Translations under genes and position numbers: made by a program
Shown: one piece after another, positions 1 to 64,000 of the stretch
How the letters are laid out: every line of letters starts with the position of its first letter
Position numbering within the stretch: the first letter of the stretch is position 1
The notes under the pieces: generated by a model
Databases searched by the model: none
Seen by the model: only the letters and a program-made list of their open reading frames with translations
Told to the model about the DNA's origin: nothing
Assembly (NCBI RefSeq): GCF_004022215.1
Contig: NZ_SAUZ01000002.1
Coordinates: 1 to 64,000, forward strand
DNA from: Paenirhodobacter populi
GTDB lineage: Bacteria; Pseudomonadota; Alphaproteobacteria; Rhodobacterales; Rhodobacteraceae
Length of the DNA stretch: 64,000 nt
Direction of reading: 5' to 3'

Positions 1-503
1 CATACAGACATCTGACGACGACTGGCCCGGACGGGCCAGTGCGCCATGCCACGCGCCGGCTACGTGGAAAACGCGCGCGCCATGGCGCACATCCTCACCA
101 ACTGGCCTGGTTTTGCTCCGCCGCCGTTGCCGACTTTTGCGCCGCCGTTGACACTTGTGCCGCCCTTCACTTTGGAATATATTAAACAATTTCAGCATGT
201 TGCACTGCCCGCAATCTTGCGGCGCGTTTCCGTTGCACAAATCACCTGACAGCTGTGTCCTTAGCTGCAAATGGTAGGCCTCATGCCTGTCTGTCGATGA
301 ACACCGTGACGCTGCCGGCCGGACCGCTCCACCTCACCCCACAAGCTCGGGCCGCTCTGGCCAGAGTGATCCGGCGACGGCCCTTCGCATAGCAGCCGCA
401 AATCCGCATCGTTGTCGATATGGCGGTCGAAGGGCCAAGCGGCGTGATCTTGCGGGCACATCGCAGATACCGCGCCACGGTGGCGCTGGCTGGCCTGCGA
501 CTG
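1..503. other. No supported gene; possible structured DNA
   Basis: I see no convincing gene in this left edge. Several reading frames are open on both strands, but none has a recognisable domain, a good ribosome binding site or a clear start. Bases 21-40 form a perfect inverted repeat with 9-base arms (ACTGGCCCG and CGGGCCAGT) around GA, which could be a terminator stem or a protein site. Bases 165-200 are locally AT-rich. The stretch may hold gene remnants or the regulatory end of a neighbour outside the window. Confidence 0.4.
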
Positions 504-911
504 TTACCCATGACGAACAGGCTCGATATATCGCCCGAATGCGGCGACAATTTCCGTGTCATCTCTCCCGAACCGGTCGGCGGGCGGGCCGCGGAAATCG
601 ACGTGGGCGCGGGTTAGCCAATAGCAGAGCCGAAGGTTGCTGATGCGGGCCGGCTTGTCCTTCAGGATGGCGCCGATCACATCGAAAACACGGCCATTTC
701 TCACGTCGAACTGGAACAGCGGCAACCTGATTTCGCCATTTTTCACAACTGTTACGATGACATCGTCCCGGGCCAAAGCCTGCATGGCACCTTCCGGGTC
801 ATCCGTTTCGATGCGCAACAGCACGCATGCCTGCGACGCATTGATCAGGTCGATTCTGGCCAGGAGGCGCGCCTCGACGCTGGATTTGTCGGTGGAGTTT
901 TCCGGTGTCAT
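504..911 (-). CDS. Hypothetical protein, possible MbcA/ParS/Xre (DUF2384)-type antitoxin
   Basis: This is a 135-residue soluble protein with no signal peptide or membrane segment. I chose the ATG at 911 because an AGGGAG ribosome binding site sits seven bases upstream; a longer frame to 950 lacks this. The C-terminal third (YWLTRAHVDF, then PADRFG and an acidic helix ending in IEP) resembles the toxin-binding C-terminal domain of MbcA/ParS/Xre antitoxins, which pair with RES-domain toxins. That is a resemblance seen by eye, not a search result. The middle part (LPLFQFD, GRVFDVIGAIL) also fits those proteins. A short ORF ends two bases before this start, so the two may be translated together. 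I found no RES toxin downstream, so if this is an antitoxin its partner is missing, unusual or outside the window. Confidence 0.5.
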   Translation of the reverse strand: MTPENSTDKSSVEARLLARIDLINASQACVLLRIETDDPEGAMQALARDDVIVTVVKNGEIRLPLFQFDVRNGRVFDVIGAILKDKPARISNLRLCYWLTRAHVDFRGPPADRFGRDDTEIVAAFGRYIEPVRHG

Positions 912-912
912 C

Positions 913-1065
913 CTATTTCTCCCTGGGAACGGCGCGGTTCCGCGTCTCATCGAAGCTGAATCCGGCCGGCAGCGTGACCTCCCTGACGGAAAGATAGCCG
1001 CCGATGCATTCGTAAGCGTTCTCAGACGACCACGGGCTGCTTAGCTTGACGGCCTGAAGTTCCAT
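913..1065 (-). CDS. Small hypothetical ORF, translationally adjacent to the antitoxin-like gene
   Basis: This is a 50-codon frame from an ATG at 1065, ending in a TAG directly before the next ATG at 911. The ribosome binding site of the next gene lies inside its last codons, an arrangement typical of coupled gene pairs. The frame can be extended to 1344, overlapping the HAD gene, but neither start has a strong ribosome binding site. I recognise no domain. It could be a small partner of the downstream protein, the C-terminal end of a decayed gene, or no gene at all. Bases 1066-1315 above it show nothing else. Confidence 0.25.
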   Translation of the reverse strand: MELQAVKLSSPWSSENAYECIGGYLSVREVTLPAGFSFDETRNRAVPREK

Positions 1066-1315
1066 GGGAGGAGATCGTCTAGTCGCCAAGGCTCTGTCTT
1101 TGGCCTCCTGGAGAGGAGGTCGGACAAAACGCGAAGCCGGGCCTGATATGGTCCGGAAGGGCATATCGGAACCGACATCCCGCCAAGCTGCGTTGTCAGC
1201 CTGAACTTCGGCGCGTCGGCTATTCCTTCGAATAGCTACCCAAAGCATGGCGGATCTTGCTCGATGAAGGCGATGACAGGTCCGGCCCGGAAGGTGCCGC
1301 CCGCACCATGTGTCG

Positions 1316-2041
1316 TCATTCGTCCTCTTCATCTGGCGGCACATCCGGAACCACCCGGTTCAGGATATGGAGGGCGGCATCGACATTGTCACGTGCGGCG
1401 CGGCGGCGCATCAGTTCATGGCCTTCTGCGTCTTTGAGCAGGACCGGAACCTCGGAAAGGCTTCGGATCCGACCTGGGGCCGGCACCGCCATTGACAGCG
1501 CCAGATGCAGGGTGGGCATCCCGGCCGCCGCCGCGCCCCGAATATCGGAACCGAGGCTGTCGCCAATCATGAGAATCCTTGAGGCGGGCAGGCCCAGCCT
1601 GGTTCGCAGCACCTCGAAGAATTCGCGCTCCCGCTTCAGCGCCCGCATATCCGGATCGCAGGAGAAACAGGTGACGTCGACCCGATCGCCCAGCAGCCGT
1701 TCCACGGCCGGAACATAGGCCGGAGCCAGATTGCTGGCCAGCGCCAGTCGGAACCCGGTTGCTCGCAGGCGACGAAGAACATCGGGGGCATCCGGCGCCA
1801 CCTCGATCGATGCGATTTCGGCATCCAGATCGCGGCCCCATTCCGGTCGGAATTCCACCCCGCAGGCCGCAGCAAACGCCTCGATCGTGGGGATGGGCTC
1901 GCGGCGCGGGTCGAGTTTCAGGCTACCGCCTTTTCGGCGCGCTTCGGCCAGCAGCGCTTTCCAGGGATTTCGGGGAGAGCGGATATGCAGGAGCGTGCCG
2001 AAGCAGTCGAAGGCCACGGCGCGGATAGCTTTCATCGGCAT
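1316..2041 (-). CDS. HAD-superfamily hydrolase
   Basis: This is a 241-residue haloacid-dehalogenase-like hydrolase, most likely a cytoplasmic phosphatase acting on a small phosphorylated metabolite. Motif I is AFDCFGTLL, with the nucleophile Asp12; the usual second Asp is replaced by Phe-Gly-Thr, as in many subfamily IA members. Motif II is LASN, the motif III lysine lies in ALKRE, and motif IV is GDSLGSD. An insertion between motifs I and II supplies the cap domain. The ATG at 2041 is preceded by AAGGGAG at seven bases. That ribosome binding site lies in one arm of an 11-base inverted repeat (2042-2052 with 2090-2100), so translation may be controlled by structure. The substrate cannot be told from the sequence. 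It lies downstream of the phosphoesterase/AAA+ block on the same strand but is separated from it by palindromes. Confidence 0.85.
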   Translation of the reverse strand: MPMKAIRAVAFDCFGTLLHIRSPRNPWKALLAEARRKGGSLKLDPRREPIPTIEAFAAACGVEFRPEWGRDLDAEIASIEVAPDAPDVLRRLRATGFRLALASNLAPAYVPAVERLLGDRVDVTCFSCDPDMRALKREREFFEVLRTRLGLPASRILMIGDSLGSDIRGAAAAGMPTLHLALSMAVPAPGRIRSLSEVPVLLKDAEGHELMRRRAARDNVDAALHILNRVVPDVPPDEEDE

Positions 2042-2100
2042 ATCGGGTCTCCCTTGGGAAGGCTCAATTCATATGGTCGCCATGAAGACGGAGACCCGAT
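2042..2100 (-). promoter_or_regulatory. Leader inverted repeat overlapping the HAD gene ribosome binding site
   Basis: Bases 2042-2052 (ATCGGGTCTCC) and 2090-2100 (GGAGACCCGAT) are perfect 11-base inverted repeats 37 bases apart, immediately before the HAD start codon. On the minus-strand transcript the proximal arm contains part of the ribosome binding site, so pairing would hide it. This could be a translational switch or simply an operator. I recognise no named riboswitch. Confidence 0.5.
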
Positions 2101-2106
2101 AAGGTC

Positions 2107-2140
2107 ATCTCCCTGATCAGGAGATATTCCCCAATTGGGG
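2107..2140. promoter_or_regulatory. Two adjacent palindromes between the HAD gene and the phosphoesterase
   Basis: Bases 2107-2125 read ATCTCCCTGATCAGGAGAT, with six-base perfect arms around a CTGATCA centre. Bases 2129-2140 are the perfect palindrome CCCCAATTGGGG. Together with the leader repeat at 2042-2100, three inverted repeats fill a 127-base gap. They could be dimeric repressor sites, the terminator of the upstream minus-strand operon, or both. No T-tract follows them, so a classical terminator is less likely. Confidence 0.4.
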
Positions 2141-2168
2141 GCGATAACACCGACGCCTATCAAAATCA

Positions 2169-2735
2169 TCACGGCGCACTTCGTGGCTCGACCTGATGCC
2201 AATGCGCGTTTACCGGCAAGCGTTCGGCCCGCCGCTCGATCTCCGGCAGCGTGACTGGCCGGAAATCCCAGACATCGACCCCGACATTGACGCTGTTTCG
2301 CGACCCCTGCCAGTTCTGATGGACATGGCCGAAAAGCTGCAGACCCTGGTGCCGGGCACCGGGCCAGGTGATCATCGGGTAATGGCAGAGGAACAGCCGC
2401 CGGCCATCGACGGTGATGTCCGCCGTCTCCGTCACGCTGCCCCACGGCAGGTCGCAGACCCATGGCTGATCGTGGTTGCCGCAGATCAGGTGCTTTCGGG
2501 CGGGAATGGCGTGGAATATAGTCCGGACTTCGCGCCGCTGCGCATCCGTCGCCTTGCCCGCGCTGAAATCCCCCAGAATCCAGAGATCGTCATCTGGCTG
2601 AACCCGCGCGCGGCATTCACCCAGAAGACGGGCATTCATCGCGGCAATATTTACGAAAGGACGATCACAGAAGCCAATGATCCTGTCATGGGCGTAGTGC
2701 GGATCTGCGGTGAACCAATGCATGTCAGCGCTCAT
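2169..2735 (-). CDS. Calcineurin-like metallophosphoesterase (small, phage-type)
   Basis: This is a 188-residue protein covering little more than the bare metallophosphoesterase fold. The metal ligands are visible in order: TADPHYAH (Asp11, His13), GDF (Asp56), GNHD (residues 86-89), CHYP (His118) and GHVH (136-139). The compact type, starting with a FT-D-H-GH-like strand and a CDRPF segment, is common in phages and plasmids. It may hydrolyse phosphomonoesters, phosphodiesters or nucleotides; the sequence does not say which. Its start overlaps a 25-codon ORF by 11 bases, and it lies last in an apparent operon with an AAA+ ATPase and a second phosphoesterase. That two unrelated metallophosphoesterases sit in one operon suggests a pathway with two hydrolytic steps or one enzyme plus a regulator; this is inference. 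Confidence 0.85.
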   Translation of the reverse strand: MSADMHWFTADPHYAHDRIIGFCDRPFVNIAAMNARLLGECRARVQPDDDLWILGDFSAGKATDAQRREVRTIFHAIPARKHLICGNHDQPWVCDLPWGSVTETADITVDGRRLFLCHYPMITWPGARHQGLQLFGHVHQNWQGSRNSVNVGVDVWDFRPVTLPEIERRAERLPVNAHWHQVEPRSAP

Positions 2736-2802
2736 CTTCAGAGGCGGCGATCGCGTTCAGCAACTTGTCATACCAGATGCGCTGGTCGGGGGAGGGTTTC
2801 AT
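2725..2802 (-). CDS. 25-residue small ORF between the AAA+ ATPase and a phosphoesterase
   Basis: Reading the minus strand from the ATG at 2802 gives 25 codons, beginning MKPSPDQRIWYDKLL and ending TGA at 2725. An AGGA ribosome binding site lies eight bases upstream. The stop overlaps the start region of the downstream phosphoesterase (ATG at 2735) by 11 bases, a layout that would couple their translation. The peptide is predicted to be soluble and helical. I recognise no family. It could be a real small protein or a translational coupler for the phosphoesterase. It lies 42 bases after the AAA+ gene on the same strand. Confidence 0.5.
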   Translation of the reverse strand: MKPSPDQRIWYDKLLNAIAASEDER

Positions 2803-2844
2803 AGGGGTGTTCCTGCGTGGCAAATGAATAAACACCGCGCCGCT

Positions 2845-3948
2845 TCACTGCAGCAACGGTCGCTGTTGCATCTGTTCGGCCCGGTCGAGCATGCGCAGCA
2901 CGGTGCGCAGGGTCGGCAGGCGATCCTGCCGTTCGGCCCATTCCAGCGCGGCCCGGATAGCGTCGATCGCCTCGGGCGAGAGGCCCCGCCGTGCGCCCTC
3001 ATGGGCCGCAAACCCCAAAAGGTGTGCCAATGTCGGCGAAGCGAGCCGGATCGGCGGGCATCGGCTGAGCAGCGGATCCGGCAGCAGGCGGTAATTGTTC
3101 GAGGTCAGCACCCAGATGATCCAGCCCATGTCGAACGGCAGCTCGAAATAGGGGCAGGTCCAGTTCCGGGCGCTGAGCGGCTCGAGCAGCGGCAGCAGCG
3201 CCGCGGTCAGATCGAACGACCGGCCCTTGTCGGACTGCGCCGTTCCGGCCTTTTCCACCTCGTCGACCACCACAACCGGGTTCGCCACCCGCTCGGTCAG
3301 GATCAGGTTCACAAGCCGCCCCGGCGCCGAATTGCCCCAGCCGCGCTGGCTGCCGACCAGGCCGAAGGAGGCGTTCTCGGTGGTGGCGTCATAGACCATG
3401 CCCGGCACGCCGATCAGCGATCCGAGACGCCGGGCCCAGTGGCTCTTGCCGATCCCCGGTGGACCGTCGAGCAGGATCGGCGGCAGCCGCAACCCCGCAT
3501 CGCCACGCTGGACCGAGCGCCGCATCGCATGCCAGACCACCTCGGTCGCCGGGCCCATCCAAGGGAATTCCGCATGCAGCGCGGCGGCCAATTCATCCGC
3601 CCGGTGCTCGTTCGGGACGCCGATCAGAGCGACCCCGTCGCGCAGGGGCATGATCCGTTTCCGGTCCTCGGCCTTCATCCGCGACAGGGGCGATTTCGCG
3701 GTCCGGCGCTCAACGATCCTCTCGGCGCGCTCGCGCAGGCGCTTGGTCTTTGAATAAGGTAGATCGATGCTCTCCAGCATCACTTCGTGCCCGGCCTCAT
3801 CAATGGTGCCATTGGCGTTCAGGGGCGGCTCGATGCCGATCTTCGTGGCAATCAGCCTGACAAGATGCTGGCGCAAGCGCCGCTCGATCACGTCGGCGGA
3901 GAGGTTCGGATCCGGAAAGGGGAACAGGGCGAAGGGAATGCGGGTCAT
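2845..3948 (-). CDS. AAA+ ATPase, Lon-like module without protease domain
   Basis: This is a 367-residue protein. The N-terminal 150 residues are charged and helical, and an AAA+ core follows. Walker A is GPPGIGKS at residues 162-169, Walker B VVVVDE at 225-230, and the sensor-1 region LTSNN near 281-285; a putative arginine finger lies in the segment LLSRC. The stretch between the Walker boxes, ending SAPGRLV, and the VDEVEK that follows recall the Lon ATPase module, but there is no substrate-binding N-domain and no Ser-Lys protease domain. It may therefore remodel a partner protein. The start at 3948 has GGAG seven bases upstream, in the same context as the start of the DUF-like gene at 5217. 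It sits 73 bases after the larger phosphoesterase and 42 bases before the 25-codon ORF. The partner and role are unknown. Confidence 0.75.
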   Translation of the reverse strand: MTRIPFALFPFPDPNLSADVIERRLRQHLVRLIATKIGIEPPLNANGTIDEAGHEVMLESIDLPYSKTKRLRERAERIVERRTAKSPLSRMKAEDRKRIMPLRDGVALIGVPNEHRADELAAALHAEFPWMGPATEVVWHAMRRSVQRGDAGLRLPPILLDGPPGIGKSHWARRLGSLIGVPGMVYDATTENASFGLVGSQRGWGNSAPGRLVNLILTERVANPVVVVDEVEKAGTAQSDKGRSFDLTAALLPLLEPLSARNWTCPYFELPFDMGWIIWVLTSNNYRLLPDPLLSRCPPIRLASPTLAHLLGFAAHEGARRGLSPEAIDAIRAALEWAERQDRLPTLRTVLRMLDRAEQMQQRPLLQ

Positions 3949-4021
3949 GGCGAATCTCCGGACATGAGGGGGCCGTCAGTCGGGGGATCCCGCCTGCGCA
4001 AAAGAGTTGGGATCGGGAACG

Positions 4022-4810
4022 TCAGGCGCCGGTGAAGATCAGGCCGCGCAGCAGGAGGTCTGTCTCCTCGCCTTCGGGCACCTCGTCGGGCGTGCCGAGC
4101 GAGACGTTGATGACCGGCACGCCGTGGATCTGGGCGGAGAGCGGCCGATGCGTGTGGCCGAAGAACCAGTAATCGGGCCGGTGCGCGCCAATCCAGTCCT
4201 CCAGCTCGGAGGCAAAGGCCGGGCTGAGGCCCGAGAGCGGCCCCGAAACGGTTGCGCTCGGAGCGTGGTGCGTGACGATGACCGTCTGGCCGGGCCAGGG
4301 TTTGGTAATCTCCCGGGTCAACCAGTGGAGATGATCGTGGTGGATCGCGGCAGTATCCTCGGGGGTGAGGAGTTCACCGTCTGCCCCGCAGATCCGGGCA
4401 TAATCCGGCATTGCCATCGCGGCCCGTGCCATGGCCGTCTCGGTGTCGCCCATCAGCGCAAAATCGGTCCAGAGCGTGCAGCACAGAAGGCGCGTGGTGC
4501 CGAAGGTCAGGACCTGATTCTGGGCGAAGTTCGCCCCGGCGCCCTCAGTAATCCGAAGCAGCAGCCTGTCGTCGAGCCTGGCGCCATAATAATCGTGATT
4601 GCCCGGAATGACCCTGATCCGTTCCGTCGCGACCAGCCGCGTGAGCCGGGCCAGCGCCGGAGACCAGTTCCGGTGCGGATTGTCTGCAAGGTCACCCGCG
4701 ACGATCAGCGCGTCCAGATCGCGCAGCACCGGAACGATCCCGGCGAACGGATCACGCCCCGCTCGGGCCCAAAGGTCGAGGTGCAGATCGGCGGTGATCA
4801 GGATGTTCAT
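4022..4810 (-). CDS. Calcineurin-like metallophosphoesterase (larger)
   Basis: This is a 262-residue metallophosphoesterase. The metal-binding motifs appear in the expected order: ADLHLD (Asp8, His10), AGDL (Asp40), GNHD (residues 70-73), THHAP and FGHTH. It is cytoplasmic, with no signal peptide. It differs clearly from the 188-residue phosphoesterase in the same operon, having an insertion around residues 110-170, so the two are unlikely to be recent duplicates. The start codon overlaps the stop of the upstream gene by four bases, which argues for translational coupling. The substrate cannot be assigned; members of this family cleave nucleotides, cyclic nucleotides, DNA ends or phosphoproteins. 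Confidence 0.85.
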   Translation of the reverse strand: MNILITADLHLDLWARAGRDPFAGIVPVLRDLDALIVAGDLADNPHRNWSPALARLTRLVATERIRVIPGNHDYYGARLDDRLLLRITEGAGANFAQNQVLTFGTTRLLCCTLWTDFALMGDTETAMARAAMAMPDYARICGADGELLTPEDTAAIHHDHLHWLTREITKPWPGQTVIVTHHAPSATVSGPLSGLSPAFASELEDWIGAHRPDYWFFGHTHRPLSAQIHGVPVINVSLGTPDEVPEGEETDLLLRGLIFTGA

Positions 4811-5217
4811 TGGTCTCGCGCCTCCGCAGCCAGACGGCGGATCTCGTCCGCGTGGGCAGCCAAGGCTGCGGCCAGAACATCTGGATTCGCCAGCGGGCGG
4901 AAACCGAACGGGTCGGGGAACTCCCCTTTATCAGGGGCGAGCGGCCGCCCGAGCCGATACCAGCGGCTGAGCGTTCGCGCCCAGCCCGCCTTGGCGTCGA
5001 TTCCGAACAGCTGCGACGTGACGATGCCGGTGTCGTGCAGGAGCGGGTGCCCGGTCACGTCGCCGAAGAGCACGATCCGGCCAGTGAACTCCCGCATCGT
5101 GATCCAGCGGTCGAGATAGGGGGCGTTGGTCAGGTCAGCGACGGTGGGACCGGCCTCGACCGAGGCGATGACGGGGAGATGGGCGGCGACCAAGTCGCGC
5201 AGGTGTTCGGGGAGCAT
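4807..5217 (-). CDS. Hypothetical protein, possibly DUF6634-like
   Basis: This is a 136-residue soluble protein and the first gene of the minus-strand block. Segments such as APYLDRW, VTGHPLL, VTSQLFGIDAKAGWARTLSRWYRLG are like those of a family of uncharacterised Rhodobacterales proteins that I recall as DUF6634; I could not check this. Aromatic residues and conserved Gly/Pro pairs suggest a small beta-rich fold. The ATG at 5217 has GGAG seven bases upstream. It overlaps the downstream phosphoesterase by four bases, so the two are probably made together. No function is known. Confidence 0.6.
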   Translation of the reverse strand: MLPEHLRDLVAAHLPVIASVEAGPTVADLTNAPYLDRWITMREFTGRIVLFGDVTGHPLLHDTGIVTSQLFGIDAKAGWARTLSRWYRLGRPLAPDKGEFPDPFGFRPLANPDVLAAALAAHADEIRRLAAEARDQ

Positions 5218-5743
5218 GGCGGATCTCCGATGCGGGTATGAGGCTCCGATCCGGAAAGCGGGGCTTTCCGGGCGGTGTGTTGCGAAGGGTGGCGGACCCC
5301 GGATCGGCCAGGCTCGGGGGGTTGCGGCCGGTTCGAGGAGTGATCCGGACGATGCGGAGAGGGGGTGGGGTCGTCAAGGTGGGCGAGTTGCCAGCTCTGG
5401 TGGCAGGGTGCTGTGACGGGTCGGCTATGCCGTTTTGGAGGGATTCCGGCAACTTATTGAATCATAATAAGATTTCTGGTTCCTCGCCAAGGGTGGGCGA
5501 TAACTGCCTTGGAAATGGTCGCCGAAATCCCGAAAATGGGTCTCAACTGGCTGTCGTTTCAAAAAGTCGCAACCGTCCGCCGTTTCGCGCGCAAAACGCC
5601 TCGAAATTTGGGGTGCTTTGATACCTATATTTTAAATAACTGATTCTGAATGAAAAAAATGCGCGCTTGGCCCTTGATTTTCACACCCGGATCGCGGAAA
5701 AGCCCCCATCTGAATTCCACAACCCTTCAAAGGGCGATCGACA
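5218..5743. other. Long intergenic region, AT-richer towards rplM
   Basis: These 526 bases lie between the divergent accessory operon and rplM. Frames are open here, but none has a domain or start signal. Bases 5455-5475 hold an inverted repeat (TTATT...AATAA) that could belong to the promoter of the minus-strand operon. From about 5440 to 5670 the composition is clearly more AT-rich than the neighbouring genes. The rplM promoter is in the right part. I see no tRNA or repeat element. Confidence 0.5.
5674..5702 (+). promoter_or_regulatory. Candidate sigma-70 promoter of rplM-rpsI
   Basis: TTGATT at 5674-5679 and GAAAAG at 5697-5702 are 17 bases apart and would start transcription about 35 bases before rplM. 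Rhodobacterales housekeeping promoters keep the TTGA -35 element better than the -10 element, which fits. No other promoter near rplM is clearer. Confidence 0.4.
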
Positions 5744-6205
5744 ATGAAAACCTATACCGCGAAACCTGCGGAGATCGAAAAGAAGTGGATCCTGATCGAC
5801 GCCGAGGGCGTCGTTCTGGGCCGCCTCGCTTCGATCGTCGCCATGCGTCTGCGTGGCAAGCACAAACCGACCTTCACGCCGCACATGGACATGGGCGACA
5901 ACGTGATCATCATCAACGCCGACAAGGTGCAGATGACCGGCACGAAGCGTGAAGACAAGCGCTACTACTGGCACACCGGCCACCCGGGCGGGATCAAGTT
6001 CCGCACCGCGCGTCAGGTGCTGGAAGGCAACCACCCCGAGCGTGTGGTGATCAAGGCGGTCGAACGCATGATCTCGCGCAACCGTCTGGGCCGCGAACAG
6101 ATGTCGAACCTGCGTGTCTACGCCGGTGCCGCGCATCCGCATGAAGCCCAGCAGCCCGAAGTTCTCGACGTCAAGTCGCTGAACAAAAAGAACACCCGGA
6201 GCTAA
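5744..6205 (+). CDS. rplM: 50S ribosomal protein L13
   Basis: This is a 153-residue ribosomal protein of the large subunit that binds 23S rRNA early in assembly. The typical L13 blocks are present: [16 protein letters not shown] near the start, [19 protein letters not shown], and the [12 protein letters not shown] segment followed by basic residues. Length and order match the family. The start is an ATG with AAAGGG upstream. It is followed two bases later by rpsI, the nearly universal bacterial pairing, so the two are cotranscribed. Confidence 0.98.
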
Positions 6206-6207
6206 TC

Positions 6208-6699
6208 ATGGCCGAAGAACTCAAATCCCTCGACGATCTGAAGTCGGCCGTTGCTGGCACCCCGGCCGCCGTGGTCGAAGACGCCGCCCCGCGTGAGCCG
6301 GTGCGTGACGCGCAGGGCCGCGCCTATGCGACCGGCAAGCGCAAGGACGCCGTGGCCCGTGTGTGGGTCAAGGCCGGTTCGGGCAAGATCGTGGTCAACG
6401 GCAAGGACATGACGGCCTATTTCGCCCGTCCGGTGCTGCAGCTGATCGTGAACCAGCCGTTCTCGGTCGCCGGTGTCGAAGGCCAGTACGACGTCTACGC
6501 CACCGTTGCCGGTGGTGGTCTGTCGGGCCAGGCCGGTGCGGTGAAGCACGGCATCTCGAAGGCGCTGCAACTGCACGAGCCCGCGCTGCGCGCGCCGCTC
6601 AAGGCTGCGGGCTTCCTGACCCGCGACTCGCGCGTCGTCGAACGGAAGAAATACGGCAAGGCGAAGGCCCGCCGGTCCTTCCAGTTCTCGAAGCGCTGA
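6208..6699 (+). CDS. rpsI: 30S ribosomal protein S9
   Basis: This is a 163-residue small-subunit protein. The core starts at [14 protein letters not shown] and ends in the invariant basic tail SFQFSKR, whose last residues reach the ribosomal P site and touch tRNA. About 35 acidic residues precede the core; such an N-terminal extension is usual in alphaproteobacterial S9. The ATG lies two bases after the rplM stop. A strong UUCG-capped terminator follows 23 bases downstream and ends the operon. Confidence 0.98.
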
Positions 6700-6721
6700 T
6701 CCTTCGGAACAGAACATCGGA

Positions 6722-6747
6722 AACGCGGTCCTTCGGGGCCGCGTTTT
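6722..6747 (+). terminator. Intrinsic terminator of rplM-rpsI
   Basis: The arms AACGCGGTCC (6722-6731) and GGGCCGCGTT (6736-6745) close on a TTCG tetraloop and run into a T-tract. One G-T pair interrupts an otherwise perfect 10-base stem. Confidence 0.85.
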
Positions 6748-6774
6748 CATTTGGCGGGATGTGATGCGGGCATG

Positions 6775-6799
6775 AAAAAGGGGCGCGAAACCGCGCCCC
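6775..6799 (-). terminator. Intrinsic terminator of the DASS transporter gene
   Basis: GGGGCGCG (6780-6787) and CGCGCCCC (6792-6799) form a perfect 8-base stem with a four-base loop. On the minus strand five Ts follow (AAAAA at 6775-6779 of the plus strand). It lies 23 bases beyond the transporter stop codon. Confidence 0.8.
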
Positions 6800-6822
6800 T
6801 TCATTTTCCGGTGGGGAAGGGC

Positions 6823-8328
6823 TCACCAGTAGCCCAGAACCTTCCACCACAGCCCGCCGATCACCGCGAAGACCAGCAGCTCGACCAGGCACATCACCAG
6901 ACCGACGCCCCACCAGCGGCCCATCGAGACATAGCCCGAGCCGAAGATGATCGGCGAGGTCCCCGTCGCGTAATGCGTCAGCGTCATCATGATGCCCGAG
7001 GCGGCGACCATCATCAGGATGAAATAGCCCTGATATTCGCCGGGGATCAGCGCCACGCCCACCGTCAGGAAGGCCAGCATCATCGCGCTGATATGCGCCG
7101 TGGTGGAGGCAAAGATGTAGTGCGTCAGCGTGAAGACCAGCACCAGCACCGCCGCGATCATCTCCCACCCCATGCCGGAGGAGGCGATGGCCACCTTCAT
7201 CCCGTCCGAGAACCAGGCGATCACGCCGAGCTTGTTGAGCTGTTCGGCCATCATCACCAGCGCGCCGAACCAGATCAGCGTGTCCCAGGCGCTTTTCTCG
7301 CCAAGGGCGTCCTGCCAGGTGATCGTGCCCGTGATGAGCATCGTGAACAGGCCGATCATCGCCACCGCCGTCGGGTCGAGCGTGAAGGCCGGCCCGAAGA
7401 TCATCGCCGGCACGTTCGCCCAGAGCAGCAGCAGCATGACGAAGGTCAGCAGCATGATGATTTCCTTGGGCGCAAGCGGCCCCATCTGCTGAAGCTCGCC
7501 ACGGGCGAAGGTCACCGCATCGGGCGTCTTCTTGATGTCGGGCGGCGAGATCAGATAGATCACCAGCGGCATCAGGAACAGCGCGCAGACACCCGGGACC
7601 AGCATCGCCACCGCCCAGCTCGTCCAGGTCAGGTGCACCGCGCCGTTCGTCGCCGTGGCGACGAAATTCTGCACCAGCGGGTTCGGCGCCGTCGCCGTCA
7701 GGAACATGGCCGAGGTGATCGGGTTGGCGTGGTAGTTCACCAGCGCCAGATAGGTGCCGACCTTCTTTTCCGTGCTCTTCGCGGGATCGGAATCGAAGGC
7801 ATTGGCGATCGACTTCATGATCGGGTGGATGATCCCGCCGCCGCGCGCCGTGTTCGAGGGCGTCACCGGCGCCAGCAGCAGCTCGCAGAACGCCAGCCCG
7901 TAGCCGATGCCGATCGTGCGCTTGCCGAGCGCGGCGATGAACATCATCCCCAGCCGCCGCCCGAGCCCCGTCTTCTTCAGCCCAAGGGAAATCAGGATGG
8001 CGACCACGATCAGCCAGATCAGCGGGTTCGACAGGCTGCCGAGCGCATCGGCCACCGCGCCCTTCGACGTGTCCGAGGTCACCTGCGACAGCGAGACGAT
8101 CACCATCGCCATCAGCGCCATCACCCCGATCGGCATGACCTTGAGGATGATCGCCACGATCGTCGTCAGGAAGATGGCGAGCATCGCCCAGCCGTTGCTC
8201 GTCAGCCCCTCGGGAACGGGCAATGCCAGAAGGGTGAACAGCACAATGGTGGTAATGATCGCCGGGACGATGCGGAAGGGAACCGCCTCGTAGATATGTA
8301 CAAGCAATGATTTTATGCGTTCATCCAT
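6823..8328 (-). CDS. DASS/SLC13-family anion (dicarboxylate/tricarboxylate) transporter
   Basis: This is a 501-residue inner-membrane protein with about eleven to thirteen hydrophobic segments across its length. It belongs to the divalent anion:Na+ symporter family (CitT/TtdT/YgjE type), whose members move C4-dicarboxylates, citrate, tartrate or oxoglutarate, often by antiport. Both signature SNT-type hairpins are visible: APVTPSNTARGGG at about residues 153-165 and THYATGTSPIIFGSGYV near 446-462. Length fits the CitT branch. The gene is a single unit: a terminator follows it, and the flagellar operon ends 150 bases upstream. An FNR-like box (8410-8423) about 80 bases before the start points to oxygen-responsive control, which suits anaerobic dicarboxylate exchange. 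The exact substrate is unknown. Confidence 0.9.
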   Translation of the reverse strand: MDERIKSLLVHIYEAVPFRIVPAIITTIVLFTLLALPVPEGLTSNGWAMLAIFLTTIVAIILKVMPIGVMALMAMVIVSLSQVTSDTSKGAVADALGSLSNPLIWLIVVAILISLGLKKTGLGRRLGMMFIAALGKRTIGIGYGLAFCELLLAPVTPSNTARGGGIIHPIMKSIANAFDSDPAKSTEKKVGTYLALVNYHANPITSAMFLTATAPNPLVQNFVATATNGAVHLTWTSWAVAMLVPGVCALFLMPLVIYLISPPDIKKTPDAVTFARGELQQMGPLAPKEIIMLLTFVMLLLLWANVPAMIFGPAFTLDPTAVAMIGLFTMLITGTITWQDALGEKSAWDTLIWFGALVMMAEQLNKLGVIAWFSDGMKVAIASSGMGWEMIAAVLVLVFTLTHYIFASTTAHISAMMLAFLTVGVALIPGEYQGYFILMMVAASGIMMTLTHYATGTSPIIFGSGYVSMGRWWGVGLVMCLVELLVFAVIGGLWWKVLGYW

Positions 8329-8409
8329 CTTTCTGTCCTCGACTGGAGGGAGGGGCGCGCCGCGTCCGTCTCATGGGTCGGCATTTATGCCTTATCGGGC
8401 GCGAATGTC

Positions 8410-8423
8410 ATGATGCAGATCAA
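8410..8423 (-). promoter_or_regulatory. FNR/FnrL-like box upstream of the DASS transporter
   Basis: On the minus strand these bases read TTGAT-CTGC-ATCAT, nine of ten matches to the FNR consensus TTGAT-N4-ATCAA. The box lies 82-95 bases upstream of the transporter start in the 150-base gap after the flagellar operon. The assignment rests on the motif alone. Confidence 0.45.
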
Positions 8424-8478
8424 CTTTATCGGCCGCGTGACGAAAGTTGGCGCAGTGTCTCTTTCCGGTTCCACGCGG

Positions 8479-8844
8479 CTAGGGGCGCGTGCGGGCATCG
8501 TCCCTGCGCAGCCGGGCGACGATCTTTTCCAGAACGTGGTGACGTCCGACGGCCTGCGCCGCGCGGTCCTTCTGCGCCGCTGCCGCATCGTCGATCCGAT
8601 GCTCCTGCACCGCGATCGCCGCCTGCCGCGCGCGCGTCCAGCGGCCGAACCGTTCCGCCGCTAGCGCCACGGCCGGTGCGTCGGTGCCCGCCCGCAACGC
8701 CTCGGCGGTCTGGCGCTGCAACGCCTCCCGTTCCCGGGCCAGTTCGCGCCTGCGGGCGTTGAGCCGCGCCAGTTCCGCAAGCTCCAGCTCCCGTTTCATC
8801 CGGGCGATGCCGTCCAGCGCCGCCAGCTTGCCATGCCGGGTCAA
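8479..8844 (-). CDS. Coiled-coil protein at the end of the flagellar export operon (FliJ-like?)
   Basis: This is a 121-residue, highly charged protein, almost entirely Ala/Arg/Glu/Leu helix with a heptad-like pattern and no membrane segment. The start is a TTG at 8844 that overlaps the flhB stop; AGGAGG lies five to six bases upstream, an excellent ribosome binding site, so the non-ATG start is well supported. Position after flhB and coiled-coil composition suggest a soluble export factor such as FliJ, or an alphaproteobacterial flagellar assembly protein. The sequence is too low in complexity to assign a family by eye. It is the last gene of the operon. Confidence 0.65.
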   Translation of the reverse strand: MTRHGKLAALDGIARMKRELELAELARLNARRRELAREREALQRQTAEALRAGTDAPAVALAAERFGRWTRARQAAIAVQEHRIDDAAAAQKDRAAQAVGRHHVLEKIVARLRRDDARTRP

Positions 8845-9926
8845 TAGCCCCTCCTTTCGCGCGCGATGCGGCGCATGCGTTCGGCAAAGCGGATCGCCGC
8901 CGCGACCGCCTGATAATGTTCGGTGCTGATCTCGTCGCCGATGTCGAGCGCCTTGTGAAGCGCCCGCGCGGTCGGCGGATCGGGATGGATCGGCACGCCC
9001 GCCTCGATCGCCGCGGCGCGGATCCGGGCCGCCACCTCGTCGACGCCCTTCGCCACGCAGACCGGCGCGCGCTTCGCCGCGCGGTCCCATTTCAGCGCGA
9101 CGGCGTAATGGGTCGGGTTGACGATCACCACATCGGCCTTGCCCACCTCGGCGATCATCTGTTTCGAGGCGATCTCCATCCCGCGCTGACGCCGCTGCGC
9201 CTTCATGTGCGGATCGCCCTCGGACCGTTTCATGTCGTCCATCAGTTCCTTGCGGCTCATCCGGTTGCGGCGCAGGAATTCCATGCGCTGCCACAGATAA
9301 TCCGCCGCGCCGATGACCAGCGCCGTGACCACCAGCAACGCGAGGAACTCGACCAGCATCCGCAGCATTTCGGCGATGGCCGGGCGCACCTCCATCGCCT
9401 GCGTGCTCAGCACCCTTTGCACATGGGCGGACAGGAAGAGGCCGAGGATGACCGCGATGATGACCAGCTTGACGAAGCTTTTGGCAAATTCGAACAGGCC
9501 GGAGCGGCCGAATTTCTGCCCGGCATTCTTGATCGGGTCGATGCGGCTGAGCTGCGGGGCAAGCTTTTCCGGCGCGAAGACCAGCGAGCGTTGCACCGCG
9601 ACGACGATCAGCACGAAGATCGCCGGGACGAGGAACCACGGCAGGACCGACAGCCCGACCCACAGCAGCGTCGCCCCGTAGACCGGCCCGGCGCCGCGGA
9701 TGGACTGCCGGTCGAAGGAATTCGCCTGATCCCAGAAGATCATCAGATGCTCCCCGAGGGACAGGAGGCTCCAGCCGCCGCCCGCCACCGCGACGACAAG
9801 CAGCGCGGCATAGCCCGCCGCCACGTTGAGATCGGCCGAGCGGACCACATCCCCCTTGCGGCGCGCCTCCTCCAGCTTTTGCGGGGTCGGGTCGAAGGAG
9901 CGTTCGGCGGCTTCCTCCTCGCTCAT
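8841..9926 (-). CDS. flhB: Flagellar biosynthesis protein FlhB
   Basis: This is a 361-residue component of the flagellar type III export apparatus that switches substrate specificity from rod/hook to filament proteins. Four membrane segments occupy about residues 35-215, and a cytoplasmic domain carries the self-cleavage site NPTH at residues 270-273, matching the position in enteric FlhB. The N-terminal FDPTPQKLEEARRKGDV motif is typical. ATG at 9926 overlaps the fliR stop by four bases, and the following coiled-coil gene overlaps its own stop. The order flhA-fliR-flhB marks a single export operon. Confidence 0.97.
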   Translation of the reverse strand: MSEEEAAERSFDPTPQKLEEARRKGDVVRSADLNVAAGYAALLVVAVAGGGWSLLSLGEHLMIFWDQANSFDRQSIRGAGPVYGATLLWVGLSVLPWFLVPAIFVLIVVAVQRSLVFAPEKLAPQLSRIDPIKNAGQKFGRSGLFEFAKSFVKLVIIAVILGLFLSAHVQRVLSTQAMEVRPAIAEMLRMLVEFLALLVVTALVIGAADYLWQRMEFLRRNRMSRKELMDDMKRSEGDPHMKAQRRQRGMEIASKQMIAEVGKADVVIVNPTHYAVALKWDRAAKRAPVCVAKGVDEVAARIRAAAIEAGVPIHPDPPTARALHKALDIGDEISTEHYQAVAAAIRFAERMRRIARERRGY

Positions 9927-10693
9927 GGCGGGATCCTGAACGGATCGGCGAGGAAAGCGTCGAACGACCCGAGCCAGAGCGCAAGACCGGCGGGTGCCGC
10001 GAGCGCGAGCAGGATCAGCCCGCCGAAGGTCAGCGCCGGCGCCCCGACGAAGGCGACCATCAGCTGCGGCATCGCCCGGTTGATGGCGCCGAGCGCGATA
10101 TTGTAGACCAGCCCGCCCAGCACGAAGGGCATGGCGATCGAGAAGGCCAGCATGAAGGTCTGGCTGACCCCCGCGACCCCCCAGGCCCGCAGGACGTCCG
10201 CATCCGGCAGCCGGCCAAGCGGCATGACCTCATAGGAGGCGATCAGCAGCATCGCCACCTTGACATGCAGCCCCATATGCGTCGCCAGCGCGAGCCCCCC
10301 CATCAGCAGCATCTGGCCCACGGCAGGCTGCGGCTGCCCCTCGGTCCCGCCGAAAAGCTGGGAGAGCGAGATGGATTGCGCGATCATCATCCCCGCCGTC
10401 TGCAGCGCCAGAATGAACAGCCGCAGCATGGTGCCGATCGCCAGACCCACCAGCGCCTCGCCGAAATAGCCGGGGCGGAAGGCGGGGCCGGTGGGCAGTT
10501 CCGTGACCGGCAGGCCGCCGAAGACGATCATGGTGAAGGCGAAGGTCAGGAACAGCCTGACCCGCGCCGGCAGGGATTGCTCGCCAAAGCCGGGCAGCAG
10601 AGCCATCGCGCCGCCGACCCGCAGGAAGACCGGGAAGATCATCCCCAGATAGGTCTGGATCTGGTTCAGCAGCTCGGCCGCGGTCTCGTTCAC
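9923..10693 (-). CDS. fliR: Flagellar biosynthetic protein FliR
   Basis: This is a 256-residue inner-membrane protein with about six hydrophobic segments. With FliP and FliQ it forms the export gate of the flagellar type III system. Family features include the N-terminal FPVFLRVGGAMALLPGFG segment and conserved Gly/Pro pairs in later helices. The start is a GTG at 10693 whose bases overlap the flhA stop (GTGA), and the gene overlaps flhB by four bases at its end, so the three are translationally coupled. Confidence 0.95.
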   Translation of the reverse strand: MNETAAELLNQIQTYLGMIFPVFLRVGGAMALLPGFGEQSLPARVRLFLTFAFTMIVFGGLPVTELPTGPAFRPGYFGEALVGLAIGTMLRLFILALQTAGMMIAQSISLSQLFGGTEGQPQPAVGQMLLMGGLALATHMGLHVKVAMLLIASYEVMPLGRLPDADVLRAWGVAGVSQTFMLAFSIAMPFVLGGLVYNIALGAINRAMPQLMVAFVGAPALTFGGLILLALAAPAGLALWLGSFDAFLADPFRIPP

Positions 10694-12780
10694 GCCGGCA
10701 CCATCCCGATCATCGCCGGACGCGCATCGGTGCCAAGCTCGTCATAGCTGAGCACCGGCGTCGCGATCCCCTTGGCCTCCAGCACCGTATGCAGGAACCG
10801 GCGCCGGCGGGTCGAGGTGATGACGGCGGGGTAGGTGCCGCTTTCGCCCGCTTTCGAGATCCTGTCCGCGACATTGGCGGCGAGGCGGTTGAACTTGTCG
10901 GGCGGCAGGGCGACATCCACCTGCCCGCGGTCGCCGGTGACCTGATAGCTGGTGAACGCCTCCTCCCATTCCGGGGCCAGCTGCAGCAGGGGAATGGTGC
11001 CGTCGGGGCGGCGCAGGTCGGCGACGAGCTGGAATCCCAGCCTCTGGCGCACATGTTCGCAGATCGCCTCGGGCGTTTGCAGGGGGCGCCCCTCGGCGAT
11101 CGCCTCGATGATCAGCAGCAGGTTGCGGATCGACACACGTTCGGCCAAGAGCAGCCGCAGCACCGAGAGCAGCAGATCCACGGGCACCTTTTCCGGTACC
11201 AGTTCGTCGCGGATGCGGCGGTTCGATTCCGCCCGCGCCGGGTCCGACAGGTTGACCGTTTCATCCAGCAGCCGGCGCAGCGCGCGCAGGGTCATCAGCC
11301 GCGGGAAATTGCGTTTGATCACCTCGAGCAGATGGGTGGCCAGCACCTCGGACGGGCTGACGACGGTCGAGCCGGATAGCGACGCCTCCTCCCGGCTCGC
11401 CTGCGGCAGCCAGCGGGCGGGGGCGCCGTAGACCGGCTCGCGCACATCCTCGCCATGCGGCAGGATGTCGGCATTGTCGGAAATCAGCGCCAGCACCCGG
11501 TCGGGGCGCAGGCTGTCGCGCGCCTGTTCGACGCCCTGGATGCGGATGCGGTAGCTGCCGGGGGGCAGGGTGGCGTCATCGGTCAGGCGGATCTCCGGCA
11601 GGATCAGCCCGAAGCTCGCCGCGACATGGTTGCGCATGTTCGAGATACGGGAATCGAGCCCCGTCGCCGGGTCGAGCGCCATCGCCACCAGATCGGGGGC
11701 GAATTCGACATGGATATCGTCGACGTCGAGCACATCGCCGATCCGCTTGGCGCGGCTGGCCTCGGGGGTGGCGGTCATCTTCATCGCCTCCAGCCGCCGC
11801 GCCTTCAGCGCGCTTTGCCGGATCGCATAGGCCGCGCCGACCAGCACGAGCCCGGCGGTGGCGAAGGGGACGAAGGGCAGGCCGGGGACGATCCCGAACA
11901 GCGCCATCAGGATGCCCACGGCGACCAGCGCCGCCGGATAGCGGCCGAACTGCTGCAACAGGTCGATGTCGGCCGAGCTGCGCGCCCCGCCGCGCGACAG
12001 CAGGATCGCCGCCGCGATCGAGATGATGACCGCCGGGATCTGCGTCGTCAGCCCGTCGCCCACCGTCAGGATCGCGTAGGTTTCAAAGGCGGAACCGAGG
12101 CTCAGCCCGTGCAGCAGCACGCCGACCGCGATGCCCACCACGAGGTTCAGCAGCGTGATGAGCAGCCCCGCCACCGCATCGCCCTTGACGAATTTCGACG
12201 CGCCGTCGAGCGAGCCGAAGAACGTCGTTTCCGCCTGTTCGCGTTCGCGCCTCTCGCGCGCCTCGGCATGGTCGATGGCGCCCGCGCTCATGTCGCTGTC
12301 GATGGCGAGCTGCTTGCCCGGCATCGCATCCAGCGCGAAGCGCGCGCTGACCTCGGCCATCCGGCCGGCGCCCTTGGTGATGACGACGAAATTGACGATC
12401 ATGATGACGCCGAAGATCACCAGACCGACCAGCACCGAGCCGCCCATGATGAAATCGGCGAATCCCTCGATGACATGGCCCGCGGCGGAGGTGCCGGTAT
12501 GCCCCTCGCCGATGATCAGCTTGGTCGAGGAGACGTTGAGCGACAGCCGCAGCATCAGCGAGCCGAGCAGCACCGTCGGGAAGGCCGAGAAATCCAGCGG
12601 CCGTTCGATGAACAGCGTGATGGTGAAGATCAGGATCGCCAGCGCGAAAGAGGCGGCGAGCCCGATATCCATCACCCAGGGCGGCACCGGCAGGATCATC
12701 ATCACGATGATCGCCATCAGCGCCATGGCGAGCAGGATCGTCGGGTGAAAGACCGTCGCGAAGGTCAGGCGCGGCATCAT
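10690..12780 (-). CDS. flhA: Flagellar biosynthesis protein FlhA
   Basis: This is a 696-residue protein forming the nonameric cytoplasmic ring of the flagellar export gate. Eight N-terminal membrane segments contain the conserved loop GKQLAIDSDMSAG, and the C-terminal cytoplasmic part from about residue 330 carries the substrate- and chaperone-docking domains. Length matches the family. The ATG at 12780 overlaps the TGA of the upstream transglycosylase gene by four bases. It is the second gene of the operon. Confidence 0.97.
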   Translation of the reverse strand: MMPRLTFATVFHPTILLAMALMAIIVMMILPVPPWVMDIGLAASFALAILIFTITLFIERPLDFSAFPTVLLGSLMLRLSLNVSSTKLIIGEGHTGTSAAGHVIEGFADFIMGGSVLVGLVIFGVIMIVNFVVITKGAGRMAEVSARFALDAMPGKQLAIDSDMSAGAIDHAEARERREREQAETTFFGSLDGASKFVKGDAVAGLLITLLNLVVGIAVGVLLHGLSLGSAFETYAILTVGDGLTTQIPAVIISIAAAILLSRGGARSSADIDLLQQFGRYPAALVAVGILMALFGIVPGLPFVPFATAGLVLVGAAYAIRQSALKARRLEAMKMTATPEASRAKRIGDVLDVDDIHVEFAPDLVAMALDPATGLDSRISNMRNHVAASFGLILPEIRLTDDATLPPGSYRIRIQGVEQARDSLRPDRVLALISDNADILPHGEDVREPVYGAPARWLPQASREEASLSGSTVVSPSEVLATHLLEVIKRNFPRLMTLRALRRLLDETVNLSDPARAESNRRIRDELVPEKVPVDLLLSVLRLLLAERVSIRNLLLIIEAIAEGRPLQTPEAICEHVRQRLGFQLVADLRRPDGTIPLLQLAPEWEEAFTSYQVTGDRGQVDVALPPDKFNRLAANVADRISKAGESGTYPAVITSTRRRRFLHTVLEAKGIATPVLSYDELGTDARPAMIGMVPA

Positions 12781-13739
12781 TCGGTCCCTTCGGGGGCGGC
12801 GGCGCGCAGCAGCGATCCGGGGGCCGCGCCCGCCGCGCTGCCCGAGCCGGTGAACAGGCTGGCCGGGGCGGGTGACAGGCCGGCTTGCGGCGCGGGGGCA
12901 TCGTCCGATGTGGGCGGGGCCTCGGCGGGTTCCATTCCGGTGAACAGGCTCGCCCGCGGCGCGACGCCCGAAGGGGGGCGGATCTCGGCCTGACGCAGTA
13001 ACAGCGGATAGGTGTTTTCGCGCGGCGCGCGGGGCTGCGCCCCGGCGGGCGTCAGCATGGCGACGATATCCGGGATCTCGGGAATGTCGGACCCGGACGG
13101 CGTGTCGAAATTCAGGCTGGCGATCGCCGAAAGCGGCGCATCCGCAGCCAAGCGGGTCCGGGTGACGGAGAGCGGGCCGCCGCCGGTATCCTCGGTCATG
13201 AAACGCTGACGGAACTGCGCGAACCGCGCGGCATATTTGTCGGCAAAGCTCTTGGTGCGGGAATGATAGGCGCCCGCCGCGTCGTTCCAGTTGCCCGTCT
13301 CGGCGTAAAGCTCGGACAGGAAGCGCGCGGCGTACAGCGCATTGGGCAAGGGCTCGAACATCTGGTCGATCGAGGAAAACGCCTCCCCATGCCAGCGATA
13401 ATTGATCTGGAAACAGCCGATGTCGAAGCTCTGCGCCCCGCGGGCGTTCTCGCGTTGGACATAGGCGCGCGCCTCGGCCAGCGTCTCGAACCAGTGGCCC
13501 GCGCCTTCCATGTTCACGGTCCAGGGCCAGGGGCGAAAGCCGCCCGCCGCCTTGCGCCCGGTTTCGGTCAGCGAAATCGCCTTCAGCACCGAAACCGGCA
13601 CGCCCGAGCGGCGCGCCGCCTCTTCCGCCGCGCGTTCGCAGACCGAGGCGACCATCTCATCATTCGTCCGCGCCTCCGCCATCGGCGACAGCACGAGCGA
13701 AAGGATCAGCATGGCGAGCGAACGCCAAAGGGAAGGCAT
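12777..13739 (-). CDS. Secreted lytic transglycosylase, flagellar (SltF-like)
   Basis: This is a 320-residue protein with an N-terminal signal peptide (about residues 1-23, ending AEA). An SLT-type lytic transglycosylase domain follows: the catalytic glutamate is Glu59 in SLTETG, and the downstream block is DIGCFQINYRWHG. The C-terminal 120 residues are Ala/Pro-rich and probably disordered. It heads the flhA-fliR-flhB operon with a four-base overlap, so its likely role is opening peptidoglycan for the flagellar rod, as known for SltF in Rhodobacter sphaeroides. A GGGAG site precedes the ATG at 13739. Bases 13755-13811 upstream contain an 8-base inverted repeat (CGGCACTT and its complement) in the probable promoter. 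Orthology to SltF is inferred from context. Confidence 0.85.
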   Translation of the reverse strand: MPSLWRSLAMLILSLVLSPMAEARTNDEMVASVCERAAEEAARRSGVPVSVLKAISLTETGRKAAGGFRPWPWTVNMEGAGHWFETLAEARAYVQRENARGAQSFDIGCFQINYRWHGEAFSSIDQMFEPLPNALYAARFLSELYAETGNWNDAAGAYHSRTKSFADKYAARFAQFRQRFMTEDTGGGPLSVTRTRLAADAPLSAIASLNFDTPSGSDIPEIPDIVAMLTPAGAQPRAPRENTYPLLLRQAEIRPPSGVAPRASLFTGMEPAEAPPTSDDAPAPQAGLSPAPASLFTGSGSAAGAAPGSLLRAAAPEGTE

Positions 13740-13816
13740 GGGATTCTCCCGCGCGGCACTTCTGTTCCGCGCAGGTTACGGATCGAATCTTTACAAGCGG
13801 TAAGTGCCGTCCGGGA

Positions 13817-14617
13817 TCAGGGCAGGGGCAGGGGCCGGATGCGGCGGATATATTCCGCATGCAGCACCGGCGGTGCCACGACGAGCCCGTTCATCTGCGC
13901 CGAAGGAGTGTTGAAATGCAAGGGCTTGCCCTTGCGGTCGGTCGCCAGCACCCCGGCGCGTTCGGCGATCAGGCTGGCCGCCGCGATGTCCCATTCCCAC
14001 GCCCCGCGCAGCGAGATCGTCGCGTCGAACCGCCCCTCGGCCACCAGACACAGCCGGTAGGCCAGCGACGGGCGGAAGCTGCGCCGGTAATCGGGGATCT
14101 CGCCCTCCCACTGGCGCGGATCGTCCGACAGGCGCGAGGTCAGCACCGTGCTGCCGTCGATCTGGGTGGTCTGGCTCGGGTGGATCGGGCGGCCGTTCAG
14201 CAGCGAATGGCCGTCCGCCACGGCGGTGTAGTTCAGGTTCATCACCGGCAGATAGACCACCGCGGCGATGACATGGCCGTTCTCGGCCACGGCAAGCGCG
14301 TGGGAAAAGCTGCCCTCGTCGTTCAGGAAGGCGCGGGTGCCGTCGATCGGGTCGATGATGAAGATGCGCTTCGCCGACAGGCGGGCGGGATCGTCGACGC
14401 TTTCCTCGGACAGCCAGCCGTAATCCGGGCGGGCGCCGCGCAGGCGGCTTTCGAGCAGGTCGTTGACCGCCAGATCGGCGACGGACACCGGCCCCGCGCC
14501 ATCGGCCTTTTCCCACGCACTCGGCGCGTGTTTCCAGTAGCGCAGCGCAACCTCTCCCGCCGCCTCGGCCGCCTCGGACAGCAGCGCCAGCTCTTCCAGA
14601 TAGTCATTCGCCGGCAA
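13817..14617 (-). CDS. cysQ: Inositol monophosphatase-family phosphatase, CysQ-like (3'(2'),5'-bisphosphate nucleotidase)
   Basis: This is a 266-residue cytoplasmic Mg-dependent phosphatase. The metal-binding core DPIDGTRAFLNDEGSF is visible, with the upstream WLSEE segment and a late WEWDIAAASLIAERAG motif, both typical of the fold. CysQ-type members remove the 3'-phosphate from PAP(S) in sulfur assimilation; others act on inositol phosphates, so the exact substrate is inferred. I start it at a TTG at 14617 because GAAGGG lies about seven bases upstream; an in-frame ATG at 14653 has no ribosome binding site. It overlaps the end of pmbA by 14 bases, so the two are probably cotranscribed. Confidence 0.8.
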   Translation of the reverse strand: MPANDYLEELALLSEAAEAAGEVALRYWKHAPSAWEKADGAGPVSVADLAVNDLLESRLRGARPDYGWLSEESVDDPARLSAKRIFIIDPIDGTRAFLNDEGSFSHALAVAENGHVIAAVVYLPVMNLNYTAVADGHSLLNGRPIHPSQTTQIDGSTVLTSRLSDDPRQWEGEIPDYRRSFRPSLAYRLCLVAEGRFDATISLRGAWEWDIAAASLIAERAGVLATDRKGKPLHFNTPSAQMNGLVVAPPVLHAEYIRRIRPLPLP

Positions 14618-15953
14618 GGGTGAGCCCTTCCAGCAGAAGCGACGGGACGACATGGCTCAGATGCGGGCGGGCGTCGTTGGCGGGGGTGATGCGGGTCAGC
14701 ATCTCGCGCAGGTTGCCGGCGATGGTGCATTCGTTGACGGGATACAGCGGCACGCCCCCCTCGACCCAGTACCCCGAGGCGCCGCGCGAATAATCCCCGT
14801 TCGTCGGGTTGATCGTCGCGCCGATGAAGGAGGTGACCACCAGCCCGGTGCCCATCTCGGCCAGCAACTCGGCCTGACTGCGCAGCCCCTGCGTCAGCGC
14901 GATGTTGCCGACACCGGGCGCGGGCGGCGAAGAGGTCCCGCGCGTGGCGTTCCCGGTGCTTTGCAGGCCAAGCTTGCGCGCCGTCGCCAGATCCAGCGTC
15001 CAGCCTTGCAGCACGCCATCCTCGACGATGGCGCGGCGGATGGCGGGCAGTCCCTCGGCGTCGAAGGGGCGGGAACCCGAGACACGCGGGCGACGCGGAT
15101 CCTCGATCAGCGAGATGCCTTTGGGCAGCACCTGTTCCCCCATCGCGTCGCGCAGCCAGGATGCCCCGCGCGCCACCGCCTGACCGTTGATCGCGCCCAG
15201 CAGATGGCCGATCAGGCTGCCGGCGATGCGTTCGTCGAACAGCACCGGAAAGGCGCCGGTCTTCGGGCGGCGCGGATTGGCGCGGGCGACGGCGCGTTCG
15301 CCGGCCTGCCGGCCGATGTCCTCGGCATCGGGGAGGTCGGCCTGAAAGACGCGCGATTCCGAGGCCCAGTCCCGTTCCATCCCCAGCCCCTCGCCGGAAA
15401 TGGCGACGACCGAGGTGGAGCGCGAGGTCCGCGCATAGCCGCCCTCAAAACCATTGGTCGCCGCGATATGCACCCGCCGCCCGGACCATGAGGCCGAGGC
15501 CGCCTGCACCTGCGCCACGCCGGACACGGCCAGCGCCGCGGCTTCGGCGCGCAGGGCATCCTCCTCCAGCGCGGCGGCCTGCGGTTCCTCGGACGGATCG
15601 GCGAGTTCCAGCGCGGCGGCATCCCGGTCCCGCGTCAGTTGGTCCGGGGCGGCAAGGCCGATGAACGGATCCTCGGGCGCGAGCCGCGCCATTGTCACCG
15701 CGCGCTCGGCCATTTCGGCGATGGTGCGCGGCGAGATGTCCGAGGCCGAAACGCAGGCCTGCCGCCGCCCGATCAGCACGCGCAGGCCGACCTCGACCCC
15801 CTCCGACCGTTCGGCCTGTTCAAGCGCGCCCTGCCGCACGTCGATCGAGACGGCGCGGCCGTCCACGGCGATGGCATCGGCGGCCTCGGCCCCCGCGCGC
15901 GTGGCGGCGGACAGAAGCGATCGGGTCAGATCGGACAGGCGGGTATCGGGCAT
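14604..15953 (-). CDS. pmbA: TldD/PmbA-family metalloprotease subunit (PmbA/TldE)
   Basis: This 449-residue protein matches PmbA (TldE), which with TldD forms a complex that trims modified peptides and unfolded segments. The N-terminal beta domain contains the RQGALEQAERSEG block and the C-terminal domain the GLVVTSFIGATINPTNGDYSRGASG stretch (read in parts), ending in a short hydrophobic tail. As in PmbA, the HExxxH zinc site of TldD is absent, so catalysis would need the partner. The ATG at 15953 is preceded by AAGGAAG. The CysQ-like gene follows directly. Confidence 0.9.
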   Translation of the reverse strand: MPDTRLSDLTRSLLSAATRAGAEAADAIAVDGRAVSIDVRQGALEQAERSEGVEVGLRVLIGRRQACVSASDISPRTIAEMAERAVTMARLAPEDPFIGLAAPDQLTRDRDAAALELADPSEEPQAAALEEDALRAEAAALAVSGVAQVQAASASWSGRRVHIAATNGFEGGYARTSRSTSVVAISGEGLGMERDWASESRVFQADLPDAEDIGRQAGERAVARANPRRPKTGAFPVLFDERIAGSLIGHLLGAINGQAVARGASWLRDAMGEQVLPKGISLIEDPRRPRVSGSRPFDAEGLPAIRRAIVEDGVLQGWTLDLATARKLGLQSTGNATRGTSSPPAPGVGNIALTQGLRSQAELLAEMGTGLVVTSFIGATINPTNGDYSRGASGYWVEGGVPLYPVNECTIAGNLREMLTRITPANDARPHLSHVVPSLLLEGLTLAGE

Positions 15954-16007
15954 GGGTCTTCCTTGGTGGGGGATCGCCCGAAACCCGGGCGGTCCGCTGG
16001 AATCGTC

Positions 16008-17534
16008 TTAGCGGATCCGCTGGCCATTGGCGAGGATTTCACCGGATGGTCGGAATTCGATCTGCGAGCTGTAGGCATCATCGCCCGAGGGCACCGCGTA
16101 AAGGCCAAGCAGCATCCGCGCCAGCATGATCTGATCGCGCTGCACGAGGCCCATTTCCGACAGGCTTTCCAGAAGCTTGACACCTCCGGTCAGCGACAGG
16201 TCCACGGTGCCGTCGGGCACCGGCAGGCCCTGCGAATTGTCGAAGCTGAGCGCCCCGGTCCCGGTCAGTTCCGCCCCCGCCGCATTGGCGTGCAGGGTGT
16301 TGATGTCCAGCTGGCTGACCTCGACCGGCAGGCCCTGCGCCGGCGCGGCGGGGCCTTGCGCGAACAGATCGACCAGCGGCCGCGCCATGCCGGTCAGGTC
16401 CAGCGTCACCGTGGCCGGGTCATGCGGCAGCCGCCCCGCCTGATCGAGGATCTGCCACGCGGTATCCGAAAGCCGCAGATCCGTCAGACCCAGCTTGGCG
16501 GTGAAGGGCTGCGGCGTGTCGGATTTCGCCAGCGGCCCCGACAGGTCGAAATTCGTGGAGGCGAGCGTCGCGCTCAGCGGCGCGGGCAACTTGCTACTGG
16601 TCATTTCCAGCGTTGTATCGGTGTTGGTGCCCGCGTAGCGCATCGCCTGCGGCGACAACGCCATGTCGAGGCTGCCGCCCGCCGCCCGTGCCCGGATCGT
16701 CATCGGCCCCTCGTCGGAGGTCGTCTCGACGGTGAAATCGCTGGCGCCATAGCGCATGTCGGCATCCATCTGCATCCCGGCGGACAAGGCCGCATCCATG
16801 TCCGTGGACATCGCGCCACGCGGCAAAAGGTTCCGCCCCGACATGACCAGATCGGCGACCGCGCCGGTCAGGGTGAAGCCATTGTCCGAATCCGCGTCGG
16901 CGCCCGAGGCGTCGATCTGCACCGATTTCACGGTGACCTGCGATTGCTGCTGCTGCTGCGCGTCGCCGGTCAGAAGGTGATTGCCGACAATGTCTTGCGC
17001 GGTGATCTTCGTCCTGAGCCTCGGGCTCGCATCGGGCGAAAGCTGCGCCGGCGCGCCATCCGCGCCGGGGGTCGGTGCGGGCGGGGTCTCGGTCATTTCC
17101 ACCGAAACCTCGGGCGAGGTCACGTCATAGCCCAAGTTGTCGGGCGTGCCCGAGACGATCGCCATGCTGTCGCGCTGCTGCCAGACCATGTCCATCGTGA
17201 CAGGCGTGCCATCCTCGGGGGTGGCGGTGCTCTGGCCGCGCGCCTCGGGGGAGAAGGTCACCTCGACCCGGCCATCGCCGATCTCGCGCAGGCGGATTTC
17301 CGGAACGGTCATGTCGAACTGCGCGGAATCGGTGTGGCTCGACAGCGCGACGTCGCGCAGCACCAGCGTGTCGCCCTGCCGGTCCCGCGCCGCGGCGGCG
17401 ACGGAATACCCCGCGCCGGAATATTGTCTTTGCCAGATGTCCCAGACTTCGTCGGCGGTGACCGCCTGCGCCGCGCCGCCCGCAAGCGCCATCACGATGG
17501 CCGCAGCCGCCGCCGGGGTGAACCGCTGTGCCAT
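16008..17534 (-). CDS. Secreted or periplasmic DUF2125-type protein
   Basis: This is a 508-residue protein with a clear signal peptide (about residues 1-25, hydrophobic stretch and AQA cleavage site), so it is exported. The rest alternates beta-rich segments with glycine and threonine, without membrane spans. It resembles the DUF2125 proteins common in Rhodobacterales, which have no known function; I base this on recall. The start at 17534 has AAGGAG eight bases upstream, while the longer frame to 17702 adds a basic, unlikely leader. The gene is a single unit, with 54 bases to pmbA on one side and 171 bases to DUF2853 on the other. Confidence 0.65.
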   Translation of the reverse strand: MAQRFTPAAAAAIVMALAGGAAQAVTADEVWDIWQRQYSGAGYSVAAAARDRQGDTLVLRDVALSSHTDSAQFDMTVPEIRLREIGDGRVEVTFSPEARGQSTATPEDGTPVTMDMVWQQRDSMAIVSGTPDNLGYDVTSPEVSVEMTETPPAPTPGADGAPAQLSPDASPRLRTKITAQDIVGNHLLTGDAQQQQQSQVTVKSVQIDASGADADSDNGFTLTGAVADLVMSGRNLLPRGAMSTDMDAALSAGMQMDADMRYGASDFTVETTSDEGPMTIRARAAGGSLDMALSPQAMRYAGTNTDTTLEMTSSKLPAPLSATLASTNFDLSGPLAKSDTPQPFTAKLGLTDLRLSDTAWQILDQAGRLPHDPATVTLDLTGMARPLVDLFAQGPAAPAQGLPVEVSQLDINTLHANAAGAELTGTGALSFDNSQGLPVPDGTVDLSLTGGVKLLESLSEMGLVQRDQIMLARMLLGLYAVPSGDDAYSSQIEFRPSGEILANGQRIR

Positions 17535-17705
17535 GGACCGATCTCCTTTTCCGAACAGCGCGCGAATCATCCTTTGGCGGGGGGGAATGGTCAAGGCCCC
17601 CGGCCTTCGCGGTTTCTGTCTTCTCGATTTGTTGTGTATGCGTGAACAAGCCCGGAGGCAGGGCCGCCGGGCCACCGAAACAGGGCAGGGGCCCGGCCGC
17701 AAGGG

Positions 17706-18047
17706 TCAGGCGTAGACCGATTCCTTGCCGAAATGCTTCACCAGCAGGTAGTAGAACACCGCGCGATACTTGTTCCGCTCGGACCGGCCGTAGGTCTCGA
17801 TCGCCGCCTCGATCGCGTCGGTCAGTTCCGGCCCGTCGGTCAGGCCGAGCTTCCTGATCAGGAAATTCCTGCGCACCGTTTCAAGCTCGTCCGGGCTCGA
17901 CGAGGCCACCGTTTCCGCATCCGCATCGTAGATGGCCGGGCCGCAGCCGATGGTGACCTTGGTCAGCAGGTCGAGGTCGGGGGTCATGCCGCATTTGTTC
18001 GTCAGGTCCGCGGCATATTTCGCGATCAGTTCGTCTCTCTTGCCCAT
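17706..18047 (-). CDS. DUF2853 family protein
   Basis: This is a 113-residue soluble helical protein. The sequence from MGKRDELIAKYAADL through KVTIGCGPAIYDADAETV to the aromatic end YYLLVKHFGKESVYA closely follows the DUF2853 pattern that I know from many alphaproteobacteria. No function has been established for the family. The ATG at 18047 has AAGGAA at five bases. It is monocistronic, lying between ahcY (137 bases away on the same strand) and the DUF2125 gene. Confidence 0.85.
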   Translation of the reverse strand: MGKRDELIAKYAADLTNKCGMTPDLDLLTKVTIGCGPAIYDADAETVASSSPDELETVRRNFLIRKLGLTDGPELTDAIEAAIETYGRSERNKYRAVFYYLLVKHFGKESVYA

Positions 18048-18184
18048 GATCTTTCCTTGCGGTTCGTTTCGTGCGTTTCGGGCGAAGCCTAGGCCAGCCG
18101 GCACCGATTACAACCGAAATCTTGGGGTATCGGGGCAGGGCGCGGGTCCCGCAGGCGGAACCCGGCCAGCCGCCCCGCAGGCGA

Positions 18185-19576
18185 TCAGTAGCGGTAGTGA
18201 TCGGGCTTGTAGGGCCCCTCGACCGGCACGTCGATATAGGCGGCCTGATCGGGGCGCAGTTCGGTCAGCTTGACGCCGATCTTCTTCAGATGCAGGCGGG
18301 CGACCTTTTCGTCCAGCACCTTGGGCAGGATGTAGACGCCGGGCTTGTACTCGCCATTCTTGGTGAACAGCTCGATCTGCGCCAGCGTCTGGTTGGTGAA
18401 CGAGGCCGACATCACGAAGCTCGGATGCCCCGTCGCATTGCCGAGGTTCAGCAGGCGCCCCTCGGACAGCAGGATGATCCGGTTGCCCGAGGGCATCTCG
18501 ATCATGTCCACCTGTTCCTTGACGTTCGTCCATTTCAGGTTCTTCAGGTTGGCGACCTGAATTTCATTGTCGAAATGGCCGATGTTGCCGACGATGGCCA
18601 TGTCCTTCATCTCGCGCATATGCTCGATGCGGATGATGTCCTTGTTGCCGGTGGTGGTGATGAAGATGTCGGCGGTGGCGACCTCATCCTCCAGCAGGGT
18701 GACCTCGTAGCCGTCCATCGCGGCCTGCAGCGCGCAGATCGGATCGACCTCGGTCACCTTCACCCGCGCGCCCGCGCCGCGCAGGGATGCCGCCGAGCCC
18801 TTGCCCACGTCGCCATAGCCGCAGACGACCGCGACCTTGCCCGCCATCATCACGTCGGTCGCACGGCGGATGCCGTCGACGAGCGATTCCTTGCAGCCGT
18901 ATTTGTTGTCGAATTTCGACTTGGTGACGGAATCGTTGACGTTGATCGCCGGGAAGGGCAGCAGCCCCTTCTTGTGCAGCTCATACAGGCGATGCACGCC
19001 GGTGGTGGTTTCCTCGCTGACACCCTTGATCGCGTCGCGCTGTCTGGTGAACCAGCCGGGGGTTTCCGCCAGACGCTTCTTGATCTGCGCGAAGAGCGCC
19101 ACTTCCTCGTCCGAATGCGGGGTGGCGATCAGATCCGTCTCGCCCGCCTCGACCCGCGCGCCGAGCAGCACATACAGCGTCGCATCGCCGCCATCGTCGA
19201 GGATCATGTTCGCCGTGCCTTCCGGGAACTGGAAGATGCGGTCGGTATAGGACCAGTATTCCTCCAGCGTCTCGCCCTTCACGGCAAAGACCGGCGTGCC
19301 CGTCGCGGCGATGGCGGCAGCGGCATGGTCCTGCGTCGAGAAGATGTTGCACGACGCCCACCGCACATCGGCGCCAAGCGCCTTGAGCGTTTCGATCAGC
19401 ACGGCGGTCTGGATCGTCATGTGCAGCGAACCGGCGATGCGCGCGCCCTTGAGCGGCTGCTTCGGGCCGAATTCCGCGCGGCAGGCCATCAGGCCGGGCA
19501 TCTCGGTTTCGGCGATGTCCAGTTCCTTGCGACCGAAATCGGCCAATCCGATATCCTTGACGATATAATCAGCCAT
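18185..19576 (-). CDS. ahcY: S-adenosylhomocysteinase
   Basis: This is a 463-residue cytoplasmic enzyme that hydrolyses S-adenosylhomocysteine to adenosine and homocysteine, keeping methylation cycles running. Visible hallmarks are [13 protein letters not shown], the NAD-binding [20 protein letters not shown] stretch, [13 protein letters not shown] and the invariant C-terminal DHYRY. Length and order fit the family. The start at 19576 follows AAAGGGGG by five bases; a longer frame adds only a basic tail. Only 69 bases separate it from the upstream gene, and I saw no SAH riboswitch there. Confidence 0.98.
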
Positions 19577-19645
19577 TCCGGCCCCCTTTTTCCGCTTTCG
19601 GGCAAGCCTTAGCACCTTGCTCCGGGGGCGGCAATCGGTGGGGGG

Positions 19646-20128
19646 TCAGGCTTGGGGCAGCAGGCCCTCTTCACGCAGAAGGGCTATGGGATCGGTGCCG
19701 CCCTGCCAGCCGATGCCCGAGGATATGACGCAGGAAATCCCGTCCGCGCGGGTATAGACCGCCGTCCAGGTGCCCATTTCCTCGGATGCCCAGAGCGAGA
19801 CCGACCGGCCCTGCGGCATCTGCGTCTGATGGCGCGGACTTTCGCCGAAATCGTCGCGCAGGACGGTGCTCAGCGTGGCGGGCTGGTCGCAATAGGGGAC
19901 ATCCTCGGCCTGCGCCTCGCCATGTTCGGTGATCGCGTCGAAGACGGACAGGTCGCCATAGAGCGGCCCACCGTGGTCATCCATCGGACGGCCCCAGCCG
20001 GGATCGGTGGAATACGGCGCATAGGCGACCGGATCCGGCACCGGATCGGCGGGCGGCAGGGCGCCGCCAAGCGGCAGAAACGCGACGGCGGCCGCCGCGG
20101 CGGTCAGGGGGATCTGACTCATCGGCAT
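19646..20128 (-). CDS. Exported hypothetical protein
   Basis: This is a 160-residue protein with an N-terminal hydrophobic stretch (about residues 5-24, rich in Ala/Leu/Pro) consistent with a signal peptide. The mature part is acidic and proline-rich with two cysteines (in PYCDQPA and ISCVISSG) that could form a disulfide. I recognise no domain. The ATG at 20128 has AAGGAG four to five bases upstream. It runs into ahcY with a 69-base gap but need not share its transcript. Confidence 0.6.
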   Translation of the reverse strand: MPMSQIPLTAAAAAVAFLPLGGALPPADPVPDPVAYAPYSTDPGWGRPMDDHGGPLYGDLSVFDAITEHGEAQAEDVPYCDQPATLSTVLRDDFGESPRHQTQMPQGRSVSLWASEEMGTWTAVYTRADGISCVISSGIGWQGGTDPIALLREEGLLPQA

Positions 20129-20263
20129 GGGATCTCCTTTCCGTGCAGGCTGCGCATACAGGGTCCAAACGCCCGTCGCCGTAATCCGGTTCCGCAAACG
20201 CCTTGGATGCGTTTACAGCCGCGCCCGGTTTGGGTAGCAGAAGGGCCGGAACAGGAGCACAGG

Positions 20264-20854
20264 ATGAAACGGGCTTGGCAAAGGATGCTGTCGGGGCGCA
20301 GGCTGGACCTGCTGGACCCGACCCCTTTCGACATCGAGATCGAGGACATCGCCCACGGCCTTGCCTTCGTCGCGCGCTGGAACGGGCAGACGACGGGCGA
20401 CTATGCCTATTCGGTCGCGGAACATTGCCTGCTGGTCGAGGAAATCTTCACCCGCCAGAACCCCGCGGCGCCGCAGCAATGGCGGCTGGCGGCGCTGCTG
20501 CATGACGCGCCCGAATATGTGCTGGGGGACATGATCAGCCCGGTCAAGGCCGCGATCGGCGAGGGGTACGGCGATCTGGACCGGCGGCTGGCGACGGCGG
20601 TGCATCTGCGCTTCGGCCTGCCGGCCGCGCTGCCCGCGACGATCAAGAAGGCGATCAAGCGGGCCGACATCCTGTCGGCGCGGCTGGAGGCGGAACAGAT
20701 CGCGGGGTTCAGCGCCAAGGAGGCGGACCGGATCTTTGGCCGGGCGAAGCCGGAACTGGTCGAGGGGCTGGCGATTCGGCTGCGTCCCCCGGCGGAGGTG
20801 CGCGCGGATTACCTTGCGCGGCACCGGTTGTTGCTGGACCGGATCAGCGGTTGA
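20264..20854 (+). CDS. HD-domain phosphohydrolase (YfbR-like)
   Basis: This is a 196-residue cytoplasmic protein with an HD-type metal site: the histidine in SVAEHCLLVEE, the HD pair in AALLHDAPEYVLGDM, and a late aspartate in KRADILSA. The pattern matches YfbR-like 5'-deoxynucleotidases, which hydrolyse dNMPs, and related HD proteins. The exact substrate is inferred. The start at 20264 has AGGAG in the eight to ten bases upstream. Its final codons overlap, on the opposite strand, the stop region of the 30-codon ORF at 20844-20936. Confidence 0.8.
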   Translation: MKRAWQRMLSGRRLDLLDPTPFDIEIEDIAHGLAFVARWNGQTTGDYAYSVAEHCLLVEEIFTRQNPAAPQQWRLAALLHDAPEYVLGDMISPVKAAIGEGYGDLDRRLATAVHLRFGLPAALPATIKKAIKRADILSARLEAEQIAGFSAKEADRIFGRAKPELVEGLAIRLRPPAEVRADYLARHRLLLDRISG

Positions 20855-20936
20855 ACGTATATTCGCCCTTGTGCGGGGCGCGGGGAGCATAGCCGCCCAT
20901 GGCAAGGGTCATGATCTCTGCAAGCATACGGATCAT
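20844..20936 (-). CDS. 30-residue small protein, divergent from the LysR regulator
   Basis: From the ATG at 20936 the minus strand encodes 30 residues beginning MIRMLAEIMTLAMGG and ending HKGEYTFNR. AGGAG lies eight bases before the start. Two further methionines early on make a short amphipathic helix likely, followed by a basic-aromatic tail. It is transcribed away from the LysR gene (start 21035) across a 98-base AT-rich gap, the classical layout of a LysR target. Its stop overlaps the end of the HD gene by 11 bases, so the two genes converge. No family recognised; the good start site and layout make it likely real. Confidence 0.6.
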   Translation of the reverse strand: MIRMLAEIMTLAMGGYAPRAPHKGEYTFNR

Positions 20937-21034
20937 TGTTCGATCTCCTGTTTTTCAATCTGCACGGTATTTAAGCTCTTTTTGTCTGGTTCACGAGTCA
21001 GGAATTTTGGTTCTTATGTTAGATAATCTTTACT
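20937..21034. promoter_or_regulatory. Divergent promoter region of the LysR gene and the 30-codon ORF
   Basis: These 98 bases are the most AT-rich in their neighbourhood and separate two outward-facing start codons. The palindrome AGATAATCT lies just upstream of the LysR gene within TTAGATAATCTTTA. LysR proteins usually bind T-N11-A palindromes in such gaps and repress their own gene. I could not fix -35 and -10 boxes confidently. Confidence 0.4.
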
Positions 21035-21922
21035 ATGGGTGAAATTGACTGGAAGCACATGCCAGCGCTGACCGCGTTGCGCGCCTTTTGCTGCACCGCG
21101 CGCGAAGGTGGTTTCAGCGCGGCGGCGCGCAAGCTCAACGTCACCCATGCGGCGGTCCAGCAGCAGGTCCGGGCGCTTGAGGCCGAACTGGGCGTGGCGC
21201 TTTTGTGGCGCGAGGGACGGCATCTGCATCTGACGGCGGAAGGCGAACGGCTGGCCTCGGCGCTGTCCGACGGCTTCTCGATGATGCAATCGGCGATCGA
21301 GGGGCTGCGCGGCCTGCACGCCGACCGGCCCCTGACGGTGACGCTGCCGCCCGCCTTCGCCGCTGAATGGCTGATGCCGCGGCTGTCGGGTTTCTGGAAG
21401 AAACATCCGGAAATCGCCCTGTCGCTGCTGCCCGAACAGCGGATCACCGACCCGCGCGAGGTGGGGGCGAACCTCGGGATCCGGTTCGGTGCCGGCAACT
21501 GGTCGGGGGTGGTGTCCGAATATCTGACGGCGGCACCGCAGGTGGTGGTGGCGGCGCCCGAGCTTCTGGGCGGGCGCACCAAGCTGTCGCTGCGCGAGAT
21601 GTCGGTGCTGCCCTGGATCCGCGAAGGCGACTGGCCGGAGCAGATGCAACTGCTGGAATCCATCGGGCTGAAGCCGGCGGCGCTGAAATTCGTCGATTTC
21701 CCGAACGAGGAACTGGCGCTGTCCGCCGCGCGCGAAGGGATCGGCCTGCATCTGGAGACCGAGGCGCTGATCGGCGAGGACGTCAAGCTGGGCTGGCTGG
21801 TGCGGATTCACGAACTGAACGATGAAAGCCTTGGTTACTATCTGATATGGCCGCCGGGACCGCTGTCGCCCGCGGCCCGGATCTTCATCGACTGGCTGAA
21901 GGCCGAGGTGCAGAAGGGCTGA
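21035..21922 (+). CDS. LysR-type transcriptional regulator (GcvA-like)
   Basis: This is a 295-residue DNA-binding regulator. The N-terminal winged helix-turn-helix is at about residues 9-66 (ALRAFCCTAREGGFSAAARK, then LNVTHAAVQQQVRALEAELG), followed by an effector domain with the usual two lobes. The spacing and the AVQQQVRALE helix recall GcvA-type members. The effector is unknown. It faces the divergent 30-codon ORF, which makes that ORF the prime candidate target, besides the flavin reductase gene 61 bases downstream on the same strand. Confidence 0.9.
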   Translation: MGEIDWKHMPALTALRAFCCTAREGGFSAAARKLNVTHAAVQQQVRALEAELGVALLWREGRHLHLTAEGERLASALSDGFSMMQSAIEGLRGLHADRPLTVTLPPAFAAEWLMPRLSGFWKKHPEIALSLLPEQRITDPREVGANLGIRFGAGNWSGVVSEYLTAAPQVVVAAPELLGGRTKLSLREMSVLPWIREGDWPEQMQLLESIGLKPAALKFVDFPNEELALSAAREGIGLHLETEALIGEDVKLGWLVRIHELNDESLGYYLIWPPGPLSPAARIFIDWLKAEVQKG

Positions 21923-21983
21923 GACTCTTTGCGTTCCGGATCCTGTGCTCTATTGTCCCTGCGGCATGCAGAAGGAGAATGAC

Positions 21984-22553
21984 ATGAGCGATGGCGCGGC
22001 TGGCGATGGTGCGAGGATCGAACAGGCGTTGGAGCGGGCCGAGGATCGTGCCGCCCGGACCGGCCCGGCGGTCGATCCCCGGCAGTTCCGCGATGCGCTT
22101 GGCCGCTTCGCGACGGGGGTGACGCTGATCACCGCCTGCGAGGAAGGTGGCGACCATCCGGTGGGGATCACGGTGAACAGCTTCGCTTCGGTCTCGCTCG
22201 ATCCGGCGCTGGTCCTGTGGTCAGCGGCGCGCAGCTCGCTGCGCCACCGGCATTTCTCGGCGGCGCGGCATTTCGCGATACATGTCCTGAACGAGGATCA
22301 GGCGGATCTGGCGCGCCGCTTCACCAAGGACGGCGCGGCTTTCGAGGGGCTGTCTTGGCATGCGGGGCCGCAGGGCGTGCCGCTGATCGACGGCGTGCTC
22401 GCGCGCTTCGAATGCGAGACCGAGGCCCGCTACGAAGGCGGTGACCACACGATCATCGTGGGCAAGGTACTGCGCTTCGCGATCGACCGCGCGGCGGCGC
22501 CCCTGCTGTTCTTCGGCGGTCGCTTCGGCCGGATCGAGACGGTTCAGGGCTAG
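21984..22553 (+). CDS. Flavin reductase-domain protein
   Basis: This is a 189-residue protein of the flavin reductase-like FMN-binding fold. Diagnostic blocks are FRDALGRFATGVTLITA, the FMN-binding GITVNSFASVSLDPALVLWS and the DHTIIVGKV segment. Such proteins reduce FMN with NAD(P)H for two-component monooxygenases. The first 35 residues are an extra charged stretch. The ATG at 21984 has AAGGAG at six bases. It follows the LysR gene by 61 bases and may be part of its regulon. The partner oxygenase is not obvious here. Confidence 0.85.
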   Translation: MSDGAAGDGARIEQALERAEDRAARTGPAVDPRQFRDALGRFATGVTLITACEEGGDHPVGITVNSFASVSLDPALVLWSAARSSLRHRHFSAARHFAIHVLNEDQADLARRFTKDGAAFEGLSWHAGPQGVPLIDGVLARFECETEARYEGGDHTIIVGKVLRFAIDRAAAPLLFFGGRFGRIETVQG

Positions 22554-22604
22554 CCGCGCGGGGCGCGCCTCCGACTCGTCCGGGTCGATATCGTCTTTCT
22601 CCGA

Positions 22605-22676
22605 CCCTTCTGCCTTTCATCTTTCCGAAAGTATCCCGGGGGTGAGCGCGGAACGCGCGAGGGGGCTGGCCCCCTT
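22605..22676 (-). repeat. Dispersed intergenic repeat, copy A (inverted)
   Basis: On the minus strand this copy has a GGGGGCCAGCCCCC stem, a short variable hairpin and the conserved core CACCCCCGGGATA...TTTCGGAAAGATGAA. It lies tail to tail with copy B (22749-22818), so the two form a large imperfect inverted repeat of about 210 bases between the flavin reductase and the DsbA-like gene. Confidence 0.75.
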
Positions 22677-22748
22677 TCTTCCCGCCCGTTCGCACGACAT
22701 CGGCTTTGCAGCGCATTCTCGGTAAGCATTTCTGAAGCGGAGAGGTGG

Positions 22749-22818
22749 AAGGGGGCCAGCCCCCTCGGCGCAAGCGCCTCACCCCCGGGATATTTTCGGA
22801 AAGATGAAAAGCAGAAGG
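22749..22818 (+). repeat. Dispersed intergenic repeat, copy B
   Basis: This copy has the same three parts in plus orientation: a GGGGGCCAGCCCCC palindrome at about 22751-22764, a small hairpin of GGCGC and GCGCC, then CACCCCCGGGATATTTT and GGAAAGATGAA. It pairs with copy A over most of its length. It sits just after the stop of the DsbA-like gene in convergent space, where it could serve as a terminator. Confidence 0.75.
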
Positions 22819-22859
22819 GGCTCTGGATGGAAGGGGCCGGGCGGGCCGGCCCCGGGAGG

Positions 22860-23519
22860 TCAGCCGGCGAGCTTGGCGTCGAGGATGGCCTTCAGTTCCG
22901 GATAGCCCATGTTCGAATGCTTCTCGCCGTTGATGACGAGCGTCGGCGTCGCGTCGATCGCATCCTTCTGGGCGTTCTGCTGGAAGGTGTAGACCATCTG
23001 CTCGGCCCGTTTCTGATCGTTCAGGCAGGTGTCGAGCTGTTCGTTCGTCAGCCCCGCCTTCAGCCCGATCTTGCGCAGGTTGGCCGCGACGGTCGCATCC
23101 TTCATGTCGCCGAGCCAGTCGCGCTGGCCGTCGAAGAGCATGTCCGAGATGCCGTAGTATTTCGGCGCGCCGCCGCATTGCGCGACCATCCCGGCCCAGA
23201 GGCCGAACTTGTCGAAATAGACCTCGCGGAGGATGAAACGCACCTTGCCGGTGTCGATATAGTCGCGCTTCAGGCTGGGGTAGACGGTCTCGTGGAAATG
23301 CGCGCAATGCGGGCAGGTGAAGGAGGCGTATTCGATCAGCGTCACCGGCGCGTTTTCGCTGCCCTGAACATTGTCGGGAAGGATCGTGCCGGCATCTTGC
23401 GCGGCGGCGGGCGTGACGAAGCCAGTCTGGCCCGCCGTGCGGCGGGAGACGAGCCAGTTCCCGGCCACGGCGAGCGCGGCGGCCCCGGCCGTGCCGAGGA
23501 GGAGGGAGCGTCGGTTCAT
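22860..23519 (-). CDS. DsbA-family thiol:disulfide oxidoreductase (exported)
   Basis: This is a 219-residue protein with an N-terminal signal (twin arginine RR, hydrophobic stretch, about residues 1-40). A thioredoxin fold follows with active-site Cys69-Pro-His-Cys72 in TCPHCAHF, and the cis-proline loop is DATPTLVING. The CPHC pair and insertion of helices match the DsbA/ScsC-like oxidases of the periplasm. The ATG at 23519 lies two bases after the upstream gene's stop, so the pair is an operon with the DUF721 gene. Confidence 0.9.
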   Translation of the reverse strand: MNRRSLLLGTAGAAALAVAGNWLVSRRTAGQTGFVTPAAAQDAGTILPDNVQGSENAPVTLIEYASFTCPHCAHFHETVYPSLKRDYIDTGKVRFILREVYFDKFGLWAGMVAQCGGAPKYYGISDMLFDGQRDWLGDMKDATVAANLRKIGLKAGLTNEQLDTCLNDQKRAEQMVYTFQQNAQKDAIDATPTLVINGEKHSNMGYPELKAILDAKLAG

Positions 23520-23521
23520 GG

Positions 23522-24067
23522 TCAACCTTTCTTCTGTGGGGACCGCGCGGCGGCCCGTGTCAGCACATTCTGCGCCAGTTGTTCGAGCGCCGCACGCAGC
23601 GAATCGTCGCGGCATCCGGCGGCGGTGTCGCGCGCCTCGGCCTGAACGGCGGGGGAGGGCGCGGGGCGCGCCTTTGGCGCCGGGGTGAATTGCGCCTGTC
23701 CCTCGGCGAAGCCGGTGGCGGCGGTCTGGGTCAGCACCACGCGGGCGATGGCGTTATAGCCGTAGCAAGCGTTGACCTTTTCGCGGATCTTCTCGCGGCT
23801 CATGTCGACGATGGGGGCGGCGGCGCCTTCGACCAGCAGGGTCAGCGTGGCGCCGAAGCCGTTCCGCCCATAGCCGACCTTGACCGGGCGCGAGATGCGG
23901 GCCAGTTCCTCGCCCACCACCTCGGGCCAGTGGGTCAGCAGGCGCGCGACAGCGAAACCGCGCGCTTCGCCCGCGGTCCGGATCCGTTCCTTCAGCAGGC
24001 GCGAGGCGGCCTCGAAGCCGCGGTTGCGCCGTGATGCATTGGGAGCAGAGGGAAACTCCGCGCTCAT
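23522..24067 (-). CDS. DUF721 (DciA-like) protein
   Basis: This is a 181-residue protein. The N-terminal half has the DUF721 layout, with an LLTHWPEVVGEELARISRPV block followed by LTLLVEGAAAPIVDMSREKI and NACYGYNAIARVVL. DUF721 includes DciA, which loads the replicative helicase DnaB in many bacteria. The C-terminal 80 residues are Ala/Pro-rich and probably disordered. It shares an operon with the DsbA-like gene and faces mutY across 81 bases. Confidence 0.8.
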   Translation of the reverse strand: MSAEFPSAPNASRRNRGFEAASRLLKERIRTAGEARGFAVARLLTHWPEVVGEELARISRPVKVGYGRNGFGATLTLLVEGAAAPIVDMSREKIREKVNACYGYNAIARVVLTQTAATGFAEGQAQFTPAPKARPAPSPAVQAEARDTAAGCRDDSLRAALEQLAQNVLTRAAARSPQKKG

Positions 24068-24148
24068 CCCTGTCCTTCCATTCGTTTGCCGCTATTCTAG
24101 GCGACTTCAGGGCCGATGCCACCGGATAGATGACAGGGAGCATAAAGA

Positions 24149-25207
24149 TTGCGTGACGGGGAAGAGGCAAGGGCGGCTCAGGCCTTGCTGGACTGGTATG
24201 ACGTCCATGCGCGGGAAATGCCCTGGCGGGTCGGTCCGGCGCGGCGGGCGGCGGGGGAACGGCCCGATCCCTATCGCGTCTGGCTGTCCGAGGTGATGTT
24301 GCAGCAGACGACCGTGGCGGCGGTGCGGGACTATTTCCGCCGGTTCACCGCGCGCTGGCCGGATGTGGCGGCGCTGGCGGCGGCGCCGGATGCCGATGTG
24401 ATGGCTGAATGGGCGGGGCTTGGCTATTACGCCCGCGCCCGGAACCTGCTGAAATGCGCCCGCGCGGTGGTGGCGGATCATGGCGGGGTCTTTCCCGACA
24501 CGGCCGAGGGGCTGCGCGCCCTGCCGGGGATCGGTCCCTACACGGCGGCGGCGGTGGCGGCGATCGCCTGCGACGAGCCCGCCGTGGTGGTGGACGGCAA
24601 TGTCGAGCGGGTGGTGGCGCGGCTCTGGGCGGTGCGCACGCCGCTGCCGGCGGCAAAGCCGGAACTGGTGCGGCTTGCCGGACGGCTGACGCCCGCGCTG
24701 CGGCCCGGCGATCATGCGCAGGCGATGATGGATCTGGGTGCGACGATCTGCACGCCGCGCAATCCGGTCTGCGCGCTCTGCCCGGTGTCGGATTTCTGCG
24801 ACGCAAGGGCCGAAGGGATCGCCGCCGATCTGCCGCGCAAGGCGCCGAAGGCCGAAAAGCCGCAGCGCCTGGGGTTCGCCTATGTCGCCGTCGATGCGCA
24901 GGGCGGCGTTCTGCTGGAACGCCGACCGGAAAAGGGGCTTCTGGGCGGGATGGCGGGGTTTCCCGGCTCGGCTTGGGAGGCCGCGCCCGCGCCCGCGCCG
25001 CCATTCGCGGCGGACTGGCGCGAGGCGCCCTCTGCCGTGCGCCACACGTTCACGCATTTCCACCTGACATTGCGGGTTTTCGTCGCTAATGTCGGCGGCG
25101 CCGGCTTCACCCCCCGAGCCGATTTCCATCCCGCCGCCTTGCCGACGGTGATGCGCAAGGTCTGGGATGCCGCGCAGGCTGTTCTTGTGCCGCAGCGGAG
25201 CGTTTAG
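24149..25207 (+). CDS. mutY: A/G-specific adenine DNA glycosylase
   Basis: This is a 352-residue DNA repair enzyme that removes adenine mispaired with 8-oxoguanine. The helix-hairpin-helix loop is LPGIGPYTAAA (125-135), the catalytic Glu48 lies in WLSEVMLQQT, and Asp149 in VVDGNVERV. The [4Fe-4S] loop has four cysteines at 201, 208, 211 and 217 (CTPRNPVCALCPVSDFC). The C-terminal 120 residues form the NUDIX-like 8-oxoG recognition domain. The start is a TTG at 24149 with GGGAG eight bases upstream. It is divergent from the DUF721 gene. Confidence 0.95.
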   Translation: MRDGEEARAAQALLDWYDVHAREMPWRVGPARRAAGERPDPYRVWLSEVMLQQTTVAAVRDYFRRFTARWPDVAALAAAPDADVMAEWAGLGYYARARNLLKCARAVVADHGGVFPDTAEGLRALPGIGPYTAAAVAAIACDEPAVVVDGNVERVVARLWAVRTPLPAAKPELVRLAGRLTPALRPGDHAQAMMDLGATICTPRNPVCALCPVSDFCDARAEGIAADLPRKAPKAEKPQRLGFAYVAVDAQGGVLLERRPEKGLLGGMAGFPGSAWEAAPAPAPPFAADWREAPSAVRHTFTHFHLTLRVFVANVGGAGFTPRADFHPAALPTVMRKVWDAAQAVLVPQRSV

Positions 25208-25231
25208 ATCCCCGGCGCCGAGGGAGGTTTC

Positions 25232-26374
25232 ATGTCCACGCGCGAAGAGATCCGCCGTCCCGCCCGGGCGCTGCCCTTCTGGATGTCGCTGGGGATGATT
25301 CCGATCGCCGTTCTGGGCGCGGTGGCGGGCGGCTGGACGGTGGTTCTGCTGCCGGTCTACGGCTGGGTGATGGTGACGGTTCTGGACGGGGTGCTGGGCC
25401 TGAACGAGGATCAGCCCGACACCCAGACGCCCGAGGCGGATCTGTTCTGGTATCGGCTGATCACGCTGATCTGGTTCCCGGTGCAGGTCGTGACGATCTA
25501 CGCGATGATCTGGTGGGTGACGCATACGGACCACCTGTCCACGCTGGAAACCGTTGTGCTGTTCTTTGGCGTCGGAGTGATTTCCGGAACGATCGGGCTG
25601 GTTTACGCGCATGAGCTGATGCATCAGAAGAACCGGCTGGAACGGTGGATGGCCGATCTGCTGCTGGGGACGGTGCTCTATTCGCATTTCCGCTCGGAGC
25701 ATCTTTTGGTGCATCACCTCTGGGTCGGCACGCCGCGCGACGCGGTGACGGCGCGCTATAACGAAGGCTTCCACCGCTATTTCGTCCGCGTCCTGCGCGA
25801 TTGCCCGCGTTCCGCATGGAAGGCGGAGCGGATGAAGCTTGCCCGTGCGGGGCGGCCGGTCTGGCACCGCTCGAATCCGTTCTGGCGCTATGCGGCGTTG
25901 CAGGGCGGGTGCCTGTTGCTGGCCTTCCTGATCGGCGGATGGGCGGGGCTCGGGCTATTCGCGTTTCAGGCTTTCGTCGCGGTCTGGCAGCTGGAGCTGA
26001 CGAATTACGTCGAACATTACGGGCTGACGCGGGAATACCGGGGAGAGGGGCGCTATGAACATGTCCTGCCCCGGCATAGCTGGAACGCGACGCAAAAGGC
26101 CTCGAACTGGCTGCTGATCAACCTGCAGCGCCATTCGGATCATCACTACAAGCCCGACCGGCGCTTCCCCCTCTTGCAGACCTATTCCGAGGACGAGGCC
26201 CCGCAACTGCCTTTCGGCTATCCGGCGATGACCGCGATGGCGATGATCCCGCCCCTGTGGCGGCGGCGGATGAATCCGCGTGTGCGGGCGTGGCGGCGCA
26301 GATATTACCCGCAGGTCGAGGACTGGAAGCCCTACAACAAGGGTCTCACCCCCATGCCGCGCGGATCCGTCTGA
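25232..26374 (+). CDS. Alkane 1-monooxygenase-like membrane di-iron enzyme
   Basis: This is a 380-residue inner-membrane fatty acid desaturase/AlkB-type hydroxylase with about six hydrophobic spans. All histidine boxes that bind the di-iron centre are present: HELMH (127-131), EHLLVHH (156-162), EHYG (261-264) and HSDHH (301-305). Typical AlkB has EHxxGHH in the second box; here Val replaces Gly, so substrate range may differ. It starts 24 bases after mutY with GAGGG upstream. No rubredoxin gene lies beside it in the window, so its electron donor is elsewhere. The alkane hydroxylase function is inferred from family. Confidence 0.8.
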   Translation: MSTREEIRRPARALPFWMSLGMIPIAVLGAVAGGWTVVLLPVYGWVMVTVLDGVLGLNEDQPDTQTPEADLFWYRLITLIWFPVQVVTIYAMIWWVTHTDHLSTLETVVLFFGVGVISGTIGLVYAHELMHQKNRLERWMADLLLGTVLYSHFRSEHLLVHHLWVGTPRDAVTARYNEGFHRYFVRVLRDCPRSAWKAERMKLARAGRPVWHRSNPFWRYAALQGGCLLLAFLIGGWAGLGLFAFQAFVAVWQLELTNYVEHYGLTREYRGEGRYEHVLPRHSWNATQKASNWLLINLQRHSDHHYKPDRRFPLLQTYSEDEAPQLPFGYPAMTAMAMIPPLWRRRMNPRVRAWRRRYYPQVEDWKPYNKGLTPMPRGSV

Positions 26375-26379
26375 CGGCG

Positions 26380-26444
26380 CAGGGGGCCAGCCCCCTCGCG
26401 GCTGCGCCGCTCACCCCCGGGATATTTTTGGAAGAATGAAGGGG
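26380..26444 (+). repeat. Dispersed intergenic repeat, copy C
   Basis: Directly after the alkane-monooxygenase-like gene: GGGGGCCAGCCCCC, a small hairpin GCGGCTGCGCCGC, then CACCCCCGGGATATTTTT and GGAAGAATGAA. It is the cleanest copy and probably acts as, or overlaps, the transcription end of that gene. Confidence 0.75.
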
Positions 26445-26464
26445 ATAGATGTTTTGCATCCCTC

Positions 26465-26530
26465 GGTTCATTCTGAAAGCCACCCGTCTCCCACCATTTT
26501 TCCATGAGTATCCCGGGAAGTGAGGCGGGC
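26465..26530 (-). repeat. Dispersed intergenic repeat, copy D (degenerate)
   Basis: On the minus strand it keeps CCTCACTTCCCGGGATAC and a GGAAAAATGG tail, so it aligns to the core of copies A-C with several changes. The GC stem in front is lost or altered. It lies opposite in orientation to copy C, at 20-30 bases distance. Confidence 0.5.
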
Positions 26531-26622
26531 CAGACGGCCTTCCAGTGGAAGGACGTCCCGTCGAATGCTGAAAGAGATGGGGGCAGCGCCCCCCTGCGGG
26601 AGTGACGTTCGCGGAACCTTCG

Positions 26623-27246
26623 TCAGGTGACGACGCGCAGGGTCAGGTTGATCCGTCCCGGTCTGTCGAGCAGCGTCGATGTTCCCGGCGCGATGCGGTC
26701 GATGCCGTGGTGGAGGAGCCGCGCCTCGTTTCCCATCACCATCACGTCGCCGGAGCGGAGCCAAAGGCTTTGCGTGCGCCCGCCGCGGGTGGTGTTGCCG
26801 ATGCGGAACAGCCCGTCGTCGCCGAGGCTGATCGAGACCACGGGTTGGGTGAAATCCGCTTCGTCGCGGTCCTGATGCAGGCTCATGCGGGCATCCGGGC
26901 CATAAAAGTTGATCAGGCAGCATTCCGGTTCGCGGGCGCCCGGCGCGACGGCGCGCCAGACGGTCAGGATGCTTTCGGGAATCGCGGGCCAGGGCTGGCC
27001 GTTCGGATGGGTCTCGCTGTAGCGATAGCCCCGGCGGTCGGAGAGCCAGCCGAAGCGCCCGGCCGAGGTCATCCGCACCGACATCGGCCTGCCATGGGGC
27101 GTCATCGGCGAGAAGAGCGGCGCCTTTGCCACCAGCGCGCGCAGCTCGGCGACGATCCGCTGCTGCCCGGAAACCTCAAGCCAGCCTGGATAATGCAGGA
27201 AATGCCGGACCTCGACCGGCGCGGGGCGTGGGGGGATTTCCGTCAT
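26623..27246 (-). CDS. alkB: Alpha-ketoglutarate-dependent dioxygenase AlkB (DNA/RNA demethylase)
   Basis: This is a 207-residue enzyme of the AlkB repair family, which removes methyl lesions from nucleic acids. The Fe ligands are visible as His-x-Asp in [11 protein letters not shown] and the distal His in LLHHGIDRI, and the 2-oxoglutarate binding arginines in GRINLTLR. The [14 protein letters not shown] block is diagnostic. I start at the ATG at 27246, since the frame above it is only three codons and its TTG has no spacing for a ribosome binding site. It is divergent from dnaK across 176 bases that contain the heat-shock promoter. mutY lies about 1.4 kb away. Confidence 0.92.
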
Positions 27247-27272
27247 TTGTTCCAACTCTCTCCGCGCGGGTG

Positions 27273-27305
27273 CTTGCAGCGCGATTTTGGCCTTCTTATA
27301 TACGG
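27273..27305 (+). promoter_or_regulatory. Predicted RpoH (sigma-32) heat-shock promoter of dnaK
   Basis: CTTG at 27273-27276 and CTTATATACGG at 27295-27305 are 18 bases apart. This fits the alphaproteobacterial RpoH pattern of CTTG followed by CYTATnT. Transcription would start about 110 bases before dnaK. Confidence 0.6.
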
Positions 27306-27422
27306 CGGGAAGCCCGAAACGGACAGGGTCCGCGGACGGGCGTCAATCGAAACCCAGGGATAGGGGGCGGGGGCCTCATGGGACCCGACCCCGCCAAATC
27401 GCCGAAAGAAGAGGTAATTCAT

Positions 27423-29333
27423 ATGGCCAAAGTCATCGGTATCGACCTCGGGACCACGAACTCCTGCGTCGCCATCATGGATGGTTCGCAGCCGCGTGTG
27501 ATCGAGAATTCCGAAGGGGCGCGCACGACGCCGTCGATCGTCGCCTACACCGACAGCGAACGGCTTGTCGGTCAGCCCGCGAAGCGGCAGGCCGTCACCA
27601 ACCCGACCAACACCATTTTCGCCGTGAAGCGCCTGATCGGGCGCAAGGTGAGCGATGCGGAAGTCCAGAAGGACAAGAAGCTCGTTCCCTATGCCATCGT
27701 CGATGGCGGCAATGGCGATGCGTGGGTCGAGGTGCACGGAGAGAAATATTCCCCCGCGCAGGTTTCCGCCGTCATCCTGCAAAAGATGAAGGAAACCGCC
27801 GAAAGCTATCTGGGCGAGTCGGTGACGCAGGCCGTCATCACGGTGCCCGCCTATTTCAACGACGCGCAGCGTCAGGCCACCAAGGACGCGGGCAAGATCG
27901 CGGGTCTGGAAGTCCTGCGCATCATCAACGAACCCACGGCCGCCGCGCTGGCCTACGGGCTCGACAAGAAGGAAACCAAGACGATCGCGGTCTATGACCT
28001 CGGCGGCGGGACCTTCGATATCACCATTCTGGAAATCGACGACGGTCTGTTCGAAGTGAAATCGACCAACGGGGACACGTTCCTTGGCGGTGAAGACTTC
28101 GACATGCGCATCGTCAACTATCTGGCCGACGAGTTCAAAAAGGAACACGGGGTCGATCTGACCAAGGACAAGATGGCGCTGCAACGGCTGAAGGAAGCCG
28201 CTGAAAAGGCGAAGATCGAACTGTCCTCGAGCCAGCAGACGGAAATCAACCAGCCGTTCATCTCGATGGATGCGTCCTCGGGCACGCCGCTGCACCTGGT
28301 CATGAAGCTGACCCGGGCGAAGCTGGAAAGCCTTGTCGGCGATCTGATCAAGAAGTCGCTGAAGCCCTGTGAAGCCGCGCTGAAGGATGCGGGCGTTTCC
28401 AAGGCCGACATCGACGAGGTGGTTCTGGTCGGCGGTATGACCCGTATGCCCAAGGTCGTCGAAGCGGTGACCGACTTCTTCGGCAAGGAACCCCACAAGG
28501 GCGTGAACCCGGACGAAGTCGTGGCGCTTGGCGCGGCCATTCAGGCCGGCGTGCTGCAAGGCGACGTGAAGGACGTGGTTCTGCTCGACGTGACGCCGCT
28601 GTCGCTGGGCATCGAGACGCTGGGCGGCGTGTTCACCCGGCTGATCGACCGCAACACGACGATCCCGACGAAGAAGTCGCAGATCTTCTCGACCGCCGAG
28701 GACAACCAGTCGGCCGTGACCATCCGCGTCTTCCAGGGCGAACGGGAAATGGCGGCGGACAACAAGCTGCTGGGCCAGTTCAACCTTGAACAGATCCCGC
28801 CGGCTCCGCGTGGCGTGCCGCAGATCGAAGTGACCTTCGACATCGACGCGAACGGCATCGTGTCCGTCAGCGCCAAGGACAAGGGCACCGGCAAGTCGCA
28901 GAACATCACGATCCAGGCGTCCGGCGGTCTGTCGGATGAAGAGATCGAGAAGATGGTCAAGGACGCCGAGGCCAATGCCGAAGCGGACAAGAAGCGCAAG
29001 GAACTGGTCGAGGCGAAGAACCAGGGCGAAAGCCTGCTGGATTCGACCAGGAAGTCGCTGACCGAGCATGGCGACAAGGTCGACCCCTCGACCGTCGAGG
29101 CCATCGAGCTTGCCTGCAACGCGCTGGAAGAAACGCTCAAGTCGGATGACGCCGGCAAGATCAAGGGTGCCATCAGCAACCTGACCGATGCGGCGATGAA
29201 GCTGGGCGAGGCGATCTACAAGGCGAACCAGGCCGAAGGCGAACATGCCGAGGATGGCGAGACCGCGCGTCGCGACGACGATGACATCGTCGATGCCGAT
29301 TTCGAGGACATGGGCGACAACAAGCGCAAGTAA
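27423..29333 (+). CDS. dnaK: Chaperone protein DnaK (Hsp70)
   Basis: This is a 636-residue Hsp70 chaperone that binds unfolded peptides in ATP-driven cycles with DnaJ and GrpE. The nucleotide-binding domain starts [12 protein letters not shown] and contains [14 protein letters not shown] and [10 protein letters not shown]; the substrate domain follows at about 390; the C-terminal end is acidic with [11 protein letters not shown]. Length is typical. The ATG at 27423 follows GAAGAGGTAATTC; the frame is open for 99 codons upstream but without homology. A heat-shock promoter lies upstream and a strong hairpin downstream, before dnaJ. Confidence 0.99.
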
Positions 29334-29349
29334 GCGCACTGGAAACGGC

Positions 29350-29375
29350 GGAGCGGGCCCTGCGGGGCCCGCTCC
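29350..29375 (+). promoter_or_regulatory. Intercistronic hairpin between dnaK and dnaJ
   Basis: The arms GGAGCGGGCCC (29350-29360) and GGGCCCGCTCC (29365-29375) form a perfect 11-base stem closed by TGCG. Only a weak T-run follows (CTGTTCC), so partial termination or mRNA stabilisation of dnaK is more likely than a full stop. Confidence 0.65.
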
Positions 29376-29398
29376 CTGTTCCCCGAGGGGACTTCTGA

Positions 29399-30541
29399 AT
29401 GGCAAAACGTGATTTCTACGAGGTTCTGGGCGTTGTCCGGACGGCCACCACCGAAGAGATCAAGAAGGCCTATCGCACCAAGGCGAAGGAACTTCACCCC
29501 GATCGGAACAAGGACGATCCCGACGCGGAGGCCAGGTTCAAGGAAGTGAACGAGGCCTATGACTGTCTGAAGGACGCGGACCGGAAGGCGGCCTACGACC
29601 GTTACGGACATGCGGCCTTTGAAGGCGGTATGGGCGGCGGTGCGCGGGGCGGCTTTGGCGGCGGGGCCGATTTCTCCTCGGCCTTCTCGGATGTGTTCGA
29701 GGATCTGTTCGGCGATTTCATGGGCGGGCGCAGCCCGGGCGGACGGTCGCGCGCGACGCGCGGGTCCGATTTGCGCTACAATATGGGCATCACGCTGGAA
29801 GAGGCGTTCCGCGGCGTGCAGAAGACCATCTCGGTTCCGGGATCGGCGAGCTGCACCGCCTGCAACGGCACCGGCGCCGAAGGCGGGGCCGAGCCGCAGA
29901 CCTGCCCGACCTGTTCGGGCATGGGCAAGGTGCGGGCACAGAACGGCTTTTTCACCGTCGAGCGCACCTGTCCGACCTGCGGCGGCGCGGGGCAGGTGGT
30001 CAAGAACCCCTGCCGGGTCTGCCACGGTGCGGGCCGGATCGAGAAGGAACGCAACCTGTCCGTCAACATCCCCGCGGGGGTGGAGACCGGCACCCGCATC
30101 CGTCTGGCGGGTGAGGGTGAGGCGGGGCTGCGCGGCGGTCCTTCGGGCGATCTCTATATCTTCATCGAGGTGCGCGAGCATGCGCTGTTCCAGCGTGAGG
30201 GCGTGCATCTGTTCTGCCGCGTGCCGGTGAGCATGGCGGCGGCCGCGCTTGGCGGCGAGGTCGAGGTGCCGACGATCGATGGCGGCCGGTCGCGCGTCAA
30301 GGTGCCGGCGGGCAGCCAGTCCGGGCGGCAGATGCGCCTGCGCGGCAAGGGAATGCCGGCGCTGCGCGGTGGCGGCTCGGGCGACATGGTGATCGAGCTG
30401 GCGGTCGAAACGCCGGTCAACCTGACCGCGCGGCAAAAGGAACTGCTGCGCGAGTTCGAGAAGATCGAGGCGTCGAACAACCCGGAAGGCGACAGTTTCT
30501 TCAAGAAAGTGAAGAACTTCTGGGACAGCATGACGGGCTGA
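29399..30541 (+). CDS. dnaJ: Co-chaperone DnaJ (Hsp40)
   Basis: This is a 380-residue J-protein that stimulates the DnaK ATPase and delivers substrate. The J domain (1-70) carries HPD in [11 protein letters not shown] glycine-rich linker follows at 75-110, and four CxxCxGxG zinc-finger repeats are visible: [24 protein letters not shown] and CRVCHGAG. The C-terminal client domain ends with a short tail. GAGGGG lies eight bases before the ATG. It is the second gene of the dnaK operon and is followed by a terminator. Confidence 0.98.
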
Positions 30542-30565
30542 CGGCCAGTGGGAAGGACGATGGGG

Positions 30566-30590
30566 ACGGGCGCTTTCGGGCGCCCGTTTT
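30566..30590 (+). terminator. Intrinsic terminator after dnaJ
   Basis: ACGGGCGC (30566-30573) pairs with GCGCCCGT (30580-30587) across a six-base loop and runs into TTTT. Confidence 0.8.
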
Positions 30591-30659
30591 CATTCGTGCG
30601 CGTTGCCTTTGGCAGATGGTAGGGCTAGGAATTGGGGCAGAATCCCGGGGCAGCCGAAG

Positions 30660-30730
30660 CAGGGGGCGCTGCCCCCTCTTTGCGCCTTCGCGCAAATTCA
30701 CCCCTGGGATATTTATGGAAGAATGAAGGC
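30660..30730 (+). repeat. Dispersed intergenic repeat, copy E
   Basis: This copy has GGGGGCGCTGCCCCC, a second small hairpin (GCGCCTTCGCGC), then CACCCCTGGGATATTT and GGAAGAATGAA. It lies between the dnaJ terminator and lldD, in the same orientation as copy C. Confidence 0.7.
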
Positions 30731-30775
30731 AGGAGCAGGTTCGATACCTCGGCCTGGCCATGAAAGGAAACCGCC

Positions 30776-31939
30776 ATGCCCGTCGTCACCTGCATTCAGG
30801 ATCTGAAGGATCTGCACCGCAAGCGGACCCCGAAGATGTTTTACGATTATTGCGAAAGCGGGTCGTATACCGAACAGACCTTCCGCGAGAACACCTCGGA
30901 TTTCGCGCAGATCCGGTTGCGGCAGAAGGTGGCGGTGGACATGTCGGGCCGCACGACCGAGGGCACGATGCTTGGCCGCAAGGTGGCGATGCCGCTGGCG
31001 CTGTCGCCCGTGGGCATGACCGGGATGCAGCGCGCGGACGGCGAGATCAAGGCGGCGCGGGCGGCGGCGAAATTCGGCGTGCCCTACACGCTGTCCACCA
31101 TGTCGATCTGTTCGATCGAGGATGTGCATGCGGCCTCGCCCGAGCCGTTCTGGTTCCAGCTTTACGTGATGAAGGACGCGGAGTTCGTCGATGCGATCGT
31201 CGAGCGGGCGAAGCGCGCGCAATGTTCGGCGCTGGTGCTGACGCTGGATCTGCAGATCCTCGGGCAGCGGCACAAGGATCTGAAGAACGGGCTGTCGGCG
31301 CCGCCGCGGCTGACCTTGCCGAACATCGTCAACATGGCGACGAAGGTGCAATGGGGGCTGGAGATGCTGGGCACCCGGCGGCGCTTCTTTGGCAATATCG
31401 TCGGCCATGCCAAGGGGGTGTCGGATGCGGCCTCGCTGATGACCTGGACGAGCGAGCAGTTCGATCCGCAGCTCGACTGGGCCAAGGTGGCGCGGATCCG
31501 CGATCAATGGGGCGGGAAGTTCATCCTCAAGGGCATTCTGGATGCCGAGGATGCGCGTATCGCTGCCGATTTCGGGGCCGATGCGATCATCGTGTCGAAC
31601 CACGGCGGGCGGCAGCTGGATGGGGCGCTGTCCTCGATCCGCATGCTGCCACAGGTTCTGGAGGCTGTGGGCGGCCGGTGCGAGGTCTATCTGGACAGCG
31701 GCATCCGGCAGGGGCAGGACATCCTCAAGGCGCTGGCGCTTGGCGCGACGGGGACGATGATCGGCCGCGCCTATATCCACGGGCTGGGCGCGATGGGGCA
31801 GCAGGGGGTGGAAACCGCCCTCGAGATCCTGCGCAGGGAACTGGACACCTCGATGGCGCTGTGCGGTGAACGCGACGTGGCCAATCTGCGGCGTGGGAAT
31901 CTGATGATTCCGAAGGGCTTCTTCGACCATTACATCTGA
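30776..31939 (+). CDS. lldD: FMN-dependent alpha-hydroxy-acid dehydrogenase, L-lactate dehydrogenase-like
   Basis: This is a 387-residue flavoenzyme of the L-lactate/glycolate oxidase family. The FMN and active-site blocks are ALSPVGMTGM, LTLDLQILGQRH, ILKGILDAEDA and IVSNHGGRQLDG, which contains the catalytic histidine, with the C-terminal LGATGTMIGRAY. It would oxidise L-lactate to pyruvate and pass electrons to the quinone pool or directly to oxygen. The ATG at 30776 is spaced from GAAAGGA. Two pyruvate-using enzymes (pyc and the PPDK-like protein) lie far to the right; lactate could feed them, but this is metabolic inference. A terminator closes the gene. Confidence 0.88.
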   Translation: MPVVTCIQDLKDLHRKRTPKMFYDYCESGSYTEQTFRENTSDFAQIRLRQKVAVDMSGRTTEGTMLGRKVAMPLALSPVGMTGMQRADGEIKAARAAAKFGVPYTLSTMSICSIEDVHAASPEPFWFQLYVMKDAEFVDAIVERAKRAQCSALVLTLDLQILGQRHKDLKNGLSAPPRLTLPNIVNMATKVQWGLEMLGTRRRFFGNIVGHAKGVSDAASLMTWTSEQFDPQLDWAKVARIRDQWGGKFILKGILDAEDARIAADFGADAIIVSNHGGRQLDGALSSIRMLPQVLEAVGGRCEVYLDSGIRQGQDILKALALGATGTMIGRAYIHGLGAMGQQGVETALEILRRELDTSMALCGERDVANLRRGNLMIPKGFFDHYI

Positions 31940-31968
31940 GGCGATGCGCGCGCCGGGGGACCGCATGA

Positions 31969-31999
31969 CCCCGCCCGGATCCGGGCGGGGATTGTTTTT
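31969..31999 (+). terminator. Intrinsic terminator after lldD
   Basis: CCCCGCCCG (31969-31977) and CGGGCGGGG (31982-31990) form a perfect 9-base stem with a four-base loop, followed by ATTG and a T-run. Confidence 0.85.
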
Positions 32000-32184
32000 C
32001 TGTTCCGTTCAGGGATTTTTCAGGACTTGCCGGCAAATCTTCGCCGGCGGGGAATGGGCGTTGGCTGTTTCCCGCCTGTCGAAAATCCCGGGGCTTTTTT
32101 CCGGGAACCGAATCTGGAAAACATTTGCGTGCGCGATTTGTTACCTCGTCGCGCCAATCGCAAAACATAACGGACCTGGGACGA

Positions 32185-32736
32185 ATGGGCTTCAAAAACC
32201 GCCTGCTGGCCGCGCTTTGCGGGGGCATGATCGTGATGTCTGCGTTTTCTCCGGCAAGGGCGCAGGCCGTGCCGCAGCCGGTGATGATCGCCGCGCTCGA
32301 CCCGGCGGAGGTCAAGGCGAATGTCGCGCGGACGAGCGCGGTGACGAAGAGCACGAAGGGGCGGATCTGGTGCGTGCCCTTTGCCCGCGAGGTGACGGGG
32401 ATCAACATTCAGGGCAATGCCTCGACCTGGTGGCGCAGCGCGGAAAACGTCTATCCGAAGGGGAAGAAGCCCGTCGTCGGTTCGGTGCTGAACTTCCGTT
32501 CGACCAAGAAGATGCCGATGGGGCATGTGGCCGTGGTCTCGAAGGTCATATCGGAACGCAAGATCCTTGTGGATCACGCCAACTGGCAGCGCAACAAGGT
32601 GTCGCTGAACATGGCGGTGGTCGATGTGTCGCCGAAGAACGACTGGTCGGCGGTGCGGGTCGAGTCGCTGCCGAACACGCTGGGAAGCGTCTATCCGACC
32701 TATGGGTTCATCTATCGCGTCGCCGACAACGGCTGA
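32185..32736 (+). CDS. Secreted CHAP-domain peptidoglycan hydrolase
   Basis: This is a 183-residue exported protein with a signal peptide (about 1-26, ending ARA). The rest is a CHAP (NlpC/P60-like) domain: the nucleophilic cysteine lies in RIWCVPFAREVTG, the histidine in MGHVAVVSKV and a third polar residue in the DHANW segment. CHAP enzymes cut peptidoglycan amide or crosslink bonds during cell-wall remodelling. GGGA precedes the ATG at 32185. It is a single gene with its own terminator, a short distance before fabF-mltG and the gene transfer agent. Confidence 0.85.
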   Translation: MGFKNRLLAALCGGMIVMSAFSPARAQAVPQPVMIAALDPAEVKANVARTSAVTKSTKGRIWCVPFAREVTGINIQGNASTWWRSAENVYPKGKKPVVGSVLNFRSTKKMPMGHVAVVSKVISERKILVDHANWQRNKVSLNMAVVDVSPKNDWSAVRVESLPNTLGSVYPTYGFIYRVADNG

Positions 32737-32758
32737 GCGGACGGACAGGCTGTTTGCG

Positions 32759-32785
32759 GGGCGTTTCCGGAAGGGACGCCCTTTT
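32759..32785 (+). terminator. Intrinsic terminator after the CHAP gene
   Basis: GGGCGT (32759-32764) pairs with ACGCCC (32776-32781). The loop between them can fold further (TTCC with GGAA), and four Ts follow. Confidence 0.65.
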
Positions 32786-32895
32786 GCATGCCCGGCGCAC
32801 GGCGGCGTTCTGCGCGCCGGGAGCCGGGGGCGTTGCACCCATTGCGCCCTGCGTGTATCAGGTGCCGGATGGAGATCACGCTGAAGAGGTAGAGC

Positions 32896-34155
32896 ATGCG
32901 TCGCGTCGTCGTTACAGGTCTGGGTCTGGTCACGCCCCTGGCCTGCGGTGTCGAGGAAACCTGGTCGCGGCTGATCGCCGGGCAATCCGGCGCGGGTCCG
33001 ATCACGCGGTTCGATGCCTCGAACGTTCTGACGAAATATGCCTGCGAGATTCCGCGCGGCGACGGCAGCGACGGGACGTTCAATCCCGACGACTGGATGG
33101 AGCCCAAGGATCAGCGCAAGGTCGATGATTTCATCCTCTACGGGATGGCGGCCGCGGTGCAGGCGGTGAAGGATTCCGGCTGGGAACCGTCGGGCGAAGA
33201 GGATCGGGAACGCACCGGCGTGATGATCGGATCGGGCATCGGCGGATTGCAGGCGATCGCCGATACCGCGGTGCTGATCAAGGAGCGCGGCGTGAAGCGG
33301 GTGAGCCCGTTCTTCATCCCCTCGGCGCTGATCAACCTTGTTTCCGGGCAGGTGTCGATCCGCTTCGGCTTCAAGGGGCCGAACCATTCGGTGGTGACGG
33401 CCTGCGCGACCGGCGCCCATGCGATCGGCGATGCGGCGCGGCTGATCATGCTGGGGGATGCCGACGTGATGGTGGCGGGCGGCGCGGAAAGCCCGATCTG
33501 CGAGATCGGCATCGCCGGGTTCAACGCCTGCAAGGCCTTGTCCACCCATGCCGAGGATCCGACGAAGGCGAGCCGGCCCTATGACAGGGACCGCGACGGT
33601 TTCGTCATGGGCGAAGGCGCGGGCGTGGTGATCCTTGAGGAATATGAACACGCCAAGGCGCGCGGCGCCAAGATCTATGCCGAGGTTCTGGGCTACGGGC
33701 TTTCGGGCGATGCCTATCACATCACGGCGGTGGCCGAGGATGGCAGCGGCGGTTTCCGCGCGATGAAGGCGGCGGTGGACCGGGCCGGGCTGCAACCGTC
33801 GGACATCGATTACGTGAACGCGCATGGCACCTCGACCATGGCGGATACGATCGAGATGCGCGCGGTGGAGAGGTTCCTCGGCGATGCGGCGGCGAAGGCC
33901 ACGATGTCCTCGACCAAATCGGCGACGGGGCATCTGCTGGGGGCCGCGGGCGCGGTGGAGGCGATCTTCTGCATTCTCGCGATCCGCGATCAGGTGGCGC
34001 CGCCGACGTTGAACCTTGAGAATCCCGAGGAGGAGCCGGTGATCGATCTGGCCCCGAAGACCGCGGTGAAGCGCAAGATCGATGTGGCGCTGTCGAACAG
34101 CTTCGGCTTTGGCGGCACCAATGCGAGCCTTGTGATCGGCAGGGTTCGGGACTGA
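32896..34155 (+). CDS. fabF: 3-oxoacyl-[acyl-carrier-protein] synthase II
   Basis: This is a 419-residue condensing enzyme of fatty acid elongation. The nucleophile Cys170 is in VVTACATGAHAIGDA, and the catalytic histidines lie in VNAHGTSTMADT and KSATGHLLGAAG. Order and length match FabF (KAS II). An AGGT motif precedes the ATG at 32896. acpP, its usual neighbour, is not visible here. The stop codon overlaps the mltG start (TGATG), so both are cotranscribed. Confidence 0.95.
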   Translation: MRRVVVTGLGLVTPLACGVEETWSRLIAGQSGAGPITRFDASNVLTKYACEIPRGDGSDGTFNPDDWMEPKDQRKVDDFILYGMAAAVQAVKDSGWEPSGEEDRERTGVMIGSGIGGLQAIADTAVLIKERGVKRVSPFFIPSALINLVSGQVSIRFGFKGPNHSVVTACATGAHAIGDAARLIMLGDADVMVAGGAESPICEIGIAGFNACKALSTHAEDPTKASRPYDRDRDGFVMGEGAGVVILEEYEHAKARGAKIYAEVLGYGLSGDAYHITAVAEDGSGGFRAMKAAVDRAGLQPSDIDYVNAHGTSTMADTIEMRAVERFLGDAAAKATMSSTKSATGHLLGAAGAVEAIFCILAIRDQVAPPTLNLENPEEEPVIDLAPKTAVKRKIDVALSNSFGFGGTNASLVIGRVRD

Positions 34156-35324
34156 TGTGGCGCCATATCGCCTCCAACTTCCTGACGCTGCTGATCGTGG
34201 TGCTGGTGGCCCTGGGCGGGCTGATCGCCTGGGGGAAAAAGCAGTATGACGGGCCGGGTCCGCTGACGCAGGGGGTTTGCCTGCGCGTCGAGCAGGGGGC
34301 GAATTTCGCCCGCGTGTCCGAGGATTTGCGGGCGAAGGGGGCGATTTCCTCGGCCTATATCTTTCGGGTCGGGGCGAGTTACGAGGACAAGACCAGTCAG
34401 CTGAAGTTCGGGTCCTATCTGATCGAGCCGGGCAGCTCGATGCAGCGGATCATCGGGCAGATCACTGCGGGCGGGCCGTCGACCTGCGGGACGGAGCTGA
34501 ACTATCTGATCGGGGTGAACGGGCAGCAGATGATCCTGCGCGAGCTGGACGCGGCGACCGGGCTGTATGTCGAGGCGGCGAAGTTCGACCCGACGGCCGA
34601 CACGGCGCCGGAGGGCTTTGCTGCGGCGGCCGGGCAGGCGGATGTGCGGTTGCGGGTGACGCTGGTCGAGGGGGCGACGAGTTGGCGCGTGGCCGAGGCG
34701 CTGAAAGCGGCGGATTTCCTAGAAGGCACGATCCGCGCGGTTCCGGATGAGGGCAGCCTTGCGCCCGACAGCTACGATCTGCGGCGCGGTTCCGACCGGG
34801 CGGCGCTGATCGCCGAGATGCAGCGGCGTCAGGCGGCGATTCTGGCGGCGGCCTGGGAAGGCCGGGACCCGGGATTGCCCTATGACACGCCGGAAGAGGC
34901 GCTGGTCATGGCCTCGCTGATCGAGAAGGAAACCGGGGTGCCGGAGGAGCGGACCCGGGTGGCGAGCGTCTTCGTCAACCGGCTGGAACAGGGCATGCGG
35001 TTGCAGACCGATCCGACGGTGATCTATGGCGTGACCGGCGGCAAGGGCGTGTTGGGGCGCGGTATCCGGCAGTCGGAATTGCAGCGGCGCACGCCCTACA
35101 ACACCTATGTCATCGCCGGGTTGCCGCCGACGCCCATCGCGAATCCGGGGCGGGCCTCGATTCTGGCGGCGATGCATCCGGACAAGACGCCTTATCTGTA
35201 TTTCGTGGCGGACGGATCGGGCGGCCATGCCTTTGCCGAGACGCTGGAGGCGCATAATGCCAACGTGGCAAGGTGGCGGGCACTGGAAAGAGGCCAGCCG
35301 CAACAGCAGGGCGTGCAGAACTGA
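34155..35324 (+). CDS. mltG: Endolytic murein transglycosylase MltG
   Basis: This is a 389-residue membrane-anchored enzyme with an N-terminal transmembrane helix (about residues 8-27) and a periplasmic YceG-like domain. The catalytic glutamate lies in MASLIEKETGVPEERT, and LQTDPTVIYGV is the second diagnostic block. MltG cuts nascent glycan strands and sets their length. It starts inside the fabF stop codon. The gene transfer agent locus begins 207 bases after its end. Confidence 0.93.
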   Translation: MWRHIASNFLTLLIVVLVALGGLIAWGKKQYDGPGPLTQGVCLRVEQGANFARVSEDLRAKGAISSAYIFRVGASYEDKTSQLKFGSYLIEPGSSMQRIIGQITAGGPSTCGTELNYLIGVNGQQMILRELDAATGLYVEAAKFDPTADTAPEGFAAAAGQADVRLRVTLVEGATSWRVAEALKAADFLEGTIRAVPDEGSLAPDSYDLRRGSDRAALIAEMQRRQAAILAAAWEGRDPGLPYDTPEEALVMASLIEKETGVPEERTRVASVFVNRLEQGMRLQTDPTVIYGVTGGKGVLGRGIRQSELQRRTPYNTYVIAGLPPTPIANPGRASILAAMHPDKTPYLYFVADGSGGHAFAETLEAHNANVARWRALERGQPQQQGVQN

Positions 35325-35401
35325 GCCACCGGGAGTGCCGCGAAGGTTGACGATATCCTAAAGGATCGCGCGCAAGGCATTGAGTGCAAAGGATTTTCCG
35401 A

Positions 35402-35430
35402 TTGACTTAGCGGACGGTCCAATGTAGACC
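35402..35430 (+). promoter_or_regulatory. Candidate promoter of the gene transfer agent operon
   Basis: TTGACT at 35402-35407 and TAGACC at 35425-35430 are 17 bases apart. The -10 box matches poorly, which would suit a promoter needing an activator such as GafA in Rhodobacter capsulatus. A short inverted repeat (ATCCT-AA-AGGAT, about 35355-35366) lies upstream. I could not place a known GafA or CtrA site with confidence. Confidence 0.35.
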
Positions 35431-35455
35431 TTGTGACATGCTAGGAGAAGTGGGC

Positions 35456-35486
35456 AAGCGCCGCGGTGAAACCGTCGGCGCTTTTT
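35456..35486 (+). terminator. Terminator-like hairpin in the gene transfer agent leader
   Basis: AAGCGCCG (35456-35463) pairs with CGGCGCTT (35476-35483), extended upward by CGGT and ACCG around one bulge and a three-base loop, then five Ts. It lies 45 bases before g1 and downstream of the candidate promoter, so it may be an attenuator of the gene transfer agent operon, or a delayed terminator for mltG. Both are possible. Confidence 0.65.
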
Positions 35487-35531
35487 CATTTCGCTCGTGC
35501 GGAACAGGCATGAGAGGCGGGTTCAGGATAT

Positions 35532-35855
35532 ATGGATGAGGACTTCTCGGGTGGGAAAAATTCTCCGGCGGATTTGCTGGAGGAGACCGAAGCCCTTTAT
35601 CGGGAAATGGCCGAAGAACTTGCCCGGGCGCTGAAGGGGGCGCGCCGGGGCGAGGCGAAGGATGCCAAGGTCGCCGTGCAGGCGGTCAAGGACATGCGAT
35701 CGGCCTTTCAGCTATTGATGGAAGAAAGGACGCGTGTTGAAAAACTCCGCAAACAGGTTGCCGGGGCGGTCGGGGGGCGTGAGCTCGATTTCGACGCCGC
35801 GCGGGCTGAAATCGGGCGCCGCCTGGCTCGCCTGCGCGACGCAGGAGACGGTTGA
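35532..35855 (+). CDS. Gene transfer agent gp1 (small terminase-like)
   Basis: This is a 107-residue helical protein, the first gene of the cluster. It is rich in Glu, Arg and Ala, with one long coiled-coil segment around residues 15-80, and matches the position and size of RcGTA g1, which acts as small terminase. The ribosome binding site before the ATG at 35532 is weak (AGGATAT), so initiation may be slow or coupled to an upstream frame that ends inside this gene (35438-35539). The last 120 bases overlap the g2 frame. Confidence 0.8.
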   Translation: MDEDFSGGKNSPADLLEETEALYREMAEELARALKGARRGEAKDAKVAVQAVKDMRSAFQLLMEERTRVEKLRKQVAGAVGGRELDFDAARAEIGRRLARLRDAGDG

Positions 35856-37152
35856 TGCGTTTCTGGAGGGTCTGGACGAGAATGCCTTGCTGGCGTTGCC
35901 GTGGGTGTTCGAGTTCTGGGCGCTGCCACATCAGCTGCCGCCCGAGGGAGCGTGGAAAAGCTGGGTGATCATGGGCGGGCGCGGCGCGGGCAAGACCCGC
36001 GCCGGGGCAGAATGGGTGCGCGCGCAGGTCGAGGGCGCGGGGCCGGTCGATCCGGGCCGGGCGCGGCGGGTGGCGCTGGTGGGCGAGACCTTCGATCAGG
36101 TGCGCGATGTGATGATTTTCGGTGACAGCGGGATTCTGGCCTGTTCGCCGCCCGACCGGCGCCCGGAATGGGAGGCGGGGCGGCGCAGGCTGGTCTGGCC
36201 GAACGGGGCGGTGGCGACGGCCTTTTCGGCGCATGAGCCGGAGGCCCTGCGGGGGCCGCAGTTCGATGCCGCCTGGGTCGATGAGCTGGCCAAGTGGAAG
36301 AAGGCCGGGGAGACCTGGGACATGCTGCAGTTCGCGCTGCGGCTGGGGGAGCATCCGCAGCAGGTGATCACCACGACGCCGCGCAATGTCGGTGTGCTGA
36401 AGGCGATCCTGAACAACCCCTCGACCGTGGTGACGCATGCGCCGACCGAGGCGAACCGGGCCTATCTGGCGGCCTCGTTCCTTGAGGAGGTGACGGCGCG
36501 GTATGGCGGCACGCGGCTGGGGCGGCAGGAGCTGGAGGGGGTGTTGCTTGACGATGTGGAAGGGGCGCTGTGGACGACGGCGGGGCTTGAGGCCGCGCGG
36601 GTCGAGACGGCGCCCGAGCTGGACCGGATCGTCGTGGCGCTGGATCCCTCGGTTACCGGGAATTCCGGGTCGGACGAATGCGGGATCATCGTTGCGGGGG
36701 CGGTGACGCGCGGGCCGGTGCAGGACTGGCGGGTCTGGGTGCTGGACGACTGCACGGCGCGCGGCCGTCCGACGGATTGGGCGCGGGCGGCGATCGCGGC
36801 GATGGAGGCATGGGGGGCGGAAAAGCTGGTGGCCGAGGTCAATCAGGGCGGCGACCTGATCGAGAGCGTGTTGCGGCAGGTCGATCCGCTGGTGCCGTTC
36901 CGGGCTTTGCGGGCCGCGCGCGGCAAGGCGGCACGGGCGGAGCCGGTGGCTGCTTTGTATGAGCAGGGCAGGGTGAAGCATCTGCGGGGCGGTCGGCTGG
37001 GCACGCTGGAGGATCAGATGTGCCGGATGACCACGCGCGGCTTCGAGGGGCGCGGCTCGCCCGACCGGGTGGATGCGCTGGTCTGGGCAGTGACGGAACT
37101 GATCATCGAGCCCGCGGCGCATTGGCGAAGGCCGCAGGTGCGGGTGCTTTGA
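35734..37152 (+). CDS. Gene transfer agent large terminase (gp2)
   Basis: This is a 472-residue DNA-packaging ATPase/nuclease. The Walker A-like box GGRGAGKTRAGAEW lies near residues 82-95, Walker B near FDAAWVDELA, and a C-terminal RNase H-fold nuclease with acidic residues (VALDPS, VAEVNQGGD, SPDRVDALVWA). The track starts at GTG 35734, with TTG at 35737 an alternative that has AAGGA at better distance. The frame overlaps g1 by about 120 bases. A strong hairpin with T-tract follows the stop, unusual inside an operon. Confidence 0.93.
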   Translation: MLKNSANRLPGRSGGVSSISTPRGLKSGAAWLACATQETVDAFLEGLDENALLALPWVFEFWALPHQLPPEGAWKSWVIMGGRGAGKTRAGAEWVRAQVEGAGPVDPGRARRVALVGETFDQVRDVMIFGDSGILACSPPDRRPEWEAGRRRLVWPNGAVATAFSAHEPEALRGPQFDAAWVDELAKWKKAGETWDMLQFALRLGEHPQQVITTTPRNVGVLKAILNNPSTVVTHAPTEANRAYLAASFLEEVTARYGGTRLGRQELEGVLLDDVEGALWTTAGLEAARVETAPELDRIVVALDPSVTGNSGSDECGIIVAGAVTRGPVQDWRVWVLDDCTARGRPTDWARAAIAAMEAWGAEKLVAEVNQGGDLIESVLRQVDPLVPFRALRAARGKAARAEPVAALYEQGRVKHLRGGRLGTLEDQMCRMTTRGFEGRGSPDRVDALVWAVTELIIEPAAHWRRPQVRVL

Positions 37153-37170
37153 ACATTCCAGACGGGACGG

Positions 37171-37195
37171 AAGGCCGGGGTTTCCCCGGCCTTTT
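37171..37195 (+). terminator. Strong intrinsic terminator between GTA g2 and g3
   Basis: AAGGCCGGGG (37171-37180) and CCCCGGCCTT (37184-37193) form a perfect 10-base stem with a three-base loop, and the T-run extends to 37195. It lies inside the gene transfer agent operon, 19 bases after g2 and 30 bases before g3. It could limit g3-g15 expression or act as a site for antitermination. Confidence 0.8.
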
Positions 37196-37224
37196 TCATG
37201 TGCGGGCAGAACGGGGCGGGACGA

Positions 37225-38400
37225 ATGGCCTTCAATCTATTTCGAAAATCCGGGAAGGCGGCGCCGGAGCGCAAGGCCTCGGTCACCGGGCGGATCGTGG
37301 CGATGGCGACGGGGACGGGGCGCACGGTCTGGGGCGCGCGCGATACCGGGTCGCTGACGCGGCTGGGGTTCACTGGCAATCCGGTGGGCTTTCGATGTGT
37401 CAAGCTGATCGCCGAGGCGGCGGCGGCGGTGCCGCTGATCTGTCAGGATTGCGAGCAGCGTTACGACAGCCATCCGATGCTGTCGCTGATCCGGCGGCCC
37501 AACATGGGTCAGGGGCAGGCGGAGCTGTTCGAGGCGCTGTATGGGCAGATCCTGCTGTCGGGGAACGGCTATCTGGAGGCGGTGTCGCCGGAGCCGGGCG
37601 TACCGCGGGAGCTGCATGTGCTGCGTTCGGACCGTATGTCGGTGGTGCCGGGGGCGGATGGCTGGCCGGTTGCCTATGACTATGAGGTCGCCGGGCGCAA
37701 GCATCGGTTCGACATGTCGGGCCATCCCGATCCGATCTGCCACATCAAGAGCTTTCACCCGCAGGACGACCATTACGGGCTGAGCCCGATGCAGGCGGCG
37801 GCGGTGGCGCTGGACGTGCACAACGCGGCGAGCGGCTGGTCCAAGGCGCTTCTGGACAATGCGGCGCGGCCCTCGGGGGCGATCATCTACAAGGGGGCGG
37901 ACGGGCAGGGCACGCTGTCGCCGGAGCAATACGACCGGCTGGTGTTCGAGATGGAGACGCACCATCAGGGCGCGCGGAACGCCGGGCGGCCGATGTTGCT
38001 GGAAGGCGGGCTCGACTGGAAGCCGATGGGGTTCAGCCCCTCGGACATGGAGTTCCACGAGACCAAGGCGGCGGCGGCGCGGGAGATCGCGGTGGCCTTC
38101 GGGGTGCCGCCGATGCTTTTGGGGATTCCGGGGGATGCGACCTATGCGAATTACGCCGAGGCGCACCGGGCGTTTTACCGGCTGACGGTGCTGCCGCTGG
38201 CGACGCGGGTCAGCGCGGCGATCGCCTGGTGGCTTTCGGGGTTCTGCGGCAGCGAGATGACCTTGCGGCCGGATCTGGACCTGATCCCGGCGCTGGCCTC
38301 GGAGCGCGAGCAGCTTTGGCAGCGGATCAGCGCGGCGGATTTCCTGACCGAGGGGGAAAAGCGGCGGCTGCTTGGCCTGCCGCCGGTGAGTGATGAGTGA
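37225..38400 (+). CDS. Gene transfer agent portal protein (gp3)
   Basis: This is a 391-residue HK97-type portal protein that forms the vertex ring through which DNA enters. It has the classical layout: an N-terminal segment, a stem and wing rich in beta strands with the block HPQDDHYGLSPMQAA, a crown helix, and a C-terminal domain after the FGVPPMLLGI motif. The ATG at 37225 has GGGAC close by. The gene starts just beyond the strong internal terminator. Its stop overlaps g3.5. Confidence 0.92.
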   Translation: MAFNLFRKSGKAAPERKASVTGRIVAMATGTGRTVWGARDTGSLTRLGFTGNPVGFRCVKLIAEAAAAVPLICQDCEQRYDSHPMLSLIRRPNMGQGQAELFEALYGQILLSGNGYLEAVSPEPGVPRELHVLRSDRMSVVPGADGWPVAYDYEVAGRKHRFDMSGHPDPICHIKSFHPQDDHYGLSPMQAAAVALDVHNAASGWSKALLDNAARPSGAIIYKGADGQGTLSPEQYDRLVFEMETHHQGARNAGRPMLLEGGLDWKPMGFSPSDMEFHETKAAAAREIAVAFGVPPMLLGIPGDATYANYAEAHRAFYRLTVLPLATRVSAAIAWWLSGFCGSEMTLRPDLDLIPALASEREQLWQRISAADFLTEGEKRRLLGLPPVSDE

Positions 38401-38635
38401 GATGACCGGGGGCGGGTCGCGGTTCCTCAAGGAGCCTTTCGAGGCGCATGAACGCCGGTTCGAGGTGACCGAGCGGATCATGGAATTGCAGTTCGGCCAT
38501 CTGGAGAAGCGGCTCGAAAAGATCGAGGCGCTGATCGAGGGGCTGGAGAAGCGGTTGTGGATGACCGTCTACGGCGTCGTGGCGGTGATCCTGACGCAGG
38601 CGATACAGGGCATTTTGCAATACGCGCCGAATTAG
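38393..38635 (+). CDS. Gene transfer agent g3.5, small membrane protein
   Basis: This is an 80-residue protein with a coiled-coil N-terminal half (EAHERRFEVTERIMEL onwards) and one hydrophobic helix at the C-terminus (WMTVYGVVAVILTQAIQG). Its site between portal and protease and its size match the g3.5 gene of RcGTA, whose role is not settled. It begins inside the portal stop region (GTG 38390 or ATG 38393). Confidence 0.75.
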   Translation: MSEMTGGGSRFLKEPFEAHERRFEVTERIMELQFGHLEKRLEKIEALIEGLEKRLWMTVYGVVAVILTQAIQGILQYAPN

Positions 38636-38644
38636 GGAAATGGC

Positions 38645-39229
38645 ATGGAAACAATGGATTATCGCCTTGAGCGAAAGTTTTGCGCAAGGGATGGCGCGCT
38701 GGTGCGGGATGGCACCCGGATCGTCGGCTACGCGAGCCTGTTCGACGAGACCGATCAGGGCGGCGACCGGGTGGCGCCGGGGGCCTATGCCGCCTCGCTC
38801 GCGCGGCTGAAGGCGGAGGGGCTGTCGGTCAAGATGCTGTGGCAGCACGATCCGACGGAGCCGATCGGCCTGTGGGACGTGATCCGGGAGGATGCGCGGG
38901 GCCTCTATGTCGAGGGGCGTTTGCTGCCCGAGGTCGCCCGGGCGCGGGAGGCGGCGGCGCTGATCGGGGCCGGGGCGATCGACGGTTTGTCGATCGGCTA
39001 CCGGGCGGTGCGGGCGACGAAGGACGCTGCCGGGCGGCGGGTGCTGCATGAGATCGAGCTTTGGGAGGTGTCGCTGGTCACCTTCCCGATGCAGCGCACG
39101 GCGCGGGTGGCGGCGAAATCCGAGGGCGGCGATCTGCGTGCCCTTGCGCAGGCGCTGCGGGCGGCGACGGCGGATCTGGCCGCGCTGCGATCCGCGGAAA
39201 ACGGGGTTCAGAAAGCGAGGCGGAAATGA
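38645..39229 (+). CDS. Gene transfer agent prohead protease (gp4)
   Basis: This is a 194-residue HK97-family serine protease of the herpesvirus-assemblin type, which trims capsid protein during head maturation. The block TRIVGYASLFDETDQGGDRV starts the core. His lies in MLWQHDPTEPIGLW, the nucleophile Ser in DGLSIGYRA, and the block LWEVSLVTFPMQ follows. The ATG at 38645 has AGGGA. It overlaps g5 by four bases. Confidence 0.92.
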   Translation: METMDYRLERKFCARDGALVRDGTRIVGYASLFDETDQGGDRVAPGAYAASLARLKAEGLSVKMLWQHDPTEPIGLWDVIREDARGLYVEGRLLPEVARAREAAALIGAGAIDGLSIGYRAVRATKDAAGRRVLHEIELWEVSLVTFPMQRTARVAAKSEGGDLRALAQALRAATADLAALRSAENGVQKARRK

Positions 39230-40401
39230 GCCGGAACGATCCGACGCAAGCAGATGGAGAGGCCGTCGAGGTGACGGAAGCTCTTCAAGGGTTTCTGAGG
39301 GAAATCAGGTCCTTTCAGGACGAAGTGAAATCACGGGTTCAACAACAGGATGAGCGTTTGACCATGATGCAGACCAAGACCGCCTTCGGGCGTCCCGCCC
39401 TTTCCGCCGCCGCTTCGGAAGAAGCGCCGCATCAGAAGGCCTTTGCGGCCTATGTCCGCACCGGCGATGACGACGGGCTGCGTGGGCTGGTGCTGGAAGG
39501 CAAGGCGATGAACACGACCGTCGCCGCCGAGGGGGGCTATCTGGTCGATCCGCAGACCTCGGAGACGATCCGGTCGGTACTGCGCTCGACCGCCTCGATC
39601 CGGCAGATCGCCTCGGTGGTGAATGTCGAGGCGACCTCGTTCGACGTGCTGATCGACCGTTCGGATCTGGGCTCGGGCTGGGCCACGGAAACCGCCGCGC
39701 TGACCGAGACGGCGACGCCGCAGATCGAGCGGATCTCGATCCCGCTGTTCGAGCTGGCGGCGATGCCGAAGGCGTCGCAGCGGCTGCTGGACGATTCCGC
39801 CTTTGACATCGAGGGCTGGCTGGCGGGGCGCATCGCCGAGAAATTCGCGCGTGCGGAGGCGGCGGCCTTTGTCTCGGGCGATGGTGTCGACAAGCCGAAG
39901 GGGTTCCTTGCGCATGAAAAGGCGGCCAATGCCGCCTGGGTGTGGGGCAAGCTCGGCTATGTCGCGACCGGCGCGAACGGGGATTTCGCGGCCTCGAACC
40001 AGGCGGATGCGATCGTCGATCTGGTCTATGCGCTGAACGCGGAATACCGTGCCAATGCGAGCTTCGTGATGAATTCCAAGACCGCTGGCGCGGTGCGCAA
40101 GATGAAGGATGCAGACGGCCGTTTCCTGTGGTCGGACGGTCTGGCGGCGGGCGAGCCCGCGCGGCTGATGGGCTATCCGGTGCTGATCGCCGAGGACATG
40201 CCGGATATCGCCGCGGGCAGCTATGCCATCGCGTTCGGCGATTTCTCGGCCGGGTATACGGTGGCGGAGCGCCCGGATCTGCGCATCCTGCGAGATCCCT
40301 TTTCGGCCAAGCCGCATGTGCTGTTCTACGCCAGCAAGCGCGTGGGCGGTGATGTCAGCGATTTCGCGGCGATCAAGCTGCTGAAGTTCGCCGCCTCGTA
40401 A
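39226..40401 (+). CDS. Gene transfer agent major capsid protein (gp5)
   Basis: This is a 391-residue HK97-fold capsid protein. The first hundred or so residues are a charged coiled-coil delta domain that the gp4 protease removes. The fold proper starts near the GLVLEGKAMNTTVAAEGGYL segment, with hallmark pieces SDLGSGWATETAALTETATP, ASQRLLDDSAFDIEGWL and GYPVLIAEDMPD. The ATG at 39226 overlaps the protease stop (ATGA). A large stem-loop follows the gene, which could stabilise this most-needed message. Confidence 0.94.
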   Translation: MSRNDPTQADGEAVEVTEALQGFLREIRSFQDEVKSRVQQQDERLTMMQTKTAFGRPALSAAASEEAPHQKAFAAYVRTGDDDGLRGLVLEGKAMNTTVAAEGGYLVDPQTSETIRSVLRSTASIRQIASVVNVEATSFDVLIDRSDLGSGWATETAALTETATPQIERISIPLFELAAMPKASQRLLDDSAFDIEGWLAGRIAEKFARAEAAAFVSGDGVDKPKGFLAHEKAANAAWVWGKLGYVATGANGDFAASNQADAIVDLVYALNAEYRANASFVMNSKTAGAVRKMKDADGRFLWSDGLAAGEPARLMGYPVLIAEDMPDIAAGSYAIAFGDFSAGYTVAERPDLRILRDPFSAKPHVLFYASKRVGGDVSDFAAIKLLKFAAS

Positions 40402-40429
40402 GGGCGGCGGAGGCCGGGGAATCCGGTCC

Positions 40430-40494
40430 GGGCGCGGGGCGTTTTCGCCGCCTAGCTGCTCCCTCCGTCCGAGCGGCGAAGGGGTCCCGCGCCC
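40430..40494 (+). promoter_or_regulatory. Large stem-loop between the capsid gene (g5) and g6
   Basis: GGGCGCGGG (40430-40438) pairs with CCCGCGCCC (40486-40494); above a five-by-five internal loop, TTCGCCG (40444-40450) pairs with CGGCGAA (40474-40480). The gap of about 138 bases is the longest in the operon. No T-tract follows, so mRNA processing or stabilisation of capsid mRNA is more likely than termination. Confidence 0.6.
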
Positions 40495-40539
40495 GATCCG
40501 GCCGGCTGGCGTCTGGCGGGAATATTGCGGAGAAAACAT

Positions 40540-41133
40540 ATGTTTCTGAAAGAACTGACCGCCGTTCCGGAGACGGCGCTGCCGGTGGGTGCGTTGCGCG
40601 ATCATCTGCGGCTTGGCACCGGGTTCGCGGATGCCGGGGCGCAGGATGTGGCGCTGGCGGCCTATCTGCGGGCGGCGATCGCGGCGATCGAGGGGCGCAC
40701 GGCCAAGGCGCTGCTGGCGCGGGATTACCGGCTGCGGCTGTCGGGCTGGCGGGGGGCGCAGCTGGCGCTGCCGCTGGCGCCGGTGGCGGAGGTGCGCGCG
40801 GTCCGGTTGATCGACGCGGCGGATGCGGAGCAGATCGTGGCGCCTGCGCGCTACCGGCTGGTGCAGGATCTGGCGCGGCCGCGGATCGCGCCGCGCGGCG
40901 GTGTGTTGCCTGCCGTTCCCGATGGCGGCGCGGTCGAGGTGGATTTCACCGCCGGGTTCGGCCCGTTCTGGTCTGATCTGCCGGCCGATCTGGCGCAGGC
41001 GGTGATGCTGCTGGCGGCGCAATATTACGAATTGCGCCATGACGGGGCGGGTGCCGTGGCGGCCATGCCCTTTGGCGTCGCGGCGCTGATCGAGCCCTGG
41101 CGCACGGTGCGCGTGCTGGGGGGACGGGGATGA
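40540..41133 (+). CDS. Gene transfer agent head-tail connector (gp6)
   Basis: This is a 197-residue protein of the HK97 gp6-like adaptor type, which sits under the portal. A mainly helical N-terminal half with AALRAAIAAIEGRTAK-like segments precedes beta strands and a final helical part (LPADLAQAVMLLAAQYYELR). The ATG at 40540 has GGAG seven bases upstream, the first good site after the large stem-loop. It overlaps g7 by four bases. Confidence 0.85.
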   Translation: MFLKELTAVPETALPVGALRDHLRLGTGFADAGAQDVALAAYLRAAIAAIEGRTAKALLARDYRLRLSGWRGAQLALPLAPVAEVRAVRLIDAADAEQIVAPARYRLVQDLARPRIAPRGGVLPAVPDGGAVEVDFTAGFGPFWSDLPADLAQAVMLLAAQYYELRHDGAGAVAAMPFGVAALIEPWRTVRVLGGRG

Positions 41134-41468
41134 GCGTGCCGCGTCTGAACCGTCTGCTGGTGCTGGAGGAAGCGGCGCGCAGCCCCGATGACGGCGGTGG
41201 ACATCGGCTGAGCTGGCAGGTGCTGGGGCAGCTCTGGGCCGAGGTGACGCCGGGCACCGGGGTCGAGCGGGCGGGGGAATTCGTCACGCTGGCCTCGGTG
41301 CCGTTCCGGATCGTGGTGCGGGCGGCGCCGGTCGGATCGCCGGCGCGGCCGCGGCCTGAGCAACGGTTTCGCGATGGCAGCCGGATCTTTCGCATCCTTG
41401 CCGTCGCCGAGGCGGACCCGGGTCAGCGTTACCTGACCTGCTTTGCCCGCGAGGAGGTGGTGGCATGA
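41130..41468 (+). CDS. Gene transfer agent head-tail adaptor/stopper (gp7)
   Basis: This is a 112-residue small beta-rich protein of the phage head-tail joining family, between connector and tail terminator. Typical pieces are LNRLLVLEEAARSPDDGGGH, then WQVLGQLWAEVTP, and FRDGSRIFRILAVAEADPGQ near the end. It overlaps both neighbours by four bases, so the connector genes g6-g8 are coupled. Confidence 0.85.
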   Translation: MSVPRLNRLLVLEEAARSPDDGGGHRLSWQVLGQLWAEVTPGTGVERAGEFVTLASVPFRIVVRAAPVGSPARPRPEQRFRDGSRIFRILAVAEADPGQRYLTCFAREEVVA

Positions 41469-41887
41469 GCTATGGCACGGCGGCCGCATTGCAGGCGGCG
41501 GTCTATCAATGCCTGCGGGATGCGCCCGGGGTGGCGGCGCTGGTGGGCGCGGACATTTACGACGCGGTGCCGCCTGGCACGGTCACGGGGACCTATGTGG
41601 CGCTTGGGCCGGAGGATGTGGTCGATGCCTCGGACAAGACCGGGCGGGGCGCGCAGCATGATTTCATCGTCTCGGTGGTGACGGACGAGGCGGGATTTTC
41701 GGCGGCGAAAGAGGTGGCGGTGGCGATCTCGGACGCGCTGACGGGCGCGCGTCTGGTGCTGTCGCGTGGGTCGCTGGTGGCGATCTGGTTTCTGAAGGCG
41801 CGGGCGCGGCGGGTCGAGAAGGGCGCCGTGCGGCGGGTCGATCTGACGTTCCGGGCGCGGGTCGAGGACGATCCCGCCACGATCTGA
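41465..41887 (+). CDS. Gene transfer agent tail terminator-like protein, DUF3168 (gp8)
   Basis: This is a 140-residue protein with the DUF3168 pattern: LQAAVYQCLRDAPGVAALVG near the start, IYDAVPPGT, and a beta-strand pair ending in FRARVEDD. In phages this fold forms the tail terminator hexamer. It starts in the g7 stop (ATGA). Three direct copies of CTGATCGGCGG follow its stop. Confidence 0.87.
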   Translation: MSYGTAAALQAAVYQCLRDAPGVAALVGADIYDAVPPGTVTGTYVALGPEDVVDASDKTGRGAQHDFIVSVVTDEAGFSAAKEVAVAISDALTGARLVLSRGSLVAIWFLKARARRVEKGAVRRVDLTFRARVEDDPATI

Positions 41888-41919
41888 TCGGCGGGGCTGA
41901 TCGGCGGCCTGATCGGCGG
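41884..41919 (+). repeat. Triplicate 11-base direct repeat between g8 and g9
   Basis: CTGATCGGCGG occurs at 41884-41894, 41897-41907 and 41909-41919, with spacings of 13 and 12 bases. The first copy overlaps the g8 stop codon. It may be slippage-made sequence; no function is visible. Confidence 0.7.
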
Positions 41920-41942
41920 ATTTCAATTCATTGGAGAAAGAC

Positions 41943-42356
41943 ATGGCGGCGCAGAATGGCAAGGATCTTCTGATCAAGCTCGACCTCAACGGATCGGGCC
42001 TGTTCGAGACCATCGCGGGGCTGAGGGCCTCGCGCATCAGCTTCAATGCGGAGACGGTGGATGTGACCTCGCTCGAAAGCCCCGGGGGGTGGCGCGAGCT
42101 GCTGGGGGGTGCGGGGGTGCGGTCGGCGGCGATCTCGGGCTCGGGGGTGTTCAAGGATGCCTCGACCGACGAGCGGGCGCGGCAGATCTTTTTCGACGGT
42201 GAGATGCCGCGGTTTCAGGTGATCGTGCCGGATTTCGGCATCGTCGAGGGGCCGTTCCTGATCACCGCGATCGAATATTCGGGCAGCTACAACGGCGAGG
42301 CGACCTATGAGATGAGCATGGCCTCGGCCGGGGCGCTGACGTTTACGGCGCTGTGA
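41943..42356 (+). CDS. Gene transfer agent major tail protein (gp9)
   Basis: This 137-residue beta-rich protein forms the tail tube. The block MAAQNGKDLLIKLDL followed by ETVDVTSLESPGGWRELLGG and SGSGVFKDASTDERAR is typical of the GTA/TP901-1-like tail tube family. GGAG precedes the ATG at 41943; two short residues upstream can be ignored. The stop overlaps g10. Confidence 0.9.
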   Translation: MAAQNGKDLLIKLDLNGSGLFETIAGLRASRISFNAETVDVTSLESPGGWRELLGGAGVRSAAISGSGVFKDASTDERARQIFFDGEMPRFQVIVPDFGIVEGPFLITAIEYSGSYNGEATYEMSMASAGALTFTAL

Positions 42357-42673
42357 TGGCGAATCCGATGGCGGGAGAGGTCGTGATCCGGCTGGACGGC
42401 CGCAAGCGGGTGGCGCGGCTGACACTGGGCGCCTTGGCCGAGGTGGAGGCGGAACTGGGCGGATCGGTTCTGGATCTGGTACGGCGGTTCGAGAGCGGGG
42501 CGTTTTCGGCGCGCGACATTCTGGTGCTGCTGTTCGCGGCGCTGAAGGCGGGCGGCTGGAAGGGCAGCGAGGAGGATCTGCGGCAGGCCGAGATCGGGGG
42601 CGGGCCGCTGGAAGCCGCGCGCATCGCGGCGACGTTGCTGGTGCGGGCCTTTACCGTGCCGGGGCAGGAATGA
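42356..42673 (+). CDS. Gene transfer agent gp10 (tail assembly chaperone-like)
   Basis: This is a 105-residue helical protein. It follows the tail tube gene directly and precedes the tape measure, where tail assembly chaperones are found in phages; position and size match RcGTA g10. It contains LTLGALAEVEAELGGS and FSARDILVLLFAALKAGGWK. The ATG at 42356 overlaps the g9 stop (TGATG) with GTG 42353 as an alternative. It overlaps g10.1 by four bases. Confidence 0.8.
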   Translation: MANPMAGEVVIRLDGRKRVARLTLGALAEVEAELGGSVLDLVRRFESGAFSARDILVLLFAALKAGGWKGSEEDLRQAEIGGGPLEAARIAATLLVRAFTVPGQE

Positions 42674-42879
42674 GCGGGCTGGACTGGCCCGGTCTGATGC
42701 GGGCCGGGATGCATGGGCTGGGCCTGAAGCCACGCGATTTCTGGGCGCTGACGCCCGCCGAGCTGGCGCTGATGCTGGGGCGGGAGGCGGGGAGGCCGCC
42801 TCTGTCCCGGGCGCGTCTGGCGGAACTTGCGCGGAAATGGCCGGACCGGGCGGCCTCGGGTGAACCTTTGGAAGGATGA
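42670..42879 (+). CDS. Gene transfer agent g10.1, small tail chaperone-type protein
   Basis: This is a 69-residue protein matching the small ORF (g10.1) known between g10 and g11. The pattern LDWPGLMRAGMHGLGLKPRD and FWALTPAELALML agrees with phage tail assembly chaperones of the TAC type. It starts in the g10 stop and ends four bases before g11. Confidence 0.75.
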   Translation: MSGLDWPGLMRAGMHGLGLKPRDFWALTPAELALMLGREAGRPPLSRARLAELARKWPDRAASGEPLEG

Positions 42880-42883
42880 ACGG

Positions 42884-43543
42884 ATGATCGAGGTGGACGG
42901 GCTCGACACCCTCGGCCGGCAGGCCGCGGAGCTGGAGCGCAATCTGGGCGGCGCGGGGGAGAACGCCGGGGCGTTCAACGACGAACTCACCCGGATGCGG
43001 GAGGGGATGGTCTATACCTCGCGCGAGATGGCGCAGTTGGGGGACCGGATCGGACGCTCGCTCGGCCGTGCGTTCGACGATGTGGTGTTCGACGGGATGA
43101 AGCTGTCGGACGCGCTGAAACAGGTATCGCAGACGATGGCGGACAGCGCCTATCGCATCGCCATGCGGCCGGTCGAGCAGGCTGCCGGCGGGGCGATGGC
43201 GACGGGGATCAACAATCTGCTGAGCGGGATGTTGCCCTTTGCCGATGGCTCGGCGTTCAGTCAGGGGCGGGTGGTGCCGTTCGCCTCGGGCGGGGTGGTC
43301 AGCGCGCCGGTGGCCTTTCCGATGCGCGGCGCCACCGGCCTGATGGGCGAGGCGGGGCCGGAGGCGATCATGCCGCTGACCCGTGGGGCCGATGGGCGGC
43401 TGGGCGTGCAGGCGCAAGGCGGCCGTTCGGTCAATGTGACGATGAACATCTCGACCCCCGATGTCGCGGCTTTCGCGCGCAGCCAGAGCCAGATCGCCGC
43501 GCAGGTGAACCGGGCGCTGTCGCGCGGACAGCGGAACGCCTGA
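42884..43543 (+). CDS. Gene transfer agent tape measure protein (gp11)
   Basis: This 219-residue protein is much shorter than phage tape measures, as expected for the short GTA tail. Helical N-terminal region, then glycine-rich and phage-tail-like segments: GRVVPFASGGVVSAPVAFPM and GLMGEAGPEAIMPLTRG. Length agrees with RcGTA g11. GAAGGATGA lies upstream of the ATG at 42884. Confidence 0.9.
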   Translation: MIEVDGLDTLGRQAAELERNLGGAGENAGAFNDELTRMREGMVYTSREMAQLGDRIGRSLGRAFDDVVFDGMKLSDALKQVSQTMADSAYRIAMRPVEQAAGGAMATGINNLLSGMLPFADGSAFSQGRVVPFASGGVVSAPVAFPMRGATGLMGEAGPEAIMPLTRGADGRLGVQAQGGRSVNVTMNISTPDVAAFARSQSQIAAQVNRALSRGQRNA

Positions 43544-43552
43544 GGAGGAAAC

Positions 43553-44185
43553 ATGGCTTTTCATGAGGTTCGATTTCCCGCCAATCTGAGCTTCGGCTCG
43601 GTCGGCGGGCCGGAGCGGCGCACGGAGATCGTGACGCTGACGAACGGGTTCGAGGAACGCAACAGCCCCTGGGCGCATTCGCGGCGCAGCTATGACGCGG
43701 GGGTGGGGCTGCGGTCGCTGGACGACGTGGAGCGGCTGATCGCCTTTTTCGAGGCGCGCGGCGGGCAGTTGCACGGGTTCCGCTGGAAGGACTGGGCGGA
43801 TTACAAGAGTTGCCCGGCCTCGCAGGAGGTCGGTTTCGAGGATCAGGTGATCGGCACGGGGGACGGGCAGACCCGGACCTTTGCGCTGGCAAAGACCTAT
43901 CGGTCGGGCGATTTCAGCTATGTGCGCCCGATCCTGAAGCCCGTGGCGGGCACGGTGGTGACGGGCATTCAGGGGCATCACCAGTCCGAGGGGGACGCCT
44001 TTACGCTGGATACCGCGCGGGGTGAGGTGACATTCGCCGTCGCGCCGGGCGCGGGTGCGGTGGTGACGGCGGGGTTCGAGTTCGACGTTCCGGTGCGGTT
44101 CGACACCGACCGGATACAGGTTTCGGTGCAGTCCTTCCGGGCGGGCGATCTGCCGCAGGTGCCGGTGGTGGAGGTGCGGATATGA
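43553..44185 (+). CDS. Gene transfer agent distal tail protein, DUF2460 (gp12)
   Basis: This is a 210-residue protein of the DUF2460 family, which forms the ring between tail tube and baseplate. Blocks are FHEVRFPANLSFGSVGGPER, GFEERNSPWAHSRRSYDAGV and WKDWADYKS. A strong GGAGG with a four-base spacer starts it at 43553. It overlaps g13 by four bases. Confidence 0.92.
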   Translation: MAFHEVRFPANLSFGSVGGPERRTEIVTLTNGFEERNSPWAHSRRSYDAGVGLRSLDDVERLIAFFEARGGQLHGFRWKDWADYKSCPASQEVGFEDQVIGTGDGQTRTFALAKTYRSGDFSYVRPILKPVAGTVVTGIQGHHQSEGDAFTLDTARGEVTFAVAPGAGAVVTAGFEFDVPVRFDTDRIQVSVQSFRAGDLPQVPVVEVRI

Positions 44186-45075
44186 CGGGCTACCCGGAGG
44201 CCTTTCAGGCCCATCTGGACACCGGCTGCACGACCATTGCCCGTGCCTGGGCGGTGACGCGGCAGGACGGGGTCACGCTGGGTTTTACCGATCATGACCG
44301 GGCGCTGGACTTCGCGGGTATCCGGTTCGAGCCGGACAGCGGCATGACGGCCAAGGCGCTGACGCAGGGCACGGGGCTGTCGGTCGACAATACCGAGGGC
44401 TATGGCGCGCTGAATTCCGATGCGATCAGCGAGGCCGATCTGCTGGCGGGCCGCTATGACGGGGCGGAGATCCGCAGCTGGCTGGTGAACTGGGCGGAGC
44501 CCACGTCGCATGTGCTGATCTTTCGCGGCACATTCGGCGAGGTCAGCCGGGGCGCGGGAGCCTTTACCGTTGAGCTTCGGGGATTGAGCGAGCCTTTGGG
44601 GCAGGCGACCGGGCGGGTCTATCATCCGCGTTGTTCGGCGGTGCTGGGGGACGGGGCCTGCCGGTTCGATCTGACGCGCACTGGGTATTTCCGCGAAACC
44701 GTGGTCGAGACGGTCGAGGATGCGCTGGTGTTCCGTTTCGCGCCGTTCGACGGGTTCGAGGACCGCTGGTTCGAGAAGGGGCGGCTCAGGGTGCTGGGCG
44801 GTGCCGCTGTCGGGCTGATCGGCATGGTGAAGAACGACCGCATCCAGACGGATGGCACGCGCCGGATCGAGCTGTGGCAGCGTCTGGGGGCGGAGGTCGC
44901 GCCGGGCGACGTGATCCGGCTTGAGGCGGGATGCGATCGCCGGGGCGAGACCTGCCGGTTGAAGTTCGACAATTTCATGAATTTTCGTGGGTTTCCGCAT
45001 GTGCCGGGGGAGGATTGGATGAGCTCCTACCCGGTGAAGGCGGGCACGAACGACGGGGGGAGCCTGTTCAAGTGA
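44182..45075 (+). CDS. Gene transfer agent hub protein, DUF2163 type with cysteine cluster (gp13)
   Basis: This is a 297-residue baseplate hub. The N-terminal DUF2163 part (about 1-170) and a C-terminal BR0599-like part are visible. Four cysteines in two pairs, CSAVLGDGAC and CDRRGETC, are well placed to bind an iron-sulfur cluster, as known for related hub proteins. The C-terminal FDNFMNFRGFPHVPGED is conserved in the family. It overlaps g12 and g14. Confidence 0.9.
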   Translation: MTGYPEAFQAHLDTGCTTIARAWAVTRQDGVTLGFTDHDRALDFAGIRFEPDSGMTAKALTQGTGLSVDNTEGYGALNSDAISEADLLAGRYDGAEIRSWLVNWAEPTSHVLIFRGTFGEVSRGAGAFTVELRGLSEPLGQATGRVYHPRCSAVLGDGACRFDLTRTGYFRETVVETVEDALVFRFAPFDGFEDRWFEKGRLRVLGGAAVGLIGMVKNDRIQTDGTRRIELWQRLGAEVAPGDVIRLEAGCDRRGETCRLKFDNFMNFRGFPHVPGEDWMSSYPVKAGTNDGGSLFK

Positions 45076-45530
45076 CCGGAACGGACAACGGCATCGGGCT
45101 GCGCGCGGTTGGCATCGCGCGGCAATGGATCGGGACGCCCTATCTGCATCAGGCCTCGGTCCGGGGGGTGGGGACGGATTGTCTTGGGCTGCTGCGCGGC
45201 ATCTGGCGCGCGCTTTACGGCGAAGAACCGGAGGCCGTGCCGCCCTATACCGCCGACTGGGCGGAACCCGCGCGGCAGGAGCGTCTCTGGCAGGCGGCGG
45301 AGCGGCATCTGCTGCGCGCCCCGGACGGCGTGCCTGCCCCGGGACAGGTGCTGTTGTTCCGGATGCGTGCGGGATCCATCGCCAAACATCTGGGCATTTC
45401 GGCGGAGCCGGCGCCGGGCCGTAAAAGCTTCATCCATGCCTATACCGGGCATGGCGTGATCGAGAGCCCGCTTTCCACACCATGGCAGCGCCGCATCGTG
45501 GCGCGCTTCACCTTTCCCGCAGGAGCCTGA
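45072..45530 (+). CDS. Gene transfer agent NlpC/P60-type peptidase (gp14)
   Basis: This is a 152-residue cell-wall peptidase of the tail tip, likely to make the hole through which DNA passes. The catalytic Cys is in GTDCLGLLRG, with His in AKHLGISAEP and a further polar residue downstream in FIHAYTGHGV. The start is a GTG at 45072 overlapping the g13 stop. It is followed two bases later by g15. Confidence 0.9.
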   Translation: MTGTDNGIGLRAVGIARQWIGTPYLHQASVRGVGTDCLGLLRGIWRALYGEEPEAVPPYTADWAEPARQERLWQAAERHLLRAPDGVPAPGQVLLFRMRAGSIAKHLGISAEPAPGRKSFIHAYTGHGVIESPLSTPWQRRIVARFTFPAGA

Positions 45531-45532
45531 CC

Positions 45533-48500
45533 ATGGCGACGATCCTTCTTTCCGCGGCAGGCGGCGCGATCGGGGCCGGGTTCGGCGGCACGATCCTTGG
45601 GCTTTCGGGCGCGGTGATCGGCCGGGCGGCAGGCGCCGTCGTCGGTCATGCGATCGACCAGCGGCTGCTTGGCTCGGGCTCGCAGAGCGTGGAGACCGGG
45701 CGGGTCGAGCGGCTGCGCATGACCAGCGCCGCCGAGGGCGAGGCGGTTGGCATCCTTTGGGGGCGGATGCGGGTTGCCGGGCAGGTGATCTGGGCGACGC
45801 GCTTTTTCGAGAGCGCGGTGACGACGAAGCAGTCCTCGGGCGGCAAGGGGTCGAGCCGGTCTGGCGGCAGCGTCACGACGACGAGCTACAGCTATTCCGT
45901 CAGTCTGGCGATCGCGCTGTGCGAGGGGGAGATCCTGCGCGTCGGGCGGATCTGGGCGGATGGGACGGAGGTCGACCGCTCGACCCTGAACATGCGGGTC
46001 TATCGCGGATCCGAGGATCAGTTGCCCGACCCGAAGATCGCCGCGGTGGAGGGGGCCGAGGAGGCACCGGCCTATCGCGGCATCGCCTATGTGGTCATCG
46101 AGGATCTGCAGCTTGCGCCCTTCGGCAATCGCGTGCCGATCTTTTCGTTCGAGGTGATGCGGGCGTCGGGCGGCGCGGGGCTGCCCGCATTGCCGGACCT
46201 GACCCGCGCCGTTCGGGGCGTGTCGATGATCCCGGGGACGGGGGAATATTCCCTTGCGACGACGCGGGTCTATCAGCCGGGCGCGGATGGCCAGACGGTC
46301 GCGGTGAATGAGAACGCGCCGGGCGGGATCACCGATTTCAGCCAGTCGGTGCAGGCGCTGGACGAGGAACTGCCCGCCTGCGGCTCGGTTTCGCTTGTCG
46401 TGTCGTGGTTCGGGACCGATCTGCGTTGCGGGGAATGCCTGATCCGGCCCGAGGTTTCGGAAAAGACCGCGGATGGCAGCAACATGCCGTGGCGGGTCTC
46501 GGGGCTGACGCGGCAGACGGCGTTGCAACTTCCGCAGCTGGACGGTGGGGCGGTCTATGGGGGAACGCCGGCGGATGCCTCGGTCATCGAGGCGATCCGT
46601 GCCTTGCGGGAGGCGGGGAAGGCGGTGACCTTCTATCCGTTCATCCTGATGGAGCAGATGGCGGGCAATACCTTGCCAGATCCCTGGAGCGGGGCGGTGG
46701 GGCAGGCCCCCTTGCCTTGGCGGGGGCGGATCACCCTGTCCGCGGCGCCGGGGCGCGACGATAGCCCGGATGGCACTGCCGCTGCCGAGGCCGAGGTGGC
46801 GGCGTTCTTTGGCGCGGCCGTGCCGGGGGATTATCATGTCCGGACCGATACCGTCGATTACGCCGGGCCGCAGGAATGGTCGATGCGGCGCTTCATCCTG
46901 CATTACGCGCATCTGTGCGCACTGGCGGGTGGGGTCGATGCCTTCTGTATCGGCACCGAGATGGTCGCGCTGACGCAGATACGGGGACCGGGGAACAGCT
47001 TTCCGGCGGTCGCCGCGTTGCGCGCGCTGGCACGGGATGTGCGCGAGATCCTCGGCCCGGACTGCAAGATCGGCTATGCGGCCGACTGGTCGGAATATTT
47101 CGGCTATCATCCGGGAGATGGGGAGTGCTTCTTCCACCTCGATCCGCTCTGGGCCGATCCCGAGATCGACTTCATCGGCATCGACAATTACATGCCGCTG
47201 TCGGACTGGCGCGACGGGATCGGGCATCTGGATGCGGGATGGCGCTCGATCTACAACCCCGATTATCTGAAGGCGAATATCGAGGCCGGGGAGGGCTTCG
47301 ACTGGTATTACGCGCATCCCGAGCATCGGGATGCGCAGATCCGGACACCGATCACCGATGGCGAGGGGGAGCCGTGGCTCTGGCGCTACAAGGACATTCG
47401 CAACTGGTGGACGAATTTCCATTATCAGCGGGTAGGGGGTGTGCGCGATCCGGACCCGACGGAATGGGTGCCGCAATCAAAGCCCATCTGGTTCACCGAG
47501 CTTGGCTGTGCGGCGGTCGACAAGGGGACGAACCAGCCGAACAAGTTCCATGATCCCAAAAGCTCTGAATCCGCGCTGCCCTATTATTCCAACGGCCGGC
47601 GGGACGAGCTGATCCAGATGCAATATCTGCGTGCGATGCTGTCATACTGGGAGGATCCCGCGCGCAATCCGGTATCGCCGGTCTACGGCGGTCCGATGAT
47701 CGACATGGGACGGGCGCATGTCTGGGCCTGGGACGCGCGGCCCTATCCGCAGTTTCCGCAACGCTCGGATCTGTGGGCGGACAGCGACAATTACGCGCGC
47801 GGACACTGGATTTCCGGCCGGGCGGTGTCGCAGCCGCTGGATTGCGTGGTGGCCGAGATCTGCCATCGGTCCGGAGTGAGGGATGTCGATACGCGCGCGG
47901 TCCATGGCGTCGTGCGGGGCTTTGTCATGGAAGGGGGACAGAGCGGGCGGGCCGCGCTGCAATCGCTGTGCCTCGCCTATGGGATGGAAGCGGTCGAGCG
48001 CGACGGGACGCTGGCTTTCCGCATGCGGGACGGGTTGCCCGTGGCGCGGCTGACGGCGGAGGATATGGCGCTGGGCGAAAATGACGGCGCGGTCGAGACC
48101 ATCCGGGCGCCCGAGGCCGAAAGCTCGGGGCGGGTGCGATTCACTTATGTCGAGGCGGACGGGGATTTCGAGACGGCTTCGGTCGAGGCGGTCTTCCCCG
48201 ACGAGGAGGCCGGAGGCATCACCGGATCCGAGATCCCGGTGGCGCTGACGCGCGCGTTGGCGCAGGGCACGGCGGAACGCTGGCTGGCCGAGGCGCGCGT
48301 GGCGCGGGACACGGCGCGTTTCGTATTGCCGCCCTCGCGGGGGCATCTGGGCGCGGGGGATGTGGTCACGCTCGATGCGGAGGAGGGTCATCGCCATTAC
48401 CGGATCGACCGGGTGGAGCGCGCGGAAGCCGTGAGCATTGAGGCGGTGCGGGTCGAGGCCGGGGTTTACGAAGCCTCGGACGAGGCGGACGTTCGGGTGA

Positions 48501-49459
48501 TCGGGCGGCCCTTCGCCGCGCCGGTGCCGGTGACGACGGTCTTCCTCGACCTGCCGCTGATGACCGGGGAGGAGGACCCGGTCGCCCCGCATCTGGCGGT
48601 CAATGCGACGCCGTGGCCGGGATCGGTGGCGGTCTATGCCGCGGTCGAGGATGCGGGCTATGCGCTCGATCAGGTGATCGACACGCGCGCCGCGATGGGG
48701 GTAACGCTGTCGCCGCTGCACCGGGCGCAGGCGGGCGTGTGGGATCGCGGAGCGCCGTTGCGGGTGCGGATGGATTGGGGGTCTCTGGCCTCGGTCTCGC
48801 CCTTGCAGCTGTTTTCGGGCGACAATCTGATGGCGATCGGCGACGGGCTTGGAAATTCGGATTGGGAATTGTTCCAGTTCGCCGGGGCCACGCCGGTCGC
48901 GCCGGGGGAATGGGAGCTGACGATGCGTCTGCGCGGGCAGCTTGGCACGGACGGGATCATGCCGGATGTCTGGCCGGAGGGAAGCCGGGTGGTGGTGGTC
49001 GATGCCGCCTTGCGGCAGATCTCGCTGCCCGCTTCGGCAAGGGGGCTGATGCGGCATTACCGCATCGGGCCGGCGCTGCAAGGCTATGACGATCCGTCCT
49101 ATGTGCATCGTGAAGAGGCTTTCTTCGGCATCGGCCAGCGCCCGCTGAGCCCGTGCCATCTGCGGGGCGAGACTGTCGGGGAAGGCGTGCGGTTTCGCTG
49201 GACACGGCGGACGCGGATCGATGGGGACAGCTGGGAGGGCTATGACGTTCCCCTTGGCGAAACGCGGGAGGCCTATCTGGTGCGTGTCCTGACGGATGGG
49301 GTGATCCGCCGCGAGGTGGTGGTGACGGAGCCGGTCTGGCTGTATTCCACCACGGCGCGTCTGGCCGATGGGGTGGGCGGCGCGTATCGGGTGGAGGTGG
49401 CGCAGATCTCGGACGCATTCGGGGTGGGGCCTGCCGCACGCTGGCAGGCTTCGGAATGA
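45533..49459 (+). CDS. Gene transfer agent megatron protein (gp15), tail tip
   Basis: This is a 1308-residue multi-domain baseplate protein and by far the largest in the cluster; the RcGTA homologue has about the same length. A glycine-rich, partly hydrophobic N-terminus (first 50 residues) precedes a beta-rich part, a TIM-barrel-like central region around residues 400-700 (FIGIDNYMPLSDWRDG, ADWSEYFGYHPGDGE) and a putative receptor-binding C-terminal region. GTA megatron proteins combine a GTA TIM-barrel-like domain with phage tail segments. The ATG at 45533 follows AGGAG at seven bases. No frameshift was seen. Confidence 0.93.
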   Translation: MATILLSAAGGAIGAGFGGTILGLSGAVIGRAAGAVVGHAIDQRLLGSGSQSVETGRVERLRMTSAAEGEAVGILWGRMRVAGQVIWATRFFESAVTTKQSSGGKGSSRSGGSVTTTSYSYSVSLAIALCEGEILRVGRIWADGTEVDRSTLNMRVYRGSEDQLPDPKIAAVEGAEEAPAYRGIAYVVIEDLQLAPFGNRVPIFSFEVMRASGGAGLPALPDLTRAVRGVSMIPGTGEYSLATTRVYQPGADGQTVAVNENAPGGITDFSQSVQALDEELPACGSVSLVVSWFGTDLRCGECLIRPEVSEKTADGSNMPWRVSGLTRQTALQLPQLDGGAVYGGTPADASVIEAIRALREAGKAVTFYPFILMEQMAGNTLPDPWSGAVGQAPLPWRGRITLSAAPGRDDSPDGTAAAEAEVAAFFGAAVPGDYHVRTDTVDYAGPQEWSMRRFILHYAHLCALAGGVDAFCIGTEMVALTQIRGPGNSFPAVAALRALARDVREILGPDCKIGYAADWSEYFGYHPGDGECFFHLDPLWADPEIDFIGIDNYMPLSDWRDGIGHLDAGWRSIYNPDYLKANIEAGEGFDWYYAHPEHRDAQIRTPITDGEGEPWLWRYKDIRNWWTNFHYQRVGGVRDPDPTEWVPQSKPIWFTELGCAAVDKGTNQPNKFHDPKSSESALPYYSNGRRDELIQMQYLRAMLSYWEDPARNPVSPVYGGPMIDMGRAHVWAWDARPYPQFPQRSDLWADSDNYARGHWISGRAVSQPLDCVVAEICHRSGVRDVDTRAVHGVVRGFVMEGGQSGRAALQSLCLAYGMEAVERDGTLAFRMRDGLPVARLTAEDMALGENDGAVETIRAPEAESSGRVRFTYVEADGDFETASVEAVFPDEEAGGITGSEIPVALTRALAQGTAERWLAEARVARDTARFVLPPSRGHLGAGDVVTLDAEEGHRHYRIDRVERAEAVSIEAVRVEAGVYEASDEADVRVIGRPFAAPVPVTTVFLDLPLMTGEEDPVAPHLAVNATPWPGSVAVYAAVEDAGYALDQVIDTRAAMGVTLSPLHRAQAGVWDRGAPLRVRMDWGSLASVSPLQLFSGDNLMAIGDGLGNSDWELFQFAGATPVAPGEWELTMRLRGQLGTDGIMPDVWPEGSRVVVVDAALRQISLPASARGLMRHYRIGPALQGYDDPSYVHREEAFFGIGQRPLSPCHLRGETVGEGVRFRWTRRTRIDGDSWEGYDVPLGETREAYLVRVLTDGVIRREVVVTEPVWLYSTTARLADGVGGAYRVEVAQISDAFGVGPAARWQASE

Positions 49460-49532
49460 TCCGGCCCGTGCGGGCACTGGTCGCCTGCCGCGTCCTGTGC
49501 TAGTTTGGCCGCCAAAATTCAGGAGAACCGCC

Positions 49533-50351
49533 ATGGCCGAGATGCGCCCCAAGATTGCAGCCGTTGATCCCGTCTGGGGCCGGATCTGTGCCGAGGCGGT
49601 CGAGGCCGTGCGCGATGAACCTTTGCTGGGGGCGCTGATCCACGCGGGGCTGCTGCACCATGCGACGATGGAAAGGGCGCTGGCCTATCGCTTTTCGCTC
49701 AAGCTGGCCTCGGGCGAGATGAGTGAGCAGATCCTGCGCGAGATCGCCGACGAGGCCTATGGCTCCACGGCGGAACTGGGTGTCGCGGCGCGGGCGGATC
49801 TGGTCGCGGTCTTTGAACGCGATCCGGCCTGCCATCGGTTCCTGCAGCCGATCCTGTTCTTCAAGGGCTATCAGGCGTTACAGGCCTATCGCATCGCGCA
49901 TTGGCTCTGGCAGCGGGGGCGGCGCGACATGGCCTATTTCGTGCAGATGCGCACCTCGGAGATGTTCGGCGTCGATATCCATCCGGCGGCGAAGATCGGC
50001 AAGGCGGTGATGATCGACCATGCCCATTCCATCGTCATCGGGGAAACCGCGGTGGTCGGGGACAATGTCTCGATGCTGCATTCGGTGACGCTTGGCGGCA
50101 CCGGCAAGGAAGAACAGGACCGCCATCCGAAGATCGGCGATGGCGTCCTGATCGGGGCCGGGGCAAAGGTGCTTGGCAATATCAAGGTCGGCAACAACAG
50201 CCGGATCGCCGCGGGGTCGGTGGTGCTGAGCGATGTGCCCCCGTGCAAGACCGTGGCCGGCGTGCCCGCGAAGATCGTGGGGGAGGCGGGATGCGATCAG
50301 CCCTCGGTCAAGATGGACCATCGTCTCAAGAACTGTGCCGGCGGCGAGTGA
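49533..50351 (+). CDS. cysE: Serine O-acetyltransferase
   Basis: This is a 272-residue acetyltransferase making O-acetylserine for cysteine synthesis. A helical N-terminal domain is followed by a left-handed beta-helix of hexapeptide repeats (GVDIHPAAKIGKAVMIDHAH onwards), with the catalytic DHAHSIVIGETAVVGD and MLHSVTLGGTGKE blocks. The ATG at 49533 has AGGAG at seven bases. cysE as neighbour of g15 is the usual gene transfer agent flank. Confidence 0.95.
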   Translation: MAEMRPKIAAVDPVWGRICAEAVEAVRDEPLLGALIHAGLLHHATMERALAYRFSLKLASGEMSEQILREIADEAYGSTAELGVAARADLVAVFERDPACHRFLQPILFFKGYQALQAYRIAHWLWQRGRRDMAYFVQMRTSEMFGVDIHPAAKIGKAVMIDHAHSIVIGETAVVGDNVSMLHSVTLGGTGKEEQDRHPKIGDGVLIGAGAKVLGNIKVGNNSRIAAGSVVLSDVPPCKTVAGVPAKIVGEAGCDQPSVKMDHRLKNCAGGE

Positions 50352-50536
50352 TTTCCGCCGCCCGCCGATGGGGTGGGCGAACCGGAATTGCGAGCCGTCA
50401 GGCGGGGTTGCCTGCGGTGGGGAGAGGGAACCTTCTGCCTGCGACCGCGTTTGACGATCGACATGCGCCGCCATGCGGGGATATGCTCCGCCTCGGGCGA
50501 CGCGCTGTCTGCGAGCCGGAATGAAGGAGCGATTCA

Positions 50537-51028
50537 ATGGCCTCCAAGACCACCCATGCGACCAAGAACGATGTGCCTTCCAATGCGAAGGCCACGGTGA
50601 TCGCATTGCTGAACAAGAACCTTACGGCGATGATCGACCTCGCGCTTGTGACCAAGCAGGCGCATTGGAACCTCAAGGGGATCCAGTTCATCGCCATTCA
50701 CGAGATGCTGGACGATTTCCGCGCGATGATCGACGAACATGCCGATACGATCGCGGAACGCGCCATCCAGTTGGGGGGAACGGCCTATGGCACCGCGCAG
50801 ACCGTCGCGGAAACCACGGAGCTGAAGCCCTATCCCACCGATATCTATGCGATCCGCGATCATCTGGATGCGCTGATCGATCGCTATGGCGCGGTGGCGA
50901 ACCTGCTGCGCAAGTCGATCGACGATTCCGATGAAGCGGGCGATGCCGATGCGGCCGATATTTTCACCGCCGCCTCGCGGGCGGTGGACAAGGCGCTGTG
51001 GTTCCTCGAGGCACATATTCAGGAATGA
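50537..51028 (+). CDS. dps: DNA protection during starvation protein Dps
   Basis: This 163-residue ferritin-like protein forms dodecamers that bind DNA and oxidise iron with peroxide. Ferroxidase ligands are visible in AHWNLKG, AIHEMLDDFRAMIDEHADTIAER (read in parts), and the N-terminal tail has lysines. AAGGAG stands before the ATG at 50537. A bidirectional terminator follows. Confidence 0.95.
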   Translation: MASKTTHATKNDVPSNAKATVIALLNKNLTAMIDLALVTKQAHWNLKGIQFIAIHEMLDDFRAMIDEHADTIAERAIQLGGTAYGTAQTVAETTELKPYPTDIYAIRDHLDALIDRYGAVANLLRKSIDDSDEAGDADAADIFTAASRAVDKALWFLEAHIQE

Positions 51029-51053
51029 TCCGGCGGGATCGCCTGTGAATTGC

Positions 51054-51086
51054 AAAACCCGGCGGGATGTTCCCGCCGGGTTTTTT
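51054..51086. terminator. Bidirectional intrinsic terminator between dps and pyc
   Basis: AAAACCCGGCGGG (51054-51066) and CCCGCCGGGTTTT (51072-51084) form a perfect 13-base stem with a five-base loop; a six-T run closes the plus strand and four Ts the minus strand. It serves dps and the convergent pyc gene. Confidence 0.9.
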
Positions 51087-51123
51087 CATGTGGCGGGCGA
51101 GGTTTCGTGCCTCGCCCCGTGTT

Positions 51124-54100
51124 TCAGGCGATCTCGACCAGCAGATCCTTGGCGTCGATCTGCGCGCCGGGCGCGACGTGGAGCGCCTTGATCGTGCCGG
51201 CCTTGTCGGCCTGCAAACCCGTCTCCATCTTCATCGCCTCGATCGTCAGCAGCAGATCGCCCGGCTTCACCGACTGACCGACCGTGACCGCCACCGAGGC
51301 GACCGAACCGGGCATCGGTGCGCCGATCTGGCCGGGGTCGGCGGGATCCGCCTTCGGCCGCGCCTTGACCGCCGATTTCGCCGCGCGGTTCGGCACGCGG
51401 GCGGAACGCGGCTGGCCGTTCAGTTCAAAGAAGACCTTCACCTCGCCGTTGTCGTCGGTTTCCGACTTGGTCTGGAACCGGATTTCCAGCGTCTTGCCGG
51501 GATCGATCTCGACCGAGATCTCATCCCCCTGGGTCATGCCATAGAAGAAGACCGGCGTGGGCAGGGTCCGCACCGGGCCATAGGTGCGGTGCCGCCCCAT
51601 GTAGTCGAGGAAGACCTTCGGATACATGAGATAGGAGGCCAGCTCCTCGTCCGAGACCTCGTATCCTTCAAGCTCTTCACGCAGCTTTTGCCGCGTGGCA
51701 TCCAGATCGACGGCGGGCAGGTGCTTGCCGGGCCGCTCGGTCGAGGGCTGCTCACCCTTCAGCACCTTGGCGGTGATGCCCTCGGGCCAGCCGCCCGGAG
51801 GCTGGCCGAGATTGCCCTTGAGCATGTCGGCGACCGAATCCGGGAAGGAGACGTCCTTTGCCGGGTCGAGCACGTCCTCCTTGGTCAGGTTCTGCGCCAC
51901 CATCATCAGCGCCATGTCGCCCACCACCTTGGACGAAGGCGTGACCTTGACGATATCCCCGAAAATCTGGTTCGCATCGGCATAGGCCTGCGCGACCTCG
52001 TGCCAGCGTTCCTCAAGCCCGAGGGAGCGCGCCTGCGCCTTGAGGTTGGTGAACTGGCCGCCGGGCATTTCGTGCAGATAGACCTCGGAGGCCGGGGCCT
52101 GAAGGCCGCTTTCGAAGGCCGCGTATTGCGTCCGCACCGCTTCCCAGTAGTTCGAGATCCGCCGGATCGTGCCGATGTCGAGCCCGGTGTCGCGGTCGGT
52201 ATGGGCAAGCGCCTCGACGATAGACCCGAGGCAGGGCTGCGACGTGCCGCCCGAGAAGGCATCCATGGACGCATCGACCGCATCCACCCCCGCTTCGGCG
52301 GCGGCGAGGATCGAGGCCCCGGAAATCCCCGAGGTGTCATGCGTGTGGAAGTGGATCGGCAGGTCGACCTCTTCCTTCAGCGCCTTGATCAGCACCCTGG
52401 CCGAGGCGGGCTTCAACAGCCCCGCCATGTCCTTCAGGCCAAGGACATGGGCGCCCGCGGCCTCCAGCTCCTTCGCCATTCCGACATAGTATTTCAGGTC
52501 GTATTTCGCCCGGTCGGGGTTCAGGATGTCGCCGGTGTAACAGATCGTGCCTTCGCAGATCTTGCCCGAGGCGATCACCGCATCCATCGCGACGCGCATG
52601 TTCTCGACCCAGTTCAGGCTGTCGAAGACGCGGAACACGTCGACCCCGGATTTCGCCGCACGATCGACGAAATAGGTCACCACGTTGTCGGGATAGTTGG
52701 TGTAGCCCACCCCGTTCGAGGCGCGCAGCAGCATCTGCGTCATGATGTTGGGCATCTTTTCGCGGATCTGGTGCAGCCGGTTCCACGGGCATTCCTGCAA
52801 GAAGCGATAGGCCACGTCGAAGGTCGCGCCGCCCCAGCATTCGACCGAGAACAGATCCCCCAGATTGGCCGCATAGACCGGCGCCGCCTTGACCATGTCG
52901 ATCGAGCGCATCCGCGTCGCCAGCAACGACTGATGCCCGTCGCGCATCGTCGTGTCGGTGATCAGCAGTTTCTTCTGCGCCTTCATCCAGTCGGCGACGG
53001 CTTTAGGGCCTTTTTCGTCCAGCAACTGCCGCGTGCCGGGCTTCACCTCGCCCTTGAGCGGCGGCAGTTGCGGCGGCTTCGCATCCGCCGGAGGCTTGGC
53101 GCGCCCCGTGGTTTCGGGATGACCGTTGACCGAGATATCCGCGATATAGGTCAGGATCTTGGTCGCGCGGTCGGCGCGGCGGGCGAATTTGAACAGATCC
53201 GGCGTCGTGTCGATGAACTTCGTCGTATAGCTCATGTCCAGGAAGGTCGGATGCTTGAGCAGGTTGACGACGAATTCGATATTGGTGCTGACGCCTCGGA
53301 TTCGGAATTCGCGCAGGGCGCGGTCCATCCGGTGGATCGCCTGATCGGGCGTCTGCGCCCAGGCGGTGACCTTCACCAGCAGGGAATCATAGTAGCGCGT
53401 GACGACGCCGCCCGCATAGGCCGTGCCGCCATCCAGACGGATGCCCATGCCGGTCGCGGTGCGATAGGCGGTGATCCGGCCGTAGTCGGGGATGAAGTTG
53501 TTCTGCGGATCCTCGGTCGTCACCCGGCATTGGAGCGCATGGCCCGACAGATGCACATCCGCCTGGCTGGCGGCGCCGGTCGCTTCGGCCAAGGTCGCGC
53601 CCTCGGCGATCTTGATCTGCGCCTGCACGATGTCGATGCCGGTGACCTCTTCGGTGACCGTATGTTCGACCTGCACGCGGGGGTTCACCTCGATGAAGTA
53701 GAACTTGCCCGTGTCCATATCCATCAGGAATTCGACGGTGCCCGCGCATTCGTAGTTCACATGGGCGCAGATGCGGCGGCCCATCTCGCAGACTTCGGCA
53801 CGCTGTTCGTCGGTCAGGTAGGGGGCGGGGGCGCGTTCGACGACCTTCTGGTTGCGCCGCTGCACGGTGCAGTCGCGTTCGTAGAGGTGGTAAATGTGGC
53901 CGTATTTGTCGCCAAGGATCTGCACCTCGACATGCCGGGCGCGGATGATCATCTTTTCCAGATAACCCTCGCCATTGCCGAAGGCGGCCTCAGCCTCGCG
54001 CCGGCCTTCGCGCACCTTGGCCTCAAGCTCGTCGGGGCCGAGAATCGGGCGCATGCCGCGTCCGCCGCCGCCCCAGGACGCCTTGAGCATCAGCGGATAG

Positions 54101-54558
54101 CCGACCTCGGCGGCCTCCTTGCGGATCGCGTCGAAATCCTCGCCCAGAACCTCGGTCGCGGGAATCACCGGCACGCCCGCCTCGATCGCCACCCGGCGGG
54201 CCGAGGCCTTGTCGCCCAATGCCCGCATCGTCGCGGCCTTCGGCCCGATGAAGGTGATTCCGGCGGCGTCGCAAGCCTCGACGAAATCGGGGTTTTCCGA
54301 CAGCAGGCCATAGCCCGGGTGAATCGCATCCGCGCCCGATTCTTTCGCGACCCGAATGATTTCCGGAATGCTCAGATAGGCGCCGACGGGGCTCAGCCCC
54401 GCGCCGATCCGGTAGGCCTCATCCGCCTTGAAACGGTGCAGGGAAAGCTTGTCCTCCTCAGCATAGACCGCAACGGTTTTCTTGCCCAATTCGTTCGCCG
54501 CGCGCATCACCCGGATGGCGATTTCCCCGCGATTGGCGATTAGAATTTTGCTGAACAT
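51124..54558 (-). CDS. pyc: Pyruvate carboxylase
   Basis: This is an 1144-residue biotin enzyme that turns pyruvate into oxaloacetate, refilling the TCA cycle. The biotin carboxylase domain spans about residues 1-450 (ANRGEIAIRVMRAA, then SWGGGGRGMRP), the carboxyltransferase domain about 530-800 (TTMRDGHQSLLATRMR, with the metal-binding HTHDTSG), a tetramerisation region and the C-terminal biotinyl domain with EAMKMETG. AGGA precedes the ATG at 54558. The upstream gap has phased TTGCA repeats, probable sites of a regulator. Confidence 0.98.
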   Translation of the reverse strand: MFSKILIANRGEIAIRVMRAANELGKKTVAVYAEEDKLSLHRFKADEAYRIGAGLSPVGAYLSIPEIIRVAKESGADAIHPGYGLLSENPDFVEACDAAGITFIGPKAATMRALGDKASARRVAIEAGVPVIPATEVLGEDFDAIRKEAAEVGYPLMLKASWGGGGRGMRPILGPDELEAKVREGRREAEAAFGNGEGYLEKMIIRARHVEVQILGDKYGHIYHLYERDCTVQRRNQKVVERAPAPYLTDEQRAEVCEMGRRICAHVNYECAGTVEFLMDMDTGKFYFIEVNPRVQVEHTVTEEVTGIDIVQAQIKIAEGATLAEATGAASQADVHLSGHALQCRVTTEDPQNNFIPDYGRITAYRTATGMGIRLDGGTAYAGGVVTRYYDSLLVKVTAWAQTPDQAIHRMDRALREFRIRGVSTNIEFVVNLLKHPTFLDMSYTTKFIDTTPDLFKFARRADRATKILTYIADISVNGHPETTGRAKPPADAKPPQLPPLKGEVKPGTRQLLDEKGPKAVADWMKAQKKLLITDTTMRDGHQSLLATRMRSIDMVKAAPVYAANLGDLFSVECWGGATFDVAYRFLQECPWNRLHQIREKMPNIMTQMLLRASNGVGYTNYPDNVVTYFVDRAAKSGVDVFRVFDSLNWVENMRVAMDAVIASGKICEGTICYTGDILNPDRAKYDLKYYVGMAKELEAAGAHVLGLKDMAGLLKPASARVLIKALKEEVDLPIHFHTHDTSGISGASILAAAEAGVDAVDASMDAFSGGTSQPCLGSIVEALAHTDRDTGLDIGTIRRISNYWEAVRTQYAAFESGLQAPASEVYLHEMPGGQFTNLKAQARSLGLEERWHEVAQAYADANQIFGDIVKVTPSSKVVGDMALMMVAQNLTKEDVLDPAKDVSFPDSVADMLKGNLGQPPGGWPEGITAKVLKGEQPSTERPGKHLPAVDLDATRQKLREELEGYEVSDEELASYLMYPKVFLDYMGRHRTYGPVRTLPTPVFFYGMTQGDEISVEIDPGKTLEIRFQTKSETDDNGEVKVFFELNGQPRSARVPNRAAKSAVKARPKADPADPGQIGAPMPGSVASVAVTVGQSVKPGDLLLTIEAMKMETGLQADKAGTIKALHVAPGAQIDAKDLLVEIA

Positions 54559-54608
54559 TTCCTGAACCCTCTCCCTCGGTCAATGTATGGAGCCTTATCT
54601 ATGCCGCG

Positions 54609-54676
54609 TTGCAGCGCAAGATAGAAATGAACAAGGCTATGCAATTTCTGTTGCAGGGCCATTGCAGTCCGTTGCA
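54609..54676 (-). promoter_or_regulatory. Phased TTGCA array in the pyc upstream region
   Basis: TTGCA or TGCAA occurs at 54609-54613, 54640-54644, 54651-54655, 54662-54666 and 54672-54676. The last four follow at spacings of about 10-11 bases, one helical turn. The ScfR-type regulators RamB and PccR bind TTTGCAA-like repeats at genes of carbon assimilation, so one of them may control pyc. This is a motif-based inference. Confidence 0.45.
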
Positions 54677-54686
54677 GGCGGCGAAA

Positions 54687-56423
54687 TCAGCCGGGTTGCC
54701 GCGATTCAGCGCAACCGACGCGCACGGTGATCGCCGCCGCCCGGCGGGCGAGTTCGGCGGGCGCAAGATCCGCCGCCTGCGCGGGGGAGGCGGCCGGGCT
54801 GAGGCCGCGGGCCCGCAGCGCCTCGGCCACGGGTTTCGCCTGCACCGCCTCGCCCAGTCCCTCGGGCAGGATCCGGTCGGGGGTGGCGGGCAGGGCCATG
54901 CCCAGCACCGCGCCCGCCGCATCCAGCACCGGCCCGCCCGCGTCGCCGGGCAGCATCCGCACAGAAAGCCGGGCGTTCTGCGGCTGGCCGTCGATCCCGC
55001 TCGCCGCGCTGAGCGTGCCGAGGGTGACGACCGGCGCGGTCATCGCCTCGGGATAGGAAAAGCCGGCCAGCGCGATCTTGCCGCCGGGGGCGGGCAGGGG
55101 CGCGCGCAGCGCGGCGATGCCGGGCGGCACATGCGCCTGTTCCGGGGTCAGCACCGCGATGCCCAGATCCGGGTCGCGGAAGGTGATCTTCGCGGGCAGA
55201 TCCTCGATCAGCGGGGTTTCGCACTGCGCGATCCCGGCGGCGGCGGTCAGCACCGCGCCCGAAGCGTCGATATAGAATCCCGATTGCGCCGGATGCGCGG
55301 GCGCGGGCAGGGTGCCGCGCGTCAGATCTTCCCGCCCGACGGACAGCGCCGGGCCGAGCGCGGGGTCCAGCGCCGCGGACCCGACGGGCCGGAAGCTCGC
55401 CTTCATCGCGGCCAGCGTGCGGCCCATCTGCGCCTCGGCGCTGGCGGGATAGGAAATCAGAAAGCCCTTGATCAGCCCGCCCGACAGGCCCGCCTGCGCA
55501 TGGGCGTGGCGGTGGTCATCCGCGCCCTCCAGCGTGAAACCGTCGCGGTCGAGCTTCCGCTCCCCCGTCACCGGCATCAGCGACAGACTTTGCAGCGTGT
55601 CGTAAAGCCCGGCCAGCGCCGCCCGGTCGCCGGTGCGCGAGATCAGCAGCACCGTGACATCCGGGCCGGTGTAAAAGGCGAAGGGCGGGTCGTAACGGTC
55701 GAAATGCACCTGCGTCATCGGCAGGTCGATGCTGATCCCGGCCTTGTCGTCCACGATGGTTTGCAGGCCGAGCGCGGCACGCTCCGTCGTGACCCGCGCC
55801 AGCAGATCGTCGCGCTGCGCGGCCGAGAATACCCCCGTCGCCGGTGCCCCCTGCGCGTTTTGCCAACGGGCGATCGCGGCGCGCGTCCCCGGCCCATAGG
55901 CCCCGTCGATCGCGCCGTCATAGAAGCCCAGCCATTGCAGCGCCGATTGCAGCTCCATCCGCGCAGAGCGGCCCATCCGTGCCTCCGCCGCCTGCGATTC
56001 GGCGAGCGTTTCCGCGGGGACGCTGCCCTGCGGGACCACCGGCGCCGCCGGGGAGGCGGTTTCCAGCGGTTGGGGGGGCTCCTCCGGCGCGGGCCAGAAC
56101 TGTTCCCGATAGCCCGCCTGATCGGCCAGATAGCTGTCCTCGGGAATCAGTCCTGCCGCGCGCAACGCGTCCAGCCGTGCCTGCGCCTCGGCGGGGTCCG
56201 CGAAGGGGCCGAGCGCCAGCGCATACCAGCCGGTGCGCATCCGGAAGCCGCCCAGATCGGAGAACCCCTCCGCCCAGTCCCGCGCCCGGTCGGCGGCGCG
56301 CGGCAGGTCGGGCTTCGCCTCGATCTGGATCCATGTCGGCTCGGCCCAGACCGACCCCGTCCAGATCATCCCCGCCGCCACGCCCGCCAGAATGCGGCCG
56401 ACCGTCCGCCGAATGCCCGCCAT
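54687..56423 (-). CDS. Exported SPOR/peptidoglycan-binding protein with a degenerate trypsin-like domain
   Basis: This is a 578-residue protein with a signal peptide (about 1-28). Three domains are visible: a SPOR-like repeat (about 30-105), which binds denuded glycan strands; a peptidoglycan-binding helix bundle (about 160-205, LQWLGFYDGAIDGAYGPGT); and a C-terminal trypsin-like fold (about 375-560). In the last, the His position reads VLTAAAGIAQC instead of TAAH and the Ser position PGDAGGPV instead of GDSGG, so both catalytic residues are missing. It therefore probably does not cleave. The ATG at 56423 has AGGAGG nine bases upstream. It may anchor or sense cell-wall states. Confidence 0.75.
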   Translation of the reverse strand: MAGIRRTVGRILAGVAAGMIWTGSVWAEPTWIQIEAKPDLPRAADRARDWAEGFSDLGGFRMRTGWYALALGPFADPAEAQARLDALRAAGLIPEDSYLADQAGYREQFWPAPEEPPQPLETASPAAPVVPQGSVPAETLAESQAAEARMGRSARMELQSALQWLGFYDGAIDGAYGPGTRAAIARWQNAQGAPATGVFSAAQRDDLLARVTTERAALGLQTIVDDKAGISIDLPMTQVHFDRYDPPFAFYTGPDVTVLLISRTGDRAALAGLYDTLQSLSLMPVTGERKLDRDGFTLEGADDHRHAHAQAGLSGGLIKGFLISYPASAEAQMGRTLAAMKASFRPVGSAALDPALGPALSVGREDLTRGTLPAPAHPAQSGFYIDASGAVLTAAAGIAQCETPLIEDLPAKITFRDPDLGIAVLTPEQAHVPPGIAALRAPLPAPGGKIALAGFSYPEAMTAPVVTLGTLSAASGIDGQPQNARLSVRMLPGDAGGPVLDAAGAVLGMALPATPDRILPEGLGEAVQAKPVAEALRARGLSPAASPAQAADLAPAELARRAAAITVRVGCAESRQPG

Positions 56424-56604
56424 CTGCTTCGTCCTCCTGCCCTTTGGCGGACAGGTTAGCAGGCCCCGTGGTGGCGTCATCCGAAAAGCGCCGAATTAAA
56501 GCCCCGAATTCCGGTGGCTTCTGACGGTGCGGAGGGTCAAGGCCCGTTGACCCCCGCGCCCCCCTTGCCTATGGAAAGGGCGCTTTCTTTCAGAGGTGGA
56601 CCCC

Positions 56605-57600
56605 ATGTCGAACCCGGCCCCGACGAACCCGGCCACATCGAACCCCGCCGCCCCCCGGTCGTTTCAGGACATCATCCTGCGACTGATGAACTACTGGGCG
56701 TCGAAGGGCTGCGCGATCCTGCAACCCTATGACATGGAGGTGGGCGCGGGCACCTTCCACCCGGCGACGACGCTGCGCTCGCTTGGATCCACGCCCTGGG
56801 CCGCGGCCTATGTGCAGCCCTCGCGCCGGCCGACCGACGGACGCTATGGCGAAAACCCGAACCGGCTGCAGCACTACTATCAATATCAGGTGCTGATCAA
56901 ACCCTCGCCCGCGAACCTGCAGGAGCTTTACCTCGGCTCGCTCGCGGCCATCGGCATCGACCTCGCGCTGCACGATATCCGCTTTGTCGAGGATGACTGG
57001 GAATCCCCGACCCTCGGCGCCTGGGGCCTTGGGTGGGAGGTCTGGTGCGACGGCATGGAAGTCAGCCAGTTCACCTATTTCCAGCAGGTCGGCGGGCATG
57101 ACTGCAAACCCGTCTCGGGCGAGCTGACCTATGGCCTCGAACGCCTTGCGATGTATGTGCTTGGCGTCGATCACGTCATGAACATGCCGTTCAACGACCC
57201 CGAGGCGCCGATCCCCCTGACCTATGGCGATGTCTTCCGGCAGGCGGAGGAACAATATTCCCGCTACAACTTCGACGCGGCGGATACCGAAATCCTGCTG
57301 CGCCATTTCGAGGATGCGGAGAAGGAATGCGAACACCTGCTGTCCTTCCCGGCCGAGGACCCGAATTCCGGCAAGCGTATCGTCATGGCCCAGCCCGCCT
57401 ATGACCAGTGCATCAAGGCCTCGCATCTGTTCAACCTGCTCGACGCGCGGGGGGTGATCTCGGTCACCGAACGGCAGGCCTATATCGGCCGCGTCCGCGC
57501 GCTGGCGAAGAAATGCGCCGATGCCTTCGTGCAGACCCCGGCCGGCGGCTGGACCCCGGATACTTCCAAGGCCCCGGATACTTCAAAGGCGGAGAACTGA
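56605..57600 (+). CDS. glyQ: Glycine--tRNA ligase, alpha subunit
   Basis: This is a 331-residue subunit of the tetrameric glycyl-tRNA synthetase; it carries the catalytic site. Class II motifs are visible in [31 protein letters not shown] and [20 protein letters not shown] (read in parts). The C-terminal tail ends with a near-repeat of [10 protein letters not shown]. The start at 56605 is preceded by GAGGTGG. It is two bases from glyS. Confidence 0.97.
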
Positions 57601-57602
57601 TC

Positions 57603-59834
57603 ATGCCCGATCTTCTGATTGAACTCTTCTCCGAGGAAATCCCCGCCCGGATGCAGGGGACCGCACGCGAAACCCTGCGCAAGATGGTGACCGATGGTCT
57701 GGTCGAGGCCGGCCTGATCTATGCCCATGCCGCCGCCTTTTCCACGCCCCGCCGCCTGACGCTGGCGATCGAGGGCCTGACCGCCGAAAGCCCGACGCTC
57801 CGCGAGGAACGCAAGGGCCCGCAGACCACCGCCCCCGAAAAGGCGATCGAGGGCTTCCTGCGCTCGACCGGCCTGACGCGCGACCAGCTTGAGATCCGCG
57901 ACGACAAGAAGGGCCAGGTCTATTTCGCCGTGGTGACCAGACCCGGCCGGCAGGCGCCCGGGATCATCGCCGAGGTGCTGGAAAAGACGATCCGCACCTT
58001 CCCCTGGCCGAAATCCATGCGGTGGGGCGCGGGCAGCCTGCGGTGGGTGCGCCCGCTGCACGGCATCCTGTGCCTGCTGACCTCGGAGGCCGGGGCCGAG
58101 GTCGTGCCGCTCGACATCGACGGCATCCGCGCGGGCAACACCACGCGCGGCCACCGCTTCATGGCGCCGGACGAATTTTCCGTAACCTCCTTCGAGGATT
58201 ATGCGGCAAAGCTGAAGTCCGCGAAGGTCGTGCTCGACAGCGCCGAGCGCGAAGAGATCATCTGGAACGAGGCGAAGACGCTCGCCTTCGCCCGTGGCCT
58301 CGAAGTGGTCGAGGACCGGGGCCTGCTGACCGAGGTCGCGGGGCTGGTCGAATGGCCCGTCGCGCTGATGGGCGACATCGCCGAGGATTTCCTCGCCCTG
58401 CCGCCCGAGGTGCTGCAAACCTCGATGAAGGAGCACCAGAAGTTCTTCTCGGTCCGCAATCCCGCCACCGGCCGGATCGAGGGCTTCGTCACCGTCGCCA
58501 ACCGCGAGACCGCGGATAACGGCGCGACCATCCTCAAGGGCAATCTCAAGGTCCTGTCGGCGCGGCTCTCGGATGCGAAATTCTTCTGGGAACACGACCT
58601 GCGCGTGGTCCGGACCGAAGGGCTCGAAGGCATGGGCGCGGGGCTTGCGCATGTGACCTTCCACAACAAGCTCGGGAGCCAGGCCGAACGCATCGCCCGG
58701 ATCGAGGCGCTGGCGCGCGAGATCGCCCCCCTGACCGGCGCGGCCCCCGATCTCGCGGCGCAGGCCGCGCGGGTGGTGAAATCCGACCTGCGCTCCGCCA
58801 TGGTCGGTGAATTTCCCGAGCTTCAGGGCCTGATGGGCAGCTATTACGCCCGCGCCGAGGGCCTGCCCGATGCCGTCGCCGACGCCTGCAAAGGCCACTA
58901 TTCGCCCCTCGGCCCCTCGGACGAGGTGCCGACGGACCCTGTGACCGTCGCCGTGGCGCTCGCCGACAAGATCGACACGCTCACCGGCTTCTGGGCGATC
59001 GACGAGAAACCCACGGGCTCCAAAGACCCCTTCGCGCTGCGCCGCGCCGCCCTTGGCGTAATCCGGCTGGTGCTTGGGAATGGGCTGCGGGTAAAGCTGG
59101 CGGACGTTTTCGCACCTAGGATTTCAGCTCATGTGGTAAATCGGTATTATTCTGGAAAGCTGGACGTATTGTCTGCTCTTTCAGATCTCCAGATTCCTGA
59201 AGACTTCAAGGAAGGAGCCGAGCTGCAGTTTAGCGGAAGTGTGAAAGCGATTGATCCAGATGACTATGCAAGTGCAGTTGAGCATTTCCCTGATCTCGCT
59301 GATAAGCTGCAAGACCTCCTCTCCTTCTTCCACGACCGCCTCAAGGTCTTCCTGAAGGAACAGAACATCCCCTATGACGTCATCGATGCGGTGCTGTCGA
59401 TGCCCGGCGCCGATGACCTCACCCTCGTCGTGAAACGGGCCGAGGCGCTCACCGCCTTCCTCAAGACCGACGACGGCACCAACCTCATTCAGGGCTTCAA
59501 GCGCGCGAACAACATCCTCACGCAGGCCGAGGAAAAGGACGGCGTCGAATACAGCTTCGGCGCCGATCCGAAATTCGCCGACACGGCCGAGGAAAAGGCG
59601 CTCTTCGCCGCGCTCGACAGGGCCGAGGCCGCCATCGCCCCCGCTATGCAGGCCGAGGATTTCGCCGCCGCCATGGCCGCGATGGCCGCCCTGCGCGCGC
59701 CGATCGACGCCTTCTTCACCGCGGTGCAGATCAATGCCGATAACCAGATCCTCCGGCGCAACCGGCTGAACCTGCTGTCGCGCATCCGCCAGATCTGCCT
59801 CTCGGTCGCCGATCTGACGAAGGTCGAGGGCTGA
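57603..59834 (+). CDS. glyS: Glycine--tRNA ligase, beta subunit
   Basis: This is a 743-residue subunit that recognises tRNA-Gly and edits or supports charging. The N-terminal LLIELFSEEIPARMQ block and the HD-like core (LADKIDTLTGFWAIDEK) followed by DPFALRRAALGVIRLVL are typical, as is the late AANNIL-like RANNILTQAEEKDGVE. Between residues about 500 and 570 the DNA drops to about 47 percent GC (59101-59310) and the codon choice changes, with the frame intact. This segment looks longer than in GlyS of other alphaproteobacteria that I recall. Downstream, a repeat element follows the stop. Confidence 0.96.
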   Translation: MPDLLIELFSEEIPARMQGTARETLRKMVTDGLVEAGLIYAHAAAFSTPRRLTLAIEGLTAESPTLREERKGPQTTAPEKAIEGFLRSTGLTRDQLEIRDDKKGQVYFAVVTRPGRQAPGIIAEVLEKTIRTFPWPKSMRWGAGSLRWVRPLHGILCLLTSEAGAEVVPLDIDGIRAGNTTRGHRFMAPDEFSVTSFEDYAAKLKSAKVVLDSAEREEIIWNEAKTLAFARGLEVVEDRGLLTEVAGLVEWPVALMGDIAEDFLALPPEVLQTSMKEHQKFFSVRNPATGRIEGFVTVANRETADNGATILKGNLKVLSARLSDAKFFWEHDLRVVRTEGLEGMGAGLAHVTFHNKLGSQAERIARIEALAREIAPLTGAAPDLAAQAARVVKSDLRSAMVGEFPELQGLMGSYYARAEGLPDAVADACKGHYSPLGPSDEVPTDPVTVAVALADKIDTLTGFWAIDEKPTGSKDPFALRRAALGVIRLVLGNGLRVKLADVFAPRISAHVVNRYYSGKLDVLSALSDLQIPEDFKEGAELQFSGSVKAIDPDDYASAVEHFPDLADKLQDLLSFFHDRLKVFLKEQNIPYDVIDAVLSMPGADDLTLVVKRAEALTAFLKTDDGTNLIQGFKRANNILTQAEEKDGVEYSFGADPKFADTAEEKALFAALDRAEAAIAPAMQAEDFAAAMAAMAALRAPIDAFFTAVQINADNQILRRNRLNLLSRIRQICLSVADLTKVEG
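59101..59310 (+). other. Low-GC in-frame segment inside glyS
   Basis: By hand count 99 of 210 bases are G or C (about 47 percent), against about 68 percent just upstream. Codons rare in the rest of the window (GCA, AGT, CCA, TCT) cluster here. The encoded stretch from FAPRISAHVVNRYYSG through DFKEGAELQFSGSVKA has no frameshift. It may be an inserted or recombined piece of foreign DNA. It contains no recognisable mobile element ends. Confidence 0.75.
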
Positions 59835-59844
59835 CCGGGCCCCC

Positions 59845-59906
59845 CCGTCGGCTTTCCATAAATATCCTCGGGGGGCGGGGCGAAGCCCCGGCGGGGGGCA
59901 GACGGC
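59845..59906 (-). repeat. Dispersed intergenic repeat, copy F
   Basis: Read on the minus strand: a GGGGGGCC...GGCCCCCC-like stem, a GC-rich second hairpin with a TTCG loop, then CCCCGAGGATATTTATGG. The core differs by a few bases from copies A-E. It lies between glyS and the PPDK-like gene. Confidence 0.6.
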
Positions 59907-60057
59907 CCCCCGGCGACGGCGGGTCCGGGAGATGACCGCCGAACGGCGCGCGTGCCGGCGCGGTTTCCGGGCATCATGCGGGTGTCATACTTGCGAAACC
60001 CGCGGTTGTGCCTATCCTGCCCGCAGGACGGGAAGCGGGGACGGGGAGAAGGCTGCA

Positions 60058-62601
60058 ATGCAGAAGCACGCGGATTTCGCCGAGTTCACCGAACTCGTGC
60101 CGACGGCGGCCATCAGGACGGAACGCCACGGCTGGCGGGCGAAATGCCTCCAGCGGCTGATCCGGCTTGATCTGCCGGTGCCACAGACGGTGGCGCTGCC
60201 CACCGAAACCGTGCGCGCCATCGCGGCCGGGCAGATGCCCGATACCGCCGGCATCGCGGCGATCTTCGGGCCGGATTTCCTCGTCTCGGTGCGATCGAGC
60301 CCGGAAAAGCCCGAATGGGGCGGGCCGGGAACGGTGCTGAACGTCGGCATGAACGACGCGGTCCACGCGCAACTGATCGATAGCCACGGGAAAGAGGCGG
60401 CCGATGCGCTCTACCTTCGGTTCGTGCAGATCTATGCGGTCAATGTCGCGCGGCTCGACCCGGACATGTTCCACGATGATCCCGGCCCGAAGGCGCTGGA
60501 AACCGCGCTGGCCCTCTACCGGGCCGAGACGGACGAGCCTTTCCCGCAATCCCCCGCCCGGCAGCTGGCCGAGGTGCTCCGCTCCATGGCCCGTGCGTGG
60601 GAAGGCACGACCGCGCGGCTTTTGCGGCAGGCCAAGGGCGCTCCGGCCGAGGCGCCGCTCGGCCTCGTGATCCAGCGCATGGCGCTTGGCATCGGGCCGG
60701 GGCTGTCGGGGTCCGGCGAAATCCAGTTCGTCGATTCCGTCACCGGCCTGCCGCGGATCACCGGCCGCTTCCGGGGGCAGAGCCAGGGGCGCAAGGCCTC
60801 GGAGGAGACGCTCTATCTGGTCCATGACCCGCGCGGCGCCTCGCTCGAAGAGGCGGATCCCGCGCTGTTCGCCCGGCTGGTCGAATATGGCGCGCGCTGC
60901 CGCGAACATCTGCGCGAGGAGATGCAGATCGAGTTCACCATCGAAAGCGGCGCGCCGATGCTGATCGACGCGGTGCGGGTGCGGCGCTCGGGCCGGGCCG
61001 CGGTGCGGATCGCGGTGACGCTGGCCGAAGAGGGCATCATCTCGCGCGAGGATGCGCTGTTGCGGGTCGAACCGCGCGCCCTGACCGAACTGCTGCACTA
61101 TCAGGTCGATCCGCGCGGCGCGCAGGACCTGCTGGCGCGGGGCATCGCCGCCTCGCCCGGCGCGGCGACGGGGCGGATCGTCTTCACCGCAAGCGATGCG
61201 CAGGCCTCGGCGGCGCGGGACGAACCCTGCATCCTCGTGCGGCGCGAAACCGTGCCCGAGGACGTGCGCGGCATGCACGCGGCGGTGGCGGTGCTGACCG
61301 AGCGTGGCGGCATGACCAGCCATGCGGCGGTGATCGCGCGCGGGCTGGGTCTGCCCTGCATCGTCGGCTGCGCCGATCTGGCGGTCAATCCGCGCGACCG
61401 CACGGTGACGGCGCCCGACGGCCGGATCTTCCGCGAAGGCGATGTCTTCACCGTCGACGGCACCAATGGCACGGTGCTGGCCGGCGCGGCGGAGATGCTG
61501 GAACCCGCGCTCGACGACGGGTTCCGCACCTTGCTGCGATGGGCGGACAATGTGCGTGACATCGGCATCCGCGCCAATGCCGACACGCCGGACGACGCCC
61601 GCACCGCCCGGATGTTCGAGGCGGAGGGCATCGGCCTTGCCCGCACGGAACACATGTTCTTCGACGACGACCGCCTGACGCTGATGCGCGAGATGATCTT
61701 TGCCGACACGCCGAACGACCGGCGCATCGCGCTGGAACGTCTGCTGCCGATGCAGCGCGCCGATTTCACCGCGCTGTTCGAGATCATGGCGGGCCTGCCG
61801 GTCTGCATCCGTCTGTTCGACCCGCCCCTGCACGAATTCCTGCCGCATGACCGCGAAGGCATGCGCGAACTGGCCGAGGCGCTCGACCGCCCGCTCTCCG
61901 AAGTCACCCGCCGCTGCGAGGCGTTGCGCGAGTTCAACCCGATGCTCGGCATGCGCGGGGTGCGGCTTGGCGTCACCGTGCCGGAAATCTACGACATGCA
62001 GGCCCGCGCGATTTTCGAGGCCGCGGTCGAGGCCGGCCGGCGCGGCGCGCCCATCGTGCCCGAGGTGATGATCCCCCTCGTCTCCGCCGCGCGCGAGGTG
62101 GAAATCGTCAAGACCCGGATCGACGCCGTGGCCTCCGCCGTGCGGACCGAGATGAAGGCCGAATTCACCTGGCGGCTCGGCGTGATGGTGGAAACGCCGC
62201 GCGCTGCGCTGCGCGCCGGGGAAATCGCCCATCACGCGCATTTTTTATCATTCGGAACCAATGACCTGACGCAGATGACCTACGGGCTGTCGCGCGACGA
62301 TGCCGGGCGTTTCATGTCGACCTATGTGAAACAGGGCGTCTACGCCGAGGATCCTTTCCACATTCTTGACGTCGAAGGGGTGGGGGAACTCTTGCTGATC
62401 GGCGCGAGCCGGGGCCGCGCGGCGCGCAGGGAGGTGACGATTTCGGTCTGCGGCGAACATGGCGGCAACCCCGAATCGATCGCCTTCTGCCGGGCGGCGG
62501 GGTTCGACTACGTCTCCTGCTCGCCCTTCCGGGTGCCGGTCGCACGGCTTGCGGCGGCCCATTTCGCCATTTTGGCGCCGAAGCCGAAAAAGCGTTCTTG
62601 A
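60058..62601 (+). CDS. Pyruvate phosphate dikinase-like protein with altered N-terminal domain
   Basis: This is an 847-residue protein, a little shorter than classical PPDK (about 870-900). The swivelling histidine domain is intact (GGMTSHAAVIARGLG), as are the C-terminal PEP/pyruvate sites (ending CGEHGGNPESI). The N-terminal nucleotide-binding half is divergent: the family block FTRDPATG reads FVDSVTG and the glycine-rich loop GEDVVAG reads RGQSQG. It could still shuttle phosphate between PEP and pyruvate without ATP, or have another role. The start at 60058 is chosen by homology, since the frame is open for 42 codons more. It follows glyS as in related genomes I recall. Confidence 0.75.
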   Translation: MQKHADFAEFTELVPTAAIRTERHGWRAKCLQRLIRLDLPVPQTVALPTETVRAIAAGQMPDTAGIAAIFGPDFLVSVRSSPEKPEWGGPGTVLNVGMNDAVHAQLIDSHGKEAADALYLRFVQIYAVNVARLDPDMFHDDPGPKALETALALYRAETDEPFPQSPARQLAEVLRSMARAWEGTTARLLRQAKGAPAEAPLGLVIQRMALGIGPGLSGSGEIQFVDSVTGLPRITGRFRGQSQGRKASEETLYLVHDPRGASLEEADPALFARLVEYGARCREHLREEMQIEFTIESGAPMLIDAVRVRRSGRAAVRIAVTLAEEGIISREDALLRVEPRALTELLHYQVDPRGAQDLLARGIAASPGAATGRIVFTASDAQASAARDEPCILVRRETVPEDVRGMHAAVAVLTERGGMTSHAAVIARGLGLPCIVGCADLAVNPRDRTVTAPDGRIFREGDVFTVDGTNGTVLAGAAEMLEPALDDGFRTLLRWADNVRDIGIRANADTPDDARTARMFEAEGIGLARTEHMFFDDDRLTLMREMIFADTPNDRRIALERLLPMQRADFTALFEIMAGLPVCIRLFDPPLHEFLPHDREGMRELAEALDRPLSEVTRRCEALREFNPMLGMRGVRLGVTVPEIYDMQARAIFEAAVEAGRRGAPIVPEVMIPLVSAAREVEIVKTRIDAVASAVRTEMKAEFTWRLGVMVETPRAALRAGEIAHHAHFLSFGTNDLTQMTYGLSRDDAGRFMSTYVKQGVYAEDPFHILDVEGVGELLLIGASRGRAARREVTISVCGEHGGNPESIAFCRAAGFDYVSCSPFRVPVARLAAAHFAILAPKPKKRS

Positions 62602-62815
62602 CCGCCGAAAGCGCTCTGATTCCAGTGGTGTTTTCAGACGGTTGTCCTTAGCGTCGAAAAGGTGATCCCGATTTGATTCGGGTCTGGCAGGCCGCCGCGT
62701 CCGGCGGATTTCTGCCTGTTTTATGGTCGATAAGTGGACGGGGCACCCGGGTTCGGGTATTGCCCCCGGGTTCCGGTCGTTTGGGCCGGGGCGACGATCT
62801 TATCGGAAGATAAAC

Positions 62816-63490
62816 ATGTCAGTGCTGAAGAGCTGGACGGGGGGCGTCGTTGTCCTCCTTGCCCTTGCCGGAGGCTTGCGTGCCGAAGTTACGGTAAGCC
62901 AGTCCAACCTGCCCGAGGGTGTGATGCAATCGGGTCTCGTCTCCGTTCTGGTGCAGGAACGCGCCGGACTCGATGCGGTTCCGGATGATCATCTGTCGAC
63001 GATGATGATTTCCGCCGCAGAAACCGAAGATACGCCGACCGCGCGGCTGACCGAGGCATGGCTGGCCCGCCAGCCCGATCCGGAAACCGAGACGCAGGTC
63101 GCCTGCCTCGCCAATGCGCTCTACCACGAGGCGCGGGGCGAAGGCGTCACCGGCCAGCAGGCGGTGGCCGAGGTCATCCTGAACCGCGTCGACGACAGCG
63201 CCTTTCCGCGCACCGTCTGCGGCGTGGTCAATCAGCGCGGCGGCGGCAGCTGCCAGTTCAGCTTCGTCTGCGACGGCCGGCCCGATACGCCGACCAATGC
63301 CGCGGCTTATCGGCAATCGCTGAAGATCGCGCGGGCGATGCTGGACGGGGCGCCGCGCACGCTCACCGACGGGGCCACCTATTTCCATACCAAGGCCGTC
63401 CGTCCGGTCTGGTCGAAGCGTTTCGTCAACACCGCGCAGATCGGCGCGCATCTGTTCTACCGAAAATCCCTGCGGACGGCATCGAACTGA
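62816..63490 (+). CDS. Exported SleB-type cell wall hydrolase
   Basis: This is a 224-residue protein with a signal peptide (about 1-24). Its C-terminal 130 residues match the SleB/CwlJ hydrolase domain: CLANALYHEARGEGVTGQQAVAEVILNRV (read in parts, with the catalytic glutamate in HEARGE) and CGVVNQRGGGSCQFSFVCDG. The middle is a linker. Such enzymes cut cortex or septal peptidoglycan in spore formers and act in cell-wall turnover in proteobacteria. GGAAG lies before the ATG at 62816. A UUCG-capped terminator follows. Confidence 0.85.
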   Translation: MSVLKSWTGGVVVLLALAGGLRAEVTVSQSNLPEGVMQSGLVSVLVQERAGLDAVPDDHLSTMMISAAETEDTPTARLTEAWLARQPDPETETQVACLANALYHEARGEGVTGQQAVAEVILNRVDDSAFPRTVCGVVNQRGGGSCQFSFVCDGRPDTPTNAAAYRQSLKIARAMLDGAPRTLTDGATYFHTKAVRPVWSKRFVNTAQIGAHLFYRKSLRTASN

Positions 63491-63519
63491 GGTCGTTTGT
63501 CACCACTCATATGACGTTT

Positions 63520-63546
63520 CGGGGTGGGCTTCGGCCCGCCCCGTTT
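63520..63546 (+). terminator. Intrinsic terminator after the SleB-type gene
   Basis: CGGGGTGGGC (63520-63529) and GCCCGCCCCG (63534-63543) form a 10-base stem with one G-T pair and a TTCG loop, then three Ts. Confidence 0.8.
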
Positions 63547-63584
63547 CTATATCGTGCGGGTCTAACCTGCAGGACGCCCAGCCG

Positions 63585-64000
63585 ATGACCAATCCCGACA
63601 CCACCCTTGCCTTCGCGCATCCCGAGGAACGGGCGATCGCCTCGGCCCCCACCGATCCGCGCGACCGGATCAGCCTGCGCGATCATGTCGTCAGCGCGGA
63701 CATCGGCGCGTTTCAGCAGGAACGCGGGCATGGCCAGCGGTTGCGCTTCAACGTGGTGGTGGAGGTGCGCCCCGCGCCCGAGCCGCTGGACGACGACGTG
63801 GACCGCATCCTGTCCTATGACCGGATCACCGAGGCGATCTCGGCCGAGCTGGCGGCGGAGCGGCTGAACCTGCTCGAAACCCTCGCCGCGCGGGTGGCCG
63901 AGCGTATCTTGGCCGAACCGCAGGCGATGCGCGTTTTTGTCCGGATCGAAAAGCTCGACCGCGGCCCCGGCGCGCTCGGGGTGGAAATCGCGCGCTCGCG
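63585..64000 (+). CDS. folB: Dihydroneopterin aldolase, partial (runs off the window)
   Basis: The ATG at 63585 opens a frame that continues past base 64000; 138 codons are visible. The start has AGGA in reach. The encoded protein, with RISLRDHVVSADIGAFQQER, LRFNVVVEVRPAPEPLDDDVDRIL and SYDRITEAISAELAAERLNLLETLAARVAERIL (read in parts), is the FolB fold that converts dihydroneopterin in folate synthesis. The C-terminal end is missing, so length cannot be judged. Confidence 0.85.
   Translation, partial: MTNPDTTLAFAHPEERAIASAPTDPRDRISLRDHVVSADIGAFQQERGHGQRLRFNVVVEVRPAPEPLDDDVDRILSYDRITEAISAELAAERLNLLETLAARVAERILAEPQAMRVFVRIEKLDRGPGALGVEIARS

Follow-up and report, generated by a model that had tools for sequence, protein, structure and literature searches.

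A gene set built around a protease-less Lon-type AAA+ ATPase in Paenirhodobacter populi is, judging from its sequence and surroundings, most likely the module that sits close to one end of a Tn7-like transposon, itself inserted immediately upstream of rplM. It lies in the window, by which we mean the whole 64,000-nucleotide stretch analysed here. The transposon end at 5561 with its AAAAG, the tniQ-side end with tniQ-tnsCBA on a second contig of the same genome (C29) and the three complete elements in relatives are established or strongly supported. We posit further that the ATPase (AAA) acts as a remodeller of the transposition complex; the explanation as a whole, end module plus remodeller, stands in our judgement at about an even chance.

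All five minus-strand ORFs proposed in the sequence-only reading are present (Table 1), and the overlaps that it described are exact, with four bases (ATGA, 4807-4810) shared by the DUF6634 and MPE1 genes and 11 by the 25-codon ORF and MPE2. Its picture of a conserved, accessory, unassigned gene set adjoining the core rplM operon is borne out, as is that of an ATPase without a protease. Nucleic acid processing, defence and nucleotide signalling, which it put forward as roles, are possible ones. The members hold within its limits of 2169-5217, but the limits themselves do not, as the gene for a 148-aa protein also belongs; its DNA is 73-82% identical in five related loci (L001, L002, L003, L008 and L013), where it adjoins the same genes. 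The set is also partly decayed, the small ORF being a DUF6634 stump (MKPSPDQRIWYDKLLNAIAAS, against MKLSPIDREWFDKVLRAIAAA in L002) from which the remainder of a second DUF6634 gene has been deleted, and MPE2 being truncated to 188 aa, whereas its L002 counterpart has 272 aa. The DNA match to L002 extends as far as 2185, breaks off and restarts at 1011. The HAD gene of the insert that splits MPE2 has copies on C29 too. The metal-binding motifs of the metallophosphoesterase superfamily are present in both enzymes, a motif scan finding DLH, GD, GNHD, THH and GHTH in MPE1 and DPH, GD, GNHD, CHYP and GHVH in MPE2, whose Pfam matches all fall under the curated cut-offs. Since the window copy is decaying, the module there may no longer function as a whole. 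The repeat that closes the contig is probably the end of an insertion sequence.

Table 1. Features of the gene set and its borders, in window positions
Feature	Position	Strand	Remarks
Repeat closing the contig	1-153		Copies: 99% at C38:18054-18206 (contig end), 89% at C67:10462-10613
148-aa partner protein	504-950	minus	Same gene after MPE2 in L001, L002, L003, L008, L013, L068, G208
Displaced MPE2 C-terminal tail	~913-1014	minus	ECIGGYLSV.EVTLPAGFSFDETRNRAVP common to L002 MPE2
Insert splitting MPE2	1012-2184		Carries HAD-family hydrolase gene, 1316-2041, minus; HAD PF00702, 63.2 bits
MPE2 metallophosphoesterase, 188 aa	2169-2735	minus	Best match phrog_547, 141 bits; C-terminus truncated
25-codon ORF	2725-2802	minus	Remnant of second DUF6634 gene
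Lon-type AAA+ ATPase (AAA), 367 aa	2845-3948	minus	PF00004, 39.2 bits; NCBIfam 'lon', 62.1 bits, residues 157-304 only
MPE1 metallophosphoesterase, 262 aa	4022-4810	minus	PF00149 (Metallophos), 63.6 bits; phrog_1649, 104.7 bits
DUF6634 protein, 136 aa	4807-5217	minus	PF20339, 86 bits
Subterminal repeat GTGGGCGATAACTGCCTTG	5493-5511		Candidate TnsB-type binding site
Transposon end	5541-5561	minus	TGAAACGACAGCCAGTTGAGA, read on minus strand
AAAAG	5562-5566		Presumed 5-bp target-site duplication, rplM side

The accessory stretch stops sharply at 5561, at the transposon end. A second DUF6634-AAA copy, on C29, is 89-93% identical to the window in DNA, and the identity stops at 5567, just beyond the transposon end and AAAAG. 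On C29 two transposon ends abut with AAAAG between them (L047:10153-10157); the tniQ-side end TGTAACGACAGCCAGTTGAGA at L047:10158 matches the window end at 20 of 21 bases, with AAAAG at each, and leads into tniQ, tnsC, tnsB and then a gene in the tnsA position that has no Pfam match. The profile scores on C29 are 65.5 bits for TniQ, 51.1 for TniB and 30.2 for rve (below the cut-off), the last with Mu-transpos_C at 25.3. Both C29 ends have one 19-nt inverted subterminal repeat in common, the one seen in the window at 5493-5511; on C29 it lies at 10084-10102 and, as an inverted copy that is 95% complementary over its 19 nt, at 10262-10280 inside the tniQ-side end. Similar ends occur at L002:7680 and L008:5680, and also where homology begins in L013. 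We infer a tandem insertion at AAAAG beside rplM. The paired ends lie on separate contigs, the window contig (C12) and C29 being unjoined in the assembly; no Tn7 transposition genes lie in the window's first 20 kb, and an empty insertion site was not found in this genome. In some relatives (e.g. L157 and L158) the gene before rplM reads as a thioesterase; the sole match to it in the source genome is 26% identical, so the left flank is not demonstrable.

Complete elements are found in three relatives, Ketogulonicigenium vulgare (L146:2562-28655; duplication GTTTC; end identity 12/14 and 22/30), Paracoccus aminovorans (L147:2595-34796; ACCTT; 11/14 and 23/30) and Gemmobacter (G073:C2, 22084-42525; CATGA; 12/14 and 24/30), each of which has inverted ends, is flanked by a 5-bp duplication and carries the module and tnsABC-tniQ at opposite ends. 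Base-shuffled right flanks of these elements gave 0.04, 0.10 and 0.06 pairs of at least 11/14 per shuffle. In five of the eight regions tested (G181, G208, G152, G125 and G193), no credible pair of ends flanked by an exact duplication was found, although the intervals searched in G152 and G193 fitted the layout poorly; pairs at 11/14 but 12/30 in G125, at 10/14 and 14/30 in G193, and at 11/14 but 13/30 for a second pair in P. aminovorans were set aside as chance. G181 and G208 share the gene order and direction, AAA first, with tnsA-tnsB-tnsC-tniQ 12-15 kb further on. The set is more than a chance grouping: the same order, MPE1-AAA-DUF6634-MPE2-148aa, is kept in L002, L003, L008, L068 and G208.

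Association with Tn7-like genes extends to the family sample, in which 22 of 198 genomes carry AAA, 44 carry TniQ and 15 carry both (Fisher p 1e-6), and of 33 AAA loci, eight have TniQ no more than 25 kb away, where 0.40 were expected. The other 25 have no TniQ within that distance, for some of which contig ends may account. A separate search of 33 AAA-bearing genomes or plasmids found no TniQ anywhere in 10 (G010, G011, G012, G030, G065, G076, G077, W03, W05 and W06), two of which, G011 and G065, have AAA at the ribonucleotide-reductase site. Among 56 collected AAA loci, 14 have Tn7-gene matches within 10 kb, three of them weak or fragmentary (L007, with no Pfam match; L078, TnsA at 49 bits; L092, TniQ at 41 bits); 12 have a same-strand IS66 tnpB no more than 3 kb away, the tnpA/tnpB pair adjoining AAA, where 0.18 of 56 would be expected by chance (from a density of 60 matches in 27 genomes, ~111 Mb); eight place AAA after a ribonucleotide-reductase gene, two of these Pfam-checked; and 25 show none of the three contexts. 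Partners within 3 kb of AAA are DUF6634 in 13 loci, MPE1 in nine and MPE2 in seven. The sequence-only reading had taken genes found apart in relatives, in no conserved order, as what would count against it, and the outcome is half of that, since AAA is often without its partners yet full sets keep their order. In distant AAA relatives, mostly from beta-proteobacteria (38 loci listed, L093-L142), the profiles used recognised no Tn7 or IS66 genes nearby, which means that an association with transposons does not hold for the whole ATPase family. Homologues also occur on plasmids.

The AAA protein resembles the Lon protease (LonA) in its AAA+ module, by sequence (129 bits) and by fold, the 50 Foldseek matches listed all being Lon (best E 2.1e-15). 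It differs in ending at residue 367, with no Ser-Lys protease domain in its Pfam matches, and is 27% identical to the source genome's own Lon-like 836-codon frame. The motifs GPPGIGKS (at 162) and DEVEKAG (at 229) are present, and all 25 sequences compared have Trp204, which lines up with the Tyr in the Lon RTYIGAMPGK stretch, which we take to be the substrate-gripping pore loop. For DUF6634, AlphaFold2 modelling of four sequences gave a mean pLDDT of 89, with three of the five models at only 62-73; the model found no PDB fold match in Foldseek at E<=0.001, and a search of the open PMC literature gave no paper on this family. The idea that DUF6634 is an IS66 TnpA was rejected, as the L002 protein in the tnpA place matches only DUF6634 in Pfam (59.8 bits).

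Taken together with their place at transposon ends, these features suggest that such transposons may carry their own protein-remodelling machine. AAA would be a Lon-derived unfoldase without a peptidase that holds its protein substrate through the conserved pore-loop tryptophan, and it probably remodels the transposition complex, by analogy with the role of ClpX for some transposons, for example by clearing transposase from a new insertion and thereby allowing gap repair; alternatively, it could tune the activity of the transposase or of TniQ. DUF6634 would serve as a small adaptor, and MPE1 and MPE2 as optional helpers whose substrates would be nucleotides or the ends of nucleic acids. The remodelling mechanism itself leaves the two phosphoesterases unexplained. 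ClpX acts on the Mu transposon. In the portion of PMC12326709 drawn on here, ClpX improves integration by a CRISPR-associated transposase, and in one circuit its loss lowers propagation ~200-fold in E. coli; disassembly of the post-transposition complex is the role hypothesised for it there; in the corresponding portion of PMC12757027, an E. coli host-factor screen, ClpX is not among the factors found. A broader formulation, which is possible but doubtful, is that transposons of at least two unrelated types, Tn7-like and IS66-like, in Rhodobacterales and neighbours encode an unfoldase derived from Lon but lacking its protease, in many cases together with a DUF6634 adaptor. As the element's own equivalent of ClpX, this unfoldase would dismantle or license the transposition complex and free the element from host factors.

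The module could instead be ordinary cargo, an undescribed defence system carried near the ends of Tn7-like and IS66-like transposons, which we regard as unlikely. Defence cargo is abundant in Tn7-like transposons, at least in the portion of PMC8649781 drawn on here, sets of ATPase and phosphoesterase genes would suit the defence pattern, and defence genes do lie near AAA in some loci (short pAgo with SIR2 in L080, LmuA in L049, a SIR2 protein and MzaE in L048); however, these neighbours vary, whereas in the loci examined AAA is constant beside a transposon end or transposition genes, frequently without its partners. PADLOC 2.0.0 also speaks against defence, returning only weak matches to the four window proteins submitted (best 25.9 bits, PDC-S10, over MPE1 residues 29-80), and on these matches any named known defence system was rejected. 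Quite improbable in our estimate is a neutral hitch-hiker, an IS66-derived block (tnpA/tnpB-AAA and friends) repeatedly inserted into transposons and useful neither to its carrier nor to the host. Such a block would fit the sharply delimited left ends of IS66 type in L048, L049, L050 and L053, and the decay of several copies (C29, L008, L010 and the window), but copies at 34-54% identity to the window protein preserve the ATPase motifs, and AAA adjoins Tn7 genes without tnpA/tnpB too.

Slighter still is the chance that the module serves establishment or counter-defence on entering a new cell, with phosphoesterases destroying alarm nucleotides or processed ends produced by host immunity and the ATPase disarming host proteins. 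The top-scoring families for MPE1 and MPE2 are phage phosphoesterases, both carry the catalytic motifs, and the position at an element end and the homologues on plasmids would be in keeping; against this, the ATPase mostly occurs without the phosphoesterases, and a scan of viral contigs with the AAA profile gave only generic AAA proteins among the matches listed, the 80 of 102 loci kept all being 22-28% identical over the AAA core. On the matches listed by that scan, a plain phage origin was rejected.

If some Tn7-like elements do encode their own remodeller, AAA would be a natural, compact candidate for the remodelling step, and possession of it would help to explain how these elements function across varied hosts. 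DUF6634 gains a place, at transposon ends. An apparent operon beside rplM turns out to be mobile DNA, a warning against reading a core function into it.

These elements share with known Tn7-like transposons their TG..CA inverted ends, 5-bp duplications, fixed tns order, common subterminal repeat and, in some cases, defence-type cargo; they differ in having, near one end, a module of a Lon-type ATPase that DUF6634 and the phosphoesterases may or may not accompany, and in their sites after a ribonucleotide-reductase gene and before rplM. The main texts of two surveys (PMC8649781 and PMC10293859) do not contain phosphoesterase, DUF6634, Lon protease or Lon-like, and the open PMC literature yielded no paper joining three or more of Tn7-like, Lon protease, AAA+ ATPase and metallophosphoesterase, none, judged by title, related to a Tn7 attachment site with ribonucleotide reductase, and none on IS66 with passenger genes and tnpC. 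Several relatives resemble IS66 in that their left end is of the GTAA type and tnpA and tnpB immediately precede AAA, and L080 has tnpC 8 kb downstream; they differ in that AAA occupies the expected tnpC position, and no right end was found allowing up to five mismatches to the left end. For the window copy, an IS66 carrier was rejected, and it was kept as a reading for the relatives only, since no IS66 gene was found in the window's first 20 kb; both TnpB matches of the source genome are on other contigs, C36 and C14. As with ClpX on Mu and CRISPR-associated transposons, a protein-unfolding AAA+ enzyme thought to be active after transposition (for CRISPR-associated transposons, in the portion of PMC12326709 noted above) would be at work; ClpX, in contrast, is the product of a host gene and belongs to another AAA+ subfamily, whereas the AAA protein described here would be encoded by the element itself.

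The five minus-strand ORFs picked out by the sequence-only reading are present where it placed them, with its four-base overlap between the DUF6634 gene and the first metallophosphoesterase gene (MPE1) and its 11-base overlap between a 25-codon ORF and the second (MPE2). Its description of an ATPase without a protease also holds: the match is limited to Lon's AAA+ portion. A wider set is seen in relatives on Paracoccus and Ketogulonicigenium plasmids, where the order runs MPE1, ATPase, DUF6634 protein, MPE2, 135-aa protein. Compared with these plasmid copies, that of the window has decayed: its second DUF6634 gene is mostly lost, the 25-codon ORF being, to judge from sequence, the stump of that gene, and MPE2 is split, with homology to K. 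vulgare ending at 2185 and restarting at 1011 on the far side of an insert that carries a HAD hydrolase gene.

Genes of the module in the window
Feature	Position	Strand	Basis or remark
DUF6634 gene	4807-5217	minus	PF20339, 86 bits
MPE1	4022-4810	minus	metallophosphoesterase motifs; best score to phage phosphoesterase family phrog_1649
AAA+ ATPase	2845-3948	minus	next after MPE1
25-codon ORF	2725-2802	minus	
MPE2	2169-2735	minus	metallophosphoesterase motifs; best score to phage phosphoesterase family phrog_547
148-aa gene	504-950		counterpart of the 135-aa gene of plasmid relatives

We are highly confident that this gene set lies at a transposon end. A second copy of the module, on contig C29 of the same genome, matches the window at 89-93% DNA identity over the DUF6634 and ATPase genes; it lacks MPE1 and MPE2, its ATPase gene is frameshifted, and its identity to the window breaks off at window position 5567. 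On C29 the five bases AAAAG lie between the module end, TGAAACGACAGCCAGTTGAGA, and an oppositely directed end, TGTAACGACAGCCAGTTGAGA. Behind this second end come genes encoding TniQ, a TniB/TnsC ATPase and an rve/Mu-type transposase, and one for a 232-aa protein in the tnsA position; the two ends share a 19-nt subterminal repeat in inverted orientation. In the window, AAAAG likewise follows the module end, and the promoter region of rplM comes next. Because the window contig and C29 are unjoined, we infer what follows as the simplest reading: one transposon extends from window 5561 to the left, beyond the contig start, and finishes at C29:10158, flanked by AAAAG at either end, and C29 holds in tandem a second element, which has decayed. 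This decayed element (C29 locus L047:567-6435) holds genes for an SNF2-type helicase, an HNH protein, an MzaB-like ATPase (151 bits), a Vsr-like protein and a cytosine methyltransferase, the Vsr, HNH and methyltransferase names being read off the sequence by eye; this cargo looks defence-like. The contig start (window 1-153) is a repeat, probably an insertion-sequence end, with copies at 99% on C38 and 89% on C67. Across an alignment of 17 sequences, one from this genome and the other 16 from its genus, the DNA preceding rplM is variable and a promoter-like block, TGGGGTA...ATACC, is kept.

Complete elements are found in relatives. In K. vulgare, a 26.1-kb element with ends TGAACCGACGGCCA and TGAAATGACGGCCA and the duplication GTTTC starts with the module and closes with tnsA-tnsB-tnsC-tniQ; the P. 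aminovorans element spans 32.2 kb (duplication ACCTT) and that of Gemmobacter 20.4 kb (CATGA), the latter beginning 25 bases past a ribonucleotide-reductase stop codon with the ATPase as its first recognised gene. Across the three, 22-24 of 30 end bases are identical within a pair, and shuffling the right-flank bases gives 0.04-0.10 pairs of at least 11/14 per shuffle. Five further regions (G181, G208, G152, G125, G193) yielded no convincing end pair flanked by an exact duplication, the searched intervals in G152 and G193 being ill-matched to the layout; G181 and G208 share the gene layout of the complete elements, and in G152 and G193 the ATPase gene immediately precedes tnsA.

How general is the link? 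We collected 56 Rhodobacterales-type ATPase loci. Plasmids supplied 13 of them, this genome (window included) and its relatives 18, and a genome-contig scan 25; they are not fully independent, five coming from one genome. Of the 56, 14 have Tn7-gene matches no more than 10 kb away (weak or fragmentary ones in L007, L078 and L092), 12 have IS66 tnpB within 3 kb, and eight have a ribonucleotide-reductase gene ahead of the ATPase; at least one of these contexts occurs in 31 and none in 25, some of the latter perhaps explained by contig ends. IS66 TnpB is rare (60 matches in ~111 Mb, 27 of the family genomes), so that 0.18 of the 56 loci would be expected to have it within 3 kb by chance. As this set is not a random draw, the count was redone on 198 genomes of the family: 22 have the ATPase, 44 TniQ and 15 both (Fisher p 1e-6), and TniQ lies within 25 kb at eight of 33 loci (merged from 35 rows), against 0.40 expected from TniQ density, leaving 25 without. 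It counts against the link that TniQ is absent from 10 of 33 ATPase-bearing genomes or plasmids searched, including G011 and G065, where the ATPase sits at the ribonucleotide-reductase site. At eight loci from several genera (L051, L057, L073, L074, L081, L082, L084, L086) the ATPase frame starts 130-433 bp past the ribonucleotide-reductase stop codon, both element ends being located in L084 only; is this a recurrent Tn7-like attachment site? Four IS66-type loci (L048, L049, L050, L053) have a GTAAGC-type left end before tnpA, with differing flanking DNA.

A role for the module itself in defence is an explanation that we keep alive, as defence genes occur close to the ATPase in some loci; both Tn7-like transposons and the defence genes that they carry have been described before (PMC8649781, PMC10293859). 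One locus, L080:176-12182, with an IS66-type left end, tnpA, tnpB, the ATPase, a short pAgo and SIR2 defence pair and tnpC, looks like an IS66-type transposon with a defence system as cargo. Also against a general tie to transposons, among 38 listed distant ATPase relatives, mostly beta-proteobacterial (L093-L142), no profile-recognisable Tn7 or IS66 gene lies nearby; in four from other Proteobacteria (L103, L119, L120, L123) an MPE1-like phosphoesterase adjoins or lies near the ATPase, and a partnership of the two older than, and outside, transposons is possible. The words phosphoesterase, DUF6634, Lon protease and Lon-like do not occur in the main texts of PMC8649781 and PMC10293859, and the accessible text of a Paracoccus transposable-element survey mentions IS66 without the words ATPase or phosphoesterase (PMC3281130). 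In the open PMC literature we found no paper on DUF6634, on IS66 passenger genes with tnpC, or on any three of Tn7-like elements, Lon protease, AAA+ ATPases and metallophosphoesterases together.

Modelled with AF2 (mean pLDDT 91.4), the ATPase matches Lon in all of its best 50 structural hits (263-369 alignment columns, best E 2.1e-15), and in a profile alignment the invariant Trp204 falls on the Tyr of the Lon RTYIGAMPGK stretch, the residue with which Lon grips its substrate. With Walker A and B kept and the protease domain absent, the ATPase should pull proteins without cutting them. From these features and the ClpX precedent, we tentatively propose, by analogy, that it might remodel transposition complexes, with the DUF6634 protein as a possible adaptor, though we consider this somewhat less than an even bet. 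The phosphoesterases, which the proposal leaves unexplained, are optional partners: of the 56 loci, 9 have MPE1 and 7 have MPE2. In phage Mu, ClpX disassembles the complex after transposition. For a CRISPR-associated Tn7-like transposase, the accessible text of PMC12326709 reports that ClpX, a host unfoldase, boosts integration and offers post-transposition disassembly as a hypothesis; an E. coli screen did not recover ClpX, and its accessible text suggests that ClpX is redundant with other proteases, including Lon (PMC12757027).
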